Part shown: positions 1-64,000 of the stretch, piece by piece
How positions within the stretch are numbered: the first letter of the stretch is position 1
Layout of the letters: every line of letters starts with the position of its first letter
Origin: Halomarina rubra
Lineage (GTDB): Archaea > Halobacteriota > Halobacteria > Halobacteriales > Haloarculaceae
NCBI RefSeq assembly: GCF_023699475.1
Contig: NZ_JALXFV010000008.1
Location: 150,231-214,230 of the forward strand
Direction: 5' to 3'
DNA: 64,000 nucleotides
The notes under the pieces: generated by a model
Told to the model about the DNA's origin: nothing
The model's input: the letters and a program-made list of their open reading frames with translations, nothing else
Database searches by the model: none
Position numbers and translations under genes: made by a program

Positions 1-528
1 GCCGCCGGTCGTCCCCCACAGCGTGTCGGTGTAGGGGTCGCGGTAGACGCCGTGGAAGTGCCGGACGTCGTCGCGTTCGTGGAACGTCGTCCACGTCACC
101 CCGTCGTCGCGGCTGACGAGGACGCGGGCGGGGTCGTCGCCCAACGGGTACTCCGCGAGGTAGACGGCGTCGTCCGTGACGCAGACGGACGTCGGGAGGA
201 CGCCCATCGGCCCCGAGGAGGCGGGGAGTTCGTGGACCCGCCGCCAGGAGTACCCACCGTTGGTCGAGCGGAACACGTCCTGGTCGGCGGTCGCGAGGAG
301 CGTGTCGTCGCGGACGTGCCAGACGTTGCTCGTCGTGATGGTGCCGGCGAGGCGGTCGAGGAGCGCTCGCGTCGGCCCCCACGTGGTCAGCGAGAACGGG
401 ACGTTCGTCGGGTCCGTCTCGACGGGGAGGCGACCGCGTCGTCGGAACCCCTCTCGCGAGGTCCACGTCCCCACGTCCAGCCCCTCGGTACAGAACGCGA
501 CCTCGCCCACCGCCTCGCCGAGCTTCAT
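1..528 (-). CDS. Asp-box (BNR/sialidase-type) beta-propeller protein, partial
   Basis: The reverse strand is open from an ATG at 528 to the window edge, so the C-terminus is missing. Two Asp-box motifs are visible (STNGGYSW and SRDDGVTW), with the S-x-x-x-G-x-x-W pattern of sialidase, sortilin and photosystem-assembly propellers. There is no signal peptide (the start reads MKLGEAVGE), so a cytoplasmic protein is likely. The gene is divergent from the ATPase that follows. The substrate cannot be deduced; Asp-boxes are structural, not catalytic. The call as a propeller is firm, the function is unknown. Confidence 0.75.
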   Translation of the reverse strand, partial: MKLGEAVGEVAFCTEGLDVGTWTSREGFRRRGRLPVETDPTNVPFSLTTWGPTRALLDRLAGTITTSNVWHVRDDTLLATADQDVFRSTNGGYSWRRVHELPASSGPMGVLPTSVCVTDDAVYLAEYPLGDDPARVLVSRDDGVTWTTFHERDDVRHFHGVYRDPYTDTLWGTTGG

Positions 529-651
529 GGATTCGCACGTTCAGACACGAGTGAGCGACCTAAGTCTACTGGCGCGCGGTCGAGCGCTCGTCGCGGCCGT
601 GACGGTGGAGCACAGGGAAACGGGTTTGTGTCCACGGGCCAACCGGCGGAT

Positions 652-2586
652 ATGACCGACCTCGGGGACTTCTCTGACTTCTCGGCGGACGACCCGGACG
701 CCGACCACGCGGACGAGGCGGCCGCCGACGGCGCGGCCGAGCGACCGAGCGCGGACCGCGGCGAGCAGAGTTCCGACGGCGAGACCGGGCGGACGAACGG
801 GGCGACGGGCGACACCACGACCGACCGCAGCGTCGAACCCGACGACTTCCAGCGCGTCGACCGGCCGAACATCGGGCAGGACCGGGGCATCGGGACGCTC
901 TCTGCTTCGGCGGGGCTCGTCATCAGCGAGGACGAGCGCGACACCTGTCTCCGGGCGTACGTCACCGTCTCGAACCGCTCGGACGTGCGCATCGGCACCT
1001 ACCTCCTCGCGCAGTATCCGGATGGTGAGCGTCTGTTCTGCCGTATCACCGCCCTGGAGTACGTCCAGGAGTTCCGCTCGGACGACGCCAACGAGATCCA
1101 CGCCCGTCGCGCGATGCGGACCAGCGGTATCGACGAACAGGACTACAAGTTCATGGCGACGCTCGAACCCGTCGCGGTCCTCTACGACGACAGCGCGGGG
1201 TCGGAGCCCTCGCGAGCAACCGGCGAAGCCGGCGACGGGGGCGACCTCAAACGACGGATGGCCGACCGGGTACCGAAACCCGAGACGGTCGTGCGCCCCG
1301 CGACCGACCCCGAGGAGATCAAGACCGGCCTGAAGATGCCCGAAGACGGTGTCTTCCTGGGGCACCTCGCGGTCGGTGGCGAGAAGGTCCGGGCGGCGAC
1401 CGAACCGCCGACGGTCGACTACCGGCTGAAAGACGACTACGACTCGGGCGACCCGCTCGTGTTCCGGCACACGCTCGTCGCCGGGGGGACGGGGTCGGGG
1501 AAGACCCACGGCGCGAAGAACGTCCTCCGGCAGTACCTCGGGCGCACCTACGAGATGGGCGACGGGCGCTCGCCCGAGACCGCCGTCGTGCAGTTCGACC
1601 CGCAGGACGAGTACGCCCAGATGCACGACGACAACCCCGACATCACCGACGAGGTGGCCCGCGCCTACGACGCCGAGGGCATCCGACACGGCGGTTACGA
1701 CGACACCGTCGCGTTCGTGCCGCGAGTCGGGGACGCGACGTACGCCGCGAGCCACCACCGCGCCGAGCAGGTCGAGTTCACCATCCCGTTCTCGATGGTC
1801 CGGGACTCGCCGTGGCTGGTCGCCGGCGCGTCGCTCAACGACAACCAGTACGGCGCGCTCATCGAGCTGCTCAACCGGTTCTTCCGGCAGTACGGCGATT
1901 CGGGGACCTACCGCGAGTTCTGCTCGTTCATGGACGACCCCGGTCTGCGCGAGGAGTTGAACGAGTCCGGCCGGGTCCACGAGGCGACCTACGACGCCGT
2001 CCGCCGGCGCGTCCTCGGGTTCGGGTCGGTGTTCGACCAGGACGCCCCGCCCATCACCGAGCAGATCCACCAGTTCGTCCGGCCCGGTGGCCTGACGGTC
2101 GTTCCGACGTACCACCTCAACGACTCGCGGGCGAAAGAGACCGTCGTGCTGGCGCTCTCCTCGCTGCTCATCGACGAGAAACTGTCGAACGACCCTCGTT
2201 ACGACCGCATCAAGGACACGCCGCTCGTCGTCGGGATGGACGAGGCCCACAACTTCCTCACCGACGCCGAGAGCGTCCAGGCCCGGAAGGTCATCCAGAA
2301 GTTCACCGAGGCGGCCAAACAGGGTCGCAAGGAGCGCCTCGGCCTGTTCCTCATCACCCAGGACCCACAGGACGTCGCCGACCCGGTGTTCAAGCAGGTG
2401 AACACGAGCATCGTCCTCAACCTCGGCGACGAGGACGCCATCAAGTCCGTCAACCTCCCCTCGTCGCTGGAGGGGAAGGTGCCGTACTTCGAGAAGGGCC
2501 AGATGGCCGTCTACTCGCCGGACAACTCCGAACCCGTCGAGATAATCGGGCTGTCGCACTGCCTCACCCGCCACGGACGGGACTGA
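652..2586 (+). CDS. HerA/DUF87-type ATPase with HAS-barrel domain
   Basis: A 644-residue cytoplasmic P-loop ATPase of the HerA/FtsK superfamily. Residues 1-80 are acidic and low-complexity. Residues about 85-165 resemble the HAS barrel that precedes HerA ATPase domains. Walker A (GGTGSGKTHGAKN) lies near residue 278 and Walker B (PLVVGMDEAHNFL) near 524, followed by a sensor-like segment (LFLITQDPQD). HerA pumps DNA in hexameric rings, usually with the nuclease NurA in end resection, but no NurA gene is nearby, so the role may be different. The frame stays open upstream to base 52, but that part is the shadow of the divergent gene; the ATG at 652 begins the acidic head typical of haloarchaeal proteins. 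Confidence 0.85.
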   Translation: MTDLGDFSDFSADDPDADHADEAAADGAAERPSADRGEQSSDGETGRTNGATGDTTTDRSVEPDDFQRVDRPNIGQDRGIGTLSASAGLVISEDERDTCLRAYVTVSNRSDVRIGTYLLAQYPDGERLFCRITALEYVQEFRSDDANEIHARRAMRTSGIDEQDYKFMATLEPVAVLYDDSAGSEPSRATGEAGDGGDLKRRMADRVPKPETVVRPATDPEEIKTGLKMPEDGVFLGHLAVGGEKVRAATEPPTVDYRLKDDYDSGDPLVFRHTLVAGGTGSGKTHGAKNVLRQYLGRTYEMGDGRSPETAVVQFDPQDEYAQMHDDNPDITDEVARAYDAEGIRHGGYDDTVAFVPRVGDATYAASHHRAEQVEFTIPFSMVRDSPWLVAGASLNDNQYGALIELLNRFFRQYGDSGTYREFCSFMDDPGLREELNESGRVHEATYDAVRRRVLGFGSVFDQDAPPITEQIHQFVRPGGLTVVPTYHLNDSRAKETVVLALSSLLIDEKLSNDPRYDRIKDTPLVVGMDEAHNFLTDAESVQARKVIQKFTEAAKQGRKERLGLFLITQDPQDVADPVFKQVNTSIVLNLGDEDAIKSVNLPSSLEGKVPYFEKGQMAVYSPDNSEPVEIIGLSHCLTRHGRD

Positions 2587-2688
2587 GTCGGCCCGAACCC
2601 ACGCCGCCTTTACACCCCGTACTCACCACCGGTTCGCCACCCGCTTCCCGCCCGAAGCGTTTTGTCCCCCGATGGCCGACAGTCGGGT

Positions 2689-3108
2689 ATGCGACACGTT
2701 CTCGTCCCGCTCGACGGCTCCGAGCAGGCCGAGGCCGCCCTCGACTACGCCCTCGACCTGTTCCCCGACGCTCGGTTCTCGTTGCTGGCCGTCATCGACC
2801 CGGCGGCGGGGTTCTCGGGGACGGGTGCGCCGGGGACCTCGGAGGTGTGGTACCGCAACGCCCGCGAGGAGGCGAGCGACCGTCTCACCGCGGGACGCGA
2901 GCGAGTCGACGCCGACGGTCACGCCGTCGCGACGCACGTCGAGACCGGCCGTCCCGCCCGTGTCATCACGCAGTTCGCCGAGGAGCACGGCGTCGACCAC
3001 GTCGTCGTGGGGAGCCACGGCCGTGAGGGCGTCTCCCGGTTGCTCATCGGCAGCGTCGCCGAGGCCGTCGTCCGGCGCTCGCCAGTGCCCGTCACGGTCG
3101 TTCGGTGA
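2689..3108 (+). CDS. Universal stress protein (UspA family)
   Basis: A 139-residue single Usp domain. The N-terminal strand is MRHVLVPLDGSEQ. The C-terminal ATP-binding signature G-x2-G-x9-G-S is present (GSHGREGVSRLLIGS), so this is the ATP-binding type. Usp proteins are cytoplasmic dimers that bind ATP and act in stress responses; the target is unknown. The ATG at 2689 is preferred over upstream starts because the conserved first strand begins there, and a T-rich box at about 2660-2665 sits 26 bases before it, as expected for a leaderless transcript. It is followed 81 bases later by the MoaD-like gene. Confidence 0.9.
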   Translation: MRHVLVPLDGSEQAEAALDYALDLFPDARFSLLAVIDPAAGFSGTGAPGTSEVWYRNAREEASDRLTAGRERVDADGHAVATHVETGRPARVITQFAEEHGVDHVVVGSHGREGVSRLLIGSVAEAVVRRSPVPVTVVR

Positions 3109-3189
3109 TGGCCGACCGACGGCGACGAGCGGGTCCAGCCGAACACGTTCGGGACTCACGCCTCGTCGCCGGCGCGCCTCCCCGTCAGC

Positions 3190-3606
3190 ATGGCCCAGCA
3201 CTCGCACGCAACGCTCCCCGCCGACACGCACAACCGCTCCACCGTCCAGGAGACGACCGTCCAGGTCCGGTGTACCGGCCACGTCCGGACGGAACTGGGG
3301 ACGCCCGGCTTCGAGTTCACCTTCCAGGGGACGACGCTCCGCGAGTTCCTCGCCGCGCTGTTCGACGTCTACGACCTCGAAGCCATGCTCATCGCGCCGA
3401 CCGAACGCGAGGCGACCGCCCGCGGGTGGGCGCGCGTCGAGAACCCGCCGGGGACGTGGCGGAAGAATCCCGAGGGCGAGCAGACCCGCGCGTTCGCCCG
3501 CATCATGGTCAACGGCCGGTTCAACGAGCACCTCGGCGGGTTCGACGCACCGCTGACCGACGGCGACCGGGTGGCGCTGGTCTACCCGTTCATGTTCTGC
3601 TGTTGA
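3190..3606 (+). CDS. MoaD/ThiS-like beta-grasp protein ending in Cys-Cys
   Basis: A 138-residue protein whose second half reads as a MoaD/ThiS ubiquitin fold: a VNGRF strand, then a D-A-P-L-T-D-G-D-R-V-A-L turn and strand at the end. In sulfur carriers and SAMPs this fold ends in Gly-Gly, which is adenylated by an E1-like enzyme. Here the chain ends PFMFCC, so the diglycine is absent and two cysteines take its place. About 30 residues rich in charge and Trp (around 78-100) are inserted before the VNGR strand. It may be a persulfide carrier or a metal-binding adaptor rather than a SAMP; this is inference. Neighbours (Usp, HTH) do not settle the role. Confidence 0.75.
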   Translation: MAQHSHATLPADTHNRSTVQETTVQVRCTGHVRTELGTPGFEFTFQGTTLREFLAALFDVYDLEAMLIAPTEREATARGWARVENPPGTWRKNPEGEQTRAFARIMVNGRFNEHLGGFDAPLTDGDRVALVYPFMFCC

Positions 3607-3647
3607 GCGCCGACAGCTATTCGACGCGAGCGCGGCCACCCTCGGGT

Positions 3648-4343
3648 ATGCCGCGTGCACACCTCCGCGTCGACCTGCCGGTCGGGACGTGGGTGGCCGA
3701 CGTCTCGACGACCCACCCCGACGTGACGATTCGGGTCCTCGCGGTGTTCGCCGCCGAGACGGGCGTCGGTCTCGCGCGCTTCTCGGGCCCACCGGCCGCC
3801 GTCGCCGCGGCGCTGGCGGCGACGCGCGCAGCCCCCGGCGTGACGGCGCTCGACGTGCTCGACGACCACGACGGCGCGGCGGTGGTCCGCTTCGAGACGA
3901 CGACGCCCGTGCTGGCCCGGGCCGCGCAGGCGGCCGCGGTGCCGCTCGAACCGCCGGTCACCGTCGTCGACGGTCGGGCGGACCTCGTCCTCACGCTCCC
4001 CCACGAGCGTCTGTCGGCGCTCGGTCGCGCGTTCGAGGAGGCGGGTCTGTCGTTCGAACTGACGGCGCTCTCGCCGGCGGTCGACGAGGAGTCGGTGCTC
4101 ACCGACCGCCAGCACCGACTGCTCGCGGCGGCGGCCGACCGCGGGTACTACGATACGCCACGCGGGACGTCGCTGACCGCCCTCGCCGCCGACCTCGGCC
4201 TTGCGAAGTCCTCGCTCAGCGAGACGCTCCACCGCGCGGAGGGGCGACTGGTGGCGGCGTACCTCGACAGCGAGAGCGACGGTTTCGACAGCGAGAGCGA
4301 CTTCACGGCCGGCCTCGCTCCCGAGCGACCCGACGACAGCTGA
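3648..4343 (+). CDS. HTH regulator of the bacterio-opsin activator (HTH-10) type
   Basis: A 231-residue probable DNA-binding regulator. Residues 1-140 form an alpha/beta sensor-like region without recognisable ligand residues. Residues about 148-205 (LTDRQHRLLAAAADRGYYD, then SLTALAADLGLAKSSLSETL and H-R-A-E) match the C-terminal HTH-10 domain of haloarchaeal Bat-like regulators. It ends with a Ser/Asp/Glu tail. The ATG at 3648 follows the MoaD-like gene by 41 bases, so the two may be co-transcribed. Target genes are unknown; the nitroreductase downstream is a plausible one. Confidence 0.85.
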   Translation: MPRAHLRVDLPVGTWVADVSTTHPDVTIRVLAVFAAETGVGLARFSGPPAAVAAALAATRAAPGVTALDVLDDHDGAAVVRFETTTPVLARAAQAAAVPLEPPVTVVDGRADLVLTLPHERLSALGRAFEEAGLSFELTALSPAVDEESVLTDRQHRLLAAAADRGYYDTPRGTSLTALAADLGLAKSSLSETLHRAEGRLVAAYLDSESDGFDSESDFTAGLAPERPDDS

Positions 4344-4393
4344 CGGCGTGACTGGTCAACTACTCTGGAACTGGGCCGGTGTAGCGTACCCCA

Positions 4394-4403
4394 ATCGGCC
4401 GAT
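4394..4403. promoter_or_regulatory. Perfect 10-bp palindrome upstream of nitroreductase
   Basis: ATCGGCCGAT reads the same on both strands and lies 49 bases before the nitroreductase ATG. It is in the right place for an operator site bound by a dimeric regulator such as the HTH protein just upstream. No second copy is evident nearby, so this is only a candidate. Confidence 0.3.
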
Positions 4404-4451
4404 ACTGCCGCCGCTGTGCGATTCAAACCCGTTCGGCCCCTCCTCGACGTG

Positions 4452-5120
4452 ATGGCAACCAACGAACCAGTGACCGAGGCTCCAGACGCCGCCGAGGCAG
4501 TCATCCGGGACCGTCGGTCGGTTCACCAGTACGCAGAGGAGGACGTCGACGAGGAGACGCTCCGCGAGGTGTTCGACCTCGTGCGCTTCACCCCGTCGAG
4601 TTTCAACCTCCAGCCCTGGGAGTTCCTCGTCCTCACCGACGACGAGAACCGACAGGCGCTCCGCGAGGTCGCCAACGACCAGGAGAGCGTCACCGACGCG
4701 CCCGTCGCCGTCGTCGTCCTCGGGAACACCGACCCGGCGGCCCACGCCGACCGCGTGTTCCAGGACTGGCTGGACAAGGAGTACATCCCCGACGAGGAGA
4801 CCCGCGACAACCTGCAGGGACTCGTCGAGGGGATGCGCGAACGGAGCGACGAGGAGAACCGCGTCTGGACGACGCGGTCGACTTCACTCGCGGCGATGAC
4901 GCTGATGCACGCCGCCCGCGCGAAGGGCCTCTCGACGTGTCCGATGGAGGGGTTCGACGCCGAGGGCGTCCGCGAGACGTTCGACGTCGACGAGCAGTTC
5001 GAACCCGTCATGCTCGTGACGATGGGCTACCCCGAAGACGACGCCGACGACCGCGAGAACGAGCGGAAGTTCCGCCGCCCGGTCGACGAGATCGTCCACT
5101 TCGACGCGTTCGACGCGTAA
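4452..5120 (+). CDS. Nitroreductase-family flavoprotein
   Basis: A 222-residue FMN-dependent oxidoreductase of the nitroreductase family. The N-terminal R-R-S-V-H-Q-Y motif binds the FMN phosphate. The segment FTPSSFNLQPWEFLVL is the conserved FMN-contact and dimer region, and the C-terminal half has the ARAKGLSTCPMEGFD stretch typical of the fold. These enzymes act as dimers and use NAD(P)H to reduce quinones, nitroaromatics or similar electrophiles; the true substrate is unknown. The start at 4452 (MATNEPV) is chosen over an in-frame ATG at 4416, which would add 12 unconserved residues. Confidence 0.9.
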   Translation: MATNEPVTEAPDAAEAVIRDRRSVHQYAEEDVDEETLREVFDLVRFTPSSFNLQPWEFLVLTDDENRQALREVANDQESVTDAPVAVVVLGNTDPAAHADRVFQDWLDKEYIPDEETRDNLQGLVEGMRERSDEENRVWTTRSTSLAAMTLMHAARAKGLSTCPMEGFDAEGVRETFDVDEQFEPVMLVTMGYPEDDADDRENERKFRRPVDEIVHFDAFDA

Positions 5121-5145
5121 CTCGGCCGGCGATTCGCGCCGCGTC

Positions 5146-5220
5146 GCTCGTCGACTCCTCGCTTCTTCCGTGCTCTCCCCTCTTCTTCCGTCACCCTCGC
5201 GCGCTCCTCCGTCCCCTCGA
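5146..5220 (+). repeat. Pyrimidine-rich tract with repeated CTTCTTCCGT
   Basis: The non-coding gap after the nitroreductase is strongly pyrimidine-rich on the + strand. The 10-mer CTTCTTCCGT occurs at 5162 and again at 5182, with a shorter relative (CTCCTCCGT) near 5205. The 20-base periodicity equals two helical turns. It could be a termination region for the nitroreductase transcript or simple slippage. Confidence 0.4.
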
Positions 5221-5273
5221 TGGAACGGCCGGAGTCGTCCCGTCGCTGGTGTGGCGACACGTACCGAACTCAC

Positions 5274-5281
5274 CAATTTAG
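5274..5281 (+). promoter_or_regulatory. TATA box of acyl-CoA dehydrogenase
   Basis: The AATTTAGG element lies about 28 bases before the ATG at 5306, which is the spacing seen for leaderless haloarchaeal transcripts. It supports that start codon. Confidence 0.5.
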
Positions 5282-5305
5282 GTACCCGGCCCTCTGAGTT
5301 GTGCC

Positions 5306-6574
5306 ATGGAGTATCACGACTCCGAGAAAGCGCAGGAGGTCGCCGGGCGCGTCGAGGCGTTCATGGACGAGGTGGTGTTGCCCCTCGAACGCGAGATGCT
5401 CGCCACGGGCGACACCATCTCGAACGACGAGTTGGCCGAGCTGTGGGAGATGGCGAAGGAGCGGGACCTGTTCGCCCCCCAGATGCCCGAGGAGTACGGC
5501 GGGCAGGGGCTCGACTTCGCGGACATGCTGCCGTCGTTCGAGCAGGTCGGGCGCTCGCTCATCGGCGCACACTCCATCCGGGCGAACGCGCCCCAGGAGG
5601 GGAACATGCACACCCTGGAGATGGTGGGTACCGAGGAACAGAAAGAGGAGTACCTGCGACCGCTGGTGCAAGGCGAGATGACCTCCGGGTTCTCGATGAC
5701 CGAGCCGATGCAGGGCGGCGGGTCGGACCCGAAGATGCTGCAGACGACGGCCATCAAGGACGGCGACGAGTGGGTCGTCAACGGCCACAAGTGGTGGACC
5801 TCCGACGGCTGGGACGCCGACTTCTTCCTCGTCATGGCCCGGACGGACCTCGACGAACACCCCTACGCGGGCACCTCCATCATCCTCGTGCCCCGCGAGA
5901 CCGAGGGCGTCGAACTCGTTCGCAACGTCGGCCACCTCGGTGCGCCCGAACTGCTGGAGGCGTCGGGCGGCCACGCGGAGATCAAGTACAACGACGTCCG
6001 CGTACCCGTCGAGAACACCGTCGGTGAGGAGGGGAAGGGGTTCCAGATCGCCCAGATGCGACTGGGCGGCGGCCGTCTCACCCACTGCATGCGCTACTCG
6101 GGGATGGCCGAACGCGCCCTCGAGATATCGAAGGCGTACCTCAGCGAGCGCGAAGGGTTCGGGTCGGACCTCGCGGAGAAACAGACGCTCCGCCAGCGCA
6201 TCGCCGACGCGGAGACGAAACTCCACATGGCGCGCTGTGGCGTCCGCCACGCCGCCCGCGAACTCGACCGGAGCGAGGCGCGCATCGAGGTGGCGATGTC
6301 GAAGGTGTACACCGCCAACGTCTGTAACGAGATAATGGACCTCGCCGTGCAGTGTCTCGGTGCGAACGGCGTCGCCAACGACCTCCCGGTCGCCGCGTTC
6401 TACGGCGACGTGCGTGCGTTCCGTCTGTTCGACGGCCCCGACGAGGTCCACCGCCGGACCATCGCCCGCCACGCCTTCGAGGACGTGGCGACCGAGGAGA
6501 TAGAACACGCCCTCCGGTTCGACGAGGACCGCATCGTCGACGAGTTGAAGCGCGAAGCGCCGGCCGACGACTGA
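5306..6574 (+). CDS. Acyl-CoA dehydrogenase family protein
   Basis: A 422-residue FAD enzyme of the acyl-CoA dehydrogenase family, which oxidises acyl-CoA at C2-C3 and passes electrons to ETF. The order is an all-alpha N-domain (MEEY-like PEEYGGQGLDF at about 60), a beta middle domain with SGFSMTEPMQGGGSDP near 130 and KWWTSDGWDADF near 160, and a C-terminal helical domain with LGGGRLTHCMRYSGMAERA and ending CLGANG and F-D-G-P-D-E-V-H-R. The length is slightly above the usual 380-390. No ETF or thiolase gene adjoins it, so the substrate cannot be inferred from context. A glutamate base is not certain from reading. Confidence 0.92.
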   Translation: MEYHDSEKAQEVAGRVEAFMDEVVLPLEREMLATGDTISNDELAELWEMAKERDLFAPQMPEEYGGQGLDFADMLPSFEQVGRSLIGAHSIRANAPQEGNMHTLEMVGTEEQKEEYLRPLVQGEMTSGFSMTEPMQGGGSDPKMLQTTAIKDGDEWVVNGHKWWTSDGWDADFFLVMARTDLDEHPYAGTSIILVPRETEGVELVRNVGHLGAPELLEASGGHAEIKYNDVRVPVENTVGEEGKGFQIAQMRLGGGRLTHCMRYSGMAERALEISKAYLSEREGFGSDLAEKQTLRQRIADAETKLHMARCGVRHAARELDRSEARIEVAMSKVYTANVCNEIMDLAVQCLGANGVANDLPVAAFYGDVRAFRLFDGPDEVHRRTIARHAFEDVATEEIEHALRFDEDRIVDELKREAPADD

Positions 6575-6614
6575 CCGCGAGCCGCCGTTTTCGACCCGTC
6601 ACTCGGAACGACGG

Positions 6615-7583
6615 TCAGTCGCCCTCGACGGGTCGGCCTCGCGCCGACCGCACCTCCGCCCGGATGGCCTCCCGTTTCAGCAGGACGAAGCCGACGACGA
6701 TGACGAAAAAGCCCACGACGGTGGTGGCGTCGATGGCCTCCCGTAAGAACAGATAGCCCGTCAGCGCGGCGAACACCGGCGCGACGTACGAGACGAGGTT
6801 GATTTCGACCGGGCCGAGGCGCTCCAGCAGGTCGAAGTAGACGAGGAAGCCGAGCGCGCTGGCGACGAGCGAGAGGTAGCCCAGCGCGAGCAGCGCCTCG
6901 GTCGTCAGTTCGACAGACGAGGCTGGCTCGCCGAGTGCGAGGCTGACGACGTGCATCAGGAACGCGCCGCCGAGCATCGCCCACGCCTCCATCGCCTCGA
7001 CGTTGAGTCCGGAGTCGATGCGTCGGGTGAGGACGCTCCCGAACGCGAACGCGAGCGTCGCGGCGAACACGAACAGTTTGCCGACGACGTTCTCGCTGAG
7101 CAGGTTCGCCTGCCCGAACGGGTCGGCGATTATCACCGCGCCGACCAACCCGAGTAGGAGGCCGACGACGCCGACGAGGTCGAGGCGCTCGCTCGGCAGG
7201 AGTCCACGCGCGACGGCCGTCGTGAGGACCGGCGATAGCGAGACGATGGTCGCGGCCGCCGCGCTCGTCGTGTTCAACTCGCCGACGAACAGGAACGCGT
7301 GGTAGGCGGCTATCATGAACGTCGCGGCGACCGCCACCTCGGCGACCTCGGCGCGGGTCCGCGGGAGCGGGTCGTCGAGGACGAGGGCGGCGTAGCCGAG
7401 CATCAACAGCCCGGCCACGTCGTAGCGGACGGCGGCGAACAGGACGGGCGTCTCGAAGAACGGGCCGGGCGCGCCCGGTTCGCCCAGACCGGCCTTGATG
7501 GCCATGAACGCCGCGCCCCAGGCGGCGGCGAGGGCGAGGAACAAGGCACCGTTCCGGTAGCGGGTCACGCTCTGGTCACGCAT
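6615..7583 (-). CDS. EamA-family (DMT) transporter
   Basis: A 322-residue membrane protein with about ten hydrophobic segments in two repeats, as in EamA/drug-metabolite transporters. The first half starts RNGALFLALAAAWGAAFMAI; the second half contains LLALGYLSLVASALGFLVYF and ENVSYV-like EINLVSYVAPVFAALTGYLF, where the PxxA motif of the family occurs. Such carriers export metabolites or amino acids. The substrate is unknown. It is convergent with the acyl-CoA dehydrogenase and divergent from the RNase H-like gene. Confidence 0.9.
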   Translation of the reverse strand: MRDQSVTRYRNGALFLALAAAWGAAFMAIKAGLGEPGAPGPFFETPVLFAAVRYDVAGLLMLGYAALVLDDPLPRTRAEVAEVAVAATFMIAAYHAFLFVGELNTTSAAAATIVSLSPVLTTAVARGLLPSERLDLVGVVGLLLGLVGAVIIADPFGQANLLSENVVGKLFVFAATLAFAFGSVLTRRIDSGLNVEAMEAWAMLGGAFLMHVVSLALGEPASSVELTTEALLALGYLSLVASALGFLVYFDLLERLGPVEINLVSYVAPVFAALTGYLFLREAIDATTVVGFFVIVVGFVLLKREAIRAEVRSARGRPVEGD

Positions 7584-7681
7584 ACCCTCCGGACAGCGCC
7601 CGCCTCAAGGTTTCGTTACGGAGTGTTCCCGTGAGATTCTGTCCACAATCACTGTCGATTGCGGCAGTTCTACCCGCAACG

Positions 7682-7688
7682 TTAAGTC
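7682..7688 (+). promoter_or_regulatory. TATA box of RNase H-like gene
   Basis: GTTAAGT lies 25 bases before the ATG at 7710, in a stretch visibly richer in A+T than its surroundings. It supports a leaderless start there. Confidence 0.5.
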
Positions 7689-7709
7689 GGTCCGTGAGAA
7701 TATGTTGTC

Positions 7710-8345
7710 ATGGCCGCTTACGGTCGGCCGACACTGCGTGACCTGTTCGACGAGTCCCCCACGCCGCACATCGCGCACCCCCCGCGCACCCATCACCGAG
7801 ACTACTACATCGCGACCGATGGGTCGTTCCGGGAGTCGAACGGCGGACTGGGTGTCGTCATCGAGACCCGCGACGGCGAGACCGTCGCACGGCGCTCGGT
7901 GGCAGACGCCGTCCCCGACAACAACGTCGCCGAGTACCGGGCACTCCACCTCGGCCTCGACCTCCTGGCCGCGCGTGCGCCCCGCGACGCCAGCGTGGGT
8001 ATCGTCCTCGACCACGACGACCTCGCCGCCAACGTCAATCGCGCGGCGCTGGCCGCCCGTCAACCCCGACAGGGACCGCCCCACCCGTATCGTGTCCCCA
8101 TCACCACCCGCCACCACTGGCGGGGCATCCGGGCACGTGTCGCCGGCTTCCGCGAGATTCGCGCCGCCCGCATCGACAGCGGCGTCAACCCCGCTCACTG
8201 CCTGGCGAACGCCCCCGACCAGTACGCCTTCGTCAACGACGAACCCGCTCGGTGCGTCCTGCCGTCGCTGACGACGGAGTCGCCGGGACCGCAGTACCCG
8301 CCGCCGTCGCGGGCGAACCGCCACACCGGCAACGCCAGCGACTGA
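7710..8345 (+). CDS. RNase H-fold protein, catalytic set incomplete
   Basis: A 211-residue protein. Residues about 28-110 read as an RNase HI fold: YYIATDGSF (first Asp), a glycine-rich strand GGLGVVIETR, then DNNVAEYRALHLGLDLL (Glu) and VLDHDDLAANVN (third acid). The position where active RNase HI has Asp in an N-x-x-A-D segment reads VNPAHCLAN, so the fourth acid looks replaced. The Pro/Arg-rich tail (about 185-211) is low-complexity. RNase HI removes RNA from RNA/DNA hybrids; this member may bind rather than cut. Single gene with its own promoter. Confidence 0.7.
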   Translation: MAAYGRPTLRDLFDESPTPHIAHPPRTHHRDYYIATDGSFRESNGGLGVVIETRDGETVARRSVADAVPDNNVAEYRALHLGLDLLAARAPRDASVGIVLDHDDLAANVNRAALAARQPRQGPPHPYRVPITTRHHWRGIRARVAGFREIRAARIDSGVNPAHCLANAPDQYAFVNDEPARCVLPSLTTESPGPQYPPPSRANRHTGNASD

Positions 8346-8422
8346 CCACCGCCCGTTCGCCCGCCTCCTCGCCCGACGCCTCCGCAAGGACGACGCTTTC
8401 CTCCGACGCTTCGCCCGAAGAG

Positions 8423-8429
8423 ATTTAGT
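8423..8429 (+). promoter_or_regulatory. TATA box of small membrane protein gene
   Basis: ATTTAGT lies 26 bases before the ATG at 8452 and supports that start. Confidence 0.5.
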
Positions 8430-8451
8430 CTTCAACCAACAAGTCCGAACC

Positions 8452-8739
8452 ATGTCCCTCGAGCAGACGGTCGCCGAGAACCTCGGGTACACCCTCCTGA
8501 GCGGTCCCGTCCTCGCCGCGCTCACCTACCTCGTCGGCTCGGCGATGTTCGGCACCGCGGCGGCGGTCGGACTCGCCGTCGGCGTCTACGCGCTCGGGAT
8601 AGCGCTCGTGGCGCGCCGCTCCGAGGACGACGCCGGCAGCGACGGCGTAGCCGACGCAGACGACCCCGAGGACCGGGAGCGTCGACGCGACGACCGGGAG
8701 AAGGAGTTGGCGGCCGAGGCGAGCAACGGACTGTTCTGA
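8452..8739 (+). CDS. Small membrane protein, two transmembrane helices
   Basis: A 95-residue protein with hydrophobic segments at about 15-35 (LLSGPVLAALTYLVGSAMFG) and 38-58 (AAAVGLAVGVYALGIALVA), followed by a highly charged acidic/basic tail of 35 residues (many Asp, Glu and Arg) that would lie in the cytoplasm. No family recognised. The gene has its own promoter and is convergent with the GHMP gene. Confidence 0.75.
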   Translation: MSLEQTVAENLGYTLLSGPVLAALTYLVGSAMFGTAAAVGLAVGVYALGIALVARRSEDDAGSDGVADADDPEDRERRRDDREKELAAEASNGLF

Positions 8740-8767
8740 GCGGTCGGCCCGCCCGTCGCCGCGACGC

Positions 8768-9724
8768 TCACCGCACCGTCGCGCCCTCGTTGCGTCCGGC
8801 GACGACGCGGACGTCGCCCTCGATGCCGACCTCGTCGAGCGCCCGCTGGCCCGCCTCCCGTGCGCCGTCGGCGTTCGCGCGGTCGGTGACGCCGTAGACG
8901 GTCGGTCCCCACGAGGACTGGCCGACGCCGCCGACGGCCGCCGCGTCGCCGAGGGCGGCGACGAGTTCGCCGGCGGGTGGGCGGTAGACGCCGCCCTGCT
9001 CGTCGGCGTACCACGCGCCGTTGAGGCGGCCGAACTCCCCGACCGCGTGACCGAAGCGGTCGCGGTCGCCCGTCGCGACGGCGGGCAGGAGACCGCGGAC
9101 GAGCGTCGCCGCGAGGTCGTCGGCGATGGCGGGGTCGGCGCGCTCGACGACCGCGCGCATGCTGTCGTCCTCCGTCTGGCCGGACTTTCCAGTCCCCTCC
9201 GGAACCACGAGCAGGAACCGCCAGTCCTCGGGTATCGGGTGCCGTGAGACGACCGGCGGGACCGACCACTCGCCGCGAGCGGGCGGCGTCGTGGTGAACC
9301 GCTCGGTGGGGTGGCCAGCGTCGACGACGAACCCGCCGGTCTCGAACGTGGCGACGCCGACGCCCGAGCGCCCGCCTCGACCCAGTGCCGGCGCGAGCGT
9401 CCGCACCTCGGGGTCGCGGTCGTAGGCGTAGGCGACCGCCGCGAGCGTCGCCAGCGTGTGCTGGGTGCCGCTACCGAGGCCGACGTGCCGCGGGAGCCCC
9501 TCGATCAGTCGGACACGAGCGCCCGGAACGTCGAGGCACTCACAGACCGCCCGCGTCGTCGATTCGAGTTCCGGGTCTGCGTCGACGCCGTCGCCACGGG
9601 TCGCCTCGACGACGACCCGTGGCTCGTCGAGTGCGAGGCCGACGCCGCCGTAGAGGCGTTCGTGGGCGAGCGAGAGGTTCGTGAATCCGACGTGGAGGCG
9701 CGCTCCCGTCTCGACCCTGACCAT
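8768..9724 (-). CDS. GHMP-superfamily protein of the beta-RFAP synthase type
   Basis: A 318-residue protein with GHMP-kinase architecture. The N-terminus TGARLHVGFTNLS is the strand that opens archaeal beta-ribofuranosylaminobenzene 5'-phosphate (RFAP) synthases. The segment LPRHVGLGSGTQHTLA is the GHMP motif 2 loop, GRGGRSGVGVATFETGGFV a second conserved block, and VGGVGQSSWGPTVYG the C-terminal motif 3. RFAP synthase condenses p-aminobenzoate-type substrates with PRPP in methanopterin synthesis. Haloarchaea use folates, so the real substrate here may differ. Two glycosyltransferase genes follow upstream on the same strand. A CTTTCACC box lies about 25 bases before the start. Confidence 0.85.
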   Translation of the reverse strand: MVRVETGARLHVGFTNLSLAHERLYGGVGLALDEPRVVVEATRGDGVDADPELESTTRAVCECLDVPGARVRLIEGLPRHVGLGSGTQHTLATLAAVAYAYDRDPEVRTLAPALGRGGRSGVGVATFETGGFVVDAGHPTERFTTTPPARGEWSVPPVVSRHPIPEDWRFLLVVPEGTGKSGQTEDDSMRAVVERADPAIADDLAATLVRGLLPAVATGDRDRFGHAVGEFGRLNGAWYADEQGGVYRPPAGELVAALGDAAAVGGVGQSSWGPTVYGVTDRANADGAREAGQRALDEVGIEGDVRVVAGRNEGATVR

Positions 9725-9848
9725 GGTGGTGACTCGCGCGGTGGGTGAAAGGTCGTTTCGTCACCGGAAACGTTCGCCACTCCCGGCGACGTCGGCGTCG
9801 ACAGTCCCCACGCTGGTCGACGCGACCGCCACCCGCCAGTCTGCCGGG

Positions 9849-10880
9849 TCAGTGCAGGTCGGCGAGGACGCGCTCTGCGACGACGTGGATGCCGTTCTCG
9901 AAGGGGGTCGGGTCGGGAGTGGACCCGACGGCCCGGACGACGCCGCGCAGCGAGTGGGCGACGCGGAATCCCTCGACGGTGTCGAGCAGACGGCCGACGC
10001 CGTGTTGTTCGTCGGTGAACGGCCGGACGACGCAGGCAGTGCCGGCGACGGCCGCCTCCATCACCGTCGAGTAGCCCGAGCAGACGACGACGTTCGCGCG
10101 CTCGACGTACGGGAGGAGCGAGGGAACCGGCTCCCACCCCTCGCCGCCGACGCTGGTCACGTCGCGGCCTGCCGCTTCGAGTCGGGCGACGAGGTCGGTC
10201 TGGTCCGAGGAGTAGGCGCTGGGGACGAGCAACACGTCGAGGTCCGGTACCGCGTCCGTTCCGGACGACGAATCGACGTCGCTCGCGTCGTCGGTGGTCG
10301 CCTCGGTGCCGCCGTCGGCGGCGACAGTTCCCACGTCTCCCACGTCCGCGGGGAGTGCGACCGGGCCGATTCGCTCGACGCCGGCGGGGTCGTGGTCGGT
10401 CGCCCAGACGGCGGGGAAGAAGAACGTCCGCGAGAGGCCGACCTGGAGTCGGGTGAGACCGTCGGTCGCGACGCGTTCGAGCGGGTCGTCGTAGAGGACG
10501 GGGGCGTTGTGCGTCAGGACGTACAGCGGCACGTCCGCGAGAGGGGCGGCCATCGCCGCGAACATGTCGTCGGTGACGACGGCGTCGGGGTCCTCGCGGC
10601 GCAGCCAGCACACCACGTCGCGGACGCGGCGGGCGGCGTTCGGAACGCTGTCGCCGAGGACGGTGCCGTCGCCGTACTGGTAGCTGTCGATGAAGTCGAC
10701 GGCCGTCGGCTCGTAGGGGTCGTAGCCGTTCAGTTCGACGAAGTGGGTCCCGGGGCCGCCGCCGGCGATGGCGACGGTCGCGCCGCGGCGCTCGAACCCG
10801 CGGGCGACGGCGAGCATCCGGGTGGCGTGTCCCGCCCCCTCCGGATAGTGGACGACGGCGATGTGCTCGGGGTCGCTCAT
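9849..10880 (-). CDS. MGT-type glycosyltransferase
   Basis: A 343-residue GT-B-fold protein. The N-terminus VVHYPEGAGHATRMLAVARG matches MurG/MGT-type nucleotide-sugar transferases (G-x-G-H-x-x-R). The C-terminal ANVVVCSGYSTVMEAAVAGT is the nucleotide-sugar binding segment. About 30 Asp/Ser/Thr-rich residues (around 195-225) interrupt the middle, probably a surface linker between the two Rossmann domains. It should transfer a sugar to a lipid, protein or small acceptor. The ATG at 10880 (MSDPEH) is chosen because the glycine-rich strand starts right after it; an ATG 13 codons upstream would add unconserved residues. Confidence 0.85.
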   Translation of the reverse strand: MSDPEHIAVVHYPEGAGHATRMLAVARGFERRGATVAIAGGGPGTHFVELNGYDPYEPTAVDFIDSYQYGDGTVLGDSVPNAARRVRDVVCWLRREDPDAVVTDDMFAAMAAPLADVPLYVLTHNAPVLYDDPLERVATDGLTRLQVGLSRTFFFPAVWATDHDPAGVERIGPVALPADVGDVGTVAADGGTEATTDDASDVDSSSGTDAVPDLDVLLVPSAYSSDQTDLVARLEAAGRDVTSVGGEGWEPVPSLLPYVERANVVVCSGYSTVMEAAVAGTACVVRPFTDEQHGVGRLLDTVEGFRVAHSLRGVVRAVGSTPDPTPFENGIHVVAERVLADLH

Positions 10881-10974
10881 ACCGATGGTCCGGGCGCACG
10901 GGAGTAAGAACCCTCCCATCCGACAGCTTCCACCGGTCGGGGCGAGCGTGTGCCACCCGAGAGCGACGGCCGAC

Positions 10975-11670
10975 TCAGCGCCGCCGGAAGTAGCCGCTGT
11001 CGCGCGGTCGGTCCAGCAGGTACCGGGCGTAGCCGACGGCGTACTCCGCGAGCAGTCCGAGGTAGCCCTGTCGGTGCTGGCGACGCGGTGACGTGGCGAC
11101 CCACGCGTGGCGGTCGTACACCGCCCGGCCCCGCCGAGCCAGACGCATCGAGCAGTCGGTGTCTTCGAGGAACGGTAGGGCCTCGTCGAACCCGCCCGCG
11201 TCGAGCAGCGCGCGGCGGCGGTACGAGCAGTTGTTCCCGCTGGCCTGGACGAACCCGACCGGCCAGGACGCGCGGTACCACCAGTCCGAGAGGACGCGGA
11301 ACAGCAGTCGGTCGCGGCGACTCCCGTCGAGCGGGCGGAGCGGGCCGCCGACGCAGACGACTCTGGGGTCGTGGTAGTGACTGGCGTGGCGGGCGACCCA
11401 CCCTGGCGCGACGACGGTGTCGGCGTCGGTGAAACAGACCACCTCGGCGTCGGTGGCGCGAGCGCCCTGGTTCCGGGCGGCGGCGGGGCCGGCCTCGGCC
11501 GTGTCGGGGAGCACGTGATCGACGGCGGGGTGTGAGCGTGCGACGGCGGCCGTCCCGTCGGTCCCCCCGACGACGACGAGCACCTCGCAGTCCGCGCCGA
11601 CGAGCGAGTCGAGCGTCCGCTCGACCGTGTCTCGTTCGTCGTAGGCCGGGACGACGCAGGCCACGTCCAT
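10975..11670 (-). CDS. Family-2 glycosyltransferase
   Basis: A 231-residue GT-A protein. It opens with DVACVVPAYDERDTVERTL and has the nucleotide-binding EVVCFTDADT (D-x-D motif) near residue 85. Further on, GNNCSYRRRALLDAGGFDEALPFLEDTDCS is the typical acceptor/catalytic region of processive or rhamnosyl-type family-2 enzymes (broken here into its conserved parts ALLDAGGFDE and ED-T-D). The start at 11670 begins the conserved strand. It lies 94 bases upstream of the MGT-type gene on the same strand, so both may act on the same glycan. Confidence 0.88.
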   Translation of the reverse strand: MDVACVVPAYDERDTVERTLDSLVGADCEVLVVVGGTDGTAAVARSHPAVDHVLPDTAEAGPAAARNQGARATDAEVVCFTDADTVVAPGWVARHASHYHDPRVVCVGGPLRPLDGSRRDRLLFRVLSDWWYRASWPVGFVQASGNNCSYRRRALLDAGGFDEALPFLEDTDCSMRLARRGRAVYDRHAWVATSPRRQHRQGYLGLLAEYAVGYARYLLDRPRDSGYFRRR

Positions 11671-11763
11671 GGCGACCCTACCACCGCGCCGCGCAAAAAC
11701 GTTCACGCGGGGCGAACCGTTCGAGACGGGTACCGTCGCTCCCACCGCACATTTCTCCGTCTG

Positions 11764-12624
11764 TCACTCGCCTTCCGGTCGGGGCAGGGCGACGAACGAC
11801 TCGCTGACGAGGCTGAACGGGTCGTACACCGACTGGTGGCACGGGCAGTAGACGTCGTTCTCGGCGTTGAACTGCGTGCTCTGGGGTGTCGACTTGAACC
11901 CCGGAACGCAACAGAAGTGCGTGCACTTCGAGAGCCACGCCAGCACGTTCTCGGGGGCGGCGGCGTCGAGCCACGCGGCCATCGTGGGGTCCTGGCGCAT
12001 CCGGTCGGCCTCCGAGTCCGCGATTCTGAGGACCTGTACGGGGAGCGTCTCCTCGCTGTCGACGCCGTCCGAGCGCCACGTCCCGGTCGCGGGTTTCCCG
12101 AGGCCGGCCTGCCCGATGCCGTTGCCCCACGAGTTGTAGTCCTCGAAGTCCGCGACGTTCATCGGGTCGCCCGCGGTGACGTCCTCGCTCTGCCAATCGT
12201 ACGGCGAACTCTCGTCGTACCGGAACGTGTTGTCCTGGTCGGCCTCGGGGTCGATGGCGGGGATGTCCTGGATGCCACAGTACTGGAACCACTCCGTCGA
12301 GTAGGTCGTCCCGCCGACGTCGGTCTGGGCGACGGCGACGGACCGGCCGCCGACGTCGCGCTGTTCGGCCTCGGGCCACAGTCCGGAGATGGTGCCGTCG
12401 TCGCCGATCTCGACGGGGATGAGAGGCATCCCACGTGGTGCGGGTCCCTCGACGAGTTCGATGCCGAGGAACTCGATGTTCCCGCCGCCCAGTCCCGCGG
12501 GGTTCGTCGCCGTCGTCACCGCCGCGCCGCCGGCGGTCCCGACGCCGGCGAGCACCGACGCGCCGAGGACGCCCTTCACGAAGCGCCGTCTGCTCGTCGT
12601 ACCCGGGTATTTGTCGCTGTCCAT
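11764..12624 (-). CDS. Tat-exported Rieske iron-sulfur protein
   Basis: A 286-residue Rieske [2Fe-2S] protein. Residues 10-14 (SRRRF) and the following Ala/Gly/Val-rich stretch form a twin-arginine signal, which would anchor the protein outside the membrane. Box I is CTHFCC (Cys234, His236, Cys239) and box II is CPCHQS (Cys260, Cys262, His263), so all four cluster ligands and both disulfide cysteines are present. Rieske subunits carry electrons in cytochrome bc or oxidase complexes. Here no cytochrome b, halocyanin or oxidase gene adjoins it. The upstream Met (12699) would only add a poorly conserved tail. Confidence 0.9.
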   Translation of the reverse strand: MDSDKYPGTTSRRRFVKGVLGASVLAGVGTAGGAAVTTATNPAGLGGGNIEFLGIELVEGPAPRGMPLIPVEIGDDGTISGLWPEAEQRDVGGRSVAVAQTDVGGTTYSTEWFQYCGIQDIPAIDPEADQDNTFRYDESSPYDWQSEDVTAGDPMNVADFEDYNSWGNGIGQAGLGKPATGTWRSDGVDSEETLPVQVLRIADSEADRMRQDPTMAAWLDAAAPENVLAWLSKCTHFCCVPGFKSTPQSTQFNAENDVYCPCHQSVYDPFSLVSESFVALPRPEGE

Positions 12625-12855
12625 GGTCGTCTCCGGTCGGACGCCGCTCGTCGTCGAGAGAGTGGAGGGGTCGCCAACCGTCGTGTCAGTAGGTGTCACA
12701 CGACGATAGCGATTGCTGTGGAGTGCCCCGAGAGTCGGTGTGTCCGGCGTTCGAGTCGGTTTCGAGGCGGTTGCAGGGCGGTCGCGACTCGCGCCGTCGA
12801 CAGCGCCGCCCCTTGCTGGGTCAACACCTATCGGCGAGGCGCGTGAGGCTCACGC

Positions 12856-14232
12856 ATGGACAGAGTGAACCCGGCGACGGAGGAGTCGCTCGACCCCATC
12901 GAGAGCGACGACGAAGCGGACGTCGAAGCGGCGCTCGCGCTGGCCGACGAGGTGTACCCCGCGTGGAGCGAGCGGCGACTCGAGGAACGCCGACAGTTGC
13001 TCCAGAACGCCGCCGAGGTGCTCCGCGAGAACGAAGAGGAGTACGCCGAGTTGATGACCCGCGAGATGGGCAAACCCATCGAGGGGGCGCGCTCGGAGGT
13101 CGAGAAGTGTGCGTGGGTCTGTGAGCACTACGCCGAGTACGCAGAGACGTATCTCGCCGACGACGTCCACCAGAGTTCGCCGGAGGCGAAGGCGCTGACG
13201 TCCTACGAACCGCTCGGCCCCATCCTCGCGGTGATGCCGTGGAACTACCCGTTCTGGCAGGTGTTCCGGTTCGCCGCGCCGAACCTCGTCGCGGGCAACG
13301 TCGGCCTGCTCAAACACGCCTCGAACGTGCCGGGGTGTGCGCAGGCCATCGAGGAGGTGTTCTTGGAGGCAGGGTTCCCCGAGGGGGCGTTCCAGAGTCT
13401 CATCGTCGGGTCGGACCCCATCGAGGACGTCATCGCCGACGAGCGAGTTCGGGGGGTGACGCTCACCGGGAGCGAACCCGCCGGACGTGCGGTCGCCCAG
13501 ACGGCGGGTAAGGAGCTGAAACCCTCCGTGCTGGAACTGGGCGGGTCGGATCCGTTCGTCGTGCTGGAGGACGCCGACGTGCAGACCGCCGCGGAGGTGG
13601 GGACGCGAGCACGGACGCTCAACTCCGGGCAGTCCTGTATCGCCGCGAAACGGTTCATCGTCCACGACGCCGTCTACGACGAGTTCGTCTCGGCGTTCGT
13701 CGAGGAGATGTCCGGGCTGACCGTCGGCGACCCGAGCGAGGACGACACCGACGTCGGCCCACAGGCCCGCGAGGACCTGATGGACGACGTCCACGAGCAG
13801 GTCCAGGAGACCCTCGACGCGGGCGCGACCCTGGAGACGGGCGGGGAACCGCTCGACCGCGAGGGTTACTTCTACCCGCCGACGGTCGTCAGCGACGTGC
13901 CCCGCGACGCGACGATGGCGACCGACGAGGTGTTCGGGCCCGCCGCGGCCGTGTTCCGCGTCGAGAGCGAGGACGAGGCCGTCGAACTCGCCAACGACTC
14001 CACCTACGGGCTGGGCGGTTCGGTGTGGACGGAGGACCTGGACAGGGGCGAGCGCGTCGCCCGCCGTATCGAGTCGGGGTGTGTGTTCGTCAACGAACTC
14101 ACGAAGTCCGACCCCCGCATCCCCTTCGGCGGCGTGAAGGACTCGGGGTACGGTCGCGAACTCTCCGAACACGGGATGAAGGAGTTCCTCAACGAGAAGA
14201 CCATCTGGGTACAGTCGGCGAGCGACCAGTAG
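12856..14232 (+). CDS. Aldehyde dehydrogenase, succinate-semialdehyde type
   Basis: A 458-residue NAD(P)-dependent aldehyde dehydrogenase. The N-terminal MDRVNPATEE, the LGPILAVMPWNYPFWQVFRF segment, general base Glu227 (VLELGGSDPF) and nucleophile Cys261 (NSGQSCIAAKRF) are in place, as is the C-terminal K-D-S-G-Y-G-R-E-L. Length and the short N-terminus match the succinate-semialdehyde dehydrogenase (GabD/Sad) branch. The reaction oxidises an aldehyde to its acid with NAD(P). Divergent from the Rieske gene; the 231-base gap between them holds both promoters and nothing else I can see. Confidence 0.92.
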   Translation: MDRVNPATEESLDPIESDDEADVEAALALADEVYPAWSERRLEERRQLLQNAAEVLRENEEEYAELMTREMGKPIEGARSEVEKCAWVCEHYAEYAETYLADDVHQSSPEAKALTSYEPLGPILAVMPWNYPFWQVFRFAAPNLVAGNVGLLKHASNVPGCAQAIEEVFLEAGFPEGAFQSLIVGSDPIEDVIADERVRGVTLTGSEPAGRAVAQTAGKELKPSVLELGGSDPFVVLEDADVQTAAEVGTRARTLNSGQSCIAAKRFIVHDAVYDEFVSAFVEEMSGLTVGDPSEDDTDVGPQAREDLMDDVHEQVQETLDAGATLETGGEPLDREGYFYPPTVVSDVPRDATMATDEVFGPAAAVFRVESEDEAVELANDSTYGLGGSVWTEDLDRGERVARRIESGCVFVNELTKSDPRIPFGGVKDSGYGRELSEHGMKEFLNEKTIWVQSASDQ

Positions 14233-14289
14233 GCATCCGGGCCTACTGCTCGGAGGGGAGTGGCGAACGGTGTCTGCGGGAGGGAGGGG

Positions 14290-14330
14290 TGCGTCAGCGA
14301 CGGGAATGCGTCAGGTGGGGGCTGCGTCAG
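14290..14330. repeat. Three TGCGTCAG repeats at 16-17 base spacing
   Basis: TGCGTCAG occurs at 14290, 14307 and 14323, in the 122-base gap between the convergent ends of the aldehyde dehydrogenase and DUF2182 genes. The spaces between are G-rich (C-rich on the other strand). Confidence 0.6.
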
Positions 14331-14354
14331 CGGGCGGCGAATCAGTCGCGGCGA

Positions 14355-15206
14355 CTACATCGCCATCGTGAACCCGATGCCGAGCGCGGGCTGGACGACG
14401 AGGACGACGACGCCCGCGAGCAGCGAGACGACGCCGACCGCGACCGATATCTCCTTCCCCCACGACGGGATGCGCTCCATCGCGACGACGGTCGTCAGCG
14501 CGACCATCCAGAAGAAGTTCATCTCGCCGACGAACAGCATCACGAGGAAGAACACGCCGAAGCAGATGACGACGCACTCGATGCCGTGTTCGACGCCACG
14601 AGTCGCGCTGTCGACCAGCCCCTCGGCGTGACTCTCGACGGTCGCACAGCAGTCCCGCAGCAGGTCCTGTTTGGGCTTGCTCAACTGGAACAGCCCGGTC
14701 AGGACGAGCGCACCGCCGACGGCGAGGTGCGGGTTCGACTGCGTGAACCCGTGGATGCCACCGGGGAGCAGGGCGTGAATCGTGAGCGGAATCACGGCCG
14801 ACAGCGCCCAGACGACCTGGTAGCTGGCGAGGAAGCCGGCGACGGCGGTCACGACCTCGCGCGCGGTCCCCTCGTGGGCGGACGTGTAGTCGCGCGTGAA
14901 CCGGGTCATCGCGGGGAGCATCATCGCGCCCATCATCACGCCCCACATCACGGCGTAGCCGAAGACGGCCTCCAGCGTGCCGACGTGGAACACGCCGAGT
15001 TCCATCGCGCCCGGTGCGGCCATCGGGACGCCCTGTTCCATCAGCCACGACATCCCGGGCATCGGGACGTGGCCGCCGTACATGAGCACCCAGAGGAGGG
15101 CGTCCAGGCCGAGCATCGCGACCACGACGAGCGTCGTCCGGTCCACGTCCACGTCGAAGACGGCCTCGAAGAGGCCGCCGAACGGCGTGTCGACTCTCGT
15201 GCTCAT
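14355..15206 (-). CDS. DUF2182 polytopic membrane protein
   Basis: A 283-residue membrane protein with about seven hydrophobic helices. Family landmarks are the W-G-V-M-M-G-A-M-M-L-P-A-M segment near residue 95 (Met-rich, after the second helix), GFLASYQVVWALSA, and a pair of cysteines in KQDLLRDCCATVE near 185. DUF2182 proteins are described as predicted metal-binding membrane proteins; the Met-rich helix suggests copper, but that is inference. Its ATG overlaps the stop of the 36-codon ORF upstream in the form ATGA, so translation of the two is probably coupled. Confidence 0.9.
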   Translation of the reverse strand: MSTRVDTPFGGLFEAVFDVDVDRTTLVVVAMLGLDALLWVLMYGGHVPMPGMSWLMEQGVPMAAPGAMELGVFHVGTLEAVFGYAVMWGVMMGAMMLPAMTRFTRDYTSAHEGTAREVVTAVAGFLASYQVVWALSAVIPLTIHALLPGGIHGFTQSNPHLAVGGALVLTGLFQLSKPKQDLLRDCCATVESHAEGLVDSATRGVEHGIECVVICFGVFFLVMLFVGEMNFFWMVALTTVVAMERIPSWGKEISVAVGVVSLLAGVVVLVVQPALGIGFTMAM

Positions 15207-15313
15207 TCGGCGTCCTCCCGCTCGACGGCGTCGGGGAGCGCCGAGCGAACACGTTCGCGAGCGTCTTCGTACAGGTCGCCGACGGTGTCGTTCAGGAGGG
15301 TTCGAAGCTCCAT
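15203..15313 (-). CDS. 36-residue micro-ORF coupled to DUF2182
   Basis: An ATG at 15313 opens 36 codons ending with TGA at 15203-15205. The stop shares four bases (ATGA) with the DUF2182 start. The peptide begins MELRTLLNDTVGDLYEDA and is acidic and helical in appearance, with no cysteine and no membrane segment. Codon choice is the GC-rich pattern of real genes here. A TATA-like AATAAAG at 15339-15345 lies about 28 bases before its ATG, so it is the first gene of the transcript. It may serve as a coupling leader or as a small partner. No family recognised. Confidence 0.6.
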   Translation of the reverse strand: MELRTLLNDTVGDLYEDARERVRSALPDAVEREDAE

Positions 15314-15338
15314 GGGCGAGACGACGCCCCCCAGGAAC

Positions 15339-15345
15339 TTTATTC
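15339..15345 (-). promoter_or_regulatory. TATA box of micro-ORF/DUF2182 operon
   Basis: On the minus strand AATAAAG lies about 28 bases before the ATG at 15313, in one of the most A+T-rich stretches of the window. Nothing in-frame precedes it. Confidence 0.5.
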
Positions 15346-15355
15346 AGTAGCTAAG

Positions 15356-15371
15356 CAACAAAAAATTAAAT
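15356..15371 (-). terminator. T-rich terminator after SRPBCC/zinc-ribbon operon
   Basis: On the minus strand the run ATTTAATTTTTTGTTG follows the zinc-ribbon stop (15434) by about 63 bases. Archaeal termination uses T-runs on the coding strand, and this is the clearest one in the window. It lies just upstream of the promoter of the next operon. Confidence 0.5.
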
Positions 15372-15433
15372 GTCGCGAGGAACAGTCCCGGTTCGATGAC
15401 TGTCCGCCGGCGAGGAGGGGCGTCGGCGGTGGC

Positions 15434-15541
15434 TCAGTCTCGGGTGACGCTGATGTTGAGCAGTCGGCCGCCACAGACCGGACACCGGCCGGGTGTGTCT
15501 GTGCGCCGCTCGCAGTCGTTACACTCGTACAACGAAGGCAT
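15434..15541 (-). CDS. 35-residue zinc-ribbon micro-protein (DUF7129-like)
   Basis: An ATG at 15541 opens a 35-residue peptide with two C-x-x-C knuckles: YECNDC at residue 5-10 and GRCPVCGG near 19-26, ending LLNISVTRD. This is a complete zinc ribbon. Similar very small putative zinc proteins are common in haloarchaea and are often missed because of size. The start lies 7 bases after the stop of the SRPBCC gene, so the two form an operon. Function unknown; a zinc-bound RNA or protein contact is possible. Confidence 0.8.
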   Translation of the reverse strand: MPSLYECNDCERRTDTPGRCPVCGGRLLNISVTRD

Positions 15542-15548
15542 GCTAACA

Positions 15549-15992
15549 CTACGCAACGTCGGTAGATGAACCTGTCGCGTGGCTGGCCTCCGCCTGCTCG
15601 CGGACGGCCTCCATCACCTGCGGGAGAGCGTGGCGGTAGTGTCGACCCAGTGTCCGCGAGAAGACGCGGCCGAGGGGTCCCTCGAACCACACTTCGTGGG
15701 TGAAGTTCGTCCCGCCGTCGTGGCTGTGGAGCGACCGTCGGACGACGAGACGCGCGAGCGGCAGGTCGGCGACGTACGTGTACGACCGGACCGGGTCGAC
15801 GTCGGTGACGACGAAGGAGGTGGCTCGGCCGCGGCGCGGCGTCAACTCGCCCGTCGCCCCCTCGCAGAACTCGCCGTCGAGCGTCGCCTCGCGCAACTCG
15901 GTGTCCCAGGTCGGCCACTGCTCGACGGTCGTCCAGACGTCCCACACCCGCCTCGGCGGTGCCGTCGTCTCCGTGCTGTGACTGAACCACAT
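15549..15992 (-). CDS. SRPBCC-family protein (ligand-binding, START-like)
   Basis: A 147-residue protein of the SRPBCC superfamily. It opens WFSHSTETTAPPRRVWDVWT with the edge strand and helix of the fold, then WPTWDTELREATLDG, and ends with a long helix (RHYRHALPQVMEAVREQAE) that caps the hydrophobic cavity. Members bind lipids or aromatic ligands, or are cyclase-like. The start MWFSHS is used; the longer frame to 16103 lacks conservation. First gene of an operon with the zinc-ribbon micro-gene. Divergent from the ThDP enzyme. Confidence 0.85.
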   Translation of the reverse strand: MWFSHSTETTAPPRRVWDVWTTVEQWPTWDTELREATLDGEFCEGATGELTPRRGRATSFVVTDVDPVRSYTYVADLPLARLVVRRSLHSHDGGTNFTHEVWFEGPLGRVFSRTLGRHYRHALPQVMEAVREQAEASHATGSSTDVA

Positions 15993-16095
15993 GACACTCC
16001 GTACGGGGCGCGGTGAGATTAGCTGTGCGTGCCGACACGCCCCCATCGTCGGTGGCCGGGTCGGGGTTGATGTGTCGTCCGTTCGTGGCGGGAGT

Positions 16096-17745
16096 ATGAA
16101 CACTGCCGAGTTACTCGTCGACTGTCTCGAAGCCGAGGGCGTCGACTACGTGTTCGGACTCCCGGGCGAAGAGACGGAGGACCTGCTGTTCGCGATGGAC
16201 GAGTCGTCGGTGGACTTCGTCCCCGTCCGCCACGAGCAGGGTGCGGCGTTCATGGCCGACGTCCACGGCCGCCTCACCGGCGACGCGGGGGTTTGCCTCT
16301 CGACGCTCGGCCCCGGCGCGACCAACCTCCTGACCGGCGTCGCCGACGCCCACCTCGACAAGTCACCGCTCGTCGCCATCACCGGCCAGGGCGGACGCGA
16401 GCGGCTCCACCAGGAGAGCCACCAACTGCTCGACGTCGTCGAGATGTTCGGCCCCATCACGAAGTGGAACACGCGTCTCGACGACCCCGACGTCGTCCAC
16501 GAGTCCGTCCGGAAAGCGTTCAAACTCGCCGAACACGAGAAACCCGGTGCGACCCACCTCGAACTCCCCGAGGACGTCGCCGCCGCCGAGACGACCGCCG
16601 CGGCGCTCACCCCCGGCGACCGCGCGGTCCACCGTTCCCGCCCGGACCCCGAACGCGTCGACGCGGCGCTGTCCGTGGTCAGGGAGGCCGAGCGCCCCCT
16701 CGTGCTCGCGGGCAACGGCGCGGTCCGGTCCCGCGCCTCCGAGCAGTTGCGGACGTTCGTCGACGACACCGACATCCCCGTGGTCGCCACGTACATGGGC
16801 AAGGGCGCGGTGTCCGACCGCGACGAACAGTCGTTGATGACCCTCGACTCGGGCAGCGGCGAGGTCGACCGCGTCATCGAGCGCGCCGACGCCGTCGTCG
16901 CCATCGGCTACGACATCGCCGAGCACGACCCCGAGAGCTGGAACCCCGAGGGCGACAAGCGCGTCGTCCACCTCGACGCCGAACCCGCCGAGGTGTACGA
17001 ACACTACGTCCCCGACGTCGAACTGGTGTGTGACGTCGCCGCCGGCATCGAGGCGTTCTGCGCCGCCGACCTCGACGCCGTCGACACCGACTGGTACGCG
17101 GACCTCCGGCAGGGTCTCGTCGGTGAGGTGAGCCGCGAACCCGAGGCCGACGAACCGGTCACCGTCGCCCGGACGCTCCCCCTGCTCCGTGAGGCGATGG
17201 CCGACGACGACGTCCTGATTTCGGACGTCGGTAGTCACAAGATGGCCATCGCCCAGTCGTACCCCACCTTCGAGCCGAACACGTGTCTCATCTCCAACGG
17301 ACTGGCGTCGATGGGTATCGCGGTCCCCGGCGCGGTGGCAGCGGACGTGGCGCTGTCGGGGAGCACCGCCGTCTCCGGCGAGGACGACACCCAGCCCGAC
17401 GGGGAAGGCGAGGTAGACGGCGAGGCGCCGAACGTCGTCGCCGCCACCGGCGACGGTGGGTTCCTGATGAACGCCGCCGAACTGGAGACCGCCCGGCGAC
17501 TGGACTGCTCGTTCACCGTCGTCCTGTTCGTCGACGACGACTACGGCCTCATCTCCGAGAAACAGGAGGACCACCGCGGCGCGTCCACCGGGACGCGCCT
17601 CGGCAACCCCGACTTCGTGACGTTCGCCGAGTCCTTCGGCGTCGAGGCGTACCGGCCCGAGACGTGGTCCGAGGTCCGCGAGACGCTCGACGAGGTCGTC
17701 GGCAGTGACTCGCTGTCGCTCGTCGAGATCAGGTTGGACGAGTAG
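16096..17745 (+). CDS. ThDP-dependent enzyme, acetolactate synthase large-subunit type
   Basis: A 549-residue thiamine-diphosphate enzyme. The N-domain holds FGLPGEETEDLL and the catalytic Glu in VPVRHEQGAAFMAD (about residue 46). The middle domain contains PLVLAGNGAVR. The C-domain has the ThDP motif ATGDGGFLMNAAELETA. Acetolactate synthase joins two pyruvates in branched-chain amino-acid synthesis, but no regulatory subunit, ilvC or leu genes are nearby, so benzoylformate-type or other 2-keto acid decarboxylases are alternatives. Residues about 421-447 form an acidic insert (Glu, Asp, Gly) not usual in the family and probably a surface loop. Confidence 0.88.
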   Translation: MNTAELLVDCLEAEGVDYVFGLPGEETEDLLFAMDESSVDFVPVRHEQGAAFMADVHGRLTGDAGVCLSTLGPGATNLLTGVADAHLDKSPLVAITGQGGRERLHQESHQLLDVVEMFGPITKWNTRLDDPDVVHESVRKAFKLAEHEKPGATHLELPEDVAAAETTAAALTPGDRAVHRSRPDPERVDAALSVVREAERPLVLAGNGAVRSRASEQLRTFVDDTDIPVVATYMGKGAVSDRDEQSLMTLDSGSGEVDRVIERADAVVAIGYDIAEHDPESWNPEGDKRVVHLDAEPAEVYEHYVPDVELVCDVAAGIEAFCAADLDAVDTDWYADLRQGLVGEVSREPEADEPVTVARTLPLLREAMADDDVLISDVGSHKMAIAQSYPTFEPNTCLISNGLASMGIAVPGAVAADVALSGSTAVSGEDDTQPDGEGEVDGEAPNVVAATGDGGFLMNAAELETARRLDCSFTVVLFVDDDYGLISEKQEDHRGASTGTRLGNPDFVTFAESFGVEAYRPETWSEVRETLDEVVGSDSLSLVEIRLDE

Positions 17746-17796
17746 CGTCGCTCGCGCGGTCGCCCGTCGGCATCTATCGCCCCGGTCGGCCGTGAC

Positions 17797-18060
17797 TCAC
17801 TGGTCGCTCACCGCGCCGTGGACCCGGTCGGCGACCCACGGGCCGACCCAGCCCTGGACGACGACGACCAGCACGAGCAAGGAGAGCGTCACGACAGAGA
17901 GAAAGCCGACACGCGCCGCTGCGGCCACCATCCCCTGTGTCCAGCCGTAGAGGCTGATGAGTGCGAACACCGCCGCGAGCGAGGCGAGCACCCAGCCGAA
18001 CCGGCCGAGCGTCTCCGCGCTCTCGACGAACGTCTCGACTCTCTCGCCGAGTCGAACCAT
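17797..18060 (-). CDS. Small two-helix membrane protein
   Basis: An 87-residue protein with an N-terminal amphipathic stretch (VRLGERVETFVESAETLGRF), then two hydrophobic segments (WVLASLAAVFALISLYGW, about 27-44, and VGFLSVVTLSLLVLVVVVQG, about 52-72). No enzyme motif. No family recognised. Single gene between the ThDP enzyme (convergent) and the amphi-Trp gene. Confidence 0.7.
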   Translation of the reverse strand: MVRLGERVETFVESAETLGRFGWVLASLAAVFALISLYGWTQGMVAAAARVGFLSVVTLSLLVLVVVVQGWVGPWVADRVHGAVSDQ

Positions 18061-18125
18061 ACGCTACTACTGACGGTCCAGCCTCAAAACACTCTTGGAT
18101 TCCTCGACTCCCAGGGGTGTGTGAC

Positions 18126-18587
18126 CTACTCGATACGCAACTCGTCGGACTCGGGGACGGCCTGCTTGTCCCAGTGCAGCGAGAACGTCACCGTCTCCGC
18201 ACCGCTGGACATCATCGAGGAGTCCTCACCGACGTCGACGTTCAGCGTCACCTCCTCGGGGGGGTTGACCGTCGCGCTGTCGTTGCCGACGAGGAACGTC
18301 ACCTTCCCGTACTGTCCCGTCTGGGCGTTCTGAGTACCCTGCGTCTCCTGTGTCGTCTGGCTCTCTCCGGTCGGTGTCCCCGTCGTTCCCTCGGTGGTCG
18401 ACCCGTCGGCAGACCCGTGGTGCGTGGTCTCGCCCGTCGCGTCGCCCGTCGTCGGTTTCCCGGTCGTCGACCCCGTCGTCCGGTCTGTGCCGCCGTGTCC
18501 CCCGTTCGCCAGTTTGTCGGCGAACTCGCGCAGGTACTCGGCGGCCTCGGTGCGTGTCACGGTCCGCTCGGCGTTGAGTCCGGACAT
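18126..18587 (-). CDS. Amphi-Trp domain protein with Thr-rich insert
   Basis: A 153-residue protein. Residues 8-30 (RTVTRTEAAEYLREFADKLA) read as the first helix of the amphi-Trp domain, and 91-153 (GKVTFLVGND, then VTLNVDVGED and TVTFSLHWDK) as its strands and final Trp-containing strand. Between them, about 30-90, sits a Thr/Gly/Ser-rich stretch with few hydrophobics, where family members have a short turn. Amphi-Trp proteins are small, abundant in halophiles and of unknown role. No membrane segment. The gene before it encodes a membrane protein. Confidence 0.75.
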   Translation of the reverse strand: MSGLNAERTVTRTEAAEYLREFADKLANGGHGGTDRTTGSTTGKPTTGDATGETTHHGSADGSTTEGTTGTPTGESQTTQETQGTQNAQTGQYGKVTFLVGNDSATVNPPEEVTLNVDVGEDSSMMSSGAETVTFSLHWDKQAVPESDELRIE

Positions 18588-18638
18588 GGGTCGTCCGACT
18601 CGCGCCGCCGGTAGCCCCCTTGTGCTTGCCCGTGCGTG

Positions 18639-19007
18639 TCAGTCGCTCACCGCGACCCACACCGCGAGCGACCCGAGCACCAGCGCGGGCACCAGCGGCA
18701 GCGTGAGGTACGCGTCACGCCACGTCAGCCCCAGCGACTCGATGAACCCCGTCGAGTACGGGACGAGCAGGATGGCCGTCGGCACGCAGACGAACGCGAC
18801 GAAAATCGCCCCGACCAGCACCCACCCCTTCGCGCCGAACTCCCCGGACTGGGGCACCTCGGGGTGGTACGCTCGAGTCGTCCGGACGTCGCCGGGGTCC
18901 TCCTCGCGTCCCGGGTCGTCCCCGTCGTCGAACGTCGCCGGGTCGTGGACGTAGCCACCCGCTCCGTCGTCGCCGTTGGTGGTGTCTCCCGTCGCGTCTT
19001 CAGCCAT
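18639..19007 (-). CDS. Membrane protein with two C-terminal helices
   Basis: A 122-residue protein. Residues 1-55 are acidic and disordered (Asp, Gly, Thr), then two hydrophobic segments follow (KGWVLVGAIFVAFVCVPTAI near 62-80 and LTLPLVPALVLGSLAVWVAV near 100-119), linked by a short loop with VPYSTGF. The ATG at 19007 overlaps the 3' end of the alcohol dehydrogenase by 8 bases on the same strand, so the genes are probably co-transcribed. No family recognised. Confidence 0.75.
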   Translation of the reverse strand: MAEDATGDTTNGDDGAGGYVHDPATFDDGDDPGREEDPGDVRTTRAYHPEVPQSGEFGAKGWVLVGAIFVAFVCVPTAILLVPYSTGFIESLGLTWRDAYLTLPLVPALVLGSLAVWVAVSD

Positions 19008-20046
19008 CGTACTCGCTGTCCGGGACGACGACGACCTTCCCGAACCCTTCGCGCTCCTGGAGCATCTCGTGTGCACGCTGCGCCTCGCTCATCGGCAGCA
19101 CCTCGCGGACGCGCGGTTCGAACGTGCCGTCCCACACCAGCGGGAGGACGTCGTCGATCTCACCGGGCGTCGCCATCGTCGACCCGAGCAGTTCCAGCTG
19201 GTTCCAGAACAGCCGGTTGATGTTCGTCTCGGCTTTCGGTCCCGTCGTCGCGCCGCAGGTGACGAGGCGGCCGCCCTTGGTGAGCGCCTTCGTCGAGTCG
19301 TCCCACGTCGCCGGACCGATGTGGTCGACGACGACGTCGACGCCGCGGCCGTCGGTGTGCTCGTAGACGAACTTCGAGAACGACTCCTCCTCGTAGTTGA
19401 CGACGTGGTCCGCACCGCACTCCTTGGCGTACTCCAACTTCTCCTCGGTGCTGGCGGTGGCGTACACCTCCGCGCCCGCGTGGTCGGCTATCTGGACGGC
19501 GGCGTGACCGACGCCACCGGACGCCCCGAGGACGAGGATGGACTCGCCCTGTTTCAGCTCCGCCTGGGTCATCAGCATCCGCCACGCGGTCTGGAACACG
19601 AGCGAGGAACTCGCCGCCGTCTTCCAGTCGACGTGGTCGGGGACGGGCACGAGGTTCTCGGCGGGAACGGCGGCCTGTTCGGCGTGGACCCCCCGAACGT
19701 GCTCGCCGATGAGGTGGTAAGAGTCACACTCGGGTTCCCGGCCGTCGCGGCAGGCTTCGCACTCGCCGCAGTACCTGCCCGCACAGACCGCGACGCGGTC
19801 GCCCTCCTCGAACCGCGAGACGTCGGCCCCGACGTCGGTGACGACGCCCGCGGCGTCGCTGCCGGGGATGTGGGGCATCTCCAACTCGACGCCCGGCAGG
19901 CCGCGCCGCGTCCAGACGTCGAGGTGGTTGAGCGCCCCGGCCTTCACGTCGACGAGCACCTCGTCGTCGCCGACGTCGGGGTCGGGGAACTCGTCGTACT
20001 CCAGCACACTCGTCTCGCCGTGCTCGCTGAACTGGACGGCTTTCAT
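19000..20046 (-). CDS. Zinc-type alcohol dehydrogenase/quinone oxidoreductase
   Basis: A 348-residue medium-chain dehydrogenase. It opens MKAVQFSEHGETSVLEYDE, has the catalytic-domain segment GALNHLDVWTRRGLP and, near residue 87, the structural-zinc lobe with cysteines in CAGRYCGECEACRDGRE and C-D-S-Y. The dinucleotide-binding motif is LGASGGVGHAAVQIAD (about 175). Family members oxidise alcohols or reduce enones with NAD(P)H. No catalytic-zinc cysteine is obvious at residue 40 (Asn takes that spot), so a quinone-oxidoreductase role is possible. The start MKAVQF is the family start. Confidence 0.92.
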   Translation of the reverse strand: MKAVQFSEHGETSVLEYDEFPDPDVGDDEVLVDVKAGALNHLDVWTRRGLPGVELEMPHIPGSDAAGVVTDVGADVSRFEEGDRVAVCAGRYCGECEACRDGREPECDSYHLIGEHVRGVHAEQAAVPAENLVPVPDHVDWKTAASSSLVFQTAWRMLMTQAELKQGESILVLGASGGVGHAAVQIADHAGAEVYATASTEEKLEYAKECGADHVVNYEEESFSKFVYEHTDGRGVDVVVDHIGPATWDDSTKALTKGGRLVTCGATTGPKAETNINRLFWNQLELLGSTMATPGEIDDVLPLVWDGTFEPRVREVLPMSEAQRAHEMLQEREGFGKVVVVPDSEYDG

Positions 20047-20110
20047 GACCGGTCGTCCGGAGGGGCGGAGCAAAACCCTGCCGATGACTGGCACGGTCGG
20101 GGCCGTCGGA

Positions 20111-20117
20111 GCTTTAT
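20111..20117 (+). promoter_or_regulatory. TATA box of moaB
   Basis: GCTTTAT lies about 29 bases before the ATG at 20143 and overlaps an earlier in-frame ATG at 20116, so the later start is favoured and the transcript is leaderless. Confidence 0.5.
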
Positions 20118-20142
20118 GTCAGCGCGCGCCGAAGCGCTGCCC

Positions 20143-20784
20143 ATGGACGACGACCGCTCCGGGGACGGGCACGTTCGGCGGGCAGACGGGGGGCACGAAC
20201 ACGAGGGGCACGAACACGACGAGGAGGGCCACGGCGACCACCACGACCACGGCCACCACCACGGCGAGGCGGGGACGCACGACCACCACCACCACGACGT
20301 CGAACAGCTCTCGGTCGCCGTCGTCACGGTCTCGTCGACCCGCGAGGCGAGCGAGGACGTCGCCGGCGACGCCATCGAGGAGGAGTTGCGAGCGGCGGGC
20401 AACGACGTCGCCTCCCGCGTCGTCGTGCCGGACGACGCGGCCGCGGTCCGGGAGGCCGTCCAGGAGGCGGTGGGCGACGACGCCGTCGACGCCGTCGTCA
20501 CGACCGGCGGTACCGGCGTCACCCCCGACGACGTCACGGTCGAGGCCGTCGAGGAGCTGTTCGCCAAACACCTGCCCGGCTTCGGCGAACTGTTCCGCGA
20601 CTTCTCGCGCGAGGAGGTCGGCACCCGCGTCGTCGGCACGCGGGCGACGGCGGGCATCGTCACGCGCGAGGACGGCGGCGTCCCCGTCTTCTCGTTGCCC
20701 GGCAGCGAGAACGCCGCCCGCCTCGGCACGCGGGACGTCATCGTCCCCGAAGCGCCACACCTCGCGGGGTTGGCCCGCCGGTGA
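20143..20784 (+). CDS. moaB: Molybdenum cofactor biosynthesis protein B with His-rich head
   Basis: A 213-residue protein. Residues about 55-213 form a MoaB/MogA domain: SVAVVTVSSTR (nucleotide strand), VDAVVTTGGTGVTPDDVT (the T-G-G-T-G molybdopterin-binding turn) and FSLPGSENAARLGTRDVI. This domain adenylates molybdopterin before metal insertion. Residues 1-52 are acidic and hold about 17 histidines in runs of H-x-H and HHHH, which can bind Zn, Ni or Cu. The start at 20143 follows a TATA box; an upstream ATG at 20116 would add nine residues. The next gene's GTG overlaps the stop by four bases. Confidence 0.88.
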   Translation: MDDDRSGDGHVRRADGGHEHEGHEHDEEGHGDHHDHGHHHGEAGTHDHHHHDVEQLSVAVVTVSSTREASEDVAGDAIEEELRAAGNDVASRVVVPDDAAAVREAVQEAVGDDAVDAVVTTGGTGVTPDDVTVEAVEELFAKHLPGFGELFRDFSREEVGTRVVGTRATAGIVTREDGGVPVFSLPGSENAARLGTRDVIVPEAPHLAGLARR

Positions 20785-21662
20785 CGGTCCTCGTCGTCGG
20801 GGCCAGCGGCTACCTGGGCCGCTCGGTCGTCGACGCTCTGCGCGCCGCGGGTCAGGAGACCGCCGGCACCCACTTCAGCAACGCCGTCGACGGCGCGACC
20901 CACCCCTACGACTTCTTCGAGAGCGACCTCCGAGACCTGCCCCTCGGGGCGGTCGACGCCGTCGTGTTCGCCGCGCACGTCGAGCGCACCGGTCACCCCT
21001 TCGAGCGGTTCGCGACCGCCGCCGAGGGGTTCGTCGACGCGGTCCGCGACGCCGCGGTGCGTCTCGTCTACGTCTCCAGTGCGGGCGTGTTCGACGGCAG
21101 CGGCACTCGCTACACCGAGTCCGTCGACCCGACGCCGAAGTCACGCTACGGCCGGCGACTCCGACGGTTCGAGCGGTGCGTCGCCACCCTCCCGGACGCG
21201 TGCGCGTTCCGCGCGGACTACCTGTTCGGCCACTCGCGAGGGGTGCTCGACGAGCGCCTGTCGCGAACCAGACGGCTGGTCCGGGCGGGACAGACCGTGC
21301 CGTACTACGCGGACATGTGGAAGAGTCCGTGTCACGTCCAGGAGGCGGGCCGGGCGCTCGCGGTGCTCTCGCTCGGCGACGCACGGGGTGTCGTCCACGC
21401 GCCGACGCCCCGAACCAGCGCGTGGGCGTTCCACCGCGCCGGGATGGCCGCGCTCGGCGAGGACGCACGGCTGGTCGTCCCCGAACCGATGCCGGAAGAC
21501 CCGACGCTCCACCGCGACTCCTCGCTCGCCTCCGATCGCTTCGAGCAGGTGTGTGGCTTCCGGCCGCGGTCGGTCACCACGGCGCTGCGCGAACCCCACG
21601 ACTCGGCGTCACCCTCGGCGGCGACCGCGCTCAGTTCGGTAACGGACAGAGCGAGGCGGTGA
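20781..21662 (+). CDS. NAD-dependent epimerase/dehydratase, RmlD-like
   Basis: A 293-residue extended short-chain dehydrogenase. The GTG start at 20781 shares GTGA with the moaB stop, so the two are translationally coupled. The Rossmann motif GASGYLGRSVVDALR follows at once, then VVFAAHVERTGHP (substrate loop) and VYVSSAGVF, and the K-S-R-Y-G of the active site (Tyr-x-x-x-Lys altered). RmlD-like enzymes reduce dTDP-sugars; other extended SDRs act on other sugars. The active-site Lys is not clear, so this may be a weak or atypical catalyst. The last 32 bases overlap the convergent cupin gene. Confidence 0.8.
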   Translation: MTVLVVGASGYLGRSVVDALRAAGQETAGTHFSNAVDGATHPYDFFESDLRDLPLGAVDAVVFAAHVERTGHPFERFATAAEGFVDAVRDAAVRLVYVSSAGVFDGSGTRYTESVDPTPKSRYGRRLRRFERCVATLPDACAFRADYLFGHSRGVLDERLSRTRRLVRAGQTVPYYADMWKSPCHVQEAGRALAVLSLGDARGVVHAPTPRTSAWAFHRAGMAALGEDARLVVPEPMPEDPTLHRDSSLASDRFEQVCGFRPRSVTTALREPHDSASPSAATALSSVTDRARR

Positions 21663-21945
21663 ACACCGCCACGTCGTCGCTCTCGTTGCGCGCGCCGTGT
21701 GGTTCGCCGCGCTCGTGGAGCACGACGCCGGGCGCTTCGACGGTCTCCTCGGTGTCTCCCTGGACGACCACGACCTCGCCCCGGAGGACGTGGAACACGT
21801 TCGTCGCGTCGTCGTGTTCGTGCGTCGGGAGTTCCGCCCCCGGTCCGAGCGCGAAGTACTTCACCAGCACGTCGTCGGTGACGACGAGTTCGCCGGACGT
21901 TCGTTCTCCCTCCGCAGGTTCTTCGACGTCGAATCGGTCGAGCAT
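21631..21945 (-). CDS. Small cupin-domain protein
   Basis: A 104-residue single cupin. The metal-binding first motif reads GAELPTHEHDDATNVFHVLRGE (His-x-His and a following His/Glu set), and the second reads APGVVLHERGEPHGARNE. Small cupins bind a metal and are often enzymes or signal proteins for small molecules. The role is unknown. Its 3' end overlaps that of the epimerase gene on the other strand by 32 bases. The ATG at 21945 (MLDRFD) is chosen; the upstream Met would add residues of low conservation. Confidence 0.85.
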   Translation of the reverse strand: MLDRFDVEEPAEGERTSGELVVTDDVLVKYFALGPGAELPTHEHDDATNVFHVLRGEVVVVQGDTEETVEAPGVVLHERGEPHGARNESDDVAVFTASLCPLPN

Positions 21946-22093
21946 GGTCGGTGGTTGGTCGTCCGGTGGCTTCAATCGGTCCCCGAAGTGGGCTCTTCAG
22001 ACAGCCAGTTGGGCGGTCGGTCGTGACACGGATTCAGTCAATCGCACGACGGTGGCGGTAAGCTATACCCGGCCGCCGCCCCAACTCCCGGTC

Positions 22094-22918
22094 ATGGCAA
22101 TGGAGTACGTCACGGTCCAGGGCGTCGAGGTCCCCAAACTCGGTCTCGGGACGTGGCGACTGACCGGCGACGACTGTCGTAACGCGGTCCAGACGGCCCT
22201 CGACCTCGGGTATCGCCACGTCGACACCGCACAGGCGTACGGCAACGAACGACAGGTCGGCGCGGCCATCGCCTCCAGCGACGTCGACCGCGAGGACGTC
22301 TTCCTCGCGACGAAACTGGAGGGTGGCAACCGTGACTACGACGGCGTGTTGCGCTCGACCGACGAGAGCCTCGCGAAACTCCGGACGGACTACCTCGACC
22401 TCCTCCTGATCCACTGGCCGAACCGTCGCGTTCCGACCCGCGAGACGCTCGACGCGATGGCCGAACTGGTCGACGACGGGAAGGTGAAGCACGTCGGCGT
22501 GAGCAACTTCAAACGCGACGCGCTGGACGAGGCGCGGACCCAGGCCGACGTCCCCATCTTCACCGACCAGGTGCAGTTCCACCCCTACTGGGACCAGACG
22601 GACCTGCTCGACTACTGCGCCATCCACGACGTGTTGCTGACGGCGTACAGTCCGCTGGGGCACGGCGGCGTCCTCGACGACCCCGTGCTCGCGGAGGTGG
22701 GCGACCGCTACGACAAGTCCCCGGCCCAGGTCGCGTTGCGGTGGGCCACCCAGCACGACCCCGTCGCCACCATCCCGAAGGCGACGAGTCCCGAGCACCT
22801 CGAAGCCAACCTCGCTGTCTTCGACTTCGAACTCACCGACGCGGAGATGGAGCGCATCAGTCAGCCCTCGAAACTCCGCACCCTCTCGGGGTTCGTGAAG
22901 TCCCGCGCGCCGCTATAG
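22094..22918 (+). CDS. Aldo/keto reductase
   Basis: A 274-residue aldo/keto reductase. The catalytic tetrad is intact: Asp44 and Tyr49 (VDTAQAYGNE), Lys74 (ATKLEG) and His107 (LIHWPN). Other landmarks are the N-terminal LGLGTWRL, VSNF, and the C-terminal IPKATSPEHL that binds NADPH phosphate. It reduces carbonyl groups of sugars or aldehydes with NADPH. The start at 22094 is the family start. It runs in the direction of the next metallo-hydrolase gene, which has its own promoter just past the stop. Confidence 0.93.
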   Translation: MAMEYVTVQGVEVPKLGLGTWRLTGDDCRNAVQTALDLGYRHVDTAQAYGNERQVGAAIASSDVDREDVFLATKLEGGNRDYDGVLRSTDESLAKLRTDYLDLLLIHWPNRRVPTRETLDAMAELVDDGKVKHVGVSNFKRDALDEARTQADVPIFTDQVQFHPYWDQTDLLDYCAIHDVLLTAYSPLGHGGVLDDPVLAEVGDRYDKSPAQVALRWATQHDPVATIPKATSPEHLEANLAVFDFELTDAEMERISQPSKLRTLSGFVKSRAPL

Positions 22919-22948
22919 CTTTTCCCGCTGGGGGCGATACGTGTAGCT

Positions 22949-23869
22949 ATGCCGACGGAACTCCGACCTGGCTGCTGGCTCATCGAGCTGAGTGCGGTGA
23001 ACGCCTACCTCGTCGAGGACGTGGAAGGGACGACGACGACGGAGAGGCAGGCCTCCGCACGCGACGACCCCATCTCGGTCGACCTCTCGGAGGGCGCGGA
23101 CGAGACCGCGACCGAATCCGAGAACGGCGACGATGGGGCGACGGAGGAGGTCGACGACGCCGAGGCTGTGGTCGACGCCGAAGAGACCGACGACACCGAA
23201 GAGACCGACGACAACGAGGAGGCAGCCGACACCGACGAGTCGACCACGGAACCGGACCGCGAGGAGCGCACCGTCCTCACGCTCGTCGACGCGGGGATGC
23301 CGTTCGACGCGCCGAAGATAGAACGCGCCATCGAGGAGGCCGGCTACACCACCGCCGACGTCGACCGCGTGCTCGTCACCCACTACGACGTCGACCACGT
23401 CGGTGGCCTCTCGCGGCTCGACCTCCCCAACGCGACGGTCTACATGGGGTCGCCCGACGCCGACTACCTCACCGGTCGACGCAGTCCGCCCGTCGGTGAC
23501 CACAAGGGCGCACTCCAGCGTCTCTCCTCGCTGTTCGTCTCGACGGACCTCGACGTCGAGACCGTCGGCGACGGCGACCGCGTCGGGAGTTTCACCGTCT
23601 ACGAGACGCCCGGTCACACCGAGGGCCACGTCGCGTACGTCAGCAGCGACCTCTCGGTGGCGTTCGTCGGCGACCTCGTCCGGGAGTCCGGCGGTGACCT
23701 CCAGCCGTCGTCGTGGGCCATCAGCCACGACACCGCGGCCGTCGCCGACTCCATCCACGACCTCGCCGACCGCGAACCCGCCGTCGAGGTCCTGGCGATG
23801 GGCCACGGCGTCCCGTTCATGCGCGGCGGAGCGGTCCGCCTCGCGAAGCTCGGCCAGCGCGTCGACTGA
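22949..23869 (+). CDS. Metallo-beta-lactamase-fold hydrolase with acidic insert
   Basis: A 306-residue metallo-hydrolase of the glyoxalase-II type fold. The metal motif reads THYDVDHVGG (about 144-153), then ETPGHTEGHVAY (third His), FVGDLV (Asp) and GHGVPF (last His). The fold normally starts with adjacent strands VNAYLVED and LVDAG; here about 75-80 residues of Glu/Asp/Thr (around 25-105) separate them. That insert includes an 18-base in-frame repeat at 23177-23212. It is likely a solvent-exposed halophilic loop. The substrate is unknown. The AGCTTTTCCC box before the ATG supports the start. Confidence 0.88.
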   Translation: MPTELRPGCWLIELSAVNAYLVEDVEGTTTTERQASARDDPISVDLSEGADETATESENGDDGATEEVDDAEAVVDAEETDDTEETDDNEEAADTDESTTEPDREERTVLTLVDAGMPFDAPKIERAIEEAGYTTADVDRVLVTHYDVDHVGGLSRLDLPNATVYMGSPDADYLTGRRSPPVGDHKGALQRLSSLFVSTDLDVETVGDGDRVGSFTVYETPGHTEGHVAYVSSDLSVAFVGDLVRESGGDLQPSSWAISHDTAAVADSIHDLADREPAVEVLAMGHGVPFMRGGAVRLAKLGQRVD

Positions 23870-23914
23870 CAGGCACCGCGCCTCCACCGCGCTGTTCGTG
23901 ACAGCGCCCCGGCT

Positions 23915-25027
23915 CTACAGCGCTCGCCCGAGCGAGAACGCCGGGATACCCAGCGCGAGCGTCAGGACGGTGACGGGGACGAACACGAGGAGCGACCACG
24001 CCCCGCCGATGCCGAACGCGACGGCGAGACCCACGGGGAACAGCCCCAGTGCCACCAGGAACGGCCACCGTCGACGAGCCCCGTCGATGGCCCCCAGCGC
24101 GACGAACAGTGCCGTCGGGACGGCGAGCGAGAGCGCGAGTGCCGGCGCGATGGGTGCCGACCCCGCCGCGAGTTTCGCGGTCACGAGCGCTATCGCGACC
24201 ACGACGACGCCGAGCGCGACCAGCGGTATCGCCGCCGGTTCGCGCGCTTCGTCCCGTCGTTCGTGACGACGAGTGAGCGCCAGTCCGCTCACGGTCAGCG
24301 CGACGCCGGGAACCACGGTCGCGGAGAACAGTTCGCCGAGGTACACCGGACCGTTCTGGACGACCGCAGCCAGCAGTCCCCTGAGCGCCGGGAACAGCGT
24401 CTCGTCGTCGCCGAACGTGAGTCGCCCCTCCACCCGAGGGGCGTAGTCGCTCGTCGCGTCGGGGCTGGTCCAGACGACGCCGTCGGGTGTCGTCTCGGCG
24501 GCCGAGCCGTCCGGGCCGTCGACCAGGTGGTACCCCTCGGGAGCGACGAGCGTCGCGCGAGCAGCGCCGACGTACACCGACGGCTCGTTGCCGGTCCGGT
24601 GGAACTCGCCGACGGTCAACACGCCCATCGACTGCGCCCCGAGGCCGGGAACGCGGTACGTCGTGACGAGCGTCTCGCCCTCGACGCGGAGGCGGGTGTC
24701 GACCCGCTCGTCGTCGTCGACGACGTGCCGGTGGAACGCGCGCTCGACCGTCTCCGATCGGAGCGTCGCGTTGGTGGTGAGCCCCTCGGCTCCCCCGACG
24801 ACCCGGACGCGCTCGGTCCAGCGCGACGAGCCGTTCTCGAACAGTTCGACCTCGACGCTGCTGTTCGTCGGGTCGACGACGACGCTCCCGTCGTCGTAGT
24901 GGTCCTCGCTCAGGCCACAGGTTCCACAGAGCGACTCCGGCGGCGGGGCGGCGACCACCGCCCCCACGACTGGCACGAGCAGGAGGGCCGCGACGAGGAC
25001 GGCGAGGACGTGTCGGCGGGAGGGCAT
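23915..25027 (-). CDS. Exported membrane protein with C-terminal helices
   Basis: A 370-residue protein. Residues 1-27 form a hydrophobic signal or anchor (RRHVLAVLVAALLLVPVVGA). A Cys-Gly-Thr-Cys pair follows (SLCGTCGLS). Then about 220 residues of beta-rich, acidic extracellular sequence, and finally six or so hydrophobic helices from about 222 to the end. The domain order (external region, then polytopic segment) resembles haloarchaeal surface membrane proteins of unknown role. Enzyme motifs are absent. It is divergent from the small gene at 25177. Confidence 0.75.
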   Translation of the reverse strand: MPSRRHVLAVLVAALLLVPVVGAVVAAPPPESLCGTCGLSEDHYDDGSVVVDPTNSSVEVELFENGSSRWTERVRVVGGAEGLTTNATLRSETVERAFHRHVVDDDERVDTRLRVEGETLVTTYRVPGLGAQSMGVLTVGEFHRTGNEPSVYVGAARATLVAPEGYHLVDGPDGSAAETTPDGVVWTSPDATSDYAPRVEGRLTFGDDETLFPALRGLLAAVVQNGPVYLGELFSATVVPGVALTVSGLALTRRHERRDEAREPAAIPLVALGVVVVAIALVTAKLAAGSAPIAPALALSLAVPTALFVALGAIDGARRRWPFLVALGLFPVGLAVAFGIGGAWSLLVFVPVTVLTLALGIPAFSLGRAL

Positions 25028-25176
25028 CTACCGGAGCAGTGTGCGTCCGTTGGTATCAATAGTCCGATGGATGAAACGAGCGTGTGAGCGACGCGGACGG
25101 GACCGTCGCGGGGGAGAAACCCGCAAACCCGTCGGCCGACGCCGGGTACTTCCCCGCCCCACCCGTACTCGACACG

Positions 25177-25509
25177 ATGAGCCAGAACGACTCGCTGCCC
25201 GACGGCTGGACGGAGCGCGACCACGACCCGCAGGTCGTCGACAAGTACGACCCGCGCCAGCCCTCGCTGTACGAACACGAGGACGGCACCCACGTCCAGG
25301 CCGTCCCCGACGCGGGCAACCAGGCGACGAGCGGCGAGGACCGCTGGCGGGTCGACGTGGTCGACGGCGACCCGAAAGCGCCCGACGAGACGCGGACGCT
25401 CGGGCTCCGGACGGGCCAGGGCGACGCGCTCGACTTCGCTCGCGAGGCGATGGCGGCGTACGCCGAGAACGGGAGTTTCGACGCGGTCGCAGAAGAGACC
25501 GAGCGGTAG
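25177..25509 (+). CDS. Haloarchaeal small acidic protein, function unknown
   Basis: A 110-residue acidic protein starting MSQNDSLPDGWTERDH, with RWRVDVVDGD and a C-terminal helix ALDFAREAMAAYAENG. No cysteine or membrane segment. The frame extends upstream to a GTG at 25084 (31 more codons) with a box at about 25052-25061 that would fit a leaderless start there; the added residues are Pro/Ala-rich. I prefer the ATG. No family recognised beyond a haloarchaeal small protein. Confidence 0.7.
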   Translation: MSQNDSLPDGWTERDHDPQVVDKYDPRQPSLYEHEDGTHVQAVPDAGNQATSGEDRWRVDVVDGDPKAPDETRTLGLRTGQGDALDFAREAMAAYAENGSFDAVAEETER

Positions 25510-25522
25510 CGGAGTCGGCCGC

Positions 25523-25852
25523 TCAGCGCTCGGTCGTCAGTTCCTCGGCGACGGTGTCGACGTCTATCAACTGCGGGTCGACGACGAGACCGGCGCTGGT
25601 GCGGGCGAACTCCGGGATGGAGTCCTCCGAGTAGACGACGACGCGGAACGAGTCGTTCAGTTCGCGAGCGACGGGAATCGACGTGGCGAGGCCGACGTCC
25701 GTCACGACGAGCGCGTCGGTCTCCTCGACGCCGGCGTCGACCAGCGCGTCGCGGTCGGCGGTGCCGGCGGCCCGACTGACGGTCACTCCGCGTGCTTCGA
25801 GGGCTTCTCCCAGTCCGTCGGGGTCCGACCCGACGACGACAGCGTGGTTCAT
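25523..25852 (-). CDS. DUF7126-type small protein downstream of guaAb
   Basis: A 109-residue protein with a truncated Rossmann look: NHAVVVGSDPDGLGEALEAR (glycine loop), then DALVVTDVGLATSIPVAREL and a final FARTSAGLVVDP. It has no catalytic cysteine. The ATG at 25852 overlaps the guaAb stop as TGATG, so it is coupled to pyrG-guaAb. A GTG one codon upstream is equally possible. It has been labelled CTP synthetase-like in some haloarchaeal genomes because of location; the sequence does not show that activity. Confidence 0.8.
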   Translation of the reverse strand: MNHAVVVGSDPDGLGEALEARGVTVSRAAGTADRDALVDAGVEETDALVVTDVGLATSIPVARELNDSFRVVVYSEDSIPEFARTSAGLVVDPQLIDVDTVAEELTTER

Positions 25853-26769
25853 CACTCGTACTCGATTGTCGCCGGGGGTTTATGTGTGACGTCGTAGACC
25901 ACGCGGGCGACGTTCGGCAACTGCCCCGTGATTCGACTCTGGATACGCTGGAGCGTCTGCCAGTCGAGTTCTTGGGCGCGGGCGGTCATCCCGTCGCGCG
26001 ACTCGACCGACCGCACGGCGACGACCCAGCCGTGGACGCGGTTGTCACCCTTCACGCCCGTCGCCTTGCCGATGACGGCGGCGAACGCCTGCCACGGCTC
26101 GTACTCCTCCAACTCCTCCTCGACGACGTGACAGGACTCGCGGGCCACCTCGACCTTCTCCTCGGTCACCTCGCCGACGATGCGGACGGCGAGGCCGGGA
26201 CCGGGGAACGGCATCCGTTCGGCGACGAGTTCGTCCAGACCGAGTTCGCGCGCCACGTCCCGAACCTCGTCCTTGTAGAGGTCCCGGACGGGTTCGACGA
26301 TACCGTCGAAGTCGACGACGTCGGGCAGACCCCCGACGTTGTGGTGGGACTTGATGTTGCCCTCGCTCTCGATGCGGTCGGGGTAGATGGTGCCCTGGAC
26401 GAGCCACGACGCCTCCACCTCGGTGGCGACCGTCTCGAACTCGCGGATGAACTGCTCGCCGATGACCTTGCGCTTCTCCTCGGGGTCGGTCACACCGGAG
26501 AGCGCGTCGAGGAATCGGCCCTGTGCCTCGACGACGCGGAGGCTCTCCATGTAGTCGAACGTCTCGCGAATCTGGGCGGTCTCGCCCTTGCGCATCAGCC
26601 CCGTGTCGACGTAGACGGGCGTCAGACGGTCGCCGATGGCCTCGTAGGCCAGTGCGGCGGCGACCGACGAGTCGACACCGCCCGACAGCGCGATGAGCGC
26701 GCGGTCGTCGCCGACCTGCTCGCGAATCTCCTCGGTGGCCTCCTCGATGAAAATCGGTGCGTCGACCAT
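25852..26769 (-). CDS. guaAb: GMP synthase, ATP-pyrophosphatase subunit (GuaAb)
   Basis: A 305-residue GMP synthase subunit B, which amidates XMP to GMP with ATP and ammonia. The P-loop [15 protein letters not shown] (about 28-42) is intact, followed by [13 protein letters not shown] and the [16 protein letters not shown] and C-terminal dimer segment ([15 protein letters not shown]). The glutamine amidotransferase subunit (GuaAa) is a separate protein in archaea and is not in the window. The start overlaps the pyrG stop as TGATG. The gene lies between pyrG and the DUF7126-type gene. Confidence 0.95.
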
Positions 26770-28412
26770 CAGGCGCTCACCTCCTCGCGCTCGGCCTCAC
26801 GGTCCAACGCGGCGTCGATCAGACCGAGGAACGGCGGCGAGGCGCGACCGGGGCGCGAACGGAACTCGGGGTGGAACTGCGTCCCGACGAAGTACGGGTG
26901 GTCGGGCAGTTCGAGTATCTCCATACGGTTGTTCACCCGCCCGGAGAACGTCAGTCCGGCGTCTTCGAGGTCGTCGATGTACTCGGGGTTGACCTCGTAG
27001 CGGTGGCGGTGGCGCTCGGTGCAGGAGGTGCCACCGTAGAGGTCGGCGGCGAGCGAACCGGGTTCGATGTCGGTCTCGTACGCGCCCAGACGCATCGTGC
27101 CGCCCATGTCCTCTATCTCGTACTGCTCGGGCAGCAGGTCGATGACGGGGTTCTCGGGTTCGTCGGCGAGTTCGCTGGAGCCAGCGCCCGCCAGTCCGAG
27201 GACGTTCTGGGCGTACTCGACGACCGCCAGTTGGAAGCCCAGACAGAGGCCGAGGAACGGGACGCCCGCCTCGCGAGCGTAGCGGATGGCGTCGACCTTC
27301 CCGCTGGTTCCGCGAACGCCGAACCCGCCGGGGACGACGACTGCGTCGGCGCGTTCGAGACGGGCGGCGTGGTCGCCGTCCATCTCCTCGGCGTCGACCC
27401 ACAGCACGTTGACGTCGACGCCGGCTTCGAGGCCGGCGTGCTTCAGCGCCTCGTGGACCGAGAGGTAGGCGTCTTCGAGCGCGTACTTCCCGACGAGCGC
27501 GACGTCGACGTCGCCGGTCGTCTCCTGGGTGACGAGTTCGCGCCACTCGTTGTTCCGCTCGGCCGAGGGGAGCGCGCGCTCCTGGAGACCGAGTTCCTGC
27601 ATCACGTACTGGTCCAGTCCCTCCTCCTCGACGGTGAGCGGGACGTGGTAGATGTCCTCGACGTCGGGGTTCGAGAACACCGCGTCGGTCGGGACGTCAC
27701 AGAACAGCGCTATCTTCTCTTTGACCTCGGGGTACAGCGGCTGTTCACAGCGCCCGACGAGGACGTCGGGCTGGAGACCGATAGAGCGGAGTTCCTTCAC
27801 GCTGTGCTGGGTGGGTTTGGTCTTCTGCTCGCCGTTCTTCGAGAACGGGACGAGCGTGACGTGGGTCAGCAGGAAGTCGTCCTCGTCCTGCTCGTGGACG
27901 AACTGGCGCAGGGCTTCGAGGAACGGCATCCCCTCGATGTCCCCGACGGTGCCGCCGACCTCGACGATACAGACGTCGTGGCCCTCGGCGGCCTCGCGGA
28001 TGCGGCGCTTGATGTCGTCGGTGATGTGCGGGATGATCTGGACGGTCTTCCCGAGGTAGTCACCGGCGCGCTCCTTCTCGATGACGTGCTGGTAGACCTT
28101 CCCGGTGGTGACGTTGTGGTCGGAGGTCATGTCGATGTCGAGGAACCGCTCGTAGTTCCCCAGGTCGAGGTCGACCTCCCCACCGTCTTTCAGCACGTAC
28201 ACCTCGCCGTGCTGGAACGGGTTCATCGTCCCCGCGTCGACGTTGAGGTAGGGGTCGATCTTCACGGCGGTCACGTCGAACCCGGCGTTGGACAGCAGGC
28301 GGCCCGTCGACGCCGCCGTGATGCCCTTCCCGAGTCCCGACATGACCCCGCCCGTGACGAAGATGAACTTATTCCCCAGTGATGGGTCGTAGCCCGTGGG
28401 CGCTGTCGGCAT
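26769..28412 (-). CDS. pyrG: CTP synthase
   Basis: A 547-residue CTP synthase, which aminates UTP to CTP. The N-terminal synthase domain starts at about residue 12 with [20 protein letters not shown], the UTP/ATP-binding loop. The C-terminal class-I glutamine amidotransferase domain has nucleophile Cys in LGLCLGFQL and the HPEFRS region. The ATG at 28412 ([10 protein letters not shown]) is preferred; a T-rich box (CGTTTTTGTCC, minus strand, about 28433-28443) precedes it by about 26 bases. The first gene of the pyrG-guaAb-DUF7126-type unit. Confidence 0.97.
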
Positions 28413-28558
28413 ACTGACGGTGTGCAGGTGTGGACAAAAACGGTTTCGGGGTTCGCCCGCTTCGAGAGGGGTTCGCACGTTCACGCGCGGCGAGTGGTCG
28501 GTCGGCGGTCACGAGTGGTGGCAGTCGCCGGCGCGGAAAGAATCGGTCGTCGGTTGTC

Positions 28559-29011
28559 TCACGCGTCGGTCGGTGCCGGTGGTTCGAACAGCTCCGGGGA
28601 GAGCTCTCCGACCTGCATCAGCATGGGCAGGAAGTTGACCTCGGACCACGTCTCGGCGAGTTTGCCGTCCTCGAAGCGGTTGATGTCGATGCCGGTGATG
28701 GTCACCTCCTCGTCGGTCGGTTCGATAGCGCCCATCCGCCCGACGTGCCGCCCCGTCTGCGTCCAGCGCGCGACGGCGTAGTCGTCGACCGCCAGCAGGA
28801 GGTCGGTCTCGACGTGCCCGTCGACGATGTCCGCGCCCATCTCGGCCATCTCGCGGTAGCCTTCCGGTCCGCGAATCGGCTCCGGGAGCGTCGAGTCGTG
28901 GAACTCGTAGTCGGGGGCCACGAGGTCGCCGACGGCGTCGTAGTTGTGGTTCTCCCAAATCTCCTCGGAGATTCGACGATACAGGTCCTCGGGGGTCGCA
29001 GTCGTCGCCAT
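28559..29011 (-). CDS. SnoaL-like ester cyclase/NTF2-fold protein
   Basis: A 150-residue protein of the SnoaL/NTF2 fold. Residues ENHNYDAVGDLVAPDYEFHD and RGPEGYREMAEM form the first helix-strand unit; VARWTQTGRHVG and VTITGIDINRFEDGKLAETW form the later strands. SnoaL-like proteins are cyclases or small-molecule isomerases, often of unknown substrate. Catalytic His/Asp pair is plausible but unproven. The start is the ATG at 29011 (MATTATPE). Single gene; the 201-base divergent gap to the next gene holds promoters only. Confidence 0.85.
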   Translation of the reverse strand: MATTATPEDLYRRISEEIWENHNYDAVGDLVAPDYEFHDSTLPEPIRGPEGYREMAEMGADIVDGHVETDLLLAVDDYAVARWTQTGRHVGRMGAIEPTDEEVTITGIDINRFEDGKLAETWSEVNFLPMLMQVGELSPELFEPPAPTDA

Positions 29012-29212
29012 GGTCGTGACTCGGCCGCCCGGTCGAGCCACTCGAAGGGAGGGTGCGGACGGGCTTCAGGAGCGCGGCGTGAGTGGAGAATCCGATATCT
29101 CTCCCGGACCAGTCATCGGCCGGTTCGGTCGCGGACCGAGACGGTGTCGGGTCTCGGGAACGGTCCGCGAGCGAAGTCGAAGACACTTTGTCACGAAACG
29201 GTGACATCGACC

Positions 29213-30100
29213 GTGAACCGACGCGCCCTCCTCGCCGCGGTCGGGACGAGTCTGCTCGCCGGCTGTTCGGGTCGCGACGAGCGTTCGACCCTCGACTTCA
29301 CCCCCGCTACCGAACCGCCACCGCCCGAGAACGTCACGACTATCACCGAGACGAAACCGGTACCGACGCCGGCCGACGTCACGAGTCGCGAGGCCGCGCG
29401 CTCGTTCGTCGAGACACACGAGCAGCGATACGTGTACAACGAACTCGTCGGCGGCGGGATGGTCGACCGGCAGCGTGCCGCCACCAGCGTCGACGTCGAA
29501 CCGGCGGAGGTCGCCGTCGTCGCCGCCGTCGACGGTGGGTACTACCTGCTGTCGACGTGCCGCGGGACGGCAGAGTACTACTCGCCGGGGAGTTCCTCGC
29601 GTGGCGGCGGGAGAACGGCGGGGAGCGTCGCCCACTACGTCGACGCGTCGACCCACCGCCGCATCCCGTTCAACTTCTTCAGTTGCGAGTCGTTCGCCAC
29701 GCCCGCCACGCCGGGGGAGGCCGAGTCGCTCCCCGCGCGACTCCAGGTGTACGACTTCGACACGCCGCCCGACTACGACCGACCGGACCAGGGCGGCCAC
29801 CGCGTCGACGTGACCGTCGGGGCCGCCGACGGGAACGCCGTCCTCGACACCGAGGTCCGGACGTCGTTGCCGCTGACGGTCCTCCCCGGAGTCACCGAGA
29901 CGCCCGGAACGTACCAGCTCTCGGCGTCGCTCCCCGACGCCGACTCCGTCACCTACGAGTGGTCGCCGTCCCCAGACGACCCGTCGTGGTGGGCGACGGC
30001 CGTCGTCGTCACGAACGACGGGGGGCTGGAGGCCCTGCAGCTCCACCCGAACGAGGCGGTCGGCCTCCCCCGGCAGAGTTCGTGTGAACGACGGCGATAG
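29213..30100 (+). CDS. Tat-type lipoprotein of unknown function
   Basis: A 295-residue lipoprotein starting GTG at 29213. The signal is NRRALLAAVGTSLLAGCSG: twin arginine, hydrophobic stretch and lipobox L-A-G-C, so the mature protein would be lipid-anchored outside. The body holds a C-R-G-T-A-E-Y-Y segment, a C-E-S-F cysteine, and beta-rich acidic sequence. No enzyme motif is seen. The reading frame is open far upstream, but the signal peptide fixes the start. Divergent from the SnoaL-like gene. Confidence 0.8.
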   Translation: MNRRALLAAVGTSLLAGCSGRDERSTLDFTPATEPPPPENVTTITETKPVPTPADVTSREAARSFVETHEQRYVYNELVGGGMVDRQRAATSVDVEPAEVAVVAAVDGGYYLLSTCRGTAEYYSPGSSSRGGGRTAGSVAHYVDASTHRRIPFNFFSCESFATPATPGEAESLPARLQVYDFDTPPDYDRPDQGGHRVDVTVGAADGNAVLDTEVRTSLPLTVLPGVTETPGTYQLSASLPDADSVTYEWSPSPDDPSWWATAVVVTNDGGLEALQLHPNEAVGLPRQSSCERRR

Positions 30101-30141
30101 CGGCCGCTCGTCGACCGACGAGGGGTCGTCGCGAACGGCGC

Positions 30142-30552
30142 TCAGAGCGACCGCAACACGTCCCGCAACGCCAGCACCTCCCGCGCGTCCTCGCGTTCTT
30201 TCTGTCGGAGCCGTTCGCCGTAGTCCGGCGCGTCCAGCCCTTCTAACGCGTTCAGCGCGCGGTCGATGCCGTGGACGCTCTCGACGACGTCCTCGGCTTC
30301 CTCGACGGTGAGGTCCGCGCGGGCGACGCGCTGTTTGCGCTCCAGTCGCTCGCGACGGAGGGTCCGTTTCGTCGCCTCCAGGTCCTCGCGCAGGTCCGCG
30401 GGAATCGTCTCGAGGCGCTCGCAGTCGAAGACGAACTGTCGGAGGTCGACGGTCGTCCCGTCGACGACGAGTTCGTCCGGCATCGACGCACCGATGGTCT
30501 GGGAGGGTCGCTCGATCCGGTCGAGGAGTCGCTGGCGGGTTCGCTCGTCCAT
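30142..30552 (-). CDS. DUF5788-family haloarchaeal protein
   Basis: A 136-residue protein matching my memory of haloarchaeal DUF5788: it opens with a helix ERTRQRLLDRIERPSQTIG, then DELVVDGTTVDLRQFVFDCE, a basic helix TKRTLRRERLERKQRVA, and SVHGIDRALNALEGL before a charged end. The many Arg/Lys and Glu suggest a coiled helical protein. The role is unknown. It follows a lipoprotein gene (convergent) and precedes a hydrolase on the same strand. Confidence 0.8.
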   Translation of the reverse strand: MDERTRQRLLDRIERPSQTIGASMPDELVVDGTTVDLRQFVFDCERLETIPADLREDLEATKRTLRRERLERKQRVARADLTVEEAEDVVESVHGIDRALNALEGLDAPDYGERLRQKEREDAREVLALRDVLRSL

Positions 30553-30641
30553 CGTCGTTCGTTCCGACGTGGACGAGCGACCGACTAAGCTGTTCTCGAA
30601 AACGTACTTCACGACGGCGGACGTATCTCGTGGGTCGCGGT

Positions 30642-31247
30642 TCAGCAGTACCCAGCGAGGAACTCCGCACAGTGCCCCGCCACCTTCGACTCCTGCCCGA
30701 GGAAGAAGTGGTCGCCACTGAACCCCACCGTCTCGACGCCCACCTCCCGCGCTCGCTCGACGACGGGTTCCCACTCCGCCGTCGTGTCGCGCTCGCCGTA
30801 GACCACCTGCAGCGGCGCGTCGATGGCGTCCAGCGCCGCCACAGCGTCGAGGTCGGGAGAGATGCGCGCGGCCGGCGCGAGCACACTCACCGCTACCAGG
30901 TCCTCGCGTTCGGACGCGACGACCAGAGCGAGACAGCCACCGAAGGAGAACCCGAACAGGGCGACGTGGTCGTAGCGTTCGGCGGCCCAGCCGAGGGTGG
31001 CGTGGACGTCGGTGCGCTCGCCGTCGCCCTCGTCCCACGGGCCGTAGTCGAAGCGCAGGCAGTCGACGGCGGGTGAGAGCGCCTCCCCGAGCGCTCGGAG
31101 GCGGGCGTCGGAGCGTGACCCACCCATCTCGGGGTGGGGCGGGCAGGCGACGACGCAGGCGTCGACGTCGCCCGCCCCGGCTTCGCTGGCCGTGTCGAGG
31201 GTCGCACGGACGTCCCGGGTGTGGGGGACGACGATGGGGTCGGTCAT
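30642..31247 (-). CDS. Alpha/beta hydrolase (dienelactone-hydrolase-like)
   Basis: A 201-residue alpha/beta hydrolase. The nucleophile elbow is FGFSFGGCLALVVASE (G-x-S-x-G), the acid is likely in VVYGERDTTAEW, and the His in FSGDHFFLGQ. Short length and these motifs fit dienelactone-hydrolase-like or osmC-associated esterases. Substrate unknown. The ATG at 31247 (MTDPIVV) is chosen; the in-frame Met upstream (31343) adds 32 poorly conserved residues. The PspA-like gene on the other strand starts 109 bases away. Confidence 0.88.
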   Translation of the reverse strand: MTDPIVVPHTRDVRATLDTASEAGAGDVDACVVACPPHPEMGGSRSDARLRALGEALSPAVDCLRFDYGPWDEGDGERTDVHATLGWAAERYDHVALFGFSFGGCLALVVASEREDLVAVSVLAPAARISPDLDAVAALDAIDAPLQVVYGERDTTAEWEPVVERAREVGVETVGFSGDHFFLGQESKVAGHCAEFLAGYC

Positions 31248-31326
31248 GGTCGGAGGTCGGCGGGCGTGGACTTCAACGCCGGTGGTCGATTCGGGAGGTG
31301 ACGACGCCCTGTCAATCCCCTGTGCG

Positions 31327-31332
31327 TTTAAG
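31327..31332 (+). promoter_or_regulatory. TATA box of PspA-like gene
   Basis: TTTAAG is centred about 27 bases before the ATG at 31356, the spacing of a leaderless haloarchaeal promoter. Confidence 0.55.
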
Positions 31333-31355
31333 CCTCCGGACACTAATCGTGCGAT

Positions 31356-32207
31356 ATGGGAATCCTCTCACGCACCTCGTACGTCATCCGGTCGAAGATC
31401 AACTCCATCCTCGACCGGGCCGAGGACCCCACCGAGACCCTCGACTACTCGTACGAGCAGTTGCGCGACGAACTCCAGAACGTCAAACGCGGCATCGCCG
31501 ACCTCACCACCCAGAAGAAGCGACTGGAGATACAGAAGCGACGGCTGGAGGAGAACGTCTCGAAGCACAACGAGCAGGCACGCCAGGCGGTAAAGCAGGA
31601 CCGCGACGACCTCGCCCGCAAGGCCCTCGAACGTAAGAAACAGAAGATGACCCAGATCGAGGAGCTGGAAGGGCAGATCGCGGACCTCCAGCAGACACAG
31701 GACAAACTCGTCGACAAGAAGGACACCCTCGAACAGCGTATCGAGGAGTTCCGCACGAAGAAGGAGTCGATGAAGGCCCGCTACGAGGCCGCCGAGGCCA
31801 GCAGCCGTGTCAGCGAAGCGATGACCGGCGCGGGCGACGACATGGCCGACATCAGCCGCTCCATCGAACGTGCCGAGGAGCGCACCGAGGACATGGAGGC
31901 TCGTGCCGAGGCGATGGACGAACTGCAGGAGACCGGCGCGTTCGACGACGCGCTCTCCGACAAGGACTCGCTCGACCGCGAACTCGAACAGATGTCCACC
32001 GACAGCGAGGTCGAGGCCGAACTCGACACGCTCCGGTCGGAGATGGGCAAACCGAGCGCGAACGGCGGCGACGCCGAGAGCGACACGGACATCGAGGCCG
32101 AACTGGAGGAACTGGAGACCGAGACGGAGGCAGAGGCCGACGCGGGCGGCGACGCCGAGTCCGAGGCCGACGCCGAACTCGAAGAGCTGAAAGACGACGA
32201 CCAGTAG
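31356..32207 (+). CDS. PspA/IM30-family membrane-stress protein
   Basis: A 283-residue coiled-coil protein of the PspA/IM30 (ESCRT-III-like) family. It opens MGILSRTSYVIRSKINSILD (membrane-binding amphipathic helix), followed by E-D-P-T-E-T-L-D-Y-S-Y-E-Q and a long heptad-rich coil to about residue 195. The last 70 residues are very acidic (Glu/Asp with Ala), a halophile-type tail. PspA proteins form rods or rings on damaged membranes. The family link is strong in the first 100 residues. The downstream lipoprotein gene has its own start, 61 bases later. Confidence 0.9.
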   Translation: MGILSRTSYVIRSKINSILDRAEDPTETLDYSYEQLRDELQNVKRGIADLTTQKKRLEIQKRRLEENVSKHNEQARQAVKQDRDDLARKALERKKQKMTQIEELEGQIADLQQTQDKLVDKKDTLEQRIEEFRTKKESMKARYEAAEASSRVSEAMTGAGDDMADISRSIERAEERTEDMEARAEAMDELQETGAFDDALSDKDSLDRELEQMSTDSEVEAELDTLRSEMGKPSANGGDAESDTDIEAELEELETETEAEADAGGDAESEADAELEELKDDDQ

Positions 32208-32268
32208 TCGACCACGACCGACCACGGCCGGCCGCAGGTTGATAACCTCGGCGCGAGTCGGACCGGGT

Positions 32269-32685
32269 ATGAACGACGACGGCTCCCGGCGCTCCCGCCG
32301 CCGCTTTCTGACCGGGACGGCGGCGCTCGGGGCGACGGCGCTGGCTGGCTGTGTCACGACCGGTCTCTCCGTCTCTGCACCGAACGTCGGCGACTCGCCG
32401 GTGTTCGACTCCTTCTCGGTCGCCAACGGTGTCGTCTGGGCCGACGACGCCGCCCGGGTGAGCGCGACGCTGACCGAGGCCGCGACGACCAGCGAGAAGG
32501 TCCGTGAGTTGAGCGCCATCACCGCCTCCGGCAGCGAGTCGTGGGCCGGGACGGTGACGGGCGGGCAGACCAGCGTGACCATGCACCTCCCGGTCGGTAC
32601 GGACCTGACCGTCCACGCGTTCACGTCGTCGGCCGACCCCGTCGACGCCCAGCCGTTGCGCATCGAGGGGGACTCGTTCCCGTGA
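32269..32685 (+). CDS. Tat lipoprotein, small
   Basis: A 138-residue Tat lipoprotein: SRRRFLTGTAALGATALAGC holds the twin arginines and a lipobox, so it would be anchored outside by lipid. The mature body is a small beta-rich domain (VANGVVWADDAARVSATLTE, then TVTGGQTSVTMHLPVGTDLT). No enzyme motif; perhaps an extracellular binding or surface protein. The gene follows the PspA-like gene by 61 bases on the same strand. Confidence 0.8.
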   Translation: MNDDGSRRSRRRFLTGTAALGATALAGCVTTGLSVSAPNVGDSPVFDSFSVANGVVWADDAARVSATLTEAATTSEKVRELSAITASGSESWAGTVTGGQTSVTMHLPVGTDLTVHAFTSSADPVDAQPLRIEGDSFP

Positions 32686-32701
32686 CCCGCCGACTCCCAA
32701 T

Positions 32702-32709
32702 GGTTTTTC
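32702..32709 (+). promoter_or_regulatory. TATA box of 351-residue membrane protein gene
   Basis: GGTTTTTC lies about 29 bases before the ATG at 32735, consistent with a leaderless start, and within a short A+T-rich stretch after the lipoprotein stop. Confidence 0.45.
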
Positions 32710-32734
32710 CAGCGGGCCGGAGTAGCGTCACCAG

Positions 32735-33790
32735 ATGAGCGACAGGGCCGGGTCGGAGAACGCCGAAGCCGGCGACCAGCCCGAGGACACGATGCGTCAG
32801 CGGACGAGCCGCAGTACGGTCGTCCTCCGACTGCTGTTGGAGGTCGACCGCCGACTGCTCGCGCTGGGGATGTTCGTCGTCCTCGTCCTGTCGCTGACCG
32901 TCGTCGGCGTCGCCCACCCGACCTCCGCGACGATTCTCCGCACCGGTGACGCCGTCGAGACGCTGTTCAACGCGCTCATCTCCGCGACCATCACCGGCGT
33001 CACCCTCGTCCTGACGCTCAACCAGCTCGTCCTCTCACAGGAGCTCGGCGCTATCGGCGACCAGCGCGAGCGGATGGAGGGAGCGATGGAGTTCCGCCGT
33101 GACGTCGAGGACGTCCTGGAGACGCCCGTCAGCCCCGCCGACCCGTCGGCGTTCCTCCGGTCGCTCGTCGAGGTCACCGCCGCACGCGCCGAGGAGGTCC
33201 AGGAGGCCCTGGAGACGGACAACGAGGACCTCCGGGAGTACGTCGACCAGCTCGTCTCCTCGACGACCGGCAACGCTACGCAGGTCAGCGAGAGCCTCGA
33301 AGGCGAACAGTTCGGACGCTACTCGGTGTTGTCCGCGGCGCTCAACTTCAACTACTCCTGGAAGCTGTACGCCGCCCGGCGCATCCAGAACCAGTTCGCC
33401 GACGAACTGAACGAGGACGCCGACGAGGCGCTGGACGAGTACATCGAGACGCTGATGCTGTTCGGCCCCGGTCGCGAGCACTTCAAGACACTGTACTTCC
33501 AGTGGGAACTCATCAACCTCTCGCGGACCATCATCGCCGCGGCGGTGCCGGCGCTCATCGTCGCTATCTCGACGCTGGTCTACTACGACCCGGCGGTGTT
33601 CGACGGCGTCACTCTCGGCGTCGACCACCTCGTCGCCCTGGTCGCCGTGACGGCCTCCATCGCCGTCTCGCCGTTCGTCGTGTTGCTGTCGTACGTGCTG
33701 CGCATCGCGACGGTGACGAAGCGGACGCTCTCCATCGGCCCGTTCATCCTGCGGGACACCGACCGCGACGAGGACATCTCCTGGGACTGA
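32735..33790 (+). CDS. Haloarchaeal membrane protein with paired helices
   Basis: A 351-residue protein. After a charged 25-residue head come two hydrophobic segments (LLALGMFVVLVLSLTVVGVA and TLFNALISATITGVTLVLTL), then a long acidic helical domain (residues about 105-245) rich in Glu/Arg, and two final membrane segments (IIAAAVPALIVAISTLVYY, HLVALVAVTASIAVSPFVVL). The topology is TM-TM, large cytoplasmic coil, TM-TM. No known family or catalytic residue. It may be a membrane scaffold, but that is inference. Promoter at about 32705. Confidence 0.75.
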   Translation: MSDRAGSENAEAGDQPEDTMRQRTSRSTVVLRLLLEVDRRLLALGMFVVLVLSLTVVGVAHPTSATILRTGDAVETLFNALISATITGVTLVLTLNQLVLSQELGAIGDQRERMEGAMEFRRDVEDVLETPVSPADPSAFLRSLVEVTAARAEEVQEALETDNEDLREYVDQLVSSTTGNATQVSESLEGEQFGRYSVLSAALNFNYSWKLYAARRIQNQFADELNEDADEALDEYIETLMLFGPGREHFKTLYFQWELINLSRTIIAAAVPALIVAISTLVYYDPAVFDGVTLGVDHLVALVAVTASIAVSPFVVLLSYVLRIATVTKRTLSIGPFILRDTDRDEDISWD

Positions 33791-33866
33791 CTCGCTGAAC
33801 CGGTCGCCCCCGTGACGAGGCGAGCGGAAAGTCGGCTGCTTCGGAGAATCGGCTGCTCGCGCCGCG

Positions 33867-35795
33867 TTACTGGCTCAGGAACGTGACGGCCGTGTGCTTC
33901 TGGTCGCGTTCGCGTTCGAGGTGGTCGCGGAACTGTTCGAGCGGAACGTCCTGTCGCTCGCGCTCCTCGCGGTCACGGACCGAGACCGTGCCGTCGGCCT
34001 CCTCGTTGTCGCCGACGACGAGCATGTACGGGACACGGTCGTCGTGGGCCTGCTGGATCTTCTTGCCGACCGTCCACGAACGGTCCTCGATTTCCACTCT
34101 GAACTCGCCGAGTTCGGCGGCGACGGCCTCGGCGTAGTCCACGTGGTCGTCCGTGATTGGCAGGATGCGGACCTGTTCGGGCGCGAGCCACAGCGGGAAC
34201 TTCCCGTTGAAGTGCTCGATCATGACGCCCATGAACCGCTCGAAACTGCCGAGCAGGGCGCGGTGGACCATCACCGGCCGGTGTTCGTCGTTGTCCTCCC
34301 CGATGTAGGTGAGGTCGAGACGCTCGGGGATGTTGAAGTCGAGTTGGACCGTCCCGATGGTCCACTCCCGACCGATGGCGTCGACGGCGTCGATGCCGAC
34401 CTTCGGGCCGTAGAACGCGGCTTCGCCCTCGCCGACGGTGTACTCCAGGCCCTCCGATTCGAGTGCGTCGCGCAGCGCGTCGGTCGCCTCGTCCCAGATG
34501 GCGTCGCTGCCGACGGCGTTGTCGCCCTGGGTCTCCAGCACGTACTCCATCTCGAAGTCGAAGTGACCGAGGATCTCGTCAATGACGTTCAGCGCGTCGA
34601 CGATCTCACCCTGGATCTGGTCCTTGCGGATGAACGCGTGGCCGTCGTCCTGCGTGAACCCGCGGACGCGGAGCAGTCCCGACAGTTCGCCGGACTGCTC
34701 GTTGCGATACACCGTTCCGAACTCCGAGAACCGGATGGGGAGGTCGCGATAGGAGCGCTTCTCCCGGCCGTAGATGTACGCGTGGTTCGCGCAGTTCATC
34801 GGCTTCAGGCCGTACTCGGTGTCGTCCTGTTCCCAGTTGAACATCTCGCCCTCGGCGGTGAAGTTGTCGTAGTGGCCCGTCGGCTTCCACAGTTCGGCCT
34901 TGTTGAGTTCGGGCGTCCACACCTCCTCGTAGCCGAGGTCGTCGTTCTTCGTGCGGATGTACTCCTCCAGTTCGCGGCGCATCGTCATCCCGTTGGGGTG
35001 GAAGTGGACACACCCCGGCGAGTGGGCGGGCACCGAGAACAGGTCCATCTCCTTGCCGATCTTCCGGTGGTCGCGCTCTTTGGCCGCCTCGCGACGTTCG
35101 AGGTACTCCTCCAACTGGGACTCGTTGGGGAACGCCGTCCCGTACACTCGGGTGAGCGTCTCGTTGTCCTCGTCCCCGCGCCAGTACGCCGCCGAGATGT
35201 CGAGCAGTTTGAACCCGCCGATGTCGCCGGTGGACTCGACGTGCGGCCCCTTACAGAGGTCCTCGAACTCGCCCTGTCGGTAGAACGAGATGGGGTCGTC
35301 GCCCGCCGCTTCCGTTTCGAGGATGTCGCGTTTGAACTCGTTGTCCTGGTAGTGTTCGAGGGCCTTCTCGCGGGGGAGTTCGAAGCGCTCGATGTCGAGG
35401 TCCTCCTCGACGATGTCGGCCATCTCCGCTTCGATGGTCCGGAGGTCGGCCTCGTCGAGGTCGACGCCCGTGACGTCGTAGTAGAACCCCTCGTCCGTCC
35501 AGGGGCCGATGGTGAGCTTCGCGTCGGGGTGGAGACGCTGGAGCGCCTGGGCGAACAGGTGCGCTCCCGAGTGGCGCAGCACGTCGAGGTACTCGTCGGA
35601 CTGGTCGGTGACGATCTCGATACGGACGCCGTCGTAGACGGGCGTCGCCTTGTCGACGAGGTCGCCGTCGAGGACGCCCGCGACCGTGTCTCGACCGAGT
35701 CCTGGACCGATGGAGTACGCCACGTCCTCCACGGTGGCCCCCTCGTCGACGGAGAGTTCGGAGCCATCCGGGAGTTCGACGGTGATGTCGCTCAT
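33867..35795 (-). CDS. thrS: Threonine-tRNA ligase (bacterial type, TGS plus editing domain)
   Basis: A 642-residue class-II synthetase that charges tRNA(Thr) with threonine. The order is a TGS domain (about 5-60), an editing domain with His-Ser-Gly-Ala-His, the catalytic core with motif 2 [17 protein letters not shown] and motif 3 [16 protein letters not shown], and an anticodon-binding C-terminus. This is the bacterial-type length and architecture, which haloarchaea acquired in place of the archaeal one. The start [11 protein letters not shown] (ATG 35795) begins the TGS domain; the frame upstream is only open by chance. A T-rich box (CTTTTCCC on the minus strand) lies about 28 bases upstream. 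Confidence 0.96.
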
Positions 35796-35861
35796 ATGAA
35801 CCGGGGTTGCCGCCATGCAGGGAAAAGCGTAGCCATCCCCCGTCGACCGGTCACACTCCTC

Positions 35862-35876
35862 CGCAAGCGTTTTGCG
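35862..35876. promoter_or_regulatory. Short inverted repeat upstream of thrS
   Basis: CGCAA, a 5-base spacer, then TTGCG forms an inverted repeat about 70 bases upstream of the thrS ATG. It could be an operator, but the arms are short. Confidence 0.3.
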
Positions 35877-35986
35877 AGTCCTCGGAGGTGGAGCGGTCGA
35901 CGCCGCCACCGCTCGGCGGTGTGTGGTACGGTCGCGGTCGCGAGTGAGTCCGCGGGCGAGTGCCCACGGGAAGCGGGTTGGCAGTA

Positions 35987-36010
35987 GAGTGAGGGAGTCC
36001 CGCTTCACCC
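35987..36010 (-). other. Hairpin 1 in thrS upstream gap
   Basis: On the minus strand GGGTGA at 36005-36010 pairs with TCACTC at 35987-35992 (one G-U pair), with an inner GGG-ACT-CCC. The fold is compact. Possible terminator or part of a non-coding RNA. Confidence 0.35.
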
Positions 36011-36034
36011 TTCAGTGTTCTACCCCTCGACATA

Positions 36035-36062
36035 GCTCCCCTCCCTAGAATGATTGGGGAGC
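36035..36062 (-). other. Hairpin 2, mobile-element-end-like
   Basis: GCTCCCC at 36035-36041 and GGGGAGC at 36056-36062 form a 7-base stem with a 14-base loop. On the minus strand the stem is followed by TATGTCGA, which resembles the ATGTC after the hairpin at haloarchaeal IS200/IS605 right ends as I remember them. No transposase gene is beside it. Confidence 0.35.
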
Positions 36063-36105
36063 GTGACTGTCACTCACGCGTTCACGGGGCGGGTTCGCGG
36101 GTCGG

Positions 36106-36588
36106 TCAGTCGTCGGCTTCGAGCACTACGGCGTCGCGAGCGGACCGCTCGCGGCCACGCGAGATGTCGCCGAGTCGTTCGGCGACGGTGTGGACGCCGT
36201 CGTCGTGACACGGCGCGACCCACGTCACCGCTCCGTCCCGGCGCTCCGCGAGCGCTATCGTCGGTACCGTGAGGTTGTGTCGAACCTCGCCGGTCACCGC
36301 CGAGCGGACCGTCCGCTCCTCGAATCCGGGGAGGTCGCGACCGGTCTCTTCGGCCCACGCGCGGAGTTCTCCGACCGCGTCACGGATGGTGCGGGCGGCG
36401 TCGGTGGCGAGGACGCGGTCGTCGAGACTCACCCCGTCGCCCCACACGACGACCTCGTAGCCGTCGATACGGTCGGTCTCGTCCAGTCGGGCGAGTCGGT
36501 CGAGGACGGCCGCGACCCGTGCCGTCCCGGCCTCCGCCGAGAGCGACCGAACGTACAGTTCGAGGGTTAGCGTGTCACTTCGTCCCAT
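36106..36588 (-). CDS. Haloarchaeal conserved protein of unknown function
   Basis: A 160-residue soluble protein. It starts MGRSDTLTLELYVRSLSAEA and has alternating strands and helices: GYEVVVWGDGVSLDD, AVGELRAWAEETGRDL and LTVPTIALAERRDGAVTWVA, with one Cys near the end. No enzyme motif; the shape suggests a small alpha/beta regulatory protein. The ATG at 36588 is preferred over the ATG at 36651 because the conserved strand begins there. ATATAC at about 36630 would be its promoter. Confidence 0.7.
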   Translation of the reverse strand: MGRSDTLTLELYVRSLSAEAGTARVAAVLDRLARLDETDRIDGYEVVVWGDGVSLDDRVLATDAARTIRDAVGELRAWAEETGRDLPGFEERTVRSAVTGEVRHNLTVPTIALAERRDGAVTWVAPCHDDGVHTVAERLGDISRGRERSARDAVVLEADD

Positions 36589-36740
36589 ACCTACGTCGAG
36601 GCTCGGTAGTTCTCGGCTATGAACGTTGTGTATATCGAGACTAGAGGCCACTGTGTCGTACTAGGCCCCTTAGTTCAGCCCGCGAGGACGGTCCGCTCCC
36701 GAGACGGGTGGAGACAGCCTCACGCCGGGGCCGCGTCGGA

Positions 36741-37790
36741 CTACGCCTCGCGCGCACCCGTACCGGCGCGCTCGACCCCCGAGAGGTCGACGTCGCCGCC
36801 GGGAATCGGGACGCCGTCGTACGGGTCGGCGTCGAGCAACAGCGACCCGTCGAGGTCCGCGTAGTCGAGCAGCGGCGCGAGTTGGACGGACGCGGCGATG
36901 GCGGCGTTCGTCTCTATCATACAGCCGAGCATCGTCTCGAGACCGTGCGCGCGGGCGGCGTGGAACATCGCGACGGCCTGCCGAGGGCCGCCACACTTCA
37001 TCAGTTTCACGTTCGCGATGTCACACGCATCGGCGATTCGTGGGATATCCGCCAGCGTCACACACGACTCGTCGGCGGCGATGGGGACCGCCGAGCGCTC
37101 GTAGACGTAGCGCAACCCCTCGGGATGCTCGGCGGGCACCGGTTGCTCGCAGAACTCCACGTCGTAGTTCGCCAGCCACTCGCAGTTGTCGACGGCCTCG
37201 CGGGGCGTCCACGCCTCGTTGGCGTCGACGCGGATTCGCGCGTCGGGGGCCGCCTCGCGGACGGCGGCGAGTCGCGCTTCGTCGTCGTCGGTTCCGAGTT
37301 TGGTCTTCAGGACGGTGTAGCCGGCGTCGACGGCGTCGCGGGTCTTCTCGGCCATCCGCTCGGGGTCGTCGATGCCGATGGTGAACGAGGAGGTGACGGT
37401 CTGCGTGCCGTCCAGCCCGAACAGTCGGTAGAGTGGCACGTCGAGGCGCTTCGCGGCGAGGTCACAGCACGCGATACGGACGGCGGCCTTCGCGGCGGGG
37501 TTGTTTCCGACGACGCGGTCGAGGCGGGCGTCGACGGCGTCGAGCGCCAGCGGGTCGGCGACGTCCTCGACGGCCGCGAGCAGGTCGGGCAGGACCGCCT
37601 CGACGGTCGCTGCGCTCTCGCCGTAGTGTCCGGAGGGGGCGGCCGCACCGACGCCGACGTGCTCGCCGTCCTCGACACGGACGACCACGTTCGCGGCGGT
37701 GTACTGGGTCCCTCGGGCGATGGTGAACGGCGTCTCTAGGGGTAGCTCGACGCGTTCGAACGCCGTCGAGAGGTCGACGTCACCCGTCAT
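36741..37790 (-). CDS. Enolase-superfamily epimerase, DgcA-like N-acetyl-D-Glu racemase or dipeptide epimerase
   Basis: A 349-residue muconate-lactonizing-type enolase-superfamily enzyme. After the N-terminal capping domain (RGTQYTAANVVVRVEDG) come the barrel acids and bases: Lys in VLKTKLGTDDDEARL, D-A-N-E-A-W-T, EFCEQPVPAE (Glu) and AADESCVTL (Asp). These are the metal ligands and Lys bases of dipeptide epimerases. Because a DUF1611 gene overlaps it by four bases, an N-acetyl-D-glutamate racemase (DgcA) role is likely; L-Ala-D/L-Glu epimerase is the alternative. Translation is probably coupled (ATGA). Confidence 0.88.
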   Translation of the reverse strand: MTGDVDLSTAFERVELPLETPFTIARGTQYTAANVVVRVEDGEHVGVGAAAPSGHYGESAATVEAVLPDLLAAVEDVADPLALDAVDARLDRVVGNNPAAKAAVRIACCDLAAKRLDVPLYRLFGLDGTQTVTSSFTIGIDDPERMAEKTRDAVDAGYTVLKTKLGTDDDEARLAAVREAAPDARIRVDANEAWTPREAVDNCEWLANYDVEFCEQPVPAEHPEGLRYVYERSAVPIAADESCVTLADIPRIADACDIANVKLMKCGGPRQAVAMFHAARAHGLETMLGCMIETNAAIAASVQLAPLLDYADLDGSLLLDADPYDGVPIPGGDVDLSGVERAGTGAREA

Positions 37791-38794
37791 AGCGCGTCCA
37801 GGATCTCCTCACAGCCGAAGCGGACGGCGTCGGTCGCGGGCTCGTCGAGCGCCTCGCCGAACTCGTCGACCGCCTTCCGAGCATCCTCCTCGCTCAGTTT
37901 CGAGGTGTTGAGCGACCCCGCCACGACGCTCGTCGGCGAGACGGGTTCGGCGAGGTTCTCGTACAGCGAGGCGTGTGCGCCGACGTCGGGCAGCGAGAAC
38001 GACTCGTAGCCGTGGACGGCCTCGCGGCCCGCCTCGTGACAGTAGACGAGCGCGTCGGGCATCGAGCCGTGGAGGATGCCACACGTCACGGCGGAGTACG
38101 CCGGGTGGGTGATGGCTCCCTGGCCCTCGACGAACAGGTAGTCGTACTCCTCGGCGCGTTCGACGAGCATCCGTTCGACCGCCCCGGCGGTGAAATCCGA
38201 GATGGTGCGGTCGATGGGCAGACCCCACCCCTCGATCATGATGCCGGTCTGGCCGGTCGGGACGACCCCGGCGCTCCACCCACGTTCGCGGGCGGCCTCG
38301 ACGAGTTCACAGGTCGCGGTCATCTTCCCCGTCGAGCAGTCGCTGCCGACGGTGGTCACGACGGTCGCGTCGAGGTCACGGGCGACGCCCTCCGCGACGG
38401 TGAGGTCCTCGGGCGGGTCGCGCACGTCCCACAGTCGTGTGTCGTGTTCGTCGGCGAGGGCCGCGAACGCCTCGTCGTCGGCGAGGTGGTAGTGCAGACC
38501 CGACCACACCTCCGCGCCGCGTTCGAGTGCGCCGGTCACGTCGTCGCGCCAGGTCTCGTCGAAGCCGCCGCCGATGGGGGCGATACCGACGACGAACGCG
38601 TCGATGTCCGGCACGTCGTCGATACCGGCGACGACGGGGGCGTCCTGCACGTCCTCGATGTGGTCCCGGACGCGGTCGCCAGCGTGGTCGCGGTCGAGGA
38701 CGGCGACGACTTCGTGGTCGGTGTACCGGAGCAACCCGACGGCGGTCTTCGCCCGGTCGGGGAACTTCTCGTGCGCTAGGATGGCGAGTCGCAT
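37787..38794 (-). CDS. DUF1611-family protein, DgcN-like N-acetyltransferase
   Basis: A 335-residue DUF1611 protein. The N-terminal half is Rossmann-like with VVAVLDRDHAG, and the second half is a P-loop domain whose loop reads TTVGSDCSTGKMTATCEL (about 159-176). The DUF1611 protein DgcN of marine bacteria acetylates D-glutamate and is encoded with the racemase DgcA. Here the partner is the enolase-superfamily gene overlapping its stop as ATGA. The ATG at 38794 (MRLAILAHE) is the family start; the upstream Met adds nine residues. D-glutamate catabolism is inferred, not shown. Confidence 0.85.
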   Translation of the reverse strand: MRLAILAHEKFPDRAKTAVGLLRYTDHEVVAVLDRDHAGDRVRDHIEDVQDAPVVAGIDDVPDIDAFVVGIAPIGGGFDETWRDDVTGALERGAEVWSGLHYHLADDEAFAALADEHDTRLWDVRDPPEDLTVAEGVARDLDATVVTTVGSDCSTGKMTATCELVEAARERGWSAGVVPTGQTGIMIEGWGLPIDRTISDFTAGAVERMLVERAEEYDYLFVEGQGAITHPAYSAVTCGILHGSMPDALVYCHEAGREAVHGYESFSLPDVGAHASLYENLAEPVSPTSVVAGSLNTSKLSEEDARKAVDEFGEALDEPATDAVRFGCEEILDAL

Positions 38795-38870
38795 ACCTCC
38801 CCGAGTGCGGGGAGACGGCATAAACGATAGTGGGACGGTCCGACCGGGTCAGGTTCGGTCGACGACCCGG

Positions 38871-39314
38871 TCACTCCGAGGGGAGACGGACCGCGAGGAC
38901 GGGCGTCTCCGAGAGCCGCAACACCTTCTCGGCGACGCTGCCCATGAGCAGGCGTTCGAGGCCACGACGACCGTGGGTCGCCATCACGACGAGGTCGACG
39001 TCGTCGGTCGCGTCGACGATGGCGCGGTGTGGGGTGTATCCGACGGCCACCTCCGTCTCGCAGTCGACGCCCGCCTCTCCGGCGCGCTCTGCGGCCTCGG
39101 CGACGATGCGGTCGCCGCGCTCGCGGAGGTGGCGTTCGACCGCGCTCGCGTCGAAGTCGAACCCCTCGGGGTCGCCGTCGGGGTACCAGACGTCGGCGAC
39201 GACGTGCAGGACGTGCAGCGTCGCGTCGTAGCGTCCGGCGAGGTCGACGGCGTGGTCGAGTGCGTACTCCGCCCCGTCGCTCCCGTCGGTGGGAAAGAGG
39301 ATGTCCTGGTACAT
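38871..39314 (-). CDS. Universal stress protein (UspA family)
   Basis: A 147-residue Usp domain starting MYQDILFPTDGSDGAEYALD and ending VVMATHGRRGLERLLMGSVA plus LAVRLPSE. The G-x2-G-x9-G-S ATP signature is present. Function: ATP-binding stress protein, probably dimeric. It lies 44 bases after the stop of the Vms1-like gene on the same strand, so it may be the last gene of the DUF5802/Vms1-like/Usp unit. The large in-frame extension upstream to 39773 is a shadow. Confidence 0.92.
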   Translation of the reverse strand: MYQDILFPTDGSDGAEYALDHAVDLAGRYDATLHVLHVVADVWYPDGDPEGFDFDASAVERHLRERGDRIVAEAAERAGEAGVDCETEVAVGYTPHRAIVDATDDVDLVVMATHGRRGLERLLMGSVAEKVLRLSETPVLAVRLPSE

Positions 39315-39358
39315 CGGCTCACGATTCACCGGCCACCGACATGAAACGAGCGGACTAC

Positions 39359-40249
39359 TCAGAGAACTGACAGTCGTGTCGTCCAGAACTCCTCGCGGGC
39401 GTCGGCCAGCGCCGCTTCGGGGTCGCCCGTCGCGTCGACCGCCCGCGTGGCGGCCGCACGGTCCCCGACCTCGTCGAGGAGCGTCCGCTGGCCGACGACG
39501 AACAGCGGGTCGGGGGCGTCTGCCAGCGCGTCGCGACAGCGGTCGAGGTGGTCGGCGATCTGACCGTCGCGGATGCGTTCGAACCGCCCCTGCGAGAACC
39601 CGCCCTTCGAGTGTTGCTCCTTCACGTCGCTCTCGAACCCCTCGAAGTCGACCCGTCGGTCGCCCTCGTAGACGCCCAGTGCGAACGTATCGGAGCGCAC
39701 GAGCGCGAGCGCGTGGCGCTCGTCGTCCTCGGGGACGAACCACGAGCGCTCGACGCGGAACGAGTCGGCCCACTCACAGAACGACTCCGGGAGGCGGGGC
39801 GGGGCGAGCGCGACGCTCACGAGTTCGGCGTCGTCGGCGTACACCAGACACGGCGCGGCCCGCGAGACGAGTCCGGTGCGCTCGCCGAGCAGGTCGGAGA
39901 CGGCGTCGGACACCGGGTCGTCCGCGCCGACCGTCGCCGACAGCGCGCCCTCCGGGCCGGTCTCGACCGAGTCGAGTCGTCCGAGCACGTCGTCGAGCCG
40001 TCCGCCCCGCAACCGCTCGCGCAGACGGAACGTCGGGCCGTCGTCGGCCGACTCGGCGCGTTCGCCTTCGAGGCCGGCGATGCGGTCTTCGAGTCGGTTG
40101 ATGCGTTCTTCGGCGTCCTGCCGGTCGGTGACCGCCTCGCTACGGCGGCGCTGTTCGGCCTCTAACTGCCGTTCGAGGTGGCGTTTCTCCTCGTCCAACG
40201 TCGCGATTCGTTCGCGAAGCTCCTCGCGACCGAGCAACCGGTCGAGCAT
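39359..40249 (-). CDS. Vms1-like peptidyl-tRNA hydrolase (eRF1-fold)
   Basis: A 296-residue protein. Residues 1-75 form a coiled coil (DEEKRHLERQLEAEQRRRSE). Then comes an eRF1 domain-2-like fold whose key loop reads EQHSKGGFSQGRFERIRDGQ (about 212-231); in Vms1/ANKZF1 the conserved GG-x-(S)-Q glutamine cuts peptidyl-tRNA stalled on a free large subunit. A domain-3-like end (LFVVGQRTLLDEVGDR) follows. Acting in ribosome quality control is inferred from family knowledge. The gene is between DUF5802 (22 bases upstream) and a Usp gene (44 bases downstream). Confidence 0.85.
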   Translation of the reverse strand: MLDRLLGREELRERIATLDEEKRHLERQLEAEQRRRSEAVTDRQDAEERINRLEDRIAGLEGERAESADDGPTFRLRERLRGGRLDDVLGRLDSVETGPEGALSATVGADDPVSDAVSDLLGERTGLVSRAAPCLVYADDAELVSVALAPPRLPESFCEWADSFRVERSWFVPEDDERHALALVRSDTFALGVYEGDRRVDFEGFESDVKEQHSKGGFSQGRFERIRDGQIADHLDRCRDALADAPDPLFVVGQRTLLDEVGDRAAATRAVDATGDPEAALADAREEFWTTRLSVL

Positions 40250-40271
40250 ACCGGGACGTGGGAGCGGGGGG

Positions 40272-40631
40272 TTAAATACCGACGGGAGCGCCCAGCTCGA
40301 TGAGCTGTTCGGCGTGGGGCGCTTTCGCGAGCAACACCTCCCGGAGGTCGGGGTAGGTGCCGCCGTCGTCCGTGAGGTCGAACGGGACGGCGAGCGTCCG
40401 TTCTGGGACCTCGTCACGACCACGCACCGCGAGGTGTCGGGCACCGAGTTTCATCACGAGCGGTCGCTGGCCGTCGGCGATGGGGTCGGAAGGGGCCGGT
40501 GTGGTCCCGTCAGCGTAGAGCTGTCGCGTCACCTGTTCGTGGTCGAGCCGGCTCATCGCCGGTCTGTCACCCTCGTACGGCTCGACGTAGAGCCGCCCGA
40601 GATAGTATCCGCCGGAGAACTGTTCGAACAT
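40272..40631 (-). CDS. DUF5802-family haloarchaeal protein
   Basis: A 119-residue protein opening MFEQFSGGYYLGRLYVEPYE, the start I recall for DUF5802. It has a Lys-Leu-Gly-Ala-Arg-His-Leu-Ala-Val strand in the middle and ends LIELGAPVGI. The ATG at 40655 would give eight more residues, but the TATA box at 40664-40668 (minus strand) is only about 11 bases from it and about 35 from the ATG at 40631, so the second start fits. It is the first gene of a tight unit with the Vms1-like gene. The role is unknown; location suggests ribosome or translation quality control. Confidence 0.8.
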   Translation of the reverse strand: MFEQFSGGYYLGRLYVEPYEGDRPAMSRLDHEQVTRQLYADGTTPAPSDPIADGQRPLVMKLGARHLAVRGRDEVPERTLAVPFDLTDDGGTYPDLREVLLAKAPHAEQLIELGAPVGI

Positions 40632-40663
40632 CGGTACGAATTGTATGTTTGTCATTGTGTAGC

Positions 40664-40668
40664 ATAAA
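40664..40668 (-). promoter_or_regulatory. TATA box of DUF5802/Vms1-like/Usp unit
   Basis: TTTAT on the minus strand at 40664-40668 lies in the AT-rich stretch near 40640-40670 (GCTTTATGCT). Transcription would begin near 40640, giving a very short leader before the ATG at 40631. Confidence 0.6.
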
Positions 40669-40739
40669 GCTTCCCCGCAACGCTCTTGTCGGCGTGCGAA
40701 CAGCGGCTTCGAGACCACCGGTGGCTGCCGGCGGGTTCG

Positions 40740-41489
40740 ATGGCCTCACCCCCAGACGACACGGCTTTCACCGGCCCCCGCGCGTTGAAGGGTATGATAC
40801 CCGAGCGGTGGGCGGAGTACTACCTCTCGAACACGCCGAGTCTCGTCTGGTTGCTGGTGGCGAACGTCGCGGCCGTCCTCGTGGGCGTCCGGTACTACGT
40901 CGCGTCGATGCCCGCCGTCGAGACGTTCGCCTGGCCGCTGTACGCCGACTCGCCGACCGCCGTCTTCGTCGCGACGCTCTCCATCGCGACGCTGTTGCCG
41001 AACCTCGGCCGACGACTGCGTGAGGCACCGATTAACCTGCCGTTGGCGTACCTCCACACCCTCTCGTTCGCACTGCTCGTCAAGACCGGTCTGTGGACCG
41101 TACTGGCGCTCAACCTCCGGTTCTCGCTGTACTTCCCCGAGGTGTGGGCGTACTTCGGCATCATCCTCACCCACCTCGCGTTCCTCGCCGAGGCGTACCT
41201 GCTCCCGCACTTCGGCCGGACCACTCGCGGTGCGCTGGCGTTCGCACTCGTCGTCATGCTCGTCGGCGACTTCGTCGACTACGGGTTGGCCGAGACGGTC
41301 GGCTGTGTCCTCGGGTCGCCGCTCGGTCGGTGTGACATCTACCCGCCGCTCCGCTACGACCCCGGTCTGGCACTCCCTGTGCTGACCGTCCTGACGACGA
41401 TACTGACTGTTGCACTCGCATCGCGCGCGTTCGACCGCTACGAGGCCGATTCTGCCGGCCCCCCGACCGCCGACCGAGACGTCCCGTAG
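40740..41489 (+). CDS. DUF1405-type membrane protein
   Basis: A 249-residue protein with about six hydrophobic helices. After a short head comes IPERWAEYYLSNTPSLVWLL and then VAAVLVGVRYYVASMPAVET, typical of DUF1405 proteins. The role of the family is unknown. The ATG at 40740 (MASPPDD) is used, but an internal ATG at 40794 (MIPERW) has a T-rich box about 27 bases before it and could be the real start. The gene is divergent from DUF5802. Confidence 0.85.
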   Translation: MASPPDDTAFTGPRALKGMIPERWAEYYLSNTPSLVWLLVANVAAVLVGVRYYVASMPAVETFAWPLYADSPTAVFVATLSIATLLPNLGRRLREAPINLPLAYLHTLSFALLVKTGLWTVLALNLRFSLYFPEVWAYFGIILTHLAFLAEAYLLPHFGRTTRGALAFALVVMLVGDFVDYGLAETVGCVLGSPLGRCDIYPPLRYDPGLALPVLTVLTTILTVALASRAFDRYEADSAGPPTADRDVP

Positions 41490-41521
41490 ACCGTTTATCG
41501 GGTCCTTTCGCCCTCGATGGA

Positions 41522-41539
41522 CGGTCTGAACGGTCCGAA
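41522..41539. repeat. Tandem 9-bp repeat upstream of secreted-protein gene
   Basis: CGGTCTGAA (41522-41530) is followed directly by CGGTCCGAA (41531-41539), 44 bases before the ATG at 41583 and just upstream of the T-rich box at 41552. Position suits an activator or repressor site. Confidence 0.45.
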
Positions 41540-41582
41540 CGGAGTGTAGCCCTTTTGACCACGGGAGCGACAGTACCACTCG

Positions 41583-42401
41583 ATGAACCGGCAGTGGGTC
41601 TCCGTAGTGTCCGTGTTGGCGCTCGTCGTGCTCGCCGCACCGACGAGCGGAGTCGTCTCGCCACCCGCCAACGACTCGAACAACACCAGCCTCGGGACCG
41701 ACATCTCCTCGTTCATGCAGGTGAGTTCCGTCGAGGCGAGCGGTGAGGTCGACCGCGGGATGTTCGCCGCGGCGGTGGCGAACGCCCCCAACGAGACGGT
41801 CCGCCAGCGCCTCCTCGACCAGCGCGCCGACCGCCTCTCGAAACGGCTGGCAGCGGTCCGGCAGTCCGTCGAGAGCGCTCGCGACAGTCGGGGCGCTCGC
41901 GGAACCGTCGCACAGAGTGCCGCCAACGCCCGCGTCGACGCCCTCGAACGCGGCGTCGCGGACGTCGAGTCGGTCGCCGACCGGACGGGGACCACCCCTC
42001 CCGGCCTGACCGACCTCCGCGAGAACGTCCGCGGCCTCGGTGAGCCACCGATTCCGCCGGTGCTGGACGTCGGTGACGACGTCGACCTGGGCGGCGAGGC
42101 GGCCCCCGGCGGCGACCCGCCGGTCCCCGTCGACCCGAACGGTGGGTCCGACGCGGGCGACGCGAGCGACGGGAACTCCGGTGGTGGCGACGGTGCACCG
42201 CCGTCCGGTAGCGGCGGGGACGGTGTCGACGTCGGTAACGGCGACGCGGGCGGTGACGCGAACGACGGCAGCAGCGACGGGCCGTCCGTCGAGGGCGGGG
42301 TCGGCGTCGACCAGGACGGCGAGGTCGACGGCCCCACCATCGAGGTGTCTTCGAACGAGACGTCGACCGAGGACACCACCGCTCTCGCCGGCCCGCAGTG
42401 A
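41583..42401 (+). CDS. Secreted acidic protein with Gly/Asp tail
   Basis: A 272-residue protein. A Sec signal is visible (WVSVVSVLALVVLAAPTSG, about 5-23). The next 110 residues are helical, with Glu/Arg-rich segments (RQRLLDQRADRLSKRLAAVR). From about 150 the sequence is Gly/Asp/Pro/Ser-rich and disordered (GGSDAGDASDGNSGGG-like). No enzyme motif. The tail might attach to the cell surface. It is followed 114 bases later by an ArsR-type regulator on the same strand. Confidence 0.75.
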   Translation: MNRQWVSVVSVLALVVLAAPTSGVVSPPANDSNNTSLGTDISSFMQVSSVEASGEVDRGMFAAAVANAPNETVRQRLLDQRADRLSKRLAAVRQSVESARDSRGARGTVAQSAANARVDALERGVADVESVADRTGTTPPGLTDLRENVRGLGEPPIPPVLDVGDDVDLGGEAAPGGDPPVPVDPNGGSDAGDASDGNSGGGDGAPPSGSGGDGVDVGNGDAGGDANDGSSDGPSVEGGVGVDQDGEVDGPTIEVSSNETSTEDTTALAGPQ

Positions 42402-42486
42402 CGCTGCCCTCCGAGGGGTTGTGACTCGGCCCACCGGTCCCGACTCGCTTCGAGCGGTCACCGACCGAGACCGTGGTGCGCCACCG

Positions 42487-42492
42487 TTATAC
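42487..42492 (+). promoter_or_regulatory. TATA box of ArsR-type gene
   Basis: TTATAC lies about 26 bases before the ATG at 42516. This is a good match to a leaderless start and suggests the regulator has its own promoter. Confidence 0.5.
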
Positions 42493-42515
42493 CTTCGAAC
42501 GACTAACCTCGGGTA

Positions 42516-43196
42516 ATGGACTCCGCGGCGTTGCTGGATTTACTCGGCAACGAGAACCGTCGGCGCATCCTCAGACTGCTCGCTCGGAAGCCCTGTTACG
42601 TCACCGAGATCAGCGAGTACCTCGGGGTCAGCCCGAAAGCCGTCATCGACCACCTCAGACGGCTCGAAGAGGCCGGACTCGTCGAGTCGCGCGTCGACGA
42701 CCAGCGGCGCAAGTACTTCTCCATCGCCCGGAACCTCCGTCTGGAGGTGAACGTCTCGCCGTACGCCTTCGGCGCGAAGTCGGCGTACCCCGCCAGTCGC
42801 GGCCTCGACATGTCGCGGTGTCAGTACCTCACCATCGAGTGCTCGACGCCCGACGAGGCCGCCCAACTCGCCGAACTCGCCAGCGAACTCCGTCGACTCG
42901 AACGGCTGTCGAGCGAGCTGTCGATGGCCCAGCGCTGGGTGCAGGGTCGACTGACCGAGGTGATGGACGGCATCTCCGACCGCGTCGGCGAGACCCCGTC
43001 GCTCGGTGCGCCGGGCGGTGCGGACGCCCGGTTCTACGCGGAGGTGCTGGCCGCCCTCGCCAACGGCGCGGAGACCGTCCGAGAGGTCGCCCACCGCGCC
43101 GACGCGCCCCCGGACCTGACCGAGGAGTCGCTCCAGCGACTCGCCGACCACGGCGTCGTCTCCACCGACGGCGAGCGCTGGTCGCTCGTCGAGTGA
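42516..43196 (+). CDS. ArsR-type winged-helix regulator
   Basis: A 226-residue regulator. The winged helix is MDSAALLDLLGNENRRRILR then YVTEISEYLGVSPKAVIDHL and RRLEEAGLVESR, with a beta hairpin V-D-D-Q-R-R-K-Y-F. The C-terminal 120 residues hold two more regions: a helical coil and a second small helix-turn-helix-like end (VREVAHRADAPPDL). Metal-binding cysteines of arsenic type are not evident (single Cys at several places), so sensing is unknown. It may control the secreted-protein gene upstream. Confidence 0.88.
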   Translation: MDSAALLDLLGNENRRRILRLLARKPCYVTEISEYLGVSPKAVIDHLRRLEEAGLVESRVDDQRRKYFSIARNLRLEVNVSPYAFGAKSAYPASRGLDMSRCQYLTIECSTPDEAAQLAELASELRRLERLSSELSMAQRWVQGRLTEVMDGISDRVGETPSLGAPGGADARFYAEVLAALANGAETVREVAHRADAPPDLTEESLQRLADHGVVSTDGERWSLVE

Positions 43197-43211
43197 GTCG
43201 GGTCGAGGGAC

Positions 43212-43925
43212 TCACTCTCGGTCGGTCTTCCACTCGCCGAGCTGCTCGCCGTGGATCTCGCCTTTCGCGTCCCGACCGGTCGGCCACAACGCGATTACGA
43301 CGAGTCCGAGGTAGAACGTCCCGAGGCACGCGACGACGACGACGCCCGGAACGCCAGGCACCCGTGCTGCTTCGGTCCACTCGATGCCCGAGAACAGTGC
43401 GATCTTCGCCAGCCAGGCGACACCGAGCACCGCGAACAACAGCCCGTAGATACGTTTGACCCGGCGCGACAGCGTCTCGCGAACCGACACCTTGAACCGT
43501 GGATAGCGGAGGTCTCGACCGAGCTCCTCGCGCCACTCCGAGTGCTCGACGCCGGTCGGGTCGAGGGCGTTCGCGAAGACGTTCTCCTCGAAGAACCGAA
43601 CCCGTGCTCTGTGGAGGTCGAAGTATCGGTACCGACGAATCTCGTAGACGAGGAAGATACCGAGGATGGCGATTCCGACCAGCAGCAGGTAGGCGGGCAT
43701 GTCGGCCGACGAGAAGGCGATGGAGAGCAACGCGGCGAGCAGCGTGATGGCCCAGTTCGTCGTCTGGTCGATACGGCTCTGCGTGTTGTTGGCCTGGCTG
43801 ACCTCGCCTCGGTAGTAGTGCGGCAACGTCGAGAGGAGCGCGTCGGCGTCGTCGGCGACTTCGGCGGCGACCTCCTCGTCGACTTCGGTGGGCGACTCTT
43901 CGCCCGATGTGGCGTCGGCACTCAT
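43212..43925 (-). CDS. DUF2270-type membrane protein
   Basis: A 237-residue protein with an acidic head (1-35), the marker SRIDQTTNWAITLLAALLSI leading into the first helix, a second helix (AYLLLVGIAILGIFLVYEIR), a charged cytoplasmic portion (RRYRYFDLHRARVRFFEENV), and two later hydrophobic segments. This order matches DUF2270 as I recall it. The function is unknown. It is convergent with the ArsR-type gene, with the stops 15 bases apart. Confidence 0.85.
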   Translation of the reverse strand: MSADATSGEESPTEVDEEVAAEVADDADALLSTLPHYYRGEVSQANNTQSRIDQTTNWAITLLAALLSIAFSSADMPAYLLLVGIAILGIFLVYEIRRYRYFDLHRARVRFFEENVFANALDPTGVEHSEWREELGRDLRYPRFKVSVRETLSRRVKRIYGLLFAVLGVAWLAKIALFSGIEWTEAARVPGVPGVVVVACLGTFYLGLVVIALWPTGRDAKGEIHGEQLGEWKTDRE

Positions 43926-44044
43926 GCAGGGACAACTGGCTACCGACGGCTAAGGCAGTTTGTGCGGGGAACCGATACCGTCGGCTCGCCGGGAGTGTCT
44001 CGGTTCGTCGCCGGTCGCGCCGGATGACCGTCGACTCGGCGTGC

Positions 44045-44524
44045 TCACTCGCCGATGTCGGCGGTGAGGCCGGCCCGGAGGTCGCGGCCGAAGTAGTTGC
44101 CGACGACGCCGGCGAGGAAGCCGACGGCACCGATAGCCAGCGCTAGCTGTGGTCCGAAGCCGTTGAACAGGCCGATGCTGAACGTGGTGAGGTTGAGCAG
44201 CAGGAACCCGACCGCCGAGACGACGCCACCGGCGAGGCCGGCTTCGAGGTAGCGTCGTTCGCTGGTGACGAGACCGTAGACGAACGCCGCGAACGCGACG
44301 CCGAGGAAGCCGGTGCCCGGAATCAGCGGGATGGCGCTCCCGAGGAGCATCCCACCGGCCACGAACAGCAACGCAGCGAGGAACTTCTTCGGCGAGAAGA
44401 CACCGACGGCACGTCGCTTCGCCCGAGCACGGCGTGTGTCGCTGGCGGGGGGTTCCGACGAGGGCGACCGGGTGGAGGACTCGTCCGACTCTAACTCGCG
44501 GAGGAGTTCGTCGGTACTTGACAT
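44045..44524 (-). CDS. Polytopic membrane protein
   Basis: A 159-residue protein: a charged, Ser/Arg-rich 45-residue head, then four hydrophobic segments (FLAALLFVAGGMLLGSAIPL, GVAFAAFVYGLVTS, AGGVVSAVGFLLLNLTTF, LALAIGAVGFLAGVVGNYFG). Its Gly/Ala-rich helices with the G-T-G-F turn recall DUF456-like small membrane proteins, but I cannot confirm this. No catalytic residues. It lies in a row of minus-strand membrane genes. Confidence 0.75.
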   Translation of the reverse strand: MSSTDELLRELESDESSTRSPSSEPPASDTRRARAKRRAVGVFSPKKFLAALLFVAGGMLLGSAIPLIPGTGFLGVAFAAFVYGLVTSERRYLEAGLAGGVVSAVGFLLLNLTTFSIGLFNGFGPQLALAIGAVGFLAGVVGNYFGRDLRAGLTADIGE

Positions 44525-44565
44525 GGTGACCCGTCAGACGTCCGGGGCAATGGCTCTTTTGCCCG

Positions 44566-44844
44566 TCAGTCGGCCCACTCGGCGACCGTCGAACGGTCGA
44601 CGGCGGTCGTCCCGGTCGCACAGCGTGCGGCGATGGCGCTCCAGAGCAGTCCCGTCGCCAGCGACCCGAGCGCCGAGAACACCAGCCCGAGACTGAAGAA
44701 CGCGACGGCGTAGACGAACGCGACGAGGGCGCTCGGCACGCTCGTCGTGCGGGGAACCGACGAGCGGACGTCGGTGAGCGTCGGGGCGAGCGTCAGGATG
44801 GCGATGAACGAACCGGCGGTGAACACGAGGTCTTGCCACGGCAT
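44566..44844 (-). CDS. Small membrane protein
   Basis: A 92-residue protein with two or three hydrophobic segments (LVFTAGSFIAILTLAPTL, ALVAFVYAVAFFSLGLVFSA, LGSLATGLLWSAIAARCA). A single Cys sits near the end. No family recognised. It has its own ATG and precedes the polytopic protein by 41 bases on the same strand, so the two may be co-transcribed. Confidence 0.75.
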   Translation of the reverse strand: MPWQDLVFTAGSFIAILTLAPTLTDVRSSVPRTTSVPSALVAFVYAVAFFSLGLVFSALGSLATGLLWSAIAARCATGTTAVDRSTVAEWAD

Positions 44845-45030
44845 GGACCACGGTCGGCGACACGACGTGCTGAGCCTCGGGGCTTTAGGTGGTCATCTGC
44901 CAGGCCGTGACAGCACTACGACTGTAGCCCCGTGAACGACCGTGAGGGTCAGTCCGTCGACCGGTCGTCGCACACCTGTCGCCACCCCGGTACCGTCGGC
45001 TTGAAGTCGGGGCGGCGGGAATCCGCCAGT

Positions 45031-46287
45031 ATGAACCCCGGAGACCGCGTCCACGTCGAACGCGGCGACACCGAGTACGAGGGTATCCTGATGCCCTCCA
45101 CGTCCGACACCGAGGTCGTCGTCAAACTCGACGGCGGCTACAACGTCGGCATCGCCCGCGAGCACAGCGACGTCGAGGTGCTGGAGACCGACGTGTTCGC
45201 CGTCGGTGAGAGCGAGACGAACGACGCCTCGACCGTCGAGTTCGACGACGACCTGCCGACCGTCGCGCTCATCTCGACGGGCGGCACCATCGCCTCGACC
45301 GTCGACTACCGCACCGGCGCGGTCACCGCTCAATTCGACGCCGAGGACGTGCTTCGCGCCGTTCCGGACCTCGCGGGCCGGGCGAACTACCGCGGCCGGG
45401 TCGTCGCCAACATCCTCTCGGAGAACATGACGCCCGACGTCTGGCAGGACCTCGCCCGGGCGGTCTACGAGGAAGTCGAAGCGGGTGCCGACGGCGTCGT
45501 CGTCATGCACGGCACCGACACGATGCAGTACACCGCCAGCGCGCTGTCGTTCATGCTCGACACGCCCGTCCCCGTCGTCTTCACCGGCTCGCAGCGTTCG
45601 GCGGACCGTCCCTCCTCGGACAACGTGATGAACGCGGTCTGTGCGGTCGAGGCCGCGAAGGCCGACTGCGCGGAGGTCATGGTCTGTATGCACGCCACCG
45701 AGTCCGACGACCGCTGTGCGCTGCATCGCGGCACGCGCGTGCGGAAGAACCACACCTCCCGGCGTGACGCCTTCGAGACCGTCGGTGCGGAACCGCTCGG
45801 GACGGCCGACTACGCCGGCGTCGACAGCGAGGAGGTCACCGTCTCGTTCCGTCGCCCACACGTCGAGCGTGACGAACACGAGGTGGCGCTCCACGACGAC
45901 CTGGAGACCGACGTCGAACTGCTGAAGTTCGTCCCCGGGATGGACCCACAGTTCCTCGACGTGCTGGAGGGGAAGGCGGGCGTCGTCCTCGAAGGAACGG
46001 GTCTGGGCCACGTCCACACCGACTTCATCGACCGTATCGGGGACCTGGTCGACGACGGGACGACCGTCGTGATGACCAGTCAGTGCGTCGAGGGGCGAGT
46101 CTGTGACCGCGTCTACGACACCGGTCGGGACCTGCTGGACGCGGGCGTCGTCGAAGGGGAGGACCTCCTCCCGGAGACCGCGCTCGTGAAACTGATGTGG
46201 GCGCTGGCGAACGAGGACGACCCGGAGACGGCGATGGGTCGCCCACTCGCGGGTGAACTGACCGAGCGCTCGGTGCCGTGGACGTGA
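45031..46287 (+). CDS. gatD: Glu-tRNA(Gln) amidotransferase subunit D
   Basis: A 418-residue archaeal-type GatD, the asparaginase-like subunit that with GatE converts Glu-tRNA(Gln) to Gln-tRNA(Gln). An N-terminal small beta domain (NPGDRVHVERGDTEYEG) precedes an asparaginase fold with VALISTGGTIASTVDYRTGA, VVMHGTDTMQYTASALSF and VFTGSQRSADRPSSD. The Thr, Thr/Asp and Lys residues of asparaginase activity are in these motifs. gatE is elsewhere. The ATG at 45031 (MNPGDRV) is the family start. The next gene's start overlaps its stop. Confidence 0.96.
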   Translation: MNPGDRVHVERGDTEYEGILMPSTSDTEVVVKLDGGYNVGIAREHSDVEVLETDVFAVGESETNDASTVEFDDDLPTVALISTGGTIASTVDYRTGAVTAQFDAEDVLRAVPDLAGRANYRGRVVANILSENMTPDVWQDLARAVYEEVEAGADGVVVMHGTDTMQYTASALSFMLDTPVPVVFTGSQRSADRPSSDNVMNAVCAVEAAKADCAEVMVCMHATESDDRCALHRGTRVRKNHTSRRDAFETVGAEPLGTADYAGVDSEEVTVSFRRPHVERDEHEVALHDDLETDVELLKFVPGMDPQFLDVLEGKAGVVLEGTGLGHVHTDFIDRIGDLVDDGTTVVMTSQCVEGRVCDRVYDTGRDLLDAGVVEGEDLLPETALVKLMWALANEDDPETAMGRPLAGELTERSVPWT

Positions 46288-47201
46288 CCCCGACCATCGA
46301 GCGCCGGCAGGTCCGTCCCGAGGACAAGGAGCACGTCGTCGCGTTCACCGAGGACACGTGGGCCGACCGCGGCGGCAGCGACTACATCCCCCACATCTTC
46401 GACGACTGGATCGCGGCCGACGGCGACGACCAGCGGACGTTCGTCCTGGACGTGGACGACGGCGAGGACGTCGCCGGCATCTGCCAGGGCGTCCTGCTGA
46501 GCGACGAGGAGGCGTGGGCACAGGGGATGCGCGTCAACCCCGACTACCGCGGGCACGGCGTCAGCCTCGACCTGACCCACGGCGTCTTCGAGTGGGCCGC
46601 CGACGCCGGCGCGACCGTCTGTCGGAACATGGTGTTCTCCTGGAACATGGCGGGTCTGGGGCAGTCGCGAGCGGCCGGGTTCGACGCCGCCACCGAGTTC
46701 CGCTGGGCGCACCCCACTCCCGACGCCGACGCCGAGAGCGACCACGAGGTCACCGACGACCCCGCCGCTACCTGGCGGTGTTGGCAGGACTCCCACGCCC
46801 GCGACCACCTCCGGGGCCTCGCGCTCGACACGGACGAGTCGTGGGCGCTGTCGGAACTCACGCGCGACCGCCTCCAGCGCGCGAGCGACGAGACGCGGAC
46901 GTTCGCGGTCCAGGACCAGGGCACCCCCGCCATGGCGTTCCGGACCCGAACCTACGAGCGGCCGAACGAGGACGGCGAACAGGTCCGGTGGGCGGAGTAC
47001 GGCGTCGGCGCGTGGGAACACGTCGACCACGCGCGGTCGCTGTTCGCGGCCATCCAGCGCGACGCCGCGAGCCTCGACGCCGACCAGACGCGCCTGCTGA
47101 TTCCCGAGACGGTCCACCACGTCTCGGACGTGGCGTTCGCTCGGGCGGGCAGTTCCGACGAACCGGACTTCGTGATGGCCGCGGACCTCACCGACTGGTA
47201 G
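46278..47201 (+). CDS. GNAT-family N-acetyltransferase
   Basis: A 307-residue protein whose first half is a GNAT fold: QVRPEDKEHVVAFTEDTWAD, then MRVNPDYRGHGVSLDLTHGV (the acetyl-CoA loop in altered R-G-x-G form), and a typical C-strand. The second half (about 165-307) is another GNAT-like unit without a clear CoA loop, as in tandem GNATs. The GTG at 46278 overlaps the gatD stop; a GTG at 46284 would give the classic GTGA coupling and two fewer residues. The acceptor is unknown; coupling with gatD hints at a link to aminoacyl-tRNA. Confidence 0.8.
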   Translation: MDVTPTIERRQVRPEDKEHVVAFTEDTWADRGGSDYIPHIFDDWIAADGDDQRTFVLDVDDGEDVAGICQGVLLSDEEAWAQGMRVNPDYRGHGVSLDLTHGVFEWAADAGATVCRNMVFSWNMAGLGQSRAAGFDAATEFRWAHPTPDADAESDHEVTDDPAATWRCWQDSHARDHLRGLALDTDESWALSELTRDRLQRASDETRTFAVQDQGTPAMAFRTRTYERPNEDGEQVRWAEYGVGAWEHVDHARSLFAAIQRDAASLDADQTRLLIPETVHHVSDVAFARAGSSDEPDFVMAADLTDW

Positions 47202-47248
47202 GGCCGGTCACCGGTGGCGGTTCGGGCGGGTCCACATCGCCACCGGTC

Positions 47249-47713
47249 TCAACTCGCGTTCGCCCGTGGCTCGCCCCCGGTCGCGCGAACGACCCCCATG
47301 ACGAGGAACTCCACGAGCAACAGCACCGGCGGGAACCCGAGGACGACGACGGTGTACGGGTCGATTCCCGTCGCGTCGGTGACGAACGGCACCGCGACGA
47401 CGAGTGCGAGCGCGGCGAACGCGGTGTACCGTCGCGTTCGCGGGGTGTCGTTCCCGAAGTCGAGACGGGGGAGCGCGCGACGCAGGAGCCACACCTGCGC
47501 GTAGACGGCGAGGACGAACACGACGAGCGCGACGGCGCTCGCGGTGTTGGCGTACAGCGTCCGCGGGATGCCCATGCCGACGAGCACCAGCGGGAAGTGG
47601 GGTTTCGCGAGGTGGACGAGGCCTGTCACCAGCCACCCGTTGAGCCAGCAGACGAACAGCACCCACCCGAGGACGTACGGGCGTTCGACGGAGACACGCG
47701 CGAGCCACGACAT
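47249..47713 (-). CDS. Membrane protein with four helices
   Basis: A 154-residue protein starting MSWLARVSVERPYVLGWVLF. Hydrophobic segments are at about 12-32, 55-75, 90-108 and 115-140, with a basic loop (RRALPRLDFGNDTPRTRRYT) between. No catalytic motif. The ATG at 47713 is the natural start. It is convergent with the GNAT gene and divergent from the next one. Function unknown. Confidence 0.75.
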   Translation of the reverse strand: MSWLARVSVERPYVLGWVLFVCWLNGWLVTGLVHLAKPHFPLVLVGMGIPRTLYANTASAVALVVFVLAVYAQVWLLRRALPRLDFGNDTPRTRRYTAFAALALVVAVPFVTDATGIDPYTVVVLGFPPVLLLVEFLVMGVVRATGGEPRANAS

Positions 47714-47863
47714 ACCACAACGTGGAACTGTCGAGTCACAAGAACCCTTCCATTGCTCACACGCGAGTCTCACCGATGGCGCACCGGTTCGACGACCACG
47801 ACCGTTCGGCACCCGCAACGTCGCTGTTGATACCCGTCGGACGACTACGATGCTCGACAGCTC

Positions 47864-48733
47864 GTGACCCTCGATGTTATCGCCGACACAGGCGCAGACG
47901 ACGGTGGAGCGACGGCTGCCGACACGACACAGGCCATCGCACGCCTCGTTCGGCGGGCCATCGTCGCGCTGTTACAGTCGACCGTCGGGGGCGACGAGCG
48001 AGCGGGCGACGAAGCGCTCGCGGAACTCGACGACGTGCGCCGGACGCTCGCGGCACTCCTGGAGACGGTCGACCCGGCGACGATAGCCGCTGCAGTCGAT
48101 CCCGAACGCCTCCTGATGCTCGTCGACTGGTCGGGCGTCCCCGAAGCGCTCTCGACCGGCGACTACCGCTCGGTCATCGCCTACGAGAACATCCCCGAGT
48201 TCCTCGACGCTCCTGCCCTCCTCGATGCGACGGACGTTCGCGAGGGGTGGCGACAGAGCCGCGACCTGAGCGAGACCGTCGGAGACCTGGCCGACCGAGT
48301 CGTCGGCCCCGAGACGGACGACGCCGCCGCCGCCGACCCGGAGACCGAGGAGGAGCGAGCGGTCGAAGCGGCCAACGACGCCAAAGAGCGCGATGCGGGT
48401 ATCGAAGTCGCGAAGTCGCTGTCGACGACCGACAAGGGTCGTCGCTTCCTCGTCCAGAAGGCGGTGAGCGACGCCGTCGAAGACGCCCGTGAAGAAATCC
48501 TCGACGCTCACGACCGCATCGACGCGGCGGTCGCCGACGTGGACGAACGGGTCGGCCGCGTGGGACGACCCAACTCGCGGAACCCGACGGCGTTCTCGAC
48601 GCTCCCTCGGTCACGCGCCCGGGTCGGTCGCGCGACGACGTACTCGACGGTGCCGACCGAAACGCGCTACTCCGACGCGCCGAACTTCGAGCGCATCTAC
48701 GGCCCTCGGTTCGACCGTCGCGACGAGACGTAG
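47864..48733 (+). CDS. Haloarchaeal protein with Tyr/Thr-rich C-terminal tail
   Basis: A 289-residue soluble acidic protein starting at a GTG (47864). Residues 20-70 and 150-235 are helical and Glu/Asp-rich, with AREEILDAHDRIDAAVADVD resembling a coiled coil. The last 50 residues are different: FSTLPRSR, YSTVPTETRYS and NFERIYGPRF carry aromatic/Thr/Pro motifs in near-regular spacing, with little charge. No family recognised. The tail may bind a partner. No promoter box of confidence was seen. Confidence 0.7.
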   Translation: MTLDVIADTGADDGGATAADTTQAIARLVRRAIVALLQSTVGGDERAGDEALAELDDVRRTLAALLETVDPATIAAAVDPERLLMLVDWSGVPEALSTGDYRSVIAYENIPEFLDAPALLDATDVREGWRQSRDLSETVGDLADRVVGPETDDAAAADPETEEERAVEAANDAKERDAGIEVAKSLSTTDKGRRFLVQKAVSDAVEDAREEILDAHDRIDAAVADVDERVGRVGRPNSRNPTAFSTLPRSRARVGRATTYSTVPTETRYSDAPNFERIYGPRFDRRDET

Positions 48734-48781
48734 TCCGTCGGTTCGTCCGGTTCGACTCGTCGCCGCGACGGAGTCGATGAC

Positions 48782-49060
48782 TCAGCCCCCGGAGACCGGC
48801 GGGAACATCGCGAGTTCGTCGCCCGCTTCCAGGGTCGTCTCGTAGCCCGCGTCGGCGACGAACGGGTTCTGGGAGTTCCGCAGGACGCGGATGTGGTCGC
48901 GGAGGTTCCCCTCCTCGTCGGTGACCTCCTCGCGGAGTTCGGGGTGGGTCTCGAACAGGGCGTCGAGGGCGTCGCGGAACGTGGCCCCCGCTTCGACGTC
49001 GACGTCGACTTCGCGTTCGCCCGCCGTCTCGGCGAGGTTGGCGAACAGCTTCCAGCGCAT
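48782..49060 (-). CDS. samp1: Ubiquitin-like SAMP1 (MoaD family)
   Basis: A 92-residue beta-grasp protein. It starts MRWKLFANLAETAGEREVDV, has the acidic helix ATFRDALDALFETHPELREE, the insert LRDHIRVLRN, and ends LAMFPPVSGG. This matches the haloarchaeal SAMP1 as I remember it from Haloferax, which is joined to proteins through its Gly-Gly end by the E1-like UbaA and also acts in molybdopterin synthesis as a MoaD. It stands as a single gene. It contrasts with the Cys-Cys-ended protein at 3190. The start is the ATG at 49060. Confidence 0.93.
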   Translation of the reverse strand: MRWKLFANLAETAGEREVDVDVEAGATFRDALDALFETHPELREEVTDEEGNLRDHIRVLRNSQNPFVADAGYETTLEAGDELAMFPPVSGG

Positions 49061-49141
49061 ACTCGGCCTACCGGTCGCGGAAAGAAGAACCCTCCCGATT
49101 CCGAGCGCGGTCGACGGTCTCTGTCGTCGTGGCCCGGCGAC

Positions 49142-50326
49142 TCAGTTCTCACTCGGGGTCGCCGCGACCTGCACGCCGTCGTTGGTCTCCAGGCGCCGGA
49201 GCGCATCGGGTCTACCAACGGCGTAGAGCGTCTCGCCGCCGGCGACCGTCGTCGCCGGCTCGGGCAGCGTCGTCACGCCGCCGTCCGCTCGGCGGACCGC
49301 GACGACCGTCGCTGCGAGCGTCCCGACCGACTGGCCGACGAGCGGACTGCCCTCGCTGACGGTGACGACGGCCAGCGTCTCCTCGGCGGCCCGGAACAGC
49401 GCGGCGAACTCGCGGTCGACGCGCGCCTCCGCGGGGAGGGTCACCAGCCGATAGCTCGTCTCGCCGTCGACGGCTGCCGCGTCGGCGTCGTCGAGCGCGA
49501 GCGTCGCCACGTCCTCGGACACCCCGCGGAGTTCACCGGTGACGACCCGTTCGGGCGGGTCCCACACCTGGACCAGGTCGCCCGCACTCGCGCCGGTAGC
49601 GGGGTCGGCCCGGACGGCGACCGCCGCGTGGCCCGGCGGGAGTGTCGGCCCGATGCCTGCCGCCCGGCCACCGAGTGCGAGGTACTCGACGGTGCCGTCG
49701 GGGGCGAGGTCGACGTCGACGTGGCCGACCTCGTAGTCGTCGCGAAGCCGGTCGACGAGTCGGCTTCGGAGTTCCTCGACGGTGAGGCCACGCGGGAAGC
49801 CGAACGACGCGCCTTCGAGCCGTGCTCTCGTCTCGGGGGCGACCGGGTCGTGGTCGGGGATGTCGTCGACGGTGTCGGGGAGCATGACGGTGATCTGCCG
49901 GCCGACCGCTCGAACGATGTCGCGGGCGTCGGGGGCGTCGTCGAACACCGACCGCGCGATGCGGTCGCCTGCGCGCCCCGCGAGGAAGGCGACGACGGTC
50001 GCCGCGAGGAACGTCCCGACGTTGAACACGACCGGTCCTTCGAGCAACGGGCCGTCCTGGTTGACCATCGCGTCGCCGAGCGCCGTCTTCGTGTTCAACC
50101 CGAGGGCGACGACGCTGATACCGGCGAGCACGGATAGCCCGTCGGGAACCTGTGTCTGGGCGTACCAGCGGTGGAGACCGCCGACCGCGCCGGCGACGAG
50201 CGCCCCGAAGACGACCAGCCCCCCGCCGACGAGCAGCGGGACGAGGAGGTCGTTCGCGATGGCCTGCAACTGCGCCTGCGAGGAGAGTGCGCCGAGGGCG
50301 GCGCTCGTGTGGCGAGGAACGCTCAC
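49142..50326 (-). CDS. Membrane protein with C-terminal RCK-C domain (B)
   Basis: A 394-residue protein. Helices at about 25-50, 62-85 and 100-120 form the membrane part (LLVGGGLVVFGALVAGAVGG, LSVLAGISVVALGL, FLAATVVAFLAGRAGDRIA). About 140-394 is cytoplasmic. A repeated unit HAAVAVRADPATGASAGDLVQV leads to an RCK-C/TrkA-C domain (VVTVSEGSPLVGQSVGTLAA ... LYAVGRPDALRRLE). No pore (TVGYG) or nucleotide Rossmann domain is present. It overlaps protein A by four bases (ATGA) and is its paralog. A role in K+ or other ion control beside the channel is inferred. Confidence 0.85.
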   Translation of the reverse strand: MSVPRHTSAALGALSSQAQLQAIANDLLVPLLVGGGLVVFGALVAGAVGGLHRWYAQTQVPDGLSVLAGISVVALGLNTKTALGDAMVNQDGPLLEGPVVFNVGTFLAATVVAFLAGRAGDRIARSVFDDAPDARDIVRAVGRQITVMLPDTVDDIPDHDPVAPETRARLEGASFGFPRGLTVEELRSRLVDRLRDDYEVGHVDVDLAPDGTVEYLALGGRAAGIGPTLPPGHAAVAVRADPATGASAGDLVQVWDPPERVVTGELRGVSEDVATLALDDADAAAVDGETSYRLVTLPAEARVDREFAALFRAAEETLAVVTVSEGSPLVGQSVGTLAATVVAVRRADGGVTTLPEPATTVAGGETLYAVGRPDALRRLETNDGVQVAATPSEN

Positions 50327-51516
50327 GCGACCACCTCACCGAAGCGGTCGAGCGCCGCTCCCGTTCCGACGGCGAACAGTTCGTCGCCCGTCTCCAGTCG
50401 GGTCTCGCCGGACGGTGCGAACTGCCAGTGACCGTCGTGGCGTACCGCCAGCACCGCCACGTCGTAGCGCTCGCGCACACTGGCCTCCGCGAGTGTCGTC
50501 CCCGCGAGGTCGCCGTCGAGGACTGCGACCCGTCTGACGCGTCGCCCCGCCCGGCGCAGCAACGACAGCAGTTCGAACTCGCGGCGTTGGCCGCGCGCTC
50601 CTACGACGAGCGTCGTCGTCTCGGCCGCCAGGACTGCCGGCGCGTCCGAGCGGGTGACCGAGAGCGTCACTCGTCCCGCGCCACCGGCCGCCTCGACCGA
50701 AGGCGGACGTTGCGGAGTGTCCGCCTCGTCTCCGTCCCCATCCTCGACGTCGTCACTTCGTGTCACCACCGGGACCCCGAGCACGGTCGCCTCGACGGTC
50801 GTCTCGGGTGTCCGGACGGTCACTTCGTCACCCGGCGCGAGGCCGGTCGGGACGAGCGTCTCGACGGTGACCGCGCGGTGGCCGTCGGGGACGCGTTTCG
50901 AGAGTCCCGATAGCGGCGGGGCCACGCCGACGGTCGCCCGGCCACGCTCGTCGATGGCGACCGACACCTCCGCGAGGTCGAACTCGCCGCGCAGCCGGTC
51001 GGCGAAGCGCGTCTCCAACTCGCGGACGGGGAGGTCCGCGGGGAGCGTCGCGCTGAAATCGGCGACACGCGTCCGGAGGTCGTGGCTCGCCGGTGGGAAC
51101 CCCTCGATATCCTCGACGGTGCCGTGGACGCGGACCCGTGCGTCGCCGCCGACACGCTCGACGAGGTCCGAAGAGAGCGTCCGGTTGCGCAGGGCACGGA
51201 ACGACACCCGCTTGGGGAAGGTCGTCCCCATCGCGTCTCCCTTCGCGTGTGCGTACAGCGACATCATCACGATGACGACGATGGCGACGACGACCCGCCC
51301 ACCACCGCCGAGGACGGCGGGGTCCTGGAGCGCGAGCAGGCCACCCTGGACGCCCGCGACGGCGAGACCGAGGACGACCACACCGAACCCGGGGATGGAG
51401 ATGCCGGTGAAGTAGCGGACGGTGAACCCCAGCACCCACGAGATGAGCGCCGGGATGACGCCCGTGAGCAGCCCGAGGTAGACGCCCACAAGGAGTTCGA
51501 CGGGGAGCGATGGCAT
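50323..51516 (-). CDS. Membrane protein with C-terminal RCK-C domain (A)
   Basis: A 397-residue paralog of the protein encoded just after it. Hydrophobic segments at about 5-28, 35-55 and 68-86 (VGVYLGLLTGVIPALISWVL, IPGFGVVVLGLAVAGVQGG, RVVVAIVVIVMMSLYA) precede a cytoplasmic region with HRAVTVETLVPTGLAPGDEV and a final RCK-C domain (VLDGDLAGTTLAEASVRERY, DELFAVGTGAALDRFG). Residues 125-200 (ELETRFADRLRGEFDLAEV) align with the same part of protein B. The ATG at 51516 (MPSLPVE) is chosen; the upstream open frame is low-complexity. Divergent from the K+ channel gene. Confidence 0.85.
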   Translation of the reverse strand: MPSLPVELLVGVYLGLLTGVIPALISWVLGFTVRYFTGISIPGFGVVVLGLAVAGVQGGLLALQDPAVLGGGGRVVVAIVVIVMMSLYAHAKGDAMGTTFPKRVSFRALRNRTLSSDLVERVGGDARVRVHGTVEDIEGFPPASHDLRTRVADFSATLPADLPVRELETRFADRLRGEFDLAEVSVAIDERGRATVGVAPPLSGLSKRVPDGHRAVTVETLVPTGLAPGDEVTVRTPETTVEATVLGVPVVTRSDDVEDGDGDEADTPQRPPSVEAAGGAGRVTLSVTRSDAPAVLAAETTTLVVGARGQRREFELLSLLRRAGRRVRRVAVLDGDLAGTTLAEASVRERYDVAVLAVRHDGHWQFAPSGETRLETGDELFAVGTGAALDRFGEVVA

Positions 51517-51637
51517 GACAGTCGCTTGGAACCGACCGACAAAGGGTTGACGAACCGACGCACGAGGGGTCGCTCGGCGTTCGACCCCGCCCGACCGCGA
51601 ACGGGCGGCTTTTGTACCACTACGGCCACCGACCGGT

Positions 51638-52810
51638 ATGGCCGACGACCATCCCTCGACGGCACGCCTGTTGCGGGTCCGGTTCGCCGTCGTGTTGGTG
51701 TTCGTCACCGCCGTCCTCTCGTTCGTCACGGGCCTAGCCGCCATCGGCCTGGAGTCCCTCGACTTCTCGGTGGGCGTCGTCGGCGTCGTTCCGCAGGTCA
51801 TCCGAGCGGCGGTGTCGTTCACCGCCGTCCTGACGGGGTTCCTGTTGCTCGTCACCGCCTACGCGCTCCGGAAACGCTTCGAGGCGGGGTGGTACCTCGC
51901 ACTGGTGTTGCTGCCGCTGTCGGCGCTCCAGGGCGTGTTGCTCGTCAGCGCGCTCTCCGTCCCGCTGGTCGTGCTCTCGCTCGTGGCGATACCGGGCGTC
52001 TACGTCAACCGGTCGGCGTTCGACCGCGAGGAGTGGCTGTCGACCAGCCAGCAGGCCGCGCTCGGTGCGCTCGTCGGTAGTCTCGCCTACGGGACCGCCG
52101 GCGCGTGGTTCCTCCGCGAGGAGTTCTCTGAGGGTGCCATCACCGCCCCCGTCGACGCGCTGTACTTCGCCGTCGTCACCGCCAGCACCGTCGGCTACGG
52201 CGACGTCATCCCCACGACGTCGACGGTCGCTCGCCTGTTCACGCTGACGTACCTCGTCGTCGGCATCGCCAGTTTCACCGCCGCGCTGGGGACCCTGCTC
52301 GGTCCCGCCATCGAAGCCCGCTTCGCAAGTGCCCTCGGAACCATGACCGACTCATCACTCGAACTGCTGGACGACCACGTCATCGTGGTCGGCTTCAGCG
52401 ACCTGACCGAACCCATCGTATCGGAGCTCGACCGCGAGGACGTCCCGTTCGTCGTCATCACGCGCCACCCCGAGCGCGCCACCGTGCTCCGCGACCGGGG
52501 CATCGACGTCTACACCGGCGACCCGAGCAGCGAAGCACCCCTCCACGCCGTCGGCATCGAGCGCGCCCAGTCGCTCATCGCCGCGACCGAGGACGACGCG
52601 CAGGACGCGCTCGCAATCCTCACGGCCCGAGAGCTCAACCCCGAGGTCCGCATCGTCGCGGCGGCGACCGACGCCGACAACCAGCGAAAGCTCAAACGGG
52701 CCGGCGCGGACACCGTCATCAGCCCCTCGGTGCTGGGGGGCCACCTCCTCGCGCTCTCGGCGTCGGGCGGGGACGCCGAACAGATCGCCGCCCGCGTCCT
52801 CCGGGAGTGA
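51638..52810 (+). CDS. K+ channel with RCK (TrkA-N) domain
   Basis: A 390-residue channel subunit. Hydrophobic helices at about 10-40, 65-85 and 95-115 precede the pore helix and the selectivity filter TASTVGYGDVIP (about 183-194). Then a second helix, and from about 245 a Rossmann domain (DHVIVVGFSDLTEPIVSEL, LRDRGIDVYTGD, VRIVAAATDADNQRKLKRAG) that senses nucleotide or ligand. The T-V-G-Y-G-D filter predicts K+ selectivity. It ends without RCK-C, which may be provided by the paired membrane proteins on the other strand. A start at 51638 with ATG is natural. Confidence 0.93.
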   Translation: MADDHPSTARLLRVRFAVVLVFVTAVLSFVTGLAAIGLESLDFSVGVVGVVPQVIRAAVSFTAVLTGFLLLVTAYALRKRFEAGWYLALVLLPLSALQGVLLVSALSVPLVVLSLVAIPGVYVNRSAFDREEWLSTSQQAALGALVGSLAYGTAGAWFLREEFSEGAITAPVDALYFAVVTASTVGYGDVIPTTSTVARLFTLTYLVVGIASFTAALGTLLGPAIEARFASALGTMTDSSLELLDDHVIVVGFSDLTEPIVSELDREDVPFVVITRHPERATVLRDRGIDVYTGDPSSEAPLHAVGIERAQSLIAATEDDAQDALAILTARELNPEVRIVAAATDADNQRKLKRAGADTVISPSVLGGHLLALSASGGDAEQIAARVLRE

Positions 52811-52814
52811 GTCC

Positions 52815-52830
52815 GGGCCGCGAACGGCCC
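52815..52830 (+). terminator. Hairpin after K+ channel gene
   Basis: GGGCC, a 6-base loop, then GGCCC makes a perfect 5-bp stem starting 4 bases after the stop codon. It may be a terminator, though there is no T-run after it. Confidence 0.35.
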
Positions 52831-52838
52831 CGACCGTT

Positions 52839-52886
52839 CTGACCCGCCCTCGGCCTGACCTGCCCTCGGTCTGCGCCGCCCTCTCT
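52839..52886 (+). repeat. Three tandem 16-bp repeats after K+ channel gene
   Basis: Units at 52839, 52855 and 52871 are each 16 bases: CTGACCCGCCCTCGGC, CTGACCTGCCCTCGGT, and a diverged CTGCGCCGCCCTCTCT. They lie between the stops of the K+ channel gene and the convergent small gene. Confidence 0.6.
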
Positions 52887-52935
52887 CTGCGACGGCTCCG
52901 TCCCGTGCCACTCGATTCCGCGACACTTCCGTCGG

Positions 52936-53208
52936 TCACGCGCCGCAGACGCGCGACCCGTGTTCGACTTCGAGGACGGCGTCGACGACCATCGCCAGGC
53001 CCGTCGAGTAGTCGTCGGTGCTGCCGACGGTGCGGACGGTCCGCCACCGACCCGAGCGTTCTCGGCGCACCTCCACGACGTAGCGCGCCTCCTCGGCGTT
53101 CGCGTAGGGGACCATCGCCACCTCGACCGCCCCGGCGGTCCGGACCAACCTGAGTTCGACTCGCCCGCCCGACCCACGCAGCGTCAACGCCTCCCACCGG
53201 AACTCCAT
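52936..53208 (-). CDS. Small haloarchaeal protein, function unknown
   Basis: A 90-residue protein starting MEFRWEALTLRGSGGRVELR, with strands VAMVPYANAEEARYVVEV and a helix DDYSTGLAMVVDAVLEVE, ending VCGA. It reads as a compact alpha/beta domain with the single Cys at the end. No known family. It is convergent with the K+ channel gene and divergent from nothing close. Confidence 0.7.
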   Translation of the reverse strand: MEFRWEALTLRGSGGRVELRLVRTAGAVEVAMVPYANAEEARYVVEVRRERSGRWRTVRTVGSTDDYSTGLAMVVDAVLEVEHGSRVCGA

Positions 53209-53333
53209 ACCGTCGGTCGCCCGACCGTGAGTATCAATCGTGGGGGACGTACCGTCCGTTCGACAGGTGCAACGGTCCGCAACAGTGCGTCCGAGGACCG
53301 CCGCCTCCGCGTGAAACAGTGTCCGCGTCCGGG

Positions 53334-54803
53334 TCAGAACCGGAAGTTCCGGTCGACGATGACCACGTCGGTGTCCAGGCTCCGGACCCGCTCGAACGTC
53401 GGGCGGGTGATGAACCGGGAGGCCGCAGAGCGGTCCTGGCTCGCGCCCATGATGACGAGGTCGTAGCTCCGGGCGTTCACCGCGAGGAAGTCGGCGATGT
53501 CCGCCCGCGAGATGCGGGTCTCGACGGCGGCGTTCGCCGTCTCGACGAGGTCCCGGAGCATCGTCTCGGCGTGGCGACGGCTCTCCTCGCTCTCGATGCA
53601 GTGACAGACCGCGACCCGGCCGGTCCGCCCCGAGAGGCGGGCCGCGAAGTCGAGCATCTCGTGGGCGACGTCGCCGGCCTTCCGGACGGGAACCATCACG
53701 TGTTTCCAGCGGGTCCGGCCGTCACACGAACGGTGGACGAGGACGTCGACCTCGCCGCGGAACAGTTCGCGGACGAACGGCGAGAGCGACCCGCGATGGG
53801 TCTCGTAGGGCGCGGCGATGAGGTCGCAGTTCGTGTTCCGGGCGGTCTGGAGAACCGTCGTCGCCGCGTTCGGCCCCTCGCTCGCGACGACCACCTCACA
53901 GGGGACGCCCACCTCGGTCCGGATGGCGGCGGCGCGCGCTTCGAGGTCGGTGGCGGCGCGGGCGGCCGCGCGCTCCTCGGCCCGACCGGCGTCGTCGGCC
54001 GACCGTCCGCGCTGGCCGCCGTCGGTCGCCACGTCGTCGCCCTGGGTGGTCTCGACCTCGCGTTCGGCGTCTGCGACCGCCGCGTCGCCCACGAGGTCCA
54101 GGAGGACGACCTTCCCGGCGTCGTGGGCCGCCGCGAGACGCGCGCCCAGCATCGCCGTCGCTACCGGTTCGTCCCCTCGCCACGGGACGAGCACGTGGTC
54201 GTCGCCTTTCGTCGACTGGTAGAGGTAGCGTGCGCGTTCGCTGTACACCTGCCGCCGCCAGAAGACGAACACGAGCGCGACGACGCCCGAGGCGACGGCG
54301 ATGTTCAGCACGTACAGCACTCGTGACCCCGGCACGCCGTCGGTGACCAACACCAGCAGCGCCGAGGAGAACGCCGGTGGAACCTCCACGTCGAGCGCCC
54401 ACGCCGACGCCCCGGTGAGGAAGACGGCCAGAGCGGCGCTCCCGGCGTGGACGACCGTCCCGTCGGGCGCGTACACTAGCGCCCCGATACGGAACGCGAC
54501 CAGTCCACAGACCGCCCCGAGCGTCAGGCCGACGACGAACTGCACCGGCGAGGAGTACCGGCCCGTCGGGTCGGCGAACAGCATGTACGTCGCCGCCGCC
54601 AGCGGCGGGAACAGCAGGAACGAGAACGCCGGCACTACGTTCGAGACGGCGGTGACCAGCGCCACCACCAGCGGGACGAGCACCAGCGCCGAGACGTGGA
54701 CGAGGTTCCGCGTCGTCTCCAGCCACACCCGAAGCTCTCGCAACTCGCGGCGCTCCCGTCGTCGAACGCGTCGCAGGAGGTCGCGAACCCGGTCACCGCG
54801 CAT
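53334..54803 (-). CDS. HPP-type membrane domain fused to two Usp domains
   Basis: A 489-residue fusion. Residues 1-30 are basic. About 30-180 hold membrane helices with the HPP-like segment FLLFPPLAAATYMLFADPTG and GLTLGAVCGLVAFRIGALVY. Residues about 205-345 form one Usp-like domain (DDHVLVPWRGDEPVATAMLG, then CDLIAAPYETHRG) and about 362-489 a second (WKHVMVPVRKAGDVAHEMLD, then YDLVIMGASQDRSAASRF). The ATP signature G-x2-G is not perfect in either. HPP proteins are linked to nitrite or anion transport; the fusion could be a transporter with stress-ligand sensing. Start at ATG 54803. Confidence 0.85.
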   Translation of the reverse strand: MRGDRVRDLLRRVRRRERRELRELRVWLETTRNLVHVSALVLVPLVVALVTAVSNVVPAFSFLLFPPLAAATYMLFADPTGRYSSPVQFVVGLTLGAVCGLVAFRIGALVYAPDGTVVHAGSAALAVFLTGASAWALDVEVPPAFSSALLVLVTDGVPGSRVLYVLNIAVASGVVALVFVFWRRQVYSERARYLYQSTKGDDHVLVPWRGDEPVATAMLGARLAAAHDAGKVVLLDLVGDAAVADAEREVETTQGDDVATDGGQRGRSADDAGRAEERAAARAATDLEARAAAIRTEVGVPCEVVVASEGPNAATTVLQTARNTNCDLIAAPYETHRGSLSPFVRELFRGEVDVLVHRSCDGRTRWKHVMVPVRKAGDVAHEMLDFAARLSGRTGRVAVCHCIESEESRRHAETMLRDLVETANAAVETRISRADIADFLAVNARSYDLVIMGASQDRSAASRFITRPTFERVRSLDTDVVIVDRNFRF

Positions 54804-54869
54804 ACGCAGAGTGCGACGGCCACCGTGTATTGCTGTTTCGCTCCCCGGAGCGAGGTCACGACCCGAAAG

Positions 54870-54877
54870 CGTATACC
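54870..54877 (+). promoter_or_regulatory. TATA box of lipoprotein gene at 54900
   Basis: CGTATACC is centred about 27 bases before the ATG at 54900, in agreement with a leaderless start. Confidence 0.5.
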
Positions 54878-54899
54878 GGTCGACAGAATCGTCGGGAGT

Positions 54900-55358
54900 A
54901 TGGTCCGTGCCCTCCACGCACTGCTCGTCTGTTGTGTCCTGCTCGCCGGTTGTACGTCGGGGGTCGGCGACGCGCCCGCGTCCGCCGGGTCCGAAAACGA
55001 CGGCTACACCGTCGCCCCCGGCGAGCGCGTCTCGGTGTCGTTCGCCTTCGAGGACGTCCGCGAACTACACGCCGAAGGCACGAACGTCTCGTCGTGGCCC
55101 GGCGAGTGGGACGCCGTGACCGTCGAGGCGGCGTCGCTCTCGCCGTCGCCGTCGGCCGGCGTCGACACGCTCCCGCCGTACCACCTCTGGGACACCCCGA
55201 CCGACGTGGACGCGACGTTCGCGTTCACCGCGAGCGAGTCGGCTCCTCCCGGCGAGTACACCTTCGACGTCACCGCGTGGGACGACGGGAACCACAGCCA
55301 CGAGAACGGCACGACCGAGTCGGTCACGATTCGCGTCGTCGGGAACGAGAGCGGCTGA
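54900..55358 (+). CDS. Small lipoprotein, unknown function
   Basis: A 152-residue lipoprotein. The signal RALHALLVCCVLLAGCTSG has a lipobox (L-A-G-C) without twin arginines, so Sec export is likely. The mature domain is a small all-beta acidic unit with VSVSFAFEDVRELHAEGTNV and PGEYTFDVTAWDDGNHSHEN, resembling Ig-like or PKD-type folds. It may sit on the outer surface. It is convergent with uridine phosphorylase. Confidence 0.8.
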   Translation: MVRALHALLVCCVLLAGCTSGVGDAPASAGSENDGYTVAPGERVSVSFAFEDVRELHAEGTNVSSWPGEWDAVTVEAASLSPSPSAGVDTLPPYHLWDTPTDVDATFAFTASESAPPGEYTFDVTAWDDGNHSHENGTTESVTIRVVGNESG

Positions 55359-55398
55359 GGAGAGCGAAACGAGCGTCCCGACCGAACGGTGTGACCGC

Positions 55399-56124
55399 TT
55401 ACAGTTCGGTCGTCGCCGTCAGCGCGATGCCGATGGCGCGTTCGACGTTGTCCTTCGCCTTCTCGGGCAGTTCCTCGCCCTCGGTCTCGCCCTTCTGGGT
55501 CCCCTCGACGAGGTTCCCGTCGACGGTGCAGATGGCTCCCGCGCGCAGACCCTTCCGGCGAGCGAGCGTGAACACGGTCGCCGCCTCCATCTCGACGCTC
55601 AGGATGCCCCCGTCCTCCCACGCCTTCACGTACTCGTCGGTCTCGGCGTAGTAGGCGTCGTCGGAGGCGATGGGGCCGACGTGCACGTCCTCACCGTTCG
55701 CCTCGGCGGCGTCGACCAGGTTCGTCAGCACGTCGTAGTCCGGGACGGCCGGGAACTCGACGGACTCGTACCGTTTCGAGGTGCCCTCGTTCTTCGCCGC
55801 GCCGGTGGCGACGACCATGTCGCCGATCTCGATGTCGGACTGGAGCGCGCCGGTCGTGCCGACGCGGATGAACGTCTCGCACCCGATACGCGACAGTTCC
55901 TCGACGGCGATGGCCGCGGAGGGACAGCCGATACCGGTCGAGCAGATGGTGAGTTCGCGACCCTCGAACTCGGCGTTGACGAGTTTGTACTCGCGGTTCT
56001 CCGCGACGGTCTCGACGTTCTCGCAGTGACCCGCGATGCGGTCGACGCGACCCGGGTCGCCGGGGATGAGCGCGATGTCGGTCACGTCGCCCTCCTCGGC
56101 GAGGATGTGGGGCTGTTTGGCCAT
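55399..56124 (-). CDS. udp: Uridine phosphorylase
   Basis: A 241-residue nucleoside phosphorylase of the PNP/UDP family, which cleaves uridine with phosphate to uracil and ribose-1-phosphate. Motifs are IALIPGDPGRVDRIA at the start (phosphate-binding Gly/Arg), ICSTGIGCPSAAIAVEEL, FIRVGTTGALQ, and ILSVEMEAATVFTLARR (Glu-Met-Glu ribose-binding motif). The ATG at 56124 (MAKQPHI) is the family start. With deoC at 59409 it belongs to nucleoside salvage. It follows the HAD gene on the same strand by 91 bases. Confidence 0.95.
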   Translation of the reverse strand: MAKQPHILAEEGDVTDIALIPGDPGRVDRIAGHCENVETVAENREYKLVNAEFEGRELTICSTGIGCPSAAIAVEELSRIGCETFIRVGTTGALQSDIEIGDMVVATGAAKNEGTSKRYESVEFPAVPDYDVLTNLVDAAEANGEDVHVGPIASDDAYYAETDEYVKAWEDGGILSVEMEAATVFTLARRKGLRAGAICTVDGNLVEGTQKGETEGEELPEKAKDNVERAIGIALTATTEL

Positions 56125-56215
56125 GGTCGCCCCTTTTCGGCCGGCGGGAAAAGTACGCCGGGTTCCGTCCGAACGCTCCGTTCCCGTCCGAACGTCCCGT
56201 CTCCGACCGCGACAC

Positions 56216-56899
56216 TCAGCGCACGCGGTCCCGAGCGAACAGGTCGACCAGCCGCGGCACCTCGGCCGGGGAGTCGAGCACGTGGGTCGCACGGTCGTCC
56301 TCGCTCCCGACCAGCACCGTCTCGTACCCCAGGTCGAGCGCGGGTTCGAGGTCGCCCTCGACGCTGTCGCCGACGACGACGTACCGGTCCGTGGGGAGCG
56401 TGTCGGCCGCGAGTCGGAGCAACGCCGGGTCGGGTTTGAACGCCCGCGCCTCGACGGGGGAGACGACGAGGTCGACCGCCCCGGAGAGCCCCGCCCGGTC
56501 CAGTTTCCGCCGCTGGACGGGACCGTGACCGCCGGTGACGACGCCCACCGGCGCGTCGCGACCGAGCGTGGTGAGCGTCTCCCGAACCCCGTCGGGGACG
56601 GCCATCGCGTCGAGTTCCGTCCGGAGGAGCGTCCGGGTGAATCGCTCGGGGGTGACCGACAGGTCGTGGGTGTCGACGAGGTGCCGCGTCGCCGCGAGAA
56701 ACGGGTCGTGGTGGAACGCGGTGGAGTGCTCGCGGATGGCCGTCCCGAACGTCGAGAGCAGGTCGTCGTCGTCGTCGGTCGCGACGCCACACGCTCGACA
56801 CGTCGCGGCGAAGATGCCGGCTGGCTCCGGGTCGTAGGTGACGAGCGTCTCGTCGAGGTCGAACAGGAACCCCAGCGGTGCGGTCGACACGGGTGTCAA
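56216..56899 (-). CDS. HAD-family hydrolase
   Basis: A 227-residue HAD phosphatase. Motif I is LGFLFDLDETLVT (Asp nucleophile and Asp+2), motif II is VGVVTGGHG (Thr), motif III the Lys in EARAFKPDPALL, and motif IV VVVGDSVEGDLEPAL. The substrate could be phosphoglycolate or a nucleotide. The first codon is TTG at 56899, overlapping the stop of the ArsR-type gene as TTGA; a GTG three codons later (56890) is an alternative. Because of the overlap the two are translated together. Confidence 0.88.
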   Translation of the reverse strand: MTPVSTAPLGFLFDLDETLVTYDPEPAGIFAATCRACGVATDDDDDLLSTFGTAIREHSTAFHHDPFLAATRHLVDTHDLSVTPERFTRTLLRTELDAMAVPDGVRETLTTLGRDAPVGVVTGGHGPVQRRKLDRAGLSGAVDLVVSPVEARAFKPDPALLRLAADTLPTDRYVVVGDSVEGDLEPALDLGYETVLVGSEDDRATHVLDSPAEVPRLVDLFARDRVR

Positions 56900-57267
56900 C
56901 CGTAGCGCTGGAGCAGTTCGCGCTCCTCGGCGATGAGTTCGCCGACGCCGTGGGTCATGATGCCCTTCCCGAGGGCGGTGGCGACGTAGTACGAGTAGAG
57001 TCCGTCCGCGCCGCGCTCGCGGCGCTTTCGGTTGGCGACCAGTCCCACCTCGACGAGACGGTCGAGGTGGTAGTGCAGTCGGTTCGAGGGGACGTCGAGC
57101 GACTCGGCGAGGTAGCTGGCGCTCGTCTCGCCCTCGCGGAGCAACTCCGCGAGCACGCGGTAGCGCGTCTCGTCGCCGATAGCGCGCTGCATGTCGAGGT
57201 ACTCCGAGAGGCTCAGCACACTCTCGGGCGGGAGTTCGGGCGCGTCGTACCGTTCGGCTCTGGACAT
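56896..57267 (-). CDS. ArsR-type winged-helix regulator, small
   Basis: A 123-residue regulator. The winged helix reads AIGDETRYRVLAELLREGET, SASYLAESLDVPSNRLHYHL and DRLVEVGLVANRKRRERGAD, with Y-S-Y-Y in the wing. No cysteine appears in the recognition region, so metal sensing of the ArsR type is unlikely. The ATG at 57267 is used; GTG at 57279 is possible. It overlaps the HAD gene by four bases, so it may be autoregulated with it. Confidence 0.9.
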   Translation of the reverse strand: MSRAERYDAPELPPESVLSLSEYLDMQRAIGDETRYRVLAELLREGETSASYLAESLDVPSNRLHYHLDRLVEVGLVANRKRRERGADGLYSYYVATALGKGIMTHGVGELIAEERELLQRYG

Positions 57268-57360
57268 GGTGGTCGACACGGTAGACCGTATCTACTGCGT
57301 TCTACCCGCGCCGGCGGTTTAAGGGTTCTTGAGTCAACGAACGCTGAAACGGCCGGCATT

Positions 57361-57368
57361 CTTATACT
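57361..57368 (+). promoter_or_regulatory. TATA box of gene at 57393
   Basis: CTTATACT lies about 28 bases before the ATG at 57393, consistent with leaderless transcription. Confidence 0.5.
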
Positions 57369-57392
57369 GGCGTGGGCGAGAGCTGCGGACGA

Positions 57393-57947
57393 ATGCGCCA
57401 GCGACTCCTCGACGGTCTCGCCCCGACCCGCTACCGCCGCTTTCTCGTCTACGTCATGGGACCGTACAAACACCACGTCGAGGAGAACGCCGAGGCGTTC
57501 GCGTTCCTCGAACGCGTCCGCGACGGCCTGCGCGACGAGGGGTTCAACGCCTTCCTGGCGACGGACGTCGACGTCCCGCTCGACGAGATGGACGCCGGCA
57601 CCCAGAGCGTCGCGTTCGCCCGTGCGAGCAACGTCGTGCTGTTCGTCGTCCGCCTCGACGCGGACAACCTCGGTGTGGGCATCGAGGTCGGCGCGGTGCT
57701 CGAAGACCGGTCGCTCGCGACGCCCGAGCGGGTGCTGTTCTGTCACGAGACGGGCGTCCGGAGCGCGATGATCCGTGCGGTCGCCGACCGCTGGGACGCG
57801 ACGGTCCGGACGTTCGACGACGAGGGCGACCTCCTCGACGAGTGTCGGCTGTTCGTCCGGGACGTGATGCGCCGGGAGACGACCGGCGACCTGCCGTTCC
57901 CGCCCTCAGGCGAACAGGAACGAGAACAGCGGGACGAACAGGAGTAA
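57393..57947 (+). CDS. Haloarchaeal DUF7509-like protein
   Basis: A 184-residue soluble protein. It opens with RYRRFLVYVMGPYKHHVEEN, then VRDGLRDEGFNAFLATDVDV and a strand RASNVVLFVVRLDADNLGVG, with GIEVGAVLEDRSLATPE later. The Rossmann-like strands with a YVMGPY turn are reminiscent of nucleoside 2-deoxyribosyltransferase or TIR-like folds, and I recall a haloarchaeal family DUF7509 with this start. No catalytic Glu is certain. The Gln/Glu-rich end overlaps the convergent membrane gene by 42 bases. Confidence 0.75.
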   Translation: MRQRLLDGLAPTRYRRFLVYVMGPYKHHVEENAEAFAFLERVRDGLRDEGFNAFLATDVDVPLDEMDAGTQSVAFARASNVVLFVVRLDADNLGVGIEVGAVLEDRSLATPERVLFCHETGVRSAMIRAVADRWDATVRTFDDEGDLLDECRLFVRDVMRRETTGDLPFPPSGEQEREQRDEQE

Positions 57948-58412
57948 CGCGGCGACGAAGACGGCGACCGAGAGCGCCCACGAGCGCCGGACCGTCGCGC
58001 CGACGGTCCGCTTCCCGCCGCCGTAGCGCGGCAGGACGACGAACGCGAAGAACGCGTAGAGGAACCCGCCGGTCACGAGACCGCTCAGGACGTGCGGGAG
58101 CACCGGGACGTCGGCGACGAGCGCACCTGCAGGGAGCACCGCGTCGAGGACGAGCGCGACGACGGCGTAGAGGACGCCCGCGAAGATGCCGGCGATGTAG
58201 TGGACGGAGCGGGCCTGCGCCGCGTCGAGTCTGGTGGGCGGCTGGCCGTAGAGGACGCTCGCGGCGACGAGCGGCGGGGTCGTCCCCTCTTCCAGTCTGC
58301 TCATCGGGACGTCCATCACGAGCGCGGCGAAGAACCCCCCGAGCATGGCGACGGGGACCCAGAGCACGGGTTCGATGACGAGCGCTACGGGTGCGAGTGG
58401 AGCAGGTGACAT
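57906..58412 (-). CDS. Membrane protein with about four helices
   Basis: A 168-residue protein, with hydrophobic segments at about 10-32 ([21 protein letters not shown]), 68-92 ([20 protein letters not shown]), 105-125 and 145-168. It has a charged loop ([17 protein letters not shown]). Its end ([20 protein letters not shown]) overlaps the gene on the other strand by 42 bases. It begins 3 bases after the DUF63 stop on the same strand, so the two are probably co-transcribed. Function unknown. Confidence 0.75.
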
Positions 58413-58415
58413 GAG

Positions 58416-59339
58416 TCAGGCGAGTGCGGAGAGCGGCGCGTCGGAGAGGGAGACGAGCGGTGCGAGCGAGGCGAGCGAGGTGGTCGCGGTCCCTCCGAAC
58501 GCGGCCGCGGCGGGCTGGGCCGGCGAGATGCTGAACAGGACGACGTTGTGGACGCCGGGGCCGAGACCGACCGCGGCGACGAGCGCGAGCAACAGGAACC
58601 CCTCGGTAGGCTCCTCCTCGACGTAGCTCGCGACGAACACGACGACGGCCATCGCGAGCGCGAGCTTCAACAGCACGAACAGCCAGGCGGTCCCGAGGAG
58701 CGACTCGGTCGGGAGCCCCTCGCCCAGCGAGATGATGGCGGCCGACAGCGGCGTCTGCTCGCCGAACCCGAGCTGGTCGATGCCGACGGCCGTCGAGACG
58801 CCGTCGAGCGTGTGGGCGAACACGACGAGTGCGCCCGCGGAGCCGGTGATGCGCGTCGCGTCGGGGGCGACCCGACCGAGGACCACCCACGCGAGCGCGG
58901 CGACGACGGCGGCGACGAGAACGCCGATGCCGGGCCAGAGGATGTGCAGGCCGGTGCTCGTGACGGCGACGACGAGCGCGAACCCGAGGACCGCGAGCAA
59001 CAGCCCCGACCCGGCGACCACCAGCACCATCGCGGCGAACTCCGGCCCGCCGGTGAGCGAGGCGAGTCCCCAGACGAACCCGAGGATGGCGAAGACGCTC
59101 AGGTAGACGATGGGCGAACTGAACAACGGTGCGATCGCGTCGGGGACGGCGTCGACCTGGTACAGCGCGTAGAGGCCGGCCCCGACGACCATCCACGGTG
59201 TCAGCGCGATGACGGTCGTCTCCCGGACGGCCGGCCGTGCCAACCCGAGCGAGAGCAGGGCCAGCGCCACCCCGCCGGCGACGACCAGCAGGTACGGCAG
59301 CGAGGGGAGCGCGAACCCCGACGGCAAGAGCTGGAGCAT
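58416..59339 (-). CDS. DUF63-family membrane protein
   Basis: A 307-residue archaeal protein with seven or more hydrophobic segments. It matches DUF63 landmarks: [20 protein letters not shown] (about 175-194), [12 protein letters not shown] and the [14 protein letters not shown] end. DUF63 proteins are conserved integral membrane proteins of archaea with unknown role. Its small neighbour follows after three bases. It is divergent from deoC. Confidence 0.9.
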
Positions 59340-59408
59340 ACCTCACCGTCTGTGGACTCCCTCGAAAGGTTTGCTAATCGTTTTGCACCCCGAGTCGCTG
59401 GTGGGGGT

Positions 59409-60038
59409 ATGAACTACGACGAGTTCGCCGCCAGCATCGACCACACCGTTCTCGGTCCGGAGACGACGCTCGCCGACGTCCAGTCGGTCGTCGACGACGC
59501 CGAGGAGTACGGCATGAACGTCTGCATCCCGCCGTGTTTCCTCCCCGACGTCGACACCGACGTCACCGTCGCCACCGTCGTCGGCTTCCCCCACGGGCAG
59601 AACGCCCCCGTCGCCAAACGCGAGGAGGCCGAGCAGGCCTGGCGCGACGGCGCGGACGAACTGGACATGGTCGTCAACGTCGGCCGGTTGAAGGCGGGCG
59701 ACGACGACGCCGTTCGCGACGACATCGAGGAGGTCGTCGCCTCGACACCGTGTCCGGTGAAGGTCATCATCGAGACGGCGCTGCTCACCGACGAGGAGAA
59801 ACACCGCGCGTGTCGGGCGGCCGCGGACGCCGACGCCGCGATGGTCAAGACCTCCACCGGCTTCGCCGACGGCGGCGCGACCATCGCGGACGTCGAACTG
59901 ATGAGCGAGTACCTCCCCGTGAAGGCGTCGGGCGGCGTCGGCGACTACGAGGAGGCGATGGCGATGCACGAGGCGGGCGCGGTCCGTATCGGTGCCTCGT
60001 CGGGCGTCGACATCGTCTCGGGCCACCCCGACGCCTGA
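59409..60038 (+). CDS. deoC: Deoxyribose-phosphate aldolase
   Basis: A 209-residue class-I aldolase, which splits 2-deoxyribose-5-phosphate into glyceraldehyde-3-phosphate and acetaldehyde. The Schiff-base Lys147 is in [12 protein letters not shown], with the second conserved lysine, Lys172, in [12 protein letters not shown], and [14 protein letters not shown] near 80. The N-terminus [19 protein letters not shown] is typical of the short archaeal DeoC. With uridine phosphorylase it is part of nucleoside catabolism. The gene stands alone. Confidence 0.96.
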
Positions 60039-60050
60039 GACGGTCACGCC

Positions 60051-61220
60051 TCACGCCGACTCCAGCGCGTAGAGTCGGTAGGTCTTCTCGTCGCGTGCGA
60101 TGGAGAACACCGCGCCCTCCGCGACGGCGACGCCCCCGACGGCTCGTCCGAACGTCGAGTGTGTCCACCGCCGGTCGCCGGTGTCGAGGTCGTAGGCCGC
60201 GACGCGCTCGTCCTCTCCAACGTAGAGCGTGTCACCGGCGGCAGCCGGCGGCGCGAACACGCCCGCTTCCGACCGCCACACTTCGCCCCCGTCGGCCGTC
60301 GAGAGCGCGGTGATGCTCCCCTGGTTGCAGACGACGACGAGGTCCCGTGTGACCACGAGGTCTGTGTCGGTGGTGGGGCCGTCTTCGAACGCCCAGTGGT
60401 CGGTCCCGGCGTGGACGCCGGTGTTGAGACGACGCGTGCTGCCGCCGAAGCTCCCGACGAACGCCGTTCGGTTCCGACCCATGGCGACCGACTGGACCTT
60501 CGACCCGACCTTGCGTCGCCACCGACCTTGCAACTCCCCGTCGGTCGTCCCGTCGCCGTCGACGGCGTACACCTCACCGCCTTGGGTGCCGACGTAGAGT
60601 GTCGGGAGGTCGCTCGTGAGCGTCGTCACCGGCCCGAACACCTCCCCCGACCACTGCTCGTCGCCGGTCTCGGGGGCGACTGCGATCACAGTTCCGTCGT
60701 GACAGCCGACGTAGAGGTGGCGGTCATCGTGGGAGGTGACGGGAGCGACGTAGCTCTCTCGGGGCAGGTCCCGTCGCCACCGCTCGCTCCCGTCGGCGAG
60801 CGATAGCGCGAGCAGCGTTTCTCGCGCCGGAACGTACAGGGTGTCGTCGACGACGGTAGGGGCGGGCGGCCAACTGCCAGGGTCGAGGTCCACCGACCAC
60901 ACCTCGTCTCCGGTACCGAGGTCGTAGGCGGTTAGTGACCCCGTCGCGGGGACGACTACCCGTCCCTCCGCTACTATCGGTCGTCCCGAGGGGTGGTCGA
61001 CGTACGTCCCCCACCGTTCTCGCACTTCGTCTCGGGGTGCGAGTGCGTCCGGCGCGTAGCCGGTCGACTGGCGATCGTGTGCACCCATTCGCCACTCGGT
61101 ATCGGTCGCGGTCCCCGGGTCGTGAGCGACTGTCGGCCCCTGGTCGGTCATCCCGGAGCAGCCCGCGAACGCGACCGACGACCCGCCGACCGCGGCGAGG
61201 ACCTGTCGTCTGGAGGGCAT
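60051..61220 (-). CDS. Lipoprotein with PQQ-like beta-propeller repeats
   Basis: A 389-residue lipoprotein. The signal is SRRQVLAAVGGSSVAFAGCS, with twin arginines and a lipobox (F-A-G-C), so the protein would be exported by Tat and lipid-anchored. The mature part has repeating blades of the type TGDEVWSVDLD, DGSERWRRDL, TGDEQWSGEV, and TGDRRWTHST, each with the (G/D)-x-x-W pattern of PQQ/BamB-like propellers. Without a PQQ site it is probably a surface scaffold. Its stop is 13 bases from that of deoC (convergent). Confidence 0.9.
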   Translation of the reverse strand: MPSRRQVLAAVGGSSVAFAGCSGMTDQGPTVAHDPGTATDTEWRMGAHDRQSTGYAPDALAPRDEVRERWGTYVDHPSGRPIVAEGRVVVPATGSLTAYDLGTGDEVWSVDLDPGSWPPAPTVVDDTLYVPARETLLALSLADGSERWRRDLPRESYVAPVTSHDDRHLYVGCHDGTVIAVAPETGDEQWSGEVFGPVTTLTSDLPTLYVGTQGGEVYAVDGDGTTDGELQGRWRRKVGSKVQSVAMGRNRTAFVGSFGGSTRRLNTGVHAGTDHWAFEDGPTTDTDLVVTRDLVVVCNQGSITALSTADGGEVWRSEAGVFAPPAAAGDTLYVGEDERVAAYDLDTGDRRWTHSTFGRAVGGVAVAEGAVFSIARDEKTYRLYALESA

Positions 61221-61343
61221 CTGTCGAACCGAACGAGTCCGCCGGCATAGCTCTTGTCGTCGAACTGTCGGGTGAAACGAACGCTGTGCGCCCCGGACCC
61301 GGAACGTGCCGTTTTTCCCCGCGCGGGTCGCATCACCGCTAAG

Positions 61344-62594
61344 ATGGCCCGCTACCACATCGAGACCTACGGCTGTACCGCCAACCGTGGGGAGAGCCGC
61401 CACATCGAGGCGGCGCTGCGCGACGGCGGTCACCACCGCGCGCCCGGCCCCGAGGAGGCCGACGTCGCCATCCTCAACACCTGCACGGTGGTCGAGAAGA
61501 CCGAGCGCAACATGCTGACGCGGGCCAAAGAACTCGAAGGCGTCACCGACGACCTCATCGTCACCGGCTGTATGGCGCTCGCTCAGGGCAACGAGTTCCG
61601 CGAGGCCGGCGTCGACGCGCAGGTCGTCCACTGGGACGACGTGCCCAGCGCCGCGCTCAACGGCGAGTGCCCGACGCTGACGCCCGACACCGAACCCGTC
61701 CTCGACGGCGTCGTCGGCATCCTCCCCATCGCTCGCGGCTGTATGAGCGACTGCTCGTACTGCATCACGAAGCAGGCGACCGGCAAGATAGACAGCCCGA
61801 GCGTCGAGGAGAACGTCGAGAAGGCTCGCGCGCTCGTCCACGCGGGCGCGAAGGAGATTCGCGTCACGGGCCAGGACACGGGCGTCTACGGCTGGGACAC
61901 GGGCGAACGCAAGCTCCACACGCTGCTCGACCGCATCTGCGACATCGAGGGCGAGTTCCGGGTGCGGGTCGGGATGGCGAACCCGAAGGGCGTCCACGGC
62001 ATCCGCGAGGAACTCGCGGAGGTGTTCGCCGACAACGAGAAGTTGTACAACTTCCTGCACATCCCCGTCCAGTCGGGGAGCGACGACGTGCTCGGCGACA
62101 TGCGTCGCCAACACCAGGTCCGGGAGTTCGAGGAGGTCGTCGAGACGTTCGACGAGGCGCTCGACCACTGGACCTGCTCGACGGACTTCATCGTCGGCTT
62201 CCCGACCGAGACCGACGAAGACCACCGCCAGAGCCTCGACCTGTTCGAGCGCGTCCGTCCCGAGAAGGTCAACGTGACGCGCTTCTCGAAGCGCCCCGGC
62301 ACCGACGCGGCGAACATGAAAGGGCTCGGCGGGACGCTCAAGAAGGAACGCTCGAAGGAGATGGTCGAGTTGAAGATGGGAATCGTCCGCGAGGCCCACG
62401 AGGCGATGGTCGGCGAGCGCCACGAGGTGCTCTGTGTCGAGCAGGGGACCGGCGACTCGGTGAAGTGCTACGACGAGGCCTACCGGCAGGTCATCGTCAC
62501 GAACGCAGAGGAACGCGGCGTCGAACCGGGCGACTTCCTCGACGTCGAGGTGACCCGCGCGGAGTCGGTGTACTGCTTCGGCGACCCCCTGTGA
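61344..62594 (+). CDS. tRNA ms2t6A methylthiotransferase (CDKAL1/MtaB type)
   Basis: A 416-residue radical-SAM methylthiotransferase, which adds a methylthio group to t6A37 of tRNA. The N-terminal UPF0004 domain holds ETYGCTANRGE and AILNTCTVVEKTE with two of its cysteines and VTGCMA with a third. The radical-SAM cluster is Cys133, Cys137, Cys140 (GCMSDCSYC). A TRAM-like end (VLCVEQGTGDSVKCYDEAYR) follows. Length and motifs fit archaeal e-MtaB. A T-rich box at about 61312-61317 precedes the ATG by about 29 bases. Divergent from the propeller lipoprotein. Confidence 0.94.
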   Translation: MARYHIETYGCTANRGESRHIEAALRDGGHHRAPGPEEADVAILNTCTVVEKTERNMLTRAKELEGVTDDLIVTGCMALAQGNEFREAGVDAQVVHWDDVPSAALNGECPTLTPDTEPVLDGVVGILPIARGCMSDCSYCITKQATGKIDSPSVEENVEKARALVHAGAKEIRVTGQDTGVYGWDTGERKLHTLLDRICDIEGEFRVRVGMANPKGVHGIREELAEVFADNEKLYNFLHIPVQSGSDDVLGDMRRQHQVREFEEVVETFDEALDHWTCSTDFIVGFPTETDEDHRQSLDLFERVRPEKVNVTRFSKRPGTDAANMKGLGGTLKKERSKEMVELKMGIVREAHEAMVGERHEVLCVEQGTGDSVKCYDEAYRQVIVTNAEERGVEPGDFLDVEVTRAESVYCFGDPL

Positions 62595-62804
62595 CGGCCG
62601 CGGGTCTCCTGTCTCTCTCGACGTGGCCGGTGCCGACAGCCTCCGAGAGCATCGCTCATCGTTCGGTGAGACGGGCGTCGATTCGCGGCGCTCAATCGAG
62701 ACGCTACACGACGTGTGTGAAAACGTCTACCGTGTGAACACTCCGGTAAAGCGGTCGTTTCATCCAACCGAAAGCCCATCCTCCGTGTGCCGAAAGGACG
62801 ACCG

Positions 62805-63734
62805 ATGAGTCCCCAACGACGCGACGTGCTGACGTACGGTGGAGTCGCCCTCGCGACCGCACTGGCCGGCTGTTCGAACGACGGCGACGCCGACGCGGAC
62901 GACCCGACCGACACCCCCGCCGGGAACGGCACCGACTCTCCCACGCCGTCCGGGAACATGCCCTCCCTGGCCGACTTCGAGACGACGGCGCTCGGCGAGG
63001 AGCTGTCGGCCGAGGACGTCTCGGTCACGCTCGACGAACCGAGCGTCCGGTCCTCGATGCTGTACGAGACGGGCGAGGGTGACCGGTCGGAGTACGGTCT
63101 CAAAGCCTCCAGTGGGACCTACTATCTGCTCGCCACCGTCGAGGCGGGCGAGGGCGGTCCGACTCCAGAGTCGTTCATGCTCGTCACCGAGTCGAACGGC
63201 AACTACCTGTCGGCGGACCCGGTGAGCGGGAACCCGCTTCGCGAGCGCGGTGAGCGCTACGACCCCGAGAACGGCGCTACCAGCGGTTGGGTCGCGTTCC
63301 CGGCCGTCGGCGGCGTCGACTACTCGAACGCGGCCGTCGTCGTCGACGGCACCGAATCTGGCTGGGAACTCGACTCCGAGACGCTCTCGGCGCTCTCGAA
63401 CCCCGTCCCGTCGTTCTCGCTCGACGGCGTCGACGCACCGGCGTCCGTCGCTCCCGGGTCGGAGTTCGACCTCACCGTGCGGTTCTCGAACGACGGCGAG
63501 ACCGCCGGGACCGCCCGAGGGGTCGTCTGGTGGTCCGCACCCAACCGGCCGATGCGACCGTTCGCCGTCGACGTCGCCGCCGGCGAGACGGGCGAGCACA
63601 CCGAACGGTTCACCGCGTCGAGTTCGGGCGGCGAGTCGACCTACGTCGTCCAGACGGTCGCCGGCAACGCGGAGGTGACCGTCACCGTCGGCGACGGCGG
63701 TAACTCGTCGAACGGGTCCGAGAACGGTTCGTAA
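62805..63734 (+). CDS. Secreted lipoprotein, unknown function
   Basis: A 309-residue Tat-type lipoprotein. The signal RRDVLTYGGVALATALAGCS carries a lipobox (L-A-G-C) after a hydrophobic run. A Thr/Asp-rich linker follows (about 25-50), then a long beta-rich acidic region with VVWWSAPNRPMRPFAVDVAA and a C-terminal Gly/Ser/Asn tail. The last 80 residues look like a CARDB-type repeat. It likely faces the outside. Single gene; convergent with the efflux transporter gene. Confidence 0.78.
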   Translation: MSPQRRDVLTYGGVALATALAGCSNDGDADADDPTDTPAGNGTDSPTPSGNMPSLADFETTALGEELSAEDVSVTLDEPSVRSSMLYETGEGDRSEYGLKASSGTYYLLATVEAGEGGPTPESFMLVTESNGNYLSADPVSGNPLRERGERYDPENGATSGWVAFPAVGGVDYSNAAVVVDGTESGWELDSETLSALSNPVPSFSLDGVDAPASVAPGSEFDLTVRFSNDGETAGTARGVVWWSAPNRPMRPFAVDVAAGETGEHTERFTASSSGGESTYVVQTVAGNAEVTVTVGDGGNSSNGSENGS

Positions 63735-63815
63735 CCCGAATCGAACGGGGCACCCTCGGTGCTCCGTCGTCCGAAACGTCTGTGAGACGGTTCGCCCCGA
63801 GCGACTGCGAGCGAC

Positions 63816-64000
63816 TCAGCGCCGGTCGGCGTCGGGTCGCTGTCGGCCCCGGTCGGCCGCGGGGATGCGGTCGTCGTCGTCTTCCTTCCACTCGCCGAGT
63901 TCGCGGGGGTCGAGGTGGACGAACACGTCGTCGACCTCGTCGATGGCTCGTATCTCCCTGACGACGTCGGTCTCGATGTCGTGTGCCTCCCGAACCGTCC
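63816..64000 (-). CDS. Cation-efflux (CDF) transporter C-terminus, partial
   Basis: The minus strand encodes the end of a protein whose remainder lies past the window edge. The reading is TVREAHDIETDVVREIRAID then EVDDVFVHLDPRELGEWK and an Asp/Arg-rich finish, stop at 63816. The D-I-E-T-D...I-R...V-H-L-D-P pattern is the cytoplasmic dimerisation domain of cation diffusion facilitators, which export Zn, Mn or other divalent metals. The membrane part is outside the window, so metal choice is unknown. Confidence 0.75.
   Translation of the reverse strand, partial: TVREAHDIETDVVREIRAIDEVDDVFVHLDPRELGEWKEDDDDRIPAADRGRQRPDADRR

Follow-up and report, generated by a model that had tools for sequence, protein, structure and literature searches.

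A conserved pair of membrane proteins with C-terminal RCK_C domains as a candidate regulator of K+ flux in Halobacteriales

Haloarchaea live in molar salt, which they balance by keeping KCl at molar levels inside the cell, and, to our knowledge, the gating of K+ flux in these organisms is still poorly known. The RCK_C domain serves as the dimerisation and ligand domain in KtrA, MthK, KhtT and BusR, and the RCK_C regulators that we know of so far are soluble rings, soluble subunits or domains fused to a channel. Several described systems are close to the locus presented here. Among them, KhtT is a cytosolic, single-chain protein that binds c-di-AMP (PMC10117811), and TM1088A/B of Thermotoga maritima places two homologous chains in one ring (PMC4380455). 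Here, we describe two paralogous proteins, A and B, that form a conserved and uncharacterised candidate K+ regulator, found in about two thirds of the sampled Halobacteriales and usually encoded beside a K+ channel. In RefSeq haloarchaeal records, the homologues of both are named "TrkA C-terminal domain-containing protein", and the annotation mentions no membrane part, pairing or function. A search of a literature library found no description of the pair.

Organisation of the locus and domains of the three proteins

The locus lies in a stretch of 64,000 nt of Halomarina rubra (GCF_023699475.1, contig NZ_JALXFV010000008.1, 150,231-214,230, forward strand), hereafter the window. Its features are listed in Table 1.

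Table 1. Features of the A/B-channel locus, in positions of the window.
Feature	Position	Strand	Description
SAMP1 (ubiquitin-like small modifier)	48782..49060	-	downstream of A; gene-order control
A	49142..50326	-	394 aa, GTG start; three hydrophobic segments, alpha/beta region, small beta-barrel, C-terminal RCK_C
B	50323..51516	-	397 aa, ATG start; paralogue of A with the same plan, RCK_C stronger than that of A
B/channel divergent intergenic region	51517..51637		121 bp
K+ channel	51638..52810	+	390 aa; membrane part with TVGYGD filter and RCK_N (TrkA_N), without RCK_C

A first-pass annotation of this DNA had described A and B as paralogues joined by ATGA. The four bases shared by the stop of B and the start of A are in fact GTGA, but the paralogy stands. 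The two proteins are about 31% identical in a local alignment (E 2e-12) and their families align end to end in a profile-profile comparison (hhalign, E 3.3e-38 over 348 columns), so that, by sequence comparison, A and B are paralogues over their full length. In relatives, the intergenic region between B and the channel has a TATA-like element facing each side, a pattern that was read by eye.

The domain content of A and B is as the same annotation had proposed: a C-terminal RCK_C with neither a pore nor a Rossmann domain. TrkA_C (RCK_C, PF02080) is the sole Pfam domain above cut-off, at the C-terminus of each protein, with 33.8 bits in A and 53 bits in B for a curated cut-off of 27, and it is matched in 56 of 61 relatives of A and 58 of 69 relatives of B (E<=0.01). 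RCK_N (PF02254) was absent from A and B in Pfam searches, which also covered the relatives of both. With scores above the curated cut-off and matching folds, A and B can be placed in the RCK_C family. Hydropathy profiles averaged over each family show three hydrophobic segments in the N-terminal part of both proteins, in line with the three membrane helices claimed earlier, and the charges of the loops favour a cytoplasmic position for the C-terminus, where it probably lies.

Two sequence motifs had also been singled out. The GHxAVxV...GDxVxV unit is located at A232 and B212. The ELxxRxxDRLR block is present at A185 and B166, but it is no trait of the families, as the exact DRLR block occurs in only 1 of 76 A and 20 of 76 B sequences; a looser ELxxR...RL is frequent (38/76 and 48/76, respectively).

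Between the membrane part and RCK_C, both proteins have an alpha/beta region and a small beta-barrel. The AlphaFold models of A and B have good local confidence (mean pLDDT 82.8 and 87.6), and their pTM is low (0.35 and 0.43), so that the arrangement of the domains is not given by the models. In Foldseek searches, the RCK_C parts group with MthK, KhtT, BusR and TM1088; the top match of A is KhtT, which is also among the best for B. Kinship of the barrel of B with CpaB/RcpC of the Flp pilus was considered and rejected. The similarity is weak: taken alone, the piece reaches E 4e-5, short of the curated cut-off. The barrel of A, itself only weakly similar to known domains, prefers SMUBP-2 1B; for these reasons we speak of a small beta-barrel and nothing more specific. 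The long A proteins of Haloarcula-type genomes (up to 603 aa) were candidates for carrying extra domains, and their extensions turned out to be acidic low-complexity tails.

The channel had been described as having a pore and a Rossmann domain without RCK_C, and this is what we find. Its Pfam domains are Ion_trans_2 and TrkA_N, without TrkA_C, and it aligns to residues 28-249 of MthK (pore and RCK_N), ending before the MthK RCK_C. The RCK_C of B matches residues 258-332 of MthK, i.e., the part missing from the channel. Once two entries that are not this channel are set aside, each of the 34 sequences in the set has the TVGYGD filter, and the K+ filter pore followed by RCK_N makes the protein a member of the Kch/MthK type. 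Among curated models, E. coli Kch (PRK10537) comes nearest (E 9e-56), with a score of 189 bits, below the equivalog cut-off of 425, and the solved RCK piece of Kch (1id1) matches the RCK_N region of the channel. In agreement with the 153 residues of the solved piece, E. coli Kch is not known to have an RCK_C and so shares the plan of the channel; no A/B-type partner is known for it.

Channels that are not beside an intact A/B pair provide a direct comparison. In 20 of 20 such neighbourhoods, mostly from genomes without the pair, the channel likewise ends after RCK_N, with only short or disordered tails beyond it. Because channels apart from A/B end at the same place, the absence of RCK_C is, as read from these sequences, a property of the channel family and not a sign of completion by A/B.

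Distribution and gene order

Among 146 Halobacteriales genomes, 101 encode the main B family, and A lies directly downstream of B in 99 of them, a pairing far beyond chance. The relatives identified by name are all Halobacteriales, and a phylum-wide profile search gave matches to the RCK_C region only, with no full-length A/B homologues outside this order. The channel is found upstream of B within 8 kb in 81 of the 101 genomes, in divergent orientation in 79 of them (mostly at 104-420 bp) and co-directional in two (56 bp). Haloferax larsenii (L167) and a Haloarcula species are examples of organisms with all three genes.

The expectation that the three genes stay together in haloarchaea is thus borne out in these 81 genomes and fails elsewhere, as 18 genomes have the pair without a nearby channel and 33 have the channel without the main pair. 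The pair also lacks a nearby channel in most loci of a group that we call type II and in all of 12 diverged pairs (see below), so that the occurrence of A/B away from a channel, which had been named as grounds for abandoning the idea of a joint complex, is partly the case. Since pair and channel each often occur alone, the three proteins do not make up a fixed machine of three parts.

How much of the linkage reflects function can be judged from SAMP1, which we used to gauge the contribution of conserved gene order. This ubiquitin-like modifier, for which we know of no role in K+ transport, is present in 65 of the 78 named loci, and the channel in 71. Genes for GatD-like and acetyltransferase-like proteins are also part of the conserved block. 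SAMP1 being about as closely linked to the pair as the channel is, much of the pair-channel linkage is accounted for by conserved gene order, and linkage inside this block is weaker functional evidence than its appearance suggests; after this control, we discounted the argument that linkage proves function. SAMP1 is itself probably outside the A/B-channel system. In three loci (L207, L210 and L212) the pair is missing from an otherwise intact block that retains the channel, and in a fourth (L223) remnants of the pair are left in the block.

K+ contexts, diverged pairs and the possible role of A and B

The type II pairs form a monophyletic group nested in the family (support 1.0, 17 loci), with a sporadic and partly plasmid-borne distribution. 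One lineage (G012/G039) has a co-directional channel-B-A cluster with 56 bp from the channel to B, in a second (G023/G054) homologues of KhtT and KhtU adjoin A/B, and in a third (G492/G580, on Natrinema plasmids) the pair lies in an island of cation:proton antiporters and RCK proteins. K+ genes are therefore near the pair in three of the nine type II lineages with enough sequence, a small sample, and in one of 40 control regions, each of 20 kb and taken from a haloarchaeal genome (Fisher p 0.016). Counted per locus, with the kinship among loci uncorrected, the figures are 6/16 and 1/40 (p 0.0014). Matches to some K+ query frames that are antisense artefacts (from L001 and L006) were ignored in these counts, including one of two control matches. 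In the other six lineages, the nearest 10 kb or so contain no K+ gene. Among type I pairs, the lineage L102-L105 has KhtT/KhtU genes between the pair and the channel. The type II contexts favour a K+ role of A and B and are the best evidence for one in these genomes.

A different picture comes from 12 further diverged A/B-like pairs (25-40% identity). None of the 12 has K+ genes nearby, channel included, and many adjoin MinD/ParA-KaiC-like (DUF7125), MinD, HerA-like and T2SSE-type ATPases. In the pairs examined for it, TrkA_C is weak in the A-like copy and undetectable in the B-like one. As the pair stays a pair despite the changed context, these loci suggest that A and B form a heteromer and that the design is more general than a subunit of a K+ channel. 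The family is also not bound to K+ alone, since the diverged pairs sit in clusters of MinD, KaiC, HerA and secretion ATPases; their position beside MinD/KaiC-like proteins suggests that the design was recruited outside ion transport.

With moderate confidence, we propose that A and B together make up an RCK_C regulator that is specific to Halobacteriales, KhtT/TrkA-like in its action and able to exchange its K+-flux partners. The two proteins would be subunits of one membrane-anchored heteromer, an arrangement that we infer from co-inheritance only. Their cytoplasmic RCK_C domains would pair, a ligand or a change of ionic state would alter this dimer, and the altered dimer would signal to a separately encoded K+-flux protein. 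The likely partner in most lineages is the divergently transcribed Kch/MthK-type channel and, in some, the partner is probably a KhtU-type K+/H+ antiporter. Because the channel is retained in genomes without A/B, the pair would modulate the channel and not complete it. Evidence for a regulator comes from the RCK_C domains of both proteins, seen in the sequences as well as in the predicted folds; evidence for a heteromer, from the retention of the pair in 99 of 101 genomes and in the 12 diverged copies; and evidence for a K+ role, from the channel near the pair in 81 of 101 genomes and from the K+ contexts of type II and L102-L105. Against it stand the linkage of SAMP1, which is nearly as strong as that of the channel, the six of nine type II lineages without a K+ gene nearby, and the ATPase clusters around the diverged pairs.

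Which ligand would act on this regulator can be asked of the published c-di-AMP signature of RCK_C, (I/L)(I/L)X2DX1RX5N(I/L)(I/L) (PMC10117811). c-di-AMP is an attractive candidate, as Haloferax volcanii produces it (PMC6741144, PMC8646023), but the full signature is found in 0 of 76 A and 0 of 76 B sequences and its D.R.....N core in 0 of 76 and 1 of 76. Given the absence of this signature, we set c-di-AMP aside and name no ligand for A/B.

A broader reading, which we hold only tentatively, is that A and B stand for a class of their own among RCK_C regulators, an exchangeable heteromeric sensor embedded in the membrane that would work with the channel in most haloarchaea, with the antiporter in others and, in the diverged branch, not on ion flux but with MinD/KaiC-type ATPases. 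It is unlikely that A/B are functionally unrelated to the channel, placed beside it by ancestral gene order and serving another transporter, the envelope or a role related to SAMP1. Such an origin would account for the retention of SAMP1 and other unrelated genes in the same block, for the many pairs without nearby K+ genes (all of the diverged ones and most of type II), and for the MinD/KaiC/HerA-type ATPases next to the diverged pairs. However, RCK_C is typical of the control of K+ transport, and type II lineages, which lie outside the block, show three K+ contexts, above the frequency in control regions.

The first-pass annotation had seen all parts of a ligand-gated K+ system on three polypeptides, and a strict version of this idea, in which A, B and the channel are one obligate heteromeric channel and A/B give the missing RCK_C, seems to us distinctly improbable. 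The channel does end exactly where RCK_C would start, the RCK_C of B does match that of MthK, the divergent linkage is tight in most genomes, with a channel-B-A cluster in G012/G039, and split chains in a gating ring have a precedent in TM1088A/B (PMC4380455). These observations are offset by the channels away from A/B that end alike, by the frequent separation of pair and channel in both directions, by the similar linkage of SAMP1 and by the pairs that adjoin an antiporter instead; the missing RCK_C of the channel is no specific evidence for its supply by A/B, and an obligate complex of the three chains that would complete the channel is unsupported. That the main target of A/B is a CPA2 K+/H+ antiporter, of the KhtU type or another, mostly encoded elsewhere, with the channel incidental, is very improbable: KhtT/KhtU or CPA2 genes adjoin the pair in G023/G054, G492/G580 and L102-L105 and Foldseek matches A best to KhtT, but these loci have their own KhtT, which is the expected regulator, and antiporter neighbours are rare compared with channel neighbours.

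Comparison with known RCK regulators

A membrane-anchored regulator made of A and B would resemble known systems in parts. MthK, a Ca2+-gated K+ channel, has RCK_N and RCK_C in one chain, unlike the channel described here, which lacks RCK_C. The TrkA/KtrA rings, TM1088A/B included, are RCK regulators of a K+ transporter and are encoded separately from it, as A and B may be, but they are soluble and contain RCK_N, whereas A and B are predicted to be embedded in the membrane and, without PF02254 in either, fall outside the TrkA/KtrA gating rings. KhtT (of the KhtTU K+/H+ antiporter of Bacillus; likewise CpeA of Streptomyces) shares with the pair the layout of a separate regulator that ends in RCK_C and is encoded beside its membrane partner, and KhtTU homologues are real neighbours of some A/B pairs. 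What sets A and B apart from it are their three membrane segments and additional domains, the division over two paralogous chains and the missing c-di-AMP signature; with these hydrophobic segments, a different middle region and antiporter neighbours in few lineages, they are not KhtT-type proteins. Should the target of A and B be the channel or a KhtU-type antiporter, this family of regulators would gain a design with two chains anchored in the membrane, and the proposed action of the pair would be like that of KhtT on KhtU or TrkA on TrkH, in which a separate regulatory subunit gates a membrane transporter.

The divergent B/channel intergenic region

The intergenic regions that separate B from the divergent K+ channel gene in relatives mostly span 62-163 bp, and by eye each side carries a TATA-like element near the start codon. 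This proximity suggests that the divergent B and channel transcripts would be leaderless.

Features in the window and in loci of related haloarchaeal genomes
Feature	Location	Remark
B-channel intergenic region	window 51517-51637	counterparts compared in relatives
Usp domain fused to HPP-type membrane region	window 53334-54917	
Lone RCK_N-like ORF, 151 aa	L217:4241-4696	immediately adjoins channel gene, opposite strand
GatD-like, acetyltransferase-like and SAMP1 genes	window 44932-49060	
Fragments of A	L223 (G031:C1:556585-557132)	next to intact channel
KhtT/KhtU homologues	L105:7287-7766 and 7905-9119; L077:2016-3839	near A/B
Diverged A/B-like pairs (examples)	L089:3948-6418; L097:4069-6677	

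Neighbours of the channel and of A/B

The HPP-Usp fusion gene repeatedly adjoins the channel, including where A and B are missing. In locus L223, the A/B pair has apparently decayed and the channel has been kept. The block of GatD-like, acetyltransferase-like and SAMP1 genes is conserved and adjoins A/B in many genomes, with SAMP1 in the same direction as B-A. In Haloarcula-type genomes (L042, L043, L046, L050, L053), A bears an acidic low-complexity C-terminal tail of ~200 residues.

Diverged pairs and KhtT/KhtU homologues

The diverged A/B-like pairs (L089-L101) neighbour MinD/ParA-KaiC-like (DUF7125), MinD, HerA-like and T2SSE-type ATPases, not K+ genes, and TrkA_C was undetectable in their tested B-like copies. 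The strict c-di-AMP signature is absent, as in A and B, from the RCK_C of the homologues of the KhtT/KhtU antiporter system in L105 and L077, two haloarchaeal loci where these homologues adjoin A/B pairs.
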